Assembly: GCA_001829505.1 (NCBI GenBank) | Contig: MIBK01000141.1 | Coordinates: forward strand, 1 to 10,469 | Direction of reading: 5' to 3' | Source of the DNA: Spirochaetes bacterium RBG_16_67_19 | GTDB taxonomy: Bacteria > Spirochaetota > Spirochaetia > SZUA-6 > DRHE01 | Length of the DNA stretch: 10,469 nucleotides | In this document: positions 1 to 10,469 of the stretch, one piece after another | How positions within the stretch are numbered: the stretch's first letter is position 1 | Layout of the letters: the number at the start of each line of letters is the position of its first letter | Position numbers and translations under genes: made by a program | The notes under the pieces: generated by a model | Seen by the model: the letters and a program-made list of their open reading frames with translations, nothing else | Database searches by the model: none | What the model was told of the DNA's origin: nothing

Positions 1-2
1 CG

Positions 3-713
3 CCGTTCGACTACGCCGGCAGCGTGCTGCTGGGCATCCCCGCCGAAGCCCCGGAGCCGGTCGAAGCGGGCTTCGCCGCCTTCGTCACGGATTTCATCGG
101 CCGGGCCCTGGCCATTTCCGAGGGGCACGCCCTGGTGCTGTTCACCTCCTACGCGCTGCTGCAGCAGGTGCATCGGGTCGTGGCCCCGGAGTGCAGCGGC
201 AGGGGCATCGCCGTGCTGCGGCAGGGCGAGGACGACCGGGCCCGCCTGCTCTCCAGGTTCCAGGGGGACCCGGCCAGTGTGCTGCTGGCCACCGATTCGT
301 TCTGGGAAGGGGTGGACGCGCCGGGGGAGGCCCTGGAGCTGCTGATCCTTACCCGCCTGCCGTTCCGGGTGCCGGACGACCCTGTGCTGGCGGCCCGGAT
401 GGAAATGATCCGGGAGAGGGGCGGCAATCCGTTCTACGAGCTGTCCCTGCCGGACGCCATAGTGCGGCTGCGGCAGGGCTTTGGCAGGCTGATGCGCCGG
501 CAGGACGACCGCGGCGCCGTGCTGATCCTGGACTCGCGCGTGGTGCGCCGGCCCTATGGCGCGCGCTTCCTGGAGTCCCTGCCGCCCTGCCGGATGTCCG
601 TGGGCAGCTCCGCGGAGGTGCTGGCGGCGCTACGGGAGATGTTCGCCGGAATGCGAAAAAAAAGAGCGCGTCCGCTGGACGCGCTCCCCACTTCGGCTGA
701 AGCCGATGACTAG
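3..713 (+). CDS. DinG/XPD-family ATP-dependent DNA helicase, C-terminal part (5' end outside window)
   Basis: This is the C-terminal helicase domain of a superfamily 2 helicase of the DinG/YoaA/XPD group, which unwinds DNA 5' to 3' using ATP and usually serves repair or R-loop removal. The frame is open to the left edge and begins with S/PFDYAGSVLLGIP, matching the family's SPFDY stretch, so the GTG at 24 is not the start. Visible motifs are a strand with LVLFTSYALL (about 129-163), the LLATDSFWEGVDAPG block (about 285-330), LTRLPFRVPDDP, and motif VI QGFGRLMRR (about 474-500), followed by GAVLILDSRVVRRPYG. The iron-sulphur and Walker A region would lie upstream and cannot be judged. The last residues (RKKRARPLDALPTSAEADD) are not family-like. 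They are encoded by a hairpin that looks like the groES terminator, and the TAG stop sits at the edge of a tandem repeat. Family assignment is firm; the exact subfamily is not. Confidence 0.9.
   Translation, partial: PFDYAGSVLLGIPAEAPEPVEAGFAAFVTDFIGRALAISEGHALVLFTSYALLQQVHRVVAPECSGRGIAVLRQGEDDRARLLSRFQGDPASVLLATDSFWEGVDAPGEALELLILTRLPFRVPDDPVLAARMEMIRERGGNPFYELSLPDAIVRLRQGFGRLMRRQDDRGAVLILDSRVVRRPYGARFLESLPPCRMSVGSSAEVLAALREMFAGMRKKRARPLDALPTSAEADD
656..686 (-). terminator. Intrinsic terminator for groES, lying inside the helicase reading frame
   Basis: GAGCGCGTCC (664-673) and GGACGCGCTC (677-686) form a perfect 10-bp stem with a 3-nt loop. On the plus strand it is preceded by eight A (656-663), so read on the minus strand it is a GC-rich hairpin followed by eight U. 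It lies about 110 bases past the groES stop and faces the right way to end groES. It is wholly inside the 3' end of the convergent helicase gene. On the plus strand no T run follows, so it would not be a terminator for the helicase. Confidence 0.85.
693..706. repeat. Short palindrome at the helicase 3' end
   Basis: TCGGCT, GA, AGCCGA form a near-perfect inverted repeat with a 2-base centre, just before the tandem repeats. It adds a further stem-loop to the series that fills 664-797. There is no T run on either side, so it is not a terminator by itself. Confidence 0.5.
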
Positions 714-797
714 CCTGCCGCTACTGCGGCCCCCTAGCGCGGCTACTGCCGCACTAGCCTGCCGCTACTGCGGCCCCCTAGCGCGGCTACTGCCGCA
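709..797. repeat. Perfect 44-bp tandem duplication made of stem-loops, between two convergent stop codons
   Basis: Two adjacent copies (709-752 and 753-796) are identical over 44 bases, and the base at 797 continues the match. Each copy holds two small hairpins with the same TACT loop and swapped 5-bp stems: GCCGC-TACT-GCGGC (717-730 and 761-774) and GCGGC-TACT-GCCGC (739-752 and 783-796), separated by CCCCTAGC. The array fills the space between the helicase stop (711-713) and the groES stop (798-800). It resembles a small palindromic intergenic element of the REP/BIME kind. That is an analogy only, since no family can be assigned from one locus. No flanking T run supports a terminator. Confidence 0.85.
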
Positions 798-1064
798 TTA
801 GGCCTGGATGACCGCCAGGATGTCGGACATCTTGACGATGAGCTGCTCCTCGCCTTCCACCTTGATCGTGGAGCCCGCGTACTTGTCGTAGATCACGCGG
901 TCCTTGGGCTTCACCTTGATGGCCTCGTCGTCGCCGACCGCGAGGACCACGCCTTCCTGGGTCTTCTCCTGCGCAGTCTGGGGAATGTAGATGCCTCCAG
1001 CTGTCTTCGTCTCCATCTCCACCATTTTGACCAGCACACGGTCACCCAGCGGCTTAACTTTCAT
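798..1064 (-). CDS. groES: Co-chaperonin GroES (10 kDa chaperonin, Cpn10)
   Basis: GroES forms the heptameric lid on the GroEL folding chamber in the cytoplasm. The 88-residue product has the family start MKVKPLGDRVLVK, a mobile loop with T-A-G-G-I-Y-I-P (about residues 21-28; I25-Y26-I27 sits where GroEL-binding I-V-L lies in many homologues), and the end ILAVIQA. It is a little shorter than the common 94-97 residues. The stretch YDKYAG (residues 59-64), in place of the usual Y.KYGG, is one I associate with spirochaetes. ATG at 1062-1064 follows a strong AGGAGG nine bases upstream. No groEL lies on either side: upstream is a divergent gene, and downstream are the repeat array and terminator. 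groES therefore appears to be a single-gene transcript with a sigma70-type promoter. I find no CIRCE inverted repeat in the leader. Confidence 0.96.
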   Translation of the reverse strand: MKVKPLGDRVLVKMVEMETKTAGGIYIPQTAQEKTQEGVVLAVGDDEAIKVKPKDRVIYDKYAGSTIKVEGEEQLIVKMSDILAVIQA

Positions 1065-1073
1065 TCCCTTGTT

Positions 1074-1079
1074 CCTCCT
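1074..1079 (-). promoter_or_regulatory. Ribosome binding site of groES
   Basis: On the minus strand AGGAGG lies nine bases before the ATG at 1062-1064. It matches the 16S anti-Shine-Dalgarno core and fixes the groES start. Confidence 0.85.
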
Positions 1080-1126
1080 GAATCAGTGTTGTTTTGTTTT
1101 CCGATTTTTAAGCGGATTCACCGGAG

Positions 1127-1156
1127 AATATAACGAATCATCGGCGGGATCGTCAA
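1127..1156 (-). promoter_or_regulatory. Sigma70-type promoter of groES
   Basis: On the minus strand TTGACG (1151-1156, -35) is followed after 18 bases by TATATT (1127-1132, -10). Shifting the -10 one base upstream to TTATAT gives 17-base spacing. Transcription would start near 1120, leaving a leader of about 55 bases before the groES ATG. The leader is A/T-rich and shows no TTAGCACTC-N9-GAGTGCTAA (CIRCE) element. Confidence 0.7.
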
Positions 1157-1161
1157 CACGG

Positions 1162-1191
1162 TTGCCGTAGCTCCCCCGTCGTAGGTATCTT
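1162..1191 (+). promoter_or_regulatory. Possible sigma70-type promoter of the SEC-C protein gene
   Basis: TTGCCG (1162-1167) and TATCTT (1186-1191) are spaced by 18 bases, facing away from the groES promoter. The two -35 boxes lie back to back, five bases apart. The predicted start of transcription (about 1198) is only about nine bases before the ATG at 1207, where no Shine-Dalgarno is visible. This is weaker than the groES promoter and is an inference from matches to consensus. Confidence 0.4.
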
Positions 1192-1206
1192 GATAAGACG
1201 CAGCCT

Positions 1207-1869
1207 ATGGAATGTTGGCGAAGTGATTTCCACCGCGGAGTGATCTCCTTGAGCCGGCACGATCCGGGGGGCGCGGTGGGGCATTTCTCCAGGGCGCTGC
1301 GGGAGTGCCCCGTGGCCAGGAAGCGGGACCTGGCCAGGCTGCTGTACTACCTGGGCATGGCGCTGCGGCGCCTGGGCTTTCCCAACTCCGCGGTGCGCAC
1401 CTGGATCACCTCCCAGCGCGCCAGGCGCCACCGCCAGACCCGCGAGCTGATCCAGCGTTTCGCCAACGGCTACGGCATGGCCAGGCAGCTCTCCGGGGAC
1501 CTGGACGACTGGCAGGCTTTCTACGCCATTCACACCAAGCGCTACCTGCGCTGCTTCGGAAAGCGCGCCTTCTCCAGCGCGGATGAGCGCTGCATGCTGG
1601 CGGATATCATCCGCGATTCCTGGCTGACGCTGCGCGAATCCGGCACCCTGGAGGGCAAAAGCACGGCGGAGAAGAGCGTCCTGTTCCAGGCCACGAACAT
1701 CGATTTCCCGTTGTTCCACCAGGCGAGGGACCCTGTGGTACGGGTGGATTTTCGGACCGGGGAGCGCCTGTGCGCCGAAAGCCCCTGCTTTTGCGGAAGC
1801 GGGCTGCCGTTTCTGGCCTGCTGCGGCCGCACCCCAGGGGAGGATGAGCTGGAAACAGGGTTTTTTTGA
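1207..1869 (+). CDS. Uncharacterised protein with TPR-like helices and a C-terminal SEC-C zinc motif
   Basis: The 220-residue product has no recognised enzyme function. Residues about 10-75 look like TPR-type helical hairpins (GGAVGHFSRALRECP, then LARLLYYLGMALRRLGFPNSAVRTW). TPRs are usually protein-binding surfaces. The C-terminus has CFCGSGLPFLACCG (Cys194, Cys196, Cys205, Cys206), matching the SEC-C pattern C-x-C-G-S-G-x-x-x-x-x-C-C-G known from the end of SecA and from many unrelated proteins, where it binds zinc. The usual lysines of that motif are missing here. There is no signal peptide or membrane segment, so a cytoplasmic location is likely. The start is uncertain because no Shine-Dalgarno precedes the ATG at 1207; GTG at 1240 is an alternative. 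The gene lies between groES (divergent) and a sigma factor gene (same strand), which could mean a stress or regulatory role, but this is a guess. Confidence 0.75.
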   Translation: MECWRSDFHRGVISLSRHDPGGAVGHFSRALRECPVARKRDLARLLYYLGMALRRLGFPNSAVRTWITSQRARRHRQTRELIQRFANGYGMARQLSGDLDDWQAFYAIHTKRYLRCFGKRAFSSADERCMLADIIRDSWLTLRESGTLEGKSTAEKSVLFQATNIDFPLFHQARDPVVRVDFRTGERLCAESPCFCGSGLPFLACCGRTPGEDELETGFF

Positions 1870-1885
1870 CCCGAAAACCGGGTTA
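1867..1885 (+). repeat. Weak hairpin just after the SEC-C gene stop
   Basis: ACCCG (1869-1873) and CGGGT (1879-1883) pair around AAAAC, with a G-U and a T-A pair possible outside. A T7 run (1861-1867) lies before the hairpin, not after it, so it does not fit a standard terminator. No other terminator is visible for the SEC-C gene. Confidence 0.3.
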
Positions 1886-1933
1886 TTGCCCTGAAGTGGG
1901 TAGATATGACCCGATCCGGCTGGCCGGTAGAAT

Positions 1934-1976
1934 TACTCCAAAAACTATCCGATAACTATATACTCCAGAAATAGTT
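1934..1976 (+). promoter_or_regulatory. Repeat cluster upstream of the sigma54 promoter, possible activator-binding site
   Basis: In an A/T-rich patch, AACTAT occurs at 1943-1948 and 1954-1959, 11 bases apart (one helical turn), and its reverse complement ATAGTT at 1971-1976, giving AACTAT-N11-ATAGTT. TACTCCA also occurs twice (1934-1940 and 1961-1967), each followed by a purine and AAA. The cluster lies about 25-65 bases upstream of the -24 element. Enhancer-binding proteins of sigma54 systems commonly bind repeated sites upstream, so this is a candidate operator. TATACT at 1959-1964 could alternatively be a sigma70 -10 box, but no good -35 precedes it. Confidence 0.45.
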
Positions 1977-1998
1977 AGGTTTCCGTTTTTTCAGCGTT

Positions 1999-2014
1999 TG
2001 GCATGTCATTTGCT
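1999..2014 (+). promoter_or_regulatory. Sigma54 (RpoN) -24/-12 promoter of the sigma factor gene
   Basis: TGGCATGTCATTTGCT fits the consensus TGGCAC-N5-TTGCA/T with a single mismatch (T for C at 2004). The invariant GG (2000-2001) and GC (2012-2013) are exactly ten bases apart, as required by RpoN. Transcription would start near 2025, just upstream of the Shine-Dalgarno at 2035. RpoN promoters need an ATP-driven activator, for which the repeats at 1934-1976 are candidate sites. rpoN itself is not in the window. Confidence 0.65.
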
Positions 2015-2034
2015 TTATGTATGGTTACCAACAT

Positions 2035-2040
2035 GGAGGA
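2035..2040 (+). promoter_or_regulatory. Ribosome binding site that sets the sigma factor start
   Basis: GGAGGA lies four bases before the ATG at 2045. It overlaps the earlier in-frame ATG at 2033, and the in-frame ATG at 2003 lies inside the -24/-12 promoter, so neither of those is a likely start. Confidence 0.8.
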
Positions 2041-2044
2041 AATC

Positions 2045-2923
2045 ATGCCGCAGGCTCGTAAAGAGATCCAGAGCTACCGGGAATTCCGTCAGGACGACGA
2101 GAACATACTGTCTCTCTATCTGAAGGAGATCAACCGCATTCCCCTGCTGACCCGTTCAGAGGAGGAGCAGACGGCCACCCTGGCCGCCCAAGGGGACAAA
2201 GCGTCCAAGAATCGGCTGATCAAGGCCAACCTGCGCTTCGTGGTCAACGTGGCCAAAAAATACCAGAACCAGGGGCTGCCCCTGGCCGACCTGATCAGCG
2301 AGGGCAACATCGGACTGATCAACGCCATCGAGCGCTTCGACGTCTCCAAGGGCTATCACTTCATCTCCTACGCCGTCTGGTGGATCCGCCAGGCCATCCT
2401 GAAGGCCATCTGCGAGAAGTCGCGCATGATCCGCCTCCCCCTGAACCGGGCCAACGAGCTGGTGCAGATCGAGAAGGTCCGCAAGGAGCTGGGGGGCGCG
2501 GGCCGGGGCGACTCGGAGATCGTGGAGATCGCCCGGCAGCTGGACATGGACCAGGACCACGTGGCCGACCTGATCAACATCTCCCGGGACCTGATCTCCC
2601 TGGACACCCCGATCTACGACGAGAAGGACTCCTCATTGCTCAGCGATTTCGTGGAAGACCGCGGCTACAAAGCCCCCCACGAGGTGGTGGTGGACAAGGC
2701 CCTGCGGGAGGAGATCAACCAGGTGCTGGACACCCTGAGCCAGAAGGAGGCCGACATCATCCAGTACCGCTTCGGGCTGAACGGCCGCCGGCCGATGTCC
2801 CTGAAGGAGATCGGCAGCCGCTACAAGCTGACCAAGGAGCGCATCCGGCAGATCGAGAAGAAGGCCCTGAAGCGCCTGCAGCACCCCTCGCGCTCCAGCC
2901 CCCTGCGCGCCTATATGAACTGA
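2045..2923 (+). CDS. Sigma70-family RNA polymerase sigma factor, short primary-like (group 2 type)
   Basis: This factor directs RNA polymerase to promoters. The 292-residue product from ATG 2045 begins MPQARKEIQSYREF and lacks the acidic region 1.1 of housekeeping RpoD. Region 1.2 is about residues 18-50 (LSLYLKEINRIPLLTRSEEE). Region 2 is 55-130, with NLRFVVNVAKKYQNQGLPLADLISEGNIGL and the region 2.3-2.4 stretch GYHFISYAVWWIRQAI. Region 3 is about 133-205. Region 4 is 220-282, with the helix-turn-helix LKEIGSRYKLTKERIRQIEKKALKRLQH. Region 2 is close to the RpoD/RpoS type, so it should read promoters resembling -10/-35 boxes. I chose the start at 2045 rather than 2003 because of the Shine-Dalgarno and because 2003 lies inside the sigma54 promoter. 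A perfect terminator follows. It may be a general stress or alternative sigma such as RpoS, or the SigA-like second sigma of treponemes; the sequence alone does not decide. Confidence 0.92.
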   Translation: MPQARKEIQSYREFRQDDENILSLYLKEINRIPLLTRSEEEQTATLAAQGDKASKNRLIKANLRFVVNVAKKYQNQGLPLADLISEGNIGLINAIERFDVSKGYHFISYAVWWIRQAILKAICEKSRMIRLPLNRANELVQIEKVRKELGGAGRGDSEIVEIARQLDMDQDHVADLINISRDLISLDTPIYDEKDSSLLSDFVEDRGYKAPHEVVVDKALREEINQVLDTLSQKEADIIQYRFGLNGRRPMSLKEIGSRYKLTKERIRQIEKKALKRLQHPSRSSPLRAYMN

Positions 2924-2941
2924 TCCCGGCCTGACCCCACG

Positions 2942-2973
2942 AGCACGCGCTGCCCGGCGCGTGCTTTTTTTTT
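2942..2973 (+). terminator. Intrinsic terminator of the sigma factor gene
   Basis: AGCACGCGC (2942-2950) and GCGCGTGCT (2957-2965) form a perfect 9-bp stem with a 6-base loop, followed by a run of T to 2973. It lies 18 bases after the sigma factor stop and only about 20 bases before the patatin start. The patatin gene must therefore have its own promoter or rely on read-through. Confidence 0.92.
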
Positions 2974-2979
2974 CACCCA

Positions 2980-2988
2980 TGCTACACT
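2980..2988 (+). promoter_or_regulatory. Possible extended -10 promoter of the patatin gene
   Basis: TGCTACACT contains TG-N-TACACT, an extended -10 form, directly after the terminator T run. A -35 box would fall in the terminator hairpin, and none is evident. The predicted transcription start is at about 2994-2996, so the message would be leaderless or nearly so. Only a weak Shine-Dalgarno-like GGGTC is seen before the ATG at 2994, which fits this idea. Confidence 0.35.
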
Positions 2989-2993
2989 GGGTC

Positions 2994-4922
2994 ATGCGCA
3001 CCGTGGTCCTGCTGATCGTCCTGGCCTTTGCCTGCCTGGCGCCGGCCGCCGAGCCCCGGGAGGACTTCCTGCGCATCGACCTGCCCCTGGCCCTGGGCTA
3101 CGCCCGGGTCCAGGAGCGGCTGGAGGCGGTCCGCGCCCTGCGCCCGACCGTGGGCCTGCACCTCTCCGGAGGCTCGGCCCGGGCTTTCGCCCACCTGGGC
3201 GTCCTGCGGCGGCTGGAGGAGGAAGGTCTGTACCCGGACGTGGTCGTGACCAACTCCATGGGCTCGGTCATCGGCCTGCTGTACGCGGCGGGGGTGCCGC
3301 TGGACGTGATCGAGGAGCTCTTCCAATACATTGATTTCGGGGAGCTTTTCACCCTCAAGCTGCCCACCGGCGGAGGCCTGGCCGACCTGCGTGGGATGTC
3401 CGCCCTGCTCCAGGCCCTGGTGGGCGAAGTCGATGTGGCCGAGCTGCCCATCCCCGTGGTGGTGGTCTGCGAGGACCTGGTCAGCATGCGCCGGGTACTG
3501 GTGGCCGAAGGGCCGTTCGGCGAGGTGCTGCGCGCCGCGATCGCCATTCCGGCCCTCTTCGAGCCCGTAGAGCTGGAAGGCCTCACCCTGATCGACGGGG
3601 GAATCACCAACCTGGTTCCCTTGGAGCCCTTCGCCGGGCTCAACGAGGCCGTCATTTCCGGGACCGCTTTCTACAACCGCGACCTGGAGCCCAAGGACCC
3701 CTTCACGATCTTCACCATGGCCGTCAACATCGGCAAGAGCCGTACCGCGGTGCAGGACCTCCGGCGCTTCCAGCCTCTGCTGATCCGCACGGACGTGGAG
3801 GAGTTCAGCTTCATGGGCTGGCACCAGCTGGCCCTTATCCAGGGCAGGGGCTACGATTCCTGCGCCGAGCGTATTGGGGAGCTGCGCGCCTATCTCCAGC
3901 GGACCGGCGTGCCGCTGCCGCTGCCGGACCCCCGCGGCGCGGCCGCGGAGCGCTACCGGCGGCGCTGGCGGGACATCAGGGGCCGGCTGGAGGCCGGCCA
4001 GGGCCTGCCGCTGCCGGAGGGCTACCATGCCCTGCAGCTCCATCCGCTGGTGTTGCGCCGGTACCGGGGCTCCAACCGGCTGGTGCAGGCCAACTTCGCC
4101 GCGGCCAGCTACCTGTACGAGAAGGGATACGGCGGCTTGCGCCTGGGTTTGCTCAGCGACCTGGGTTCCCGGCATGGGGCCTTCCTGGATCTGGACGCGG
4201 CACCGGGCGGCGTCCTTGCGCTGGAGCTGGAGAACTACCTTTTTTTCACCCTGGACGGCGCCCTCCTGCAGGACCCCTCCAGCTACCATCTGCTGCGCGC
4301 CAGCCTGGAACCGGCCGTGGCCGGGTGGTTATCCGGCGGGCCTTTCCTGCTGGGCGAGCTCCTGGTGCCGCTGCAGGGCGGTGAGCCGGCGATGCGGACG
4401 GCCGGCGGCCTGCGGGCCAGGGCGCGCGGCCCGGGCACCCGCGCCGGCGCTCAGCTGGGCGGATTTTGGGCCTCTCCGTCGACCGCGGGCCTGGAAGCGG
4501 AGCTGTACCTCCGGCAAAGCCTGGGCGGTCCGCTGTACGCCTTCGGCCGGGCCCTCCTGCATGCCTGCGGGCAGGGGATGGAGGCGCCGGGCTACAACGA
4601 TTTCTACCGGGGGATTCTCCCCTCCGTTCCCCTGGCCTCCTTCGCCGTGTTCAATGCCGAGCTGATCCTGGCTCCGGCCTCCCTGGCCCTGCCTCTTTGG
4701 GAAAGCGTGATATTCCGACGGCTCGAGATCTCCGCTTTCGGCGACATGTTCTGGCGGGAAGCGGCCGGGCTTTCTTCGGACATCGCTGTTTCCCTGGGAG
4801 CCAGCCTGCAGGGTGAGGCCGGCCTTTGGGGGCTCATCCCGCTGCGGGCCATGCTTTCCGTCGGCTACGACCTGGCAAAAGGCAGGGCGTTCGTTTCGCT
4901 GAACCTGGGCCGGCTGTTTTGA
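2994..4922 (+). CDS. Patatin-like phospholipase with signal peptide and probable outer-membrane beta-barrel (PlpD-like)
   Basis: Patatin domains are Ser-Asp lipid acyl hydrolases. The 642-residue product starts with a signal peptide (MRTVVLLIVLAFACLAPAA, cleavage probably after AA at about 19), so it is exported. The patatin domain spans about residues 52-310. It has the oxyanion loop GGSARA (59-64), a nucleophile elbow TNSMGS with Ser88, and the DGG motif with Asp201. Both catalytic residues are present, but the usual GGGxRG and GxSxG are altered to GGSARA and NxSxG. The C-terminal half (about 345-642) is rich in alternating hydrophobic segments and Gly/Tyr/aromatic residues, and ends in VSLNLGRLF with a terminal Phe. 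This is typical of outer-membrane barrels of the BamA-like type fused to patatin in type Vd autotransporters. The GTG at 2961 and ATG at 2979 are in frame, but the signal peptide argues for 2994. The patatin call is firm; the barrel is inferred. Confidence 0.87.
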   Translation: MRTVVLLIVLAFACLAPAAEPREDFLRIDLPLALGYARVQERLEAVRALRPTVGLHLSGGSARAFAHLGVLRRLEEEGLYPDVVVTNSMGSVIGLLYAAGVPLDVIEELFQYIDFGELFTLKLPTGGGLADLRGMSALLQALVGEVDVAELPIPVVVVCEDLVSMRRVLVAEGPFGEVLRAAIAIPALFEPVELEGLTLIDGGITNLVPLEPFAGLNEAVISGTAFYNRDLEPKDPFTIFTMAVNIGKSRTAVQDLRRFQPLLIRTDVEEFSFMGWHQLALIQGRGYDSCAERIGELRAYLQRTGVPLPLPDPRGAAAERYRRRWRDIRGRLEAGQGLPLPEGYHALQLHPLVLRRYRGSNRLVQANFAAASYLYEKGYGGLRLGLLSDLGSRHGAFLDLDAAPGGVLALELENYLFFTLDGALLQDPSSYHLLRASLEPAVAGWLSGGPFLLGELLVPLQGGEPAMRTAGGLRARARGPGTRAGAQLGGFWASPSTAGLEAELYLRQSLGGPLYAFGRALLHACGQGMEAPGYNDFYRGILPSVPLASFAVFNAELILAPASLALPLWESVIFRRLEISAFGDMFWREAAGLSSDIAVSLGASLQGEAGLWGLIPLRAMLSVGYDLAKGRAFVSLNLGRLF

Positions 4923-4926
4923 ATGG

Positions 4927-4956
4927 TTGACTCGGGGCTGGGCAACGGTGTATTCA
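4927..4956 (+). promoter_or_regulatory. Possible sigma70-type promoter of ppdK
   Basis: TTGACT (4927-4932) and TATTCA (4951-4956) are spaced by 18 bases, just after the patatin stop. Transcription would start near 4963, leaving a leader of about 58 bases. No terminator for the patatin gene is visible, so ppdK may also receive read-through. Confidence 0.45.
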
Positions 4957-5003
4957 TGTAACAACCGATGCTCGGCAATCAATCAATACAAACACACTGA
5001 TAC

Positions 5004-5010
5004 AGGAAGG
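5004..5010 (+). promoter_or_regulatory. Ribosome binding site of ppdK
   Basis: AGGAAGG lies ten bases before the ATG at 5021. It is purine-rich and slightly far from the start, but it is the only good candidate. It agrees with the protein start MTKHVYLFGGG. Confidence 0.6.
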
Positions 5011-5020
5011 GGCCAAGATC

Positions 5021-7936
5021 ATGACCAAACACGTCTACTTGTTCGGCGGCGGGAAGGCCGACGGCAACGAGAAGATGAAAAACCTGCTGGGAGGCAAGGG
5101 GGCCAACCTGGCCGAGATGGCCGGGCACCCGGACCTGCGCCTGCCCGTGCCGGCCGGATTCACCATCACCACTGAGGTCTGCGTGCACTACTTCAGCAAC
5201 AAGGGCAGGTACCCGGAAGGGCTGAAGGAGCAGGTGTTGAAGGGCCTGGCCTACATCGAACGGGTGATGAACCACAAGTTCGGCGATCCGGGCAATCCGC
5301 TCCTGGTTTCGGTGCGCTCCGGCGCCCGCAAGTCCATGCCCGGCATGATGGAAACGGTGCTGAACGTGGGCCTGAACGAGCGCACCGCCGAAGGCATCAT
5401 CAAGGCTACCGGCAATCCCCGCTTCGTATACGACGCCTACCGGCGCCTGATCCAGATGTACTCCGACGTAGTCATGGAGAAGGCGGAAGGCCTGGAGCCC
5501 GCCGAGGGCATGGGCATCCGCCAGCAGCTGGAGCGCGAGCTGGACAGGATGAAGAAGGCCCGCGGCGTGAAGCAGGACACCGAGCTCACCGCCGGCGACC
5601 TGAAAGAGCTGATCCGGGTGTACAAAGCCAAGGTCAAGGAAGTGCTGGGCAAGGATTTCCCCGACGATCCCTTGGAGCAGCTGTGGGGCGGCATCCGGGC
5701 CGTGTTCCAGAGCTGGAACGGCAAACGCGCCGTCTCCTATCGCCGCATCGAGGGCATCCCCGACGAGTGGGGCACCGCGGTAACGGTCCAGGCCATGGTG
5801 TTCGGGAACATGGGCGAGGATTCCGGCACGGGCGTGGCCTTCACCCGCAACCCGGCCACCGGCGAGGACGTTTTCTACGGGGAGTGGCTGCCCAACGCCC
5901 AGGGCGAGGACGTGGTGGCCGGCATCCGCACGCCGTACCCCATCAACGAGGCCGGCAAGACCGAGCACACCGCGGGGCTGCCGTCCCTGGAGCGGCAGTT
6001 CGCCGTGATCTACCGGGAGCTGGACGCCATCCAGAAGCGCCTGGAAAAGCACTACCGGGACATGCTCGACCTGGAGTTCACGATCGAAAAGGGCAAGCTG
6101 TGGATGCTGCAGTGCCGGGTGGGCAAGCGCAACGGGCCCGCGGCCGTGCGCATGGCGGTGGAAATGGTGCGGCAGAAGCTGGTCAGCCCCGAGGAAGCGG
6201 TCGTACGCGTCACCCCGTCCCAGCTCGACGAGCTTCTGCACCCCGTCATCGACCCGGCCAAGGAAAAAGAGGCCAAGATCCTGGTGAAGGGCCTTCCGGC
6301 CGGTCCGGGAGGCGCCGTCGGCCAGGTGGTGCTCACCGCCAAGGACGCCGTGGAGTGGACCCAGGCGGGGAAGACGGTCATCCTGGTGCGCGAGGAGACC
6401 AATCCGGAGGACGTGGAGGGCATGCGCGCGGCCCAGGGCATCCTGACCGCCCGCGGCGGCATGACCTCGCACGCGGCGCTGGTGGCCCGGGGATGGGGCA
6501 AGTGCTGCATCGTCGGCGCCGGGGACATCCACGTGGAGGTGGACAAGCGCCAGATCACGGTCAAGGGCACGGTCGTCCGGGAGGGGGATTGGATCACCCT
6601 GAACGGCTCCAAGGGCACCGTCTACGCCCAGGCCCTGCCGCTGATCAAGGCCGCGGGGGAGAACCCCAACTTCGTAGCCATGATGGGGCTGTGCGACAAG
6701 GTGAAGAGGCTGGGCGTGCGCACCAACGCCGACACCCCCCAGGACTCCGCCAAGGCCCGCGAGTTCGGCGCCGAGGGCATCGGCCTGTTCCGCTTCGAGC
6801 ACATGTTCTACGGCGAGGGGGCCGACCGGCCTCTGTTCCTGCTGCGCCGCATGATCGCCTCCAACACCGAGGCCGAGCGCCGCAAGGCCCTGGAGGAGCT
6901 GGCCCCGTTCATGAAGGACGACGTGAAGAAGACCATGAAGGTCATGGACGGGTTGCCTGTCACCTTCCGCTTCCTGGACCCGCCCCTGCATGAGTTCGTA
7001 CCCAACGGCGCCGAAGAGCGCCGGCGCTTGGCCGCCGACCTGGGCATTTCCGACGAGGAGTTCAACAAGCGGGCGGACGCCCTGCACGAGTCCAACCCGA
7101 TGATGGGCCATCGCGGTGTGCGGCTGGGCATCTCCTACCCGGAAATGACCGAGGTGCAGGCCCGGGCCATCCTGGAAGCCGCGGCGGAGCTTATCAGTGA
7201 AGGCGTGGACGCCCGCCCTGAGCTGATGATCCCCGTGACCTCCCACGTGGCCGAGATCGAGCACCAGAAGAAGCTGATCGAGAAGGTCTACGGCCAGGTG
7301 GTGGACAAGTTCCGCCTGCCCAAGGGCAAGCCGGCCCTGGTGATCGGCACCATGATCGAGATCCCGCGGGCCTGCATCACCGCGGACAAGTTCGCCGTGC
7401 CGTGCGAGTTCTTCTCCTTCGGCACCAACGACCTGACCCAGATGGGCTTCGGCTTCTCGCGCGACGACATCGGCGGCTTCCTGCCGAAGTACCTGGAAAA
7501 AGGCATCCTGCCCGTCGACCCCTTCCAGAGCATCGACCAGGAGGGCATCGGCGAGCTCATCCGCATGGGCATCAGCAAGGGCAGGGCGGTGAAGCCGAAT
7601 TTAAAAATAGGCATCTGCGGCGAGCACGGCGGGGAGCCCGAATCGGTCAAGTTCTGCCACCGGGTAGGCATGAGCTACGTCTCCTGCTCGCCGTATCGCG
7701 TGCCGCTGGCCAAGCTGGCCGCGGCGCAGGAGGCGGTGGCCGACCTGGCCAAGAAGGCCGCAGGGCCCGCGCCCAAAAAGGCTGCCGGGACCGGCGCCAA
7801 GGCTGCGGCCAGGAAGCCGGCGGCCAGGAAGCCGGTCAAGGCCGCGGCTAAGAAGCCGGCGGTGAAGAAACCGGTCAAGAAAGCGGTGGCCAAGAAGCCA
7901 CCGGTCAAGGCGAAGAAGCCGGCGAAGAAGAGGTAG
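5021..7936 (+). CDS. ppdK: Pyruvate, phosphate dikinase with an extra histone-H1-like basic C-terminal tail
   Basis: PPDK interconverts ATP + pyruvate + Pi with AMP + phosphoenolpyruvate + PPi in the cytoplasm, serving glycolysis or gluconeogenesis in many anaerobes. The 971-residue product has the N-terminal nucleotide-binding region (FGGGKADGNEKMKNLLGGKGANLAEM at 9-34, SVRSGARKSMPGMMETVLNVGL). The swivelling phosphohistidine domain has GGMTSHAALVARGWGKCC, with catalytic His484 and the Thr482 equivalent to the plant regulatory site. The PEP/pyruvate barrel has GTNDLTQM (801-808) and GICGEHGGEP with catalytic Cys866. The enzyme normally ends near LAKLAAAQEAV at about 875-880 residues. Here residues 911-971 form an extra Lys/Ala/Pro tail, with 24 basic and no acidic residues out of 61. 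All catalytic residues are present, so the enzyme should be active. It has its own promoter and terminator, and no PPDK regulatory protein is nearby. Confidence 0.97.
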   Translation: MTKHVYLFGGGKADGNEKMKNLLGGKGANLAEMAGHPDLRLPVPAGFTITTEVCVHYFSNKGRYPEGLKEQVLKGLAYIERVMNHKFGDPGNPLLVSVRSGARKSMPGMMETVLNVGLNERTAEGIIKATGNPRFVYDAYRRLIQMYSDVVMEKAEGLEPAEGMGIRQQLERELDRMKKARGVKQDTELTAGDLKELIRVYKAKVKEVLGKDFPDDPLEQLWGGIRAVFQSWNGKRAVSYRRIEGIPDEWGTAVTVQAMVFGNMGEDSGTGVAFTRNPATGEDVFYGEWLPNAQGEDVVAGIRTPYPINEAGKTEHTAGLPSLERQFAVIYRELDAIQKRLEKHYRDMLDLEFTIEKGKLWMLQCRVGKRNGPAAVRMAVEMVRQKLVSPEEAVVRVTPSQLDELLHPVIDPAKEKEAKILVKGLPAGPGGAVGQVVLTAKDAVEWTQAGKTVILVREETNPEDVEGMRAAQGILTARGGMTSHAALVARGWGKCCIVGAGDIHVEVDKRQITVKGTVVREGDWITLNGSKGTVYAQALPLIKAAGENPNFVAMMGLCDKVKRLGVRTNADTPQDSAKAREFGAEGIGLFRFEHMFYGEGADRPLFLLRRMIASNTEAERRKALEELAPFMKDDVKKTMKVMDGLPVTFRFLDPPLHEFVPNGAEERRRLAADLGISDEEFNKRADALHESNPMMGHRGVRLGISYPEMTEVQARAILEAAAELISEGVDARPELMIPVTSHVAEIEHQKKLIEKVYGQVVDKFRLPKGKPALVIGTMIEIPRACITADKFAVPCEFFSFGTNDLTQMGFGFSRDDIGGFLPKYLEKGILPVDPFQSIDQEGIGELIRMGISKGRAVKPNLKIGICGEHGGEPESVKFCHRVGMSYVSCSPYRVPLAKLAAAQEAVADLAKKAAGPAPKKAAGTGAKAAARKPAARKPVKAAAKKPAVKKPVKKAVAKKPPVKAKKPAKKR
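7751..7933 (+). repeat. Low-complexity coding repeat for the Lys/Ala/Pro tail of PPDK
   Basis: This segment repeats close variants of AAGAAGCCGGC and GCCAGGAAGCCGG, giving KKP, ARKP and VKK steps in the protein. It encodes residues 911-971, ending in KKPAKKR. Such tracts vary in length between strains by slippage. Although repetitive, it stays in frame to the TAG at 7934-7936, which suggests it is a kept protein feature. Confidence 0.8.
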
Positions 7937-7960
7937 ATCTTCCGGAACCGAAGGAAGCCG

Positions 7961-7989
7961 CCCGCCGGCTGGAAAGCCAGCGGGTTTTT
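7961..7989 (+). terminator. Intrinsic terminator of ppdK
   Basis: CCCGCCGGCT (7961-7970) and AGCCAGCGGG (7975-7984) pair with one mismatch around a GGAA loop, followed by five T (7985-7989). The T run ends one base before the stop codon of the convergent pseudouridine synthase gene (7990-7992). On the minus strand the hairpin has no T run after it, so it is not an evident terminator for that gene. Confidence 0.85.
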
Positions 7990-8976
7990 CTATGCCTTGC
8001 CGGCCTGCGGACCGCCCGGGCGGCGCAGGTCCGCAATCACGCGGTCCAGGTCCTCCGGCAGCGGGGCGGACAGCTCCAGCTCCTGTCCGCTGGCCGGATG
8101 AAGGAAGCGCACTCGCTCGGCGTGCAGCCCGTGCCGGGGGGGCAGGGAGGGGTCCAACCGGCAACCGGCCGCCGCGTAGCGCAGGAACAGGGACTCGTCC
8201 TGGTAGATCAGGTCGCCCCAGAGGGGGTGGCCTATCGAGGCCAGGTGCACCCGGATCTGGTGCTGCCTGCCGGTAAGGGGGTAGACGGCCAGAAGGGTGT
8301 GCCCGGCCAGGCGCTCCAGCACCTCGTACTCCGTGACCGCGGGCAGTCCGTCCGGCCGGATGCAGCGCCGGATCCGCACGCGGCTGGACGGGTCCGGGCC
8401 GATGGCCCCCTCGATCCTCCCGCGCGGGGAGCTCACCTCGCCGCGCGCCAGGGCCAGGTAACGCTTGCTCAAGCGCCCGTCGGCCACGAGGCGGTGCATG
8501 GCCACCAGGGTGGGGCGGTCCTTGGCGATGAGCACCACCCCGCTGGAGAACAGGTCCAACCGGTGCACCAGGCTGGGGTAGAAGCTCGGATCGCCCGCCT
8601 CCAGGCTGCGCTGGATCTGCAGGCGGAAGGCCTGGCGCACGCTCTGGATGAGCGTCCCTCGCAGGCGGCCGCCGGCCGGGTGGATGGGCAGGCCTGCGGG
8701 CTTGTTCACCGCCAGCAGATAGGGGTCCTCGTACAGGGTCTCCAAGACCGCCGGAGGGCCGGACTGCTCCCGCCAGGAAACGACCAGCAGGTCCCCGGCC
8801 CGCAGGCGCGTGGAGGTGGCCAGGCGGTGGCCGTTCAGCTTTGCCTGGCCGCTCATGATCTTCTGCTTCAGCGCGGTGCGGGAAAGGGAAGGGAACCGCA
8901 GGGCCAGGAAGGCCTCCGCGCGCAGCCCGGCCTGACCCTGCTCCACGCGCAGGACCACGGGCTCCGGCCCGCTCAC
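7990..8976 (-). CDS. RluA/RluD-family pseudouridine synthase with S4 domain
   Basis: These enzymes convert chosen uridines in ribosomal (sometimes transfer) RNA to pseudouridine. The 328-residue product has an N-terminal S4-type RNA-binding domain (about 16-70: AFLALRFPSLSRTALKQKIMSGQAKLNG) and then the catalytic domain. The latter has LLAVNKPAGLPIHP (87-100), the active-site motif HRLDLFSSG with catalytic Asp141 (a variant of HRLDxxTSG), RYLAL, LTGRQHQIRVHLASIGHPLWGD (234-255) and a late HGLHAERVRFLHP block. The layout is that of RluD (S4 plus catalysis), but the target uridines cannot be told from sequence. The start is GTG at 8974-8976, which overlaps the TGA of the upstream helicase gene (GTGA), so translation is probably coupled; no strong Shine-Dalgarno is seen. 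It is likely transcribed with the helicase. Confidence 0.92.
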   Translation of the reverse strand: MSGPEPVVLRVEQGQAGLRAEAFLALRFPSLSRTALKQKIMSGQAKLNGHRLATSTRLRAGDLLVVSWREQSGPPAVLETLYEDPYLLAVNKPAGLPIHPAGGRLRGTLIQSVRQAFRLQIQRSLEAGDPSFYPSLVHRLDLFSSGVVLIAKDRPTLVAMHRLVADGRLSKRYLALARGEVSSPRGRIEGAIGPDPSSRVRIRRCIRPDGLPAVTEYEVLERLAGHTLLAVYPLTGRQHQIRVHLASIGHPLWGDLIYQDESLFLRYAAAGCRLDPSLPPRHGLHAERVRFLHPASGQELELSAPLPEDLDRVIADLRRPGGPQAGKA

Positions 8977-10469
8977 GGGCGCCCGGGCCTGCCCAGCCCT
9001 TCCTTCATCCGCGCGAAAAGTCGGGAGGCGTCCTCGGGGGCCAGCTCCTTCTCCTCCAGCTCCTGGAAGTCCAGGAGCTCGCGGGGCAGCTCCTCCAGGA
9101 ACGGGGAGGGCTCGGCCGGCTTGAGCTCGCCGCGGCGGCGGCGGGCATGGCAGGAGCTCAGGATCAGGCGGCGCTTGGCACGGGTCAGGGCCACGTAGAA
9201 AAGCCGGCGCTCCTCCTCGGTGTTCGCCTCCCCCTCCTCCAGGGCCCGGGCGTGGGGGATCAGGTCCTTCTCCACGGCGGCCACGAAAACCGTGTCGAAC
9301 TCCAGGCCTTTGGCCGCGTGGATGGTCATCAGCTGCACCTTCTGCTGGCCGTCCTCGCCCTGGCCGTCCTCCCGGGAGGCGAGGGTCACCCGGTTCAGGT
9401 ACTTATACAGGGTGGGGTCCAGGTTGTCCGGGTCCTGCTCGTAGGCCGCCAGGGAATCCACCAGGCTTTCCACGTTGGCCAGTTTCCAGCGGGCCACCGC
9501 GCCCTTGGGGTTCTCCTGCACCAGGTGGCCCCAGTAGTCGATGCGGTCCACCAGCTCGCGCAGGGCCGCGGCCATTTGCCGCTTGCCCTTGTGGAACCGG
9601 TCCCGAAACTCCTCCAGCAGCTCCAGGAACTCGCCGATCGGCTCGCGGACCTTGTCGGCCGTCGCTTCCGCCCCGCCCGCCCCGCCCGAATGCAAGAGGT
9701 TCAGCGCTCCGAACAAAGAGCAGGAGCGCGAGCGCGCGGTGTGCACGGCGGCCTCCAGCGTCCGCCGCCCGATGCCCCGTCGGGGGGTGTTGAGGATGCG
9801 CACCAGGGAAACCTCGTCGTCGGGGTTGGCCAGCACGCGCAGGTAAGCCAGCAGGTCCTTGACCTCGGCGCGCTGGAAGAAGCTCATCCCCCCGGACACG
9901 GCATAGGGGAGGTTCTCGCGCACGAAGGCCTCCTCCAGCGCCCGAGTCAGGCTGTTGGTGCGCACCAGCACGCCGAACTGGCCCAGGGGTACGCGCTGGC
10001 GCAGGGCCGCGGCCCGGATCGACCCGGCGATGTATTCCCCTTCCCGCGTCTCGTCCTCCGGCAGGACCACGGTGACCGTTTCCCCCTCGCCCAGGCTGGA
10101 CCAGAGGGCCTTGGGCTTGCGCGCCTTGTTGTTGCGGATCAGGCCGTTGGCCACCGACAATATCCGCGCGGTGGAGCGGTAGTTCTGCTCCAGCTTGATT
10201 TCCTGGTATTCCGGAAAATCCCGCTCGAACAACCGCAGGTTCTCGAAGTTGGCCCCCCGCCACGAATAGATGGACTGGTCGTCGTCGCCCACCACGCACA
10301 GGTTGCGCGACTCCTCGGCCAGCAGGCGGATCAGGCGGTACTGCTGGAGGGAGGTGTCCTGGAACTCGTCCACCAGGAAGTGGCGGAAGCGCTCCCTGTA
10401 GCGGGCCAGCACTTCCGGCCGGCTCTCGAAAAGCTCGATGGGCAGGCGGATCAGGTCGTCGAAGTCCAC
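8973..10469 (-). CDS. Rep/UvrD/PcrA-type superfamily 1 DNA helicase, 5' end outside window
   Basis: This is a 3'-5' ATP-dependent DNA helicase of the UvrD/Rep group, acting in replication restart or repair. 498 residues are visible; the Walker A motif and N-terminus lie beyond the right edge, and the first codon here is an internal Val (VDFDDLI), not a start. Motifs present are II DEFQDT (34-39), III GDDDQSIYSWRGA (61-73), IV LEQNYRS (93-99), SGGMSFFQRAEVKDLLAYLRVLANPDD (192-218), V MTIHAAKGLEF (381-391) and VI EEERRLFYVALTRAK (418-432). The S-W in motif III and the SGG.SFF.R.E.KDLLAYLRV..NPDD stretch resemble E. coli Rep more than UvrD or PcrA. The C-terminus ends soon after the GELKPAEPSPFLEELP block and lacks the long tail of many UvrD proteins, again like Rep. 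The TGA overlaps the GTG start of the next gene. Confidence 0.93.
   Translation of the reverse strand: MDFDDLIRLPIELFESRPEVLARYRERFRHFLVDEFQDTSLQQYRLIRLLAEESRNLCVVGDDDQSIYSWRGANFENLRLFERDFPEYQEIKLEQNYRSTARILSVANGLIRNNKARKPKALWSSLGEGETVTVVLPEDETREGEYIAGSIRAAALRQRVPLGQFGVLVRTNSLTRALEEAFVRENLPYAVSGGMSFFQRAEVKDLLAYLRVLANPDDEVSLVRILNTPRRGIGRRTLEAAVHTARSRSCSLFGALNLLHSGGAGGAEATADKVREPIGEFLELLEEFRDRFHKGKRQMAAALRELVDRIDYWGHLVQENPKGAVARWKLANVESLVDSLAAYEQDPDNLDPTLYKYLNRVTLASREDGQGEDGQQKVQLMTIHAAKGLEFDTVFVAAVEKDLIPHARALEEGEANTEEERRLFYVALTRAKRRLILSSCHARRRRGELKPAEPSPFLEELPRELLDFQELEEKELAPEDASRLFARMKEGLGRPGRP

Follow-up and report, generated by a model that had tools for sequence, protein, structure and literature searches.

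The window analysed here is the whole stretch of 10,469 nucleotides from contig MIBK01000141.1 of Spirochaetes bacterium RBG_16_67_19. It contains a gene for a short sigma-70 family factor, and the question it raises is what switches this gene on. An earlier note on the sequence had proposed a two-step cascade, in which RpoN (sigma54) and its activator turn on the second sigma factor from a −24/−12 promoter directly upstream. A pattern search of the whole window showed TGGCATGTCATTTGCT, on the + strand, to differ from TGGCACNNNNNTTGCW by a single mismatch, the other 28 matches having three mismatches each. Since the 29 matches at up to three mismatches fall below the shuffled mean of 42, only the closeness of the TGGCATGTCATTTGCT match is telling. 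Scanning of both strands with a sigma54 weight matrix written from the consensus gave this site a score of 16.8 of 18.9 and the next best site in the window 11.2; the proposed GG-N10-GC match is thus the closest that the window offers. Transcription is predicted to begin near position 2025, which we take to be the start from the usual geometry of sigma54 promoters. The in-frame ATG at 2003 falls within the sigma54 site, confirming a point of the earlier note, and both this codon and ATG 2021 would consequently lie upstream of the transcript. The Shine-Dalgarno sequence expected 3′ of the promoter fits the ATG at 2045. A terminator following the gene suggests that the sigma gene is transcribed alone. 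No Rfam family matched the window at gathering scores.

Table 1. Positions of the genes and regulatory elements recognised in the window.
Feature	Position	Strand	Basis or remark
DinG-type helicase gene, C-terminal part, truncated by contig start	3..713	+	tblastn
groES	798..1064	-	NCBIfam NF001531, 105.4 bits (cut-off 96)
orfX, between groES and sigma gene	1207..1869	+	same location in some of the relatives
Distal enhancer dyad AGGGTTTTTTTGACCCG, 11.0 bits	1857..1873		motif matrix
Proximal enhancer dyad TGGGTAGATATGACCCG, 17.4 bits	1897..1913		motif matrix
Inverted repeat TAACTAT (1953-1959)-N11-ATAGTTA (1971-1977)	1953..1977		place of the relatives' AT-rich dyad
Sigma54 (−24/−12) promoter TGGCATGTCATTTGCT	1999..2014	+	pattern, matrix, conservation
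Transcription start, predicted	2025	+	12 bp past the C of GC, C2013 being −12
Shine-Dalgarno GGAGG	2036..2040	+	sequence; fits ATG 2045
Sigma-70 family sigma factor, 292 aa, regions 1.2, 2, 3 and 4	2045..2923	+	domains, tree
Intrinsic terminator GCACGCGC-N6-GCGCGTGC, then nine T	2943..2973	+	by eye

The genes of the window are ordered dinG, groES, orfX, sigma, patatin and PPDK. No Pfam or NCBIfam match was obtained for orfX, whose C-terminal sequence CFCGSGLPFLACCG has, by eye, a SEC-C-like appearance. The source genome (G000; 83.7% complete, 245 contigs) has 14 matches to sigma-70 region 2, including a normal RpoD on contig C113. The window protein is separate from this RpoD and belongs to group 2 (RpoD/RpoS-like). 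One correction applies to the parallel with Borrelia drawn in the earlier note: the gene is not the orthologue of Borrelia rpoS (see below). That the host would be a spirochaete agrees with the named relatives, which are spirochaetes. The genome contains rpoN and about 15 strong sigma54 activator genes, so the partners that the cascade presupposes are there, and the pattern TGGCAYRNNNNYTGCW has 18 matches in it, against 3 for the reversed control. Two further features of the window were observed in passing: some 47 bp repeated in tandem between dinG and groES (positions 711-800, by eye), and a long C-terminal tail, rich in lysine, alanine and proline, on the pyruvate phosphate dikinase (7750-7936).

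Copies of the sigma gene were gathered from 98 related genomes, G000 included. Among the 90 resulting loci one was truncated before the gene start, leaving 89, and a site was counted when it scored 14 or more between 130 bp before and about 45 bp after the aligned start. The site was present in 72 of the 89, as against none of 59 genes taken from other phyla as an outgroup; at other upstream positions of the relatives' loci, 226,664 in all, only two sites of that score occurred. One of the relatives with the site is Breznakiella homolactica (L074). A list of 21 named loci, one of them truncated, gave a similar picture, with the site in 16 of 20; three of these loci appear to duplicate members of the first set, and a Leptospiraceae record is among the four that lack a site. 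A match to rpoN was found in 96 of the 98 genomes, that of the window included. The 17 copies that miss the threshold fall into several kinds. Three keep GG and GC at a lower score (L016, L166, L171) and add to the conservation of GG-N10-GC on which the proposal depended. AG replaces GG in L177, L188 and L189 (G048 and G068 of family f29, G061 of f17), all three genomes having an rpoN match, and GT replaces GC in L181. Five are first copies in family f2 (L162, L173, L175, L176, L180); four of the five genomes concerned proved to have another copy that does possess the site (L186, L187, L191, L196), G017 showing the first copy only, and the copies without and with the site (L175, L186, L176, L196, L162, L191) look like a division of labour. 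The remaining five are more distant (L198, L200, L202, L204, L205). Taken together, the sequence comparisons confirmed the predicted sigma54 site before the window gene as real. As a separate observation, G098, which we assign to a T. pallidum-like organism (just as G043, G065, G081 and G095 appear to be Borrelia-like), has a window-type sigma gene of 40.5% identity beside groES (L448, 666-1538, - strand), with TGGCATGATATTTGCT upstream; no enhancer dyad was seen by eye at this locus.

The repeat sites that the earlier note had mentioned upstream of the promoter resolved into two enhancer-like dyads and the inverted repeat TAACTAT/ATAGTTA. The dyads are 17 bp long, of the type TGTGTCA-N3-TGACACA, and lie 40 bp apart, with their centres about 160 (distal) and 120 bp (proximal) before the predicted transcription start, the usual distance for enhancers of a sigma54 promoter. 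The same motif was recovered de novo by a palindromic motif search of 93 upstream stretches (89 of window type and 4 from Borrelia rpoS), with a log-likelihood of 670 against 49 and 65 in two shuffles. Scored with a matrix trained on these same loci, the best copy reached at least 10 bits in 86 of the 89, the exceptions being L069, L070 and L071; the second-best copy lay 39-41 bp away in 80, with at least 8 bits in 59 of these 80. All four Borrelia stretches scored below zero. The inverted repeat occupies the place of another element conserved in relatives (403.8 against 67.2 in one shuffle), an AT-rich dyad of 23 bp with the consensus AAtTccTTATaNtATAAggAaTT, about 35 bp before the promoter. 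This element is weak in the window (8.7 with a 21-bp matrix), and a protein acting there could possibly be a DNA bender or a repressor.

The search was then extended to 297 genomes of the class with a pattern made of a half dyad and a sigma54 site 82-112 bp further downstream. This gave 150 matches in 114 genomes, compared with 20 for the reversed pattern; under this strict definition 183 genomes had no match. Among 30 automatically picked loci, 16 preceded the window-type sigma gene, 7 an Hsp20 gene and 2 a PspA gene, the other 5 belonging to other genes or to none (Hsp20 and PspA called by Pfam PF00011 and PF04012, sigma genes by eye). The dyad and sigma54 site precede pspA in L363 and L364 (G138 and G120, family f31). 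Twenty regions picked by eye from these matches, most of them with the AT-rich dyad, comprised 16 Hsp20-like genes, 3 sigma genes and one region without the enhancer, also by eye; these were left out of the counts, four of them repeating places of the automatic set. The genome G006, from the family of the window, contains 8 dyads at up to two mismatches, against 2 in the control. Two stand before the sigma gene, and a pair precedes two Hsp20 genes, where the site reads TGGCACGATTTTTGAA, with GA for GC and a score of 12.3. One dyad, with a sigma54 site, precedes DnaK, followed by a DnaJ gene (by eye); one member of a further pair, also with a sigma54 site, precedes Hsp20. Two dyads had no sigma54 site in the fetched stretch, and in all 4 of the 8 had none scoring above 12.5 nearby. 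In the distant genome G058, two Hsp20 genes, one of them Pfam-tested, follow two dyads and a sigma54 site, and a further dyad in G060 lies before murG with no sigma54 site above 12.5 nearby. In the source genome itself, 83.7% complete, 15 of the 18 sigma54 sites were inspected: only that of the window has an enhancer pair, one other has a lone dyad of 11.8 bits, and none of the others inspected was followed by a recognisable chaperone gene. Enhancer and sigma54 site are therefore shared with chaperone genes in relatives, and their common occurrence before sigma, Hsp20 and PspA genes suggests a protein-stress regulon under sigma54, of which the sigma factor forms one arm.

An NtrC-type protein belonging to the Rrp2 clade, encoded next to a kinase gene, is the likely activator. 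Contig C174 of the source genome contains a kinase gene, an activator gene and, at the contig end, the N-terminal part of dinG. Because the window contig begins within dinG, the two contigs are probably neighbours. A tree was built from 35 activators, including 12 of the 15 strong ones of the source genome (two genes on C62 and one on C218 were left out). One clade of 15 (support 99/98) united the C174 protein with Borrelia Rrp2 and with the four sigma-linked activators that the tree contained. Members of this clade, two of which were scanned with Pfam, consist of a receiver, an AAA+ domain and a Fis-type HTH, an architecture that the C174 protein shares along with its adjoining kinase gene. 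The HTH ends in GRKTLHNKI in Borrelia, GRKTLHRKI in the source genome and GRKTLHRKL in others. Upstream stretches of about 6 to 18 kb were inspected in 35 genomes. In 14 of them (G058, G092, G091, G076, G006, G071, G049, G051, G033, G019, G042, G030, G014 and G016) the activator gene lay some 3-13 kb before the sigma gene; in the other 21 it was absent from the inspected stretch. A kinase gene adjoins the linked activator in 13 of the 14, the stretch from G042 ending in the activator gene.

Several other readings of these data have to be weighed. That the promoter is a chance match is vanishingly improbable, with 0.0016 sites expected per search against the 72 of 89 seen, and a site in just one of 1780 shuffled upstream stretches. 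The sigma54 site might instead be a minor or decayed promoter, the main transcription coming from a sigma70 promoter. The altered GG or GC in G048, G068, G061 and G050 speaks for this, since it indicates that the gene can live without a consensus site; conservation across the class, together with an enhancer pair at 40-bp spacing, argues against it and makes it very unlikely. A greater share of our doubt concerns the activator. The dyads could be bound by another of the roughly 15 strong activators of the source genome, three of which are outside the tree, with the Rrp2-clade gene a mere bystander nearby. An Rrp2-like gene located elsewhere on the chromosome, far from the sigma gene, in G031, G048 and others would agree with such a situation, as would the retention in G048 and G068 of an activator of 57-58% identity despite their altered promoter. 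On the other hand, the Rrp2-clade gene is the only strong activator in G060, G031 and G056, where paired dyads are present (and where no RpoS-type gene was found), and the linkage of kinase and activator to the sigma gene recurs in unrelated families. We consider a different activator rather unlikely, and retain the Rrp2-clade protein as the candidate.

The parallel with Borrelia raises one more alternative, namely that the window gene is the spirochaete rpoS and that the Borrelia RpoN-RpoS cascade has simply been found again. The two genes have in common that they encode short sigma-70 family factors and follow a sigma54 promoter, and their activators belong to one clade. The source genome contains, however, a second such gene, on contig C39 (L292, 1354-2221), which encodes 279 aa, has its own sigma54 site directly before it and is probably the orthologue of Borrelia rpoS. 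Copies of this C39 type have a sigma54 site in all 30 fetched cases (scores 14.2 to 18.9). The window-type dyad is missing before them, the best score in 34 loci of 220 bp each being 5.1; by eye, they share another dyad, TGTATA-N6-TATACA, and the AT-rich dyad also occurs before them. An initial sigma tree of 68 rows could not place Borrelia RpoS, owing to its very long branch, so a tree of 41 rows was built, its groups chosen after the earlier tree and the gene search results. In this tree Borrelia RpoS joined the C39 type at 100/97.6 and its grouping with the window type was rejected (AU p 0.0235), figures to which a long-branch warning applies. Gene order pointed the same way: flgJ, and mostly flgI as well, precedes the gene on C39, at most C39-type loci and in the Borrelia-like G065, whereas the window type lies by dinG, groES and PPDK, with groES and orfX as its neighbours and flgI-flgJ not beside it. 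Tree, gene order and the missing dyad argue against the window gene as the orthologue of Borrelia RpoS, and we hold this alternative to be highly unlikely. The same data indicate that Borrelia has a C39-type sigma gene and an Rrp2-clade activator but no dyad, the dyad not being enriched in the four Borrelia-like genomes (1-2 places, as opposed to 0-1 for the control). Two side observations bear on these genes. In two of the four Borrelia-like genomes rpoN reads broken, with several stops or in two pieces (G043:C1:472400-472828 and G081:C1:475649-476073), while the sigma54 site before rpoS is kept; this could be decay or an assembly error. On contig C135 of the source genome (1332-1612; L269, L293) a short ECF-type sigma gene lies directly behind the sigma54 site TGGCACAGCTCTTGCT, which brings to three the sigma genes of this genome that follow a site of this kind.

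Returning to the window-type gene, we postulate the following circuit. RNA polymerase with sigma54 would transcribe the sigma gene at 2045-2923 from the site at 1999-2014. The phosphorylated NtrC-type activator of the Rrp2 clade, in the source genome the C174 protein beside its kinase, would bind the dyads at 1857-1873 and 1897-1913 and contact the polymerase through DNA looping. The same activator would drive Hsp20 genes, joined in some lineages by DnaK or PspA; with chaperone and PspA genes among its targets, the regulon would represent a sigma54-dependent response to protein or envelope stress, of which the sigma factor forms the second step. The sequences directly show the promoter and the dyad pair, the conservation of both, and the dyads shared with chaperone genes of relatives; the conserved site, rpoN and the activator genes support the two-step cascade that had been put forward. 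The activator's identity, the inducing signal and the genes that the sigma factor itself controls are our inference. For the circuit as a whole, we believe that this account is quite probably right.

Sigma54-driven stress genes exist elsewhere, as exemplified by ibpB, the sigma54 promoter of rpoH and pspA in E. coli, and by HsfA/HsfB in Myxococcus. These cases resemble the present one in that sigma54 and an activator serve to express chaperones, PspA or a sigma factor for stress; they are not known to share activators or enhancers with the dyad system. Closer at hand, the Rrp2-RpoN-RpoS pathway of Borrelia burgdorferi is alike in that RpoN and an NtrC-type activator of the same clade switch on a sigma-70 family gene; Rrp2 and Hk2 likewise present the receiver, AAA+ and Fis-type HTH domains and the adjoining kinase gene. 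Beyond the sigma gene being a different one, the two systems are unlike in their enhancers: according to Burtnick et al. 2007 (PMC1976401), Rrp2 activates Borrelia rpoS without an enhancer and no binding was seen within 238 bp upstream, whereas the window type has a tandem enhancer. Rrp2 differs further in being reported as essential for growth, apart from its role as an activator (review PMC12472547), and in the lack of dyad enrichment in Borrelia-like genomes. The same review describes an rrp2 point mutant with changes in more than 100 genes, heat-shock genes included, independently of RpoN-RpoS. A sigma54 survey of 2025 (PMC12316311) links sigma-70/32-type genes (COG0568) and chaperones to sigma54; in the text available, its chaperone cluster concerns Planctomycetota and Bacteroidota, and no Spirochaetia circuit, enhancer or activator is described. 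A literature search, scant on subscription journals, returned nothing on the window-type sigma gene or its enhancer, nor on a heat-shock circuit under sigma54 in Spirochaetia. What the sequences predict is a cascade from sigma54 to a sigma70-type factor with a tandem enhancer common to chaperone genes.

Activation of rpoS without an enhancer, and effects of rrp2 that do not depend on RpoN-RpoS, would both fit an activator whose original targets lay elsewhere. A possible history, to which we give somewhat less than even credence, is that Spirochaetia started out with two sigma genes under sigma54, each behind an enhancer of its own, and that Hk2-Rrp2 served the window-type heat-shock circuit; Borrelia would then have lost that sigma gene along with the rpoS enhancer, keeping an Rrp2 that now activates rpoS from solution. 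If true, this would explain the apparently intact HTH of Rrp2, which has no known binding site at rpoS, and the changes of heat-shock genes in rrp2 mutants. A guess about one promoter has in this way grown into a class-wide circuit for which an enhancer is defined and a candidate activator and a function are proposed; beyond the promoter of the earlier note, it comprises an enhancer in tandem, its likely activator and heat-shock genes with the same enhancer. The arrangement of dyad, 40 bp, dyad and sigma54 site provides a sequence handle on the stress genes of little-studied spirochaetes. The circuit also gives a testable history to the Rrp2-RpoN-RpoS pathway, whose enhancer-free activation is puzzling, and suggests that a well-known regulator of the Lyme spirochaete may have begun in a stress switch for a different gene.
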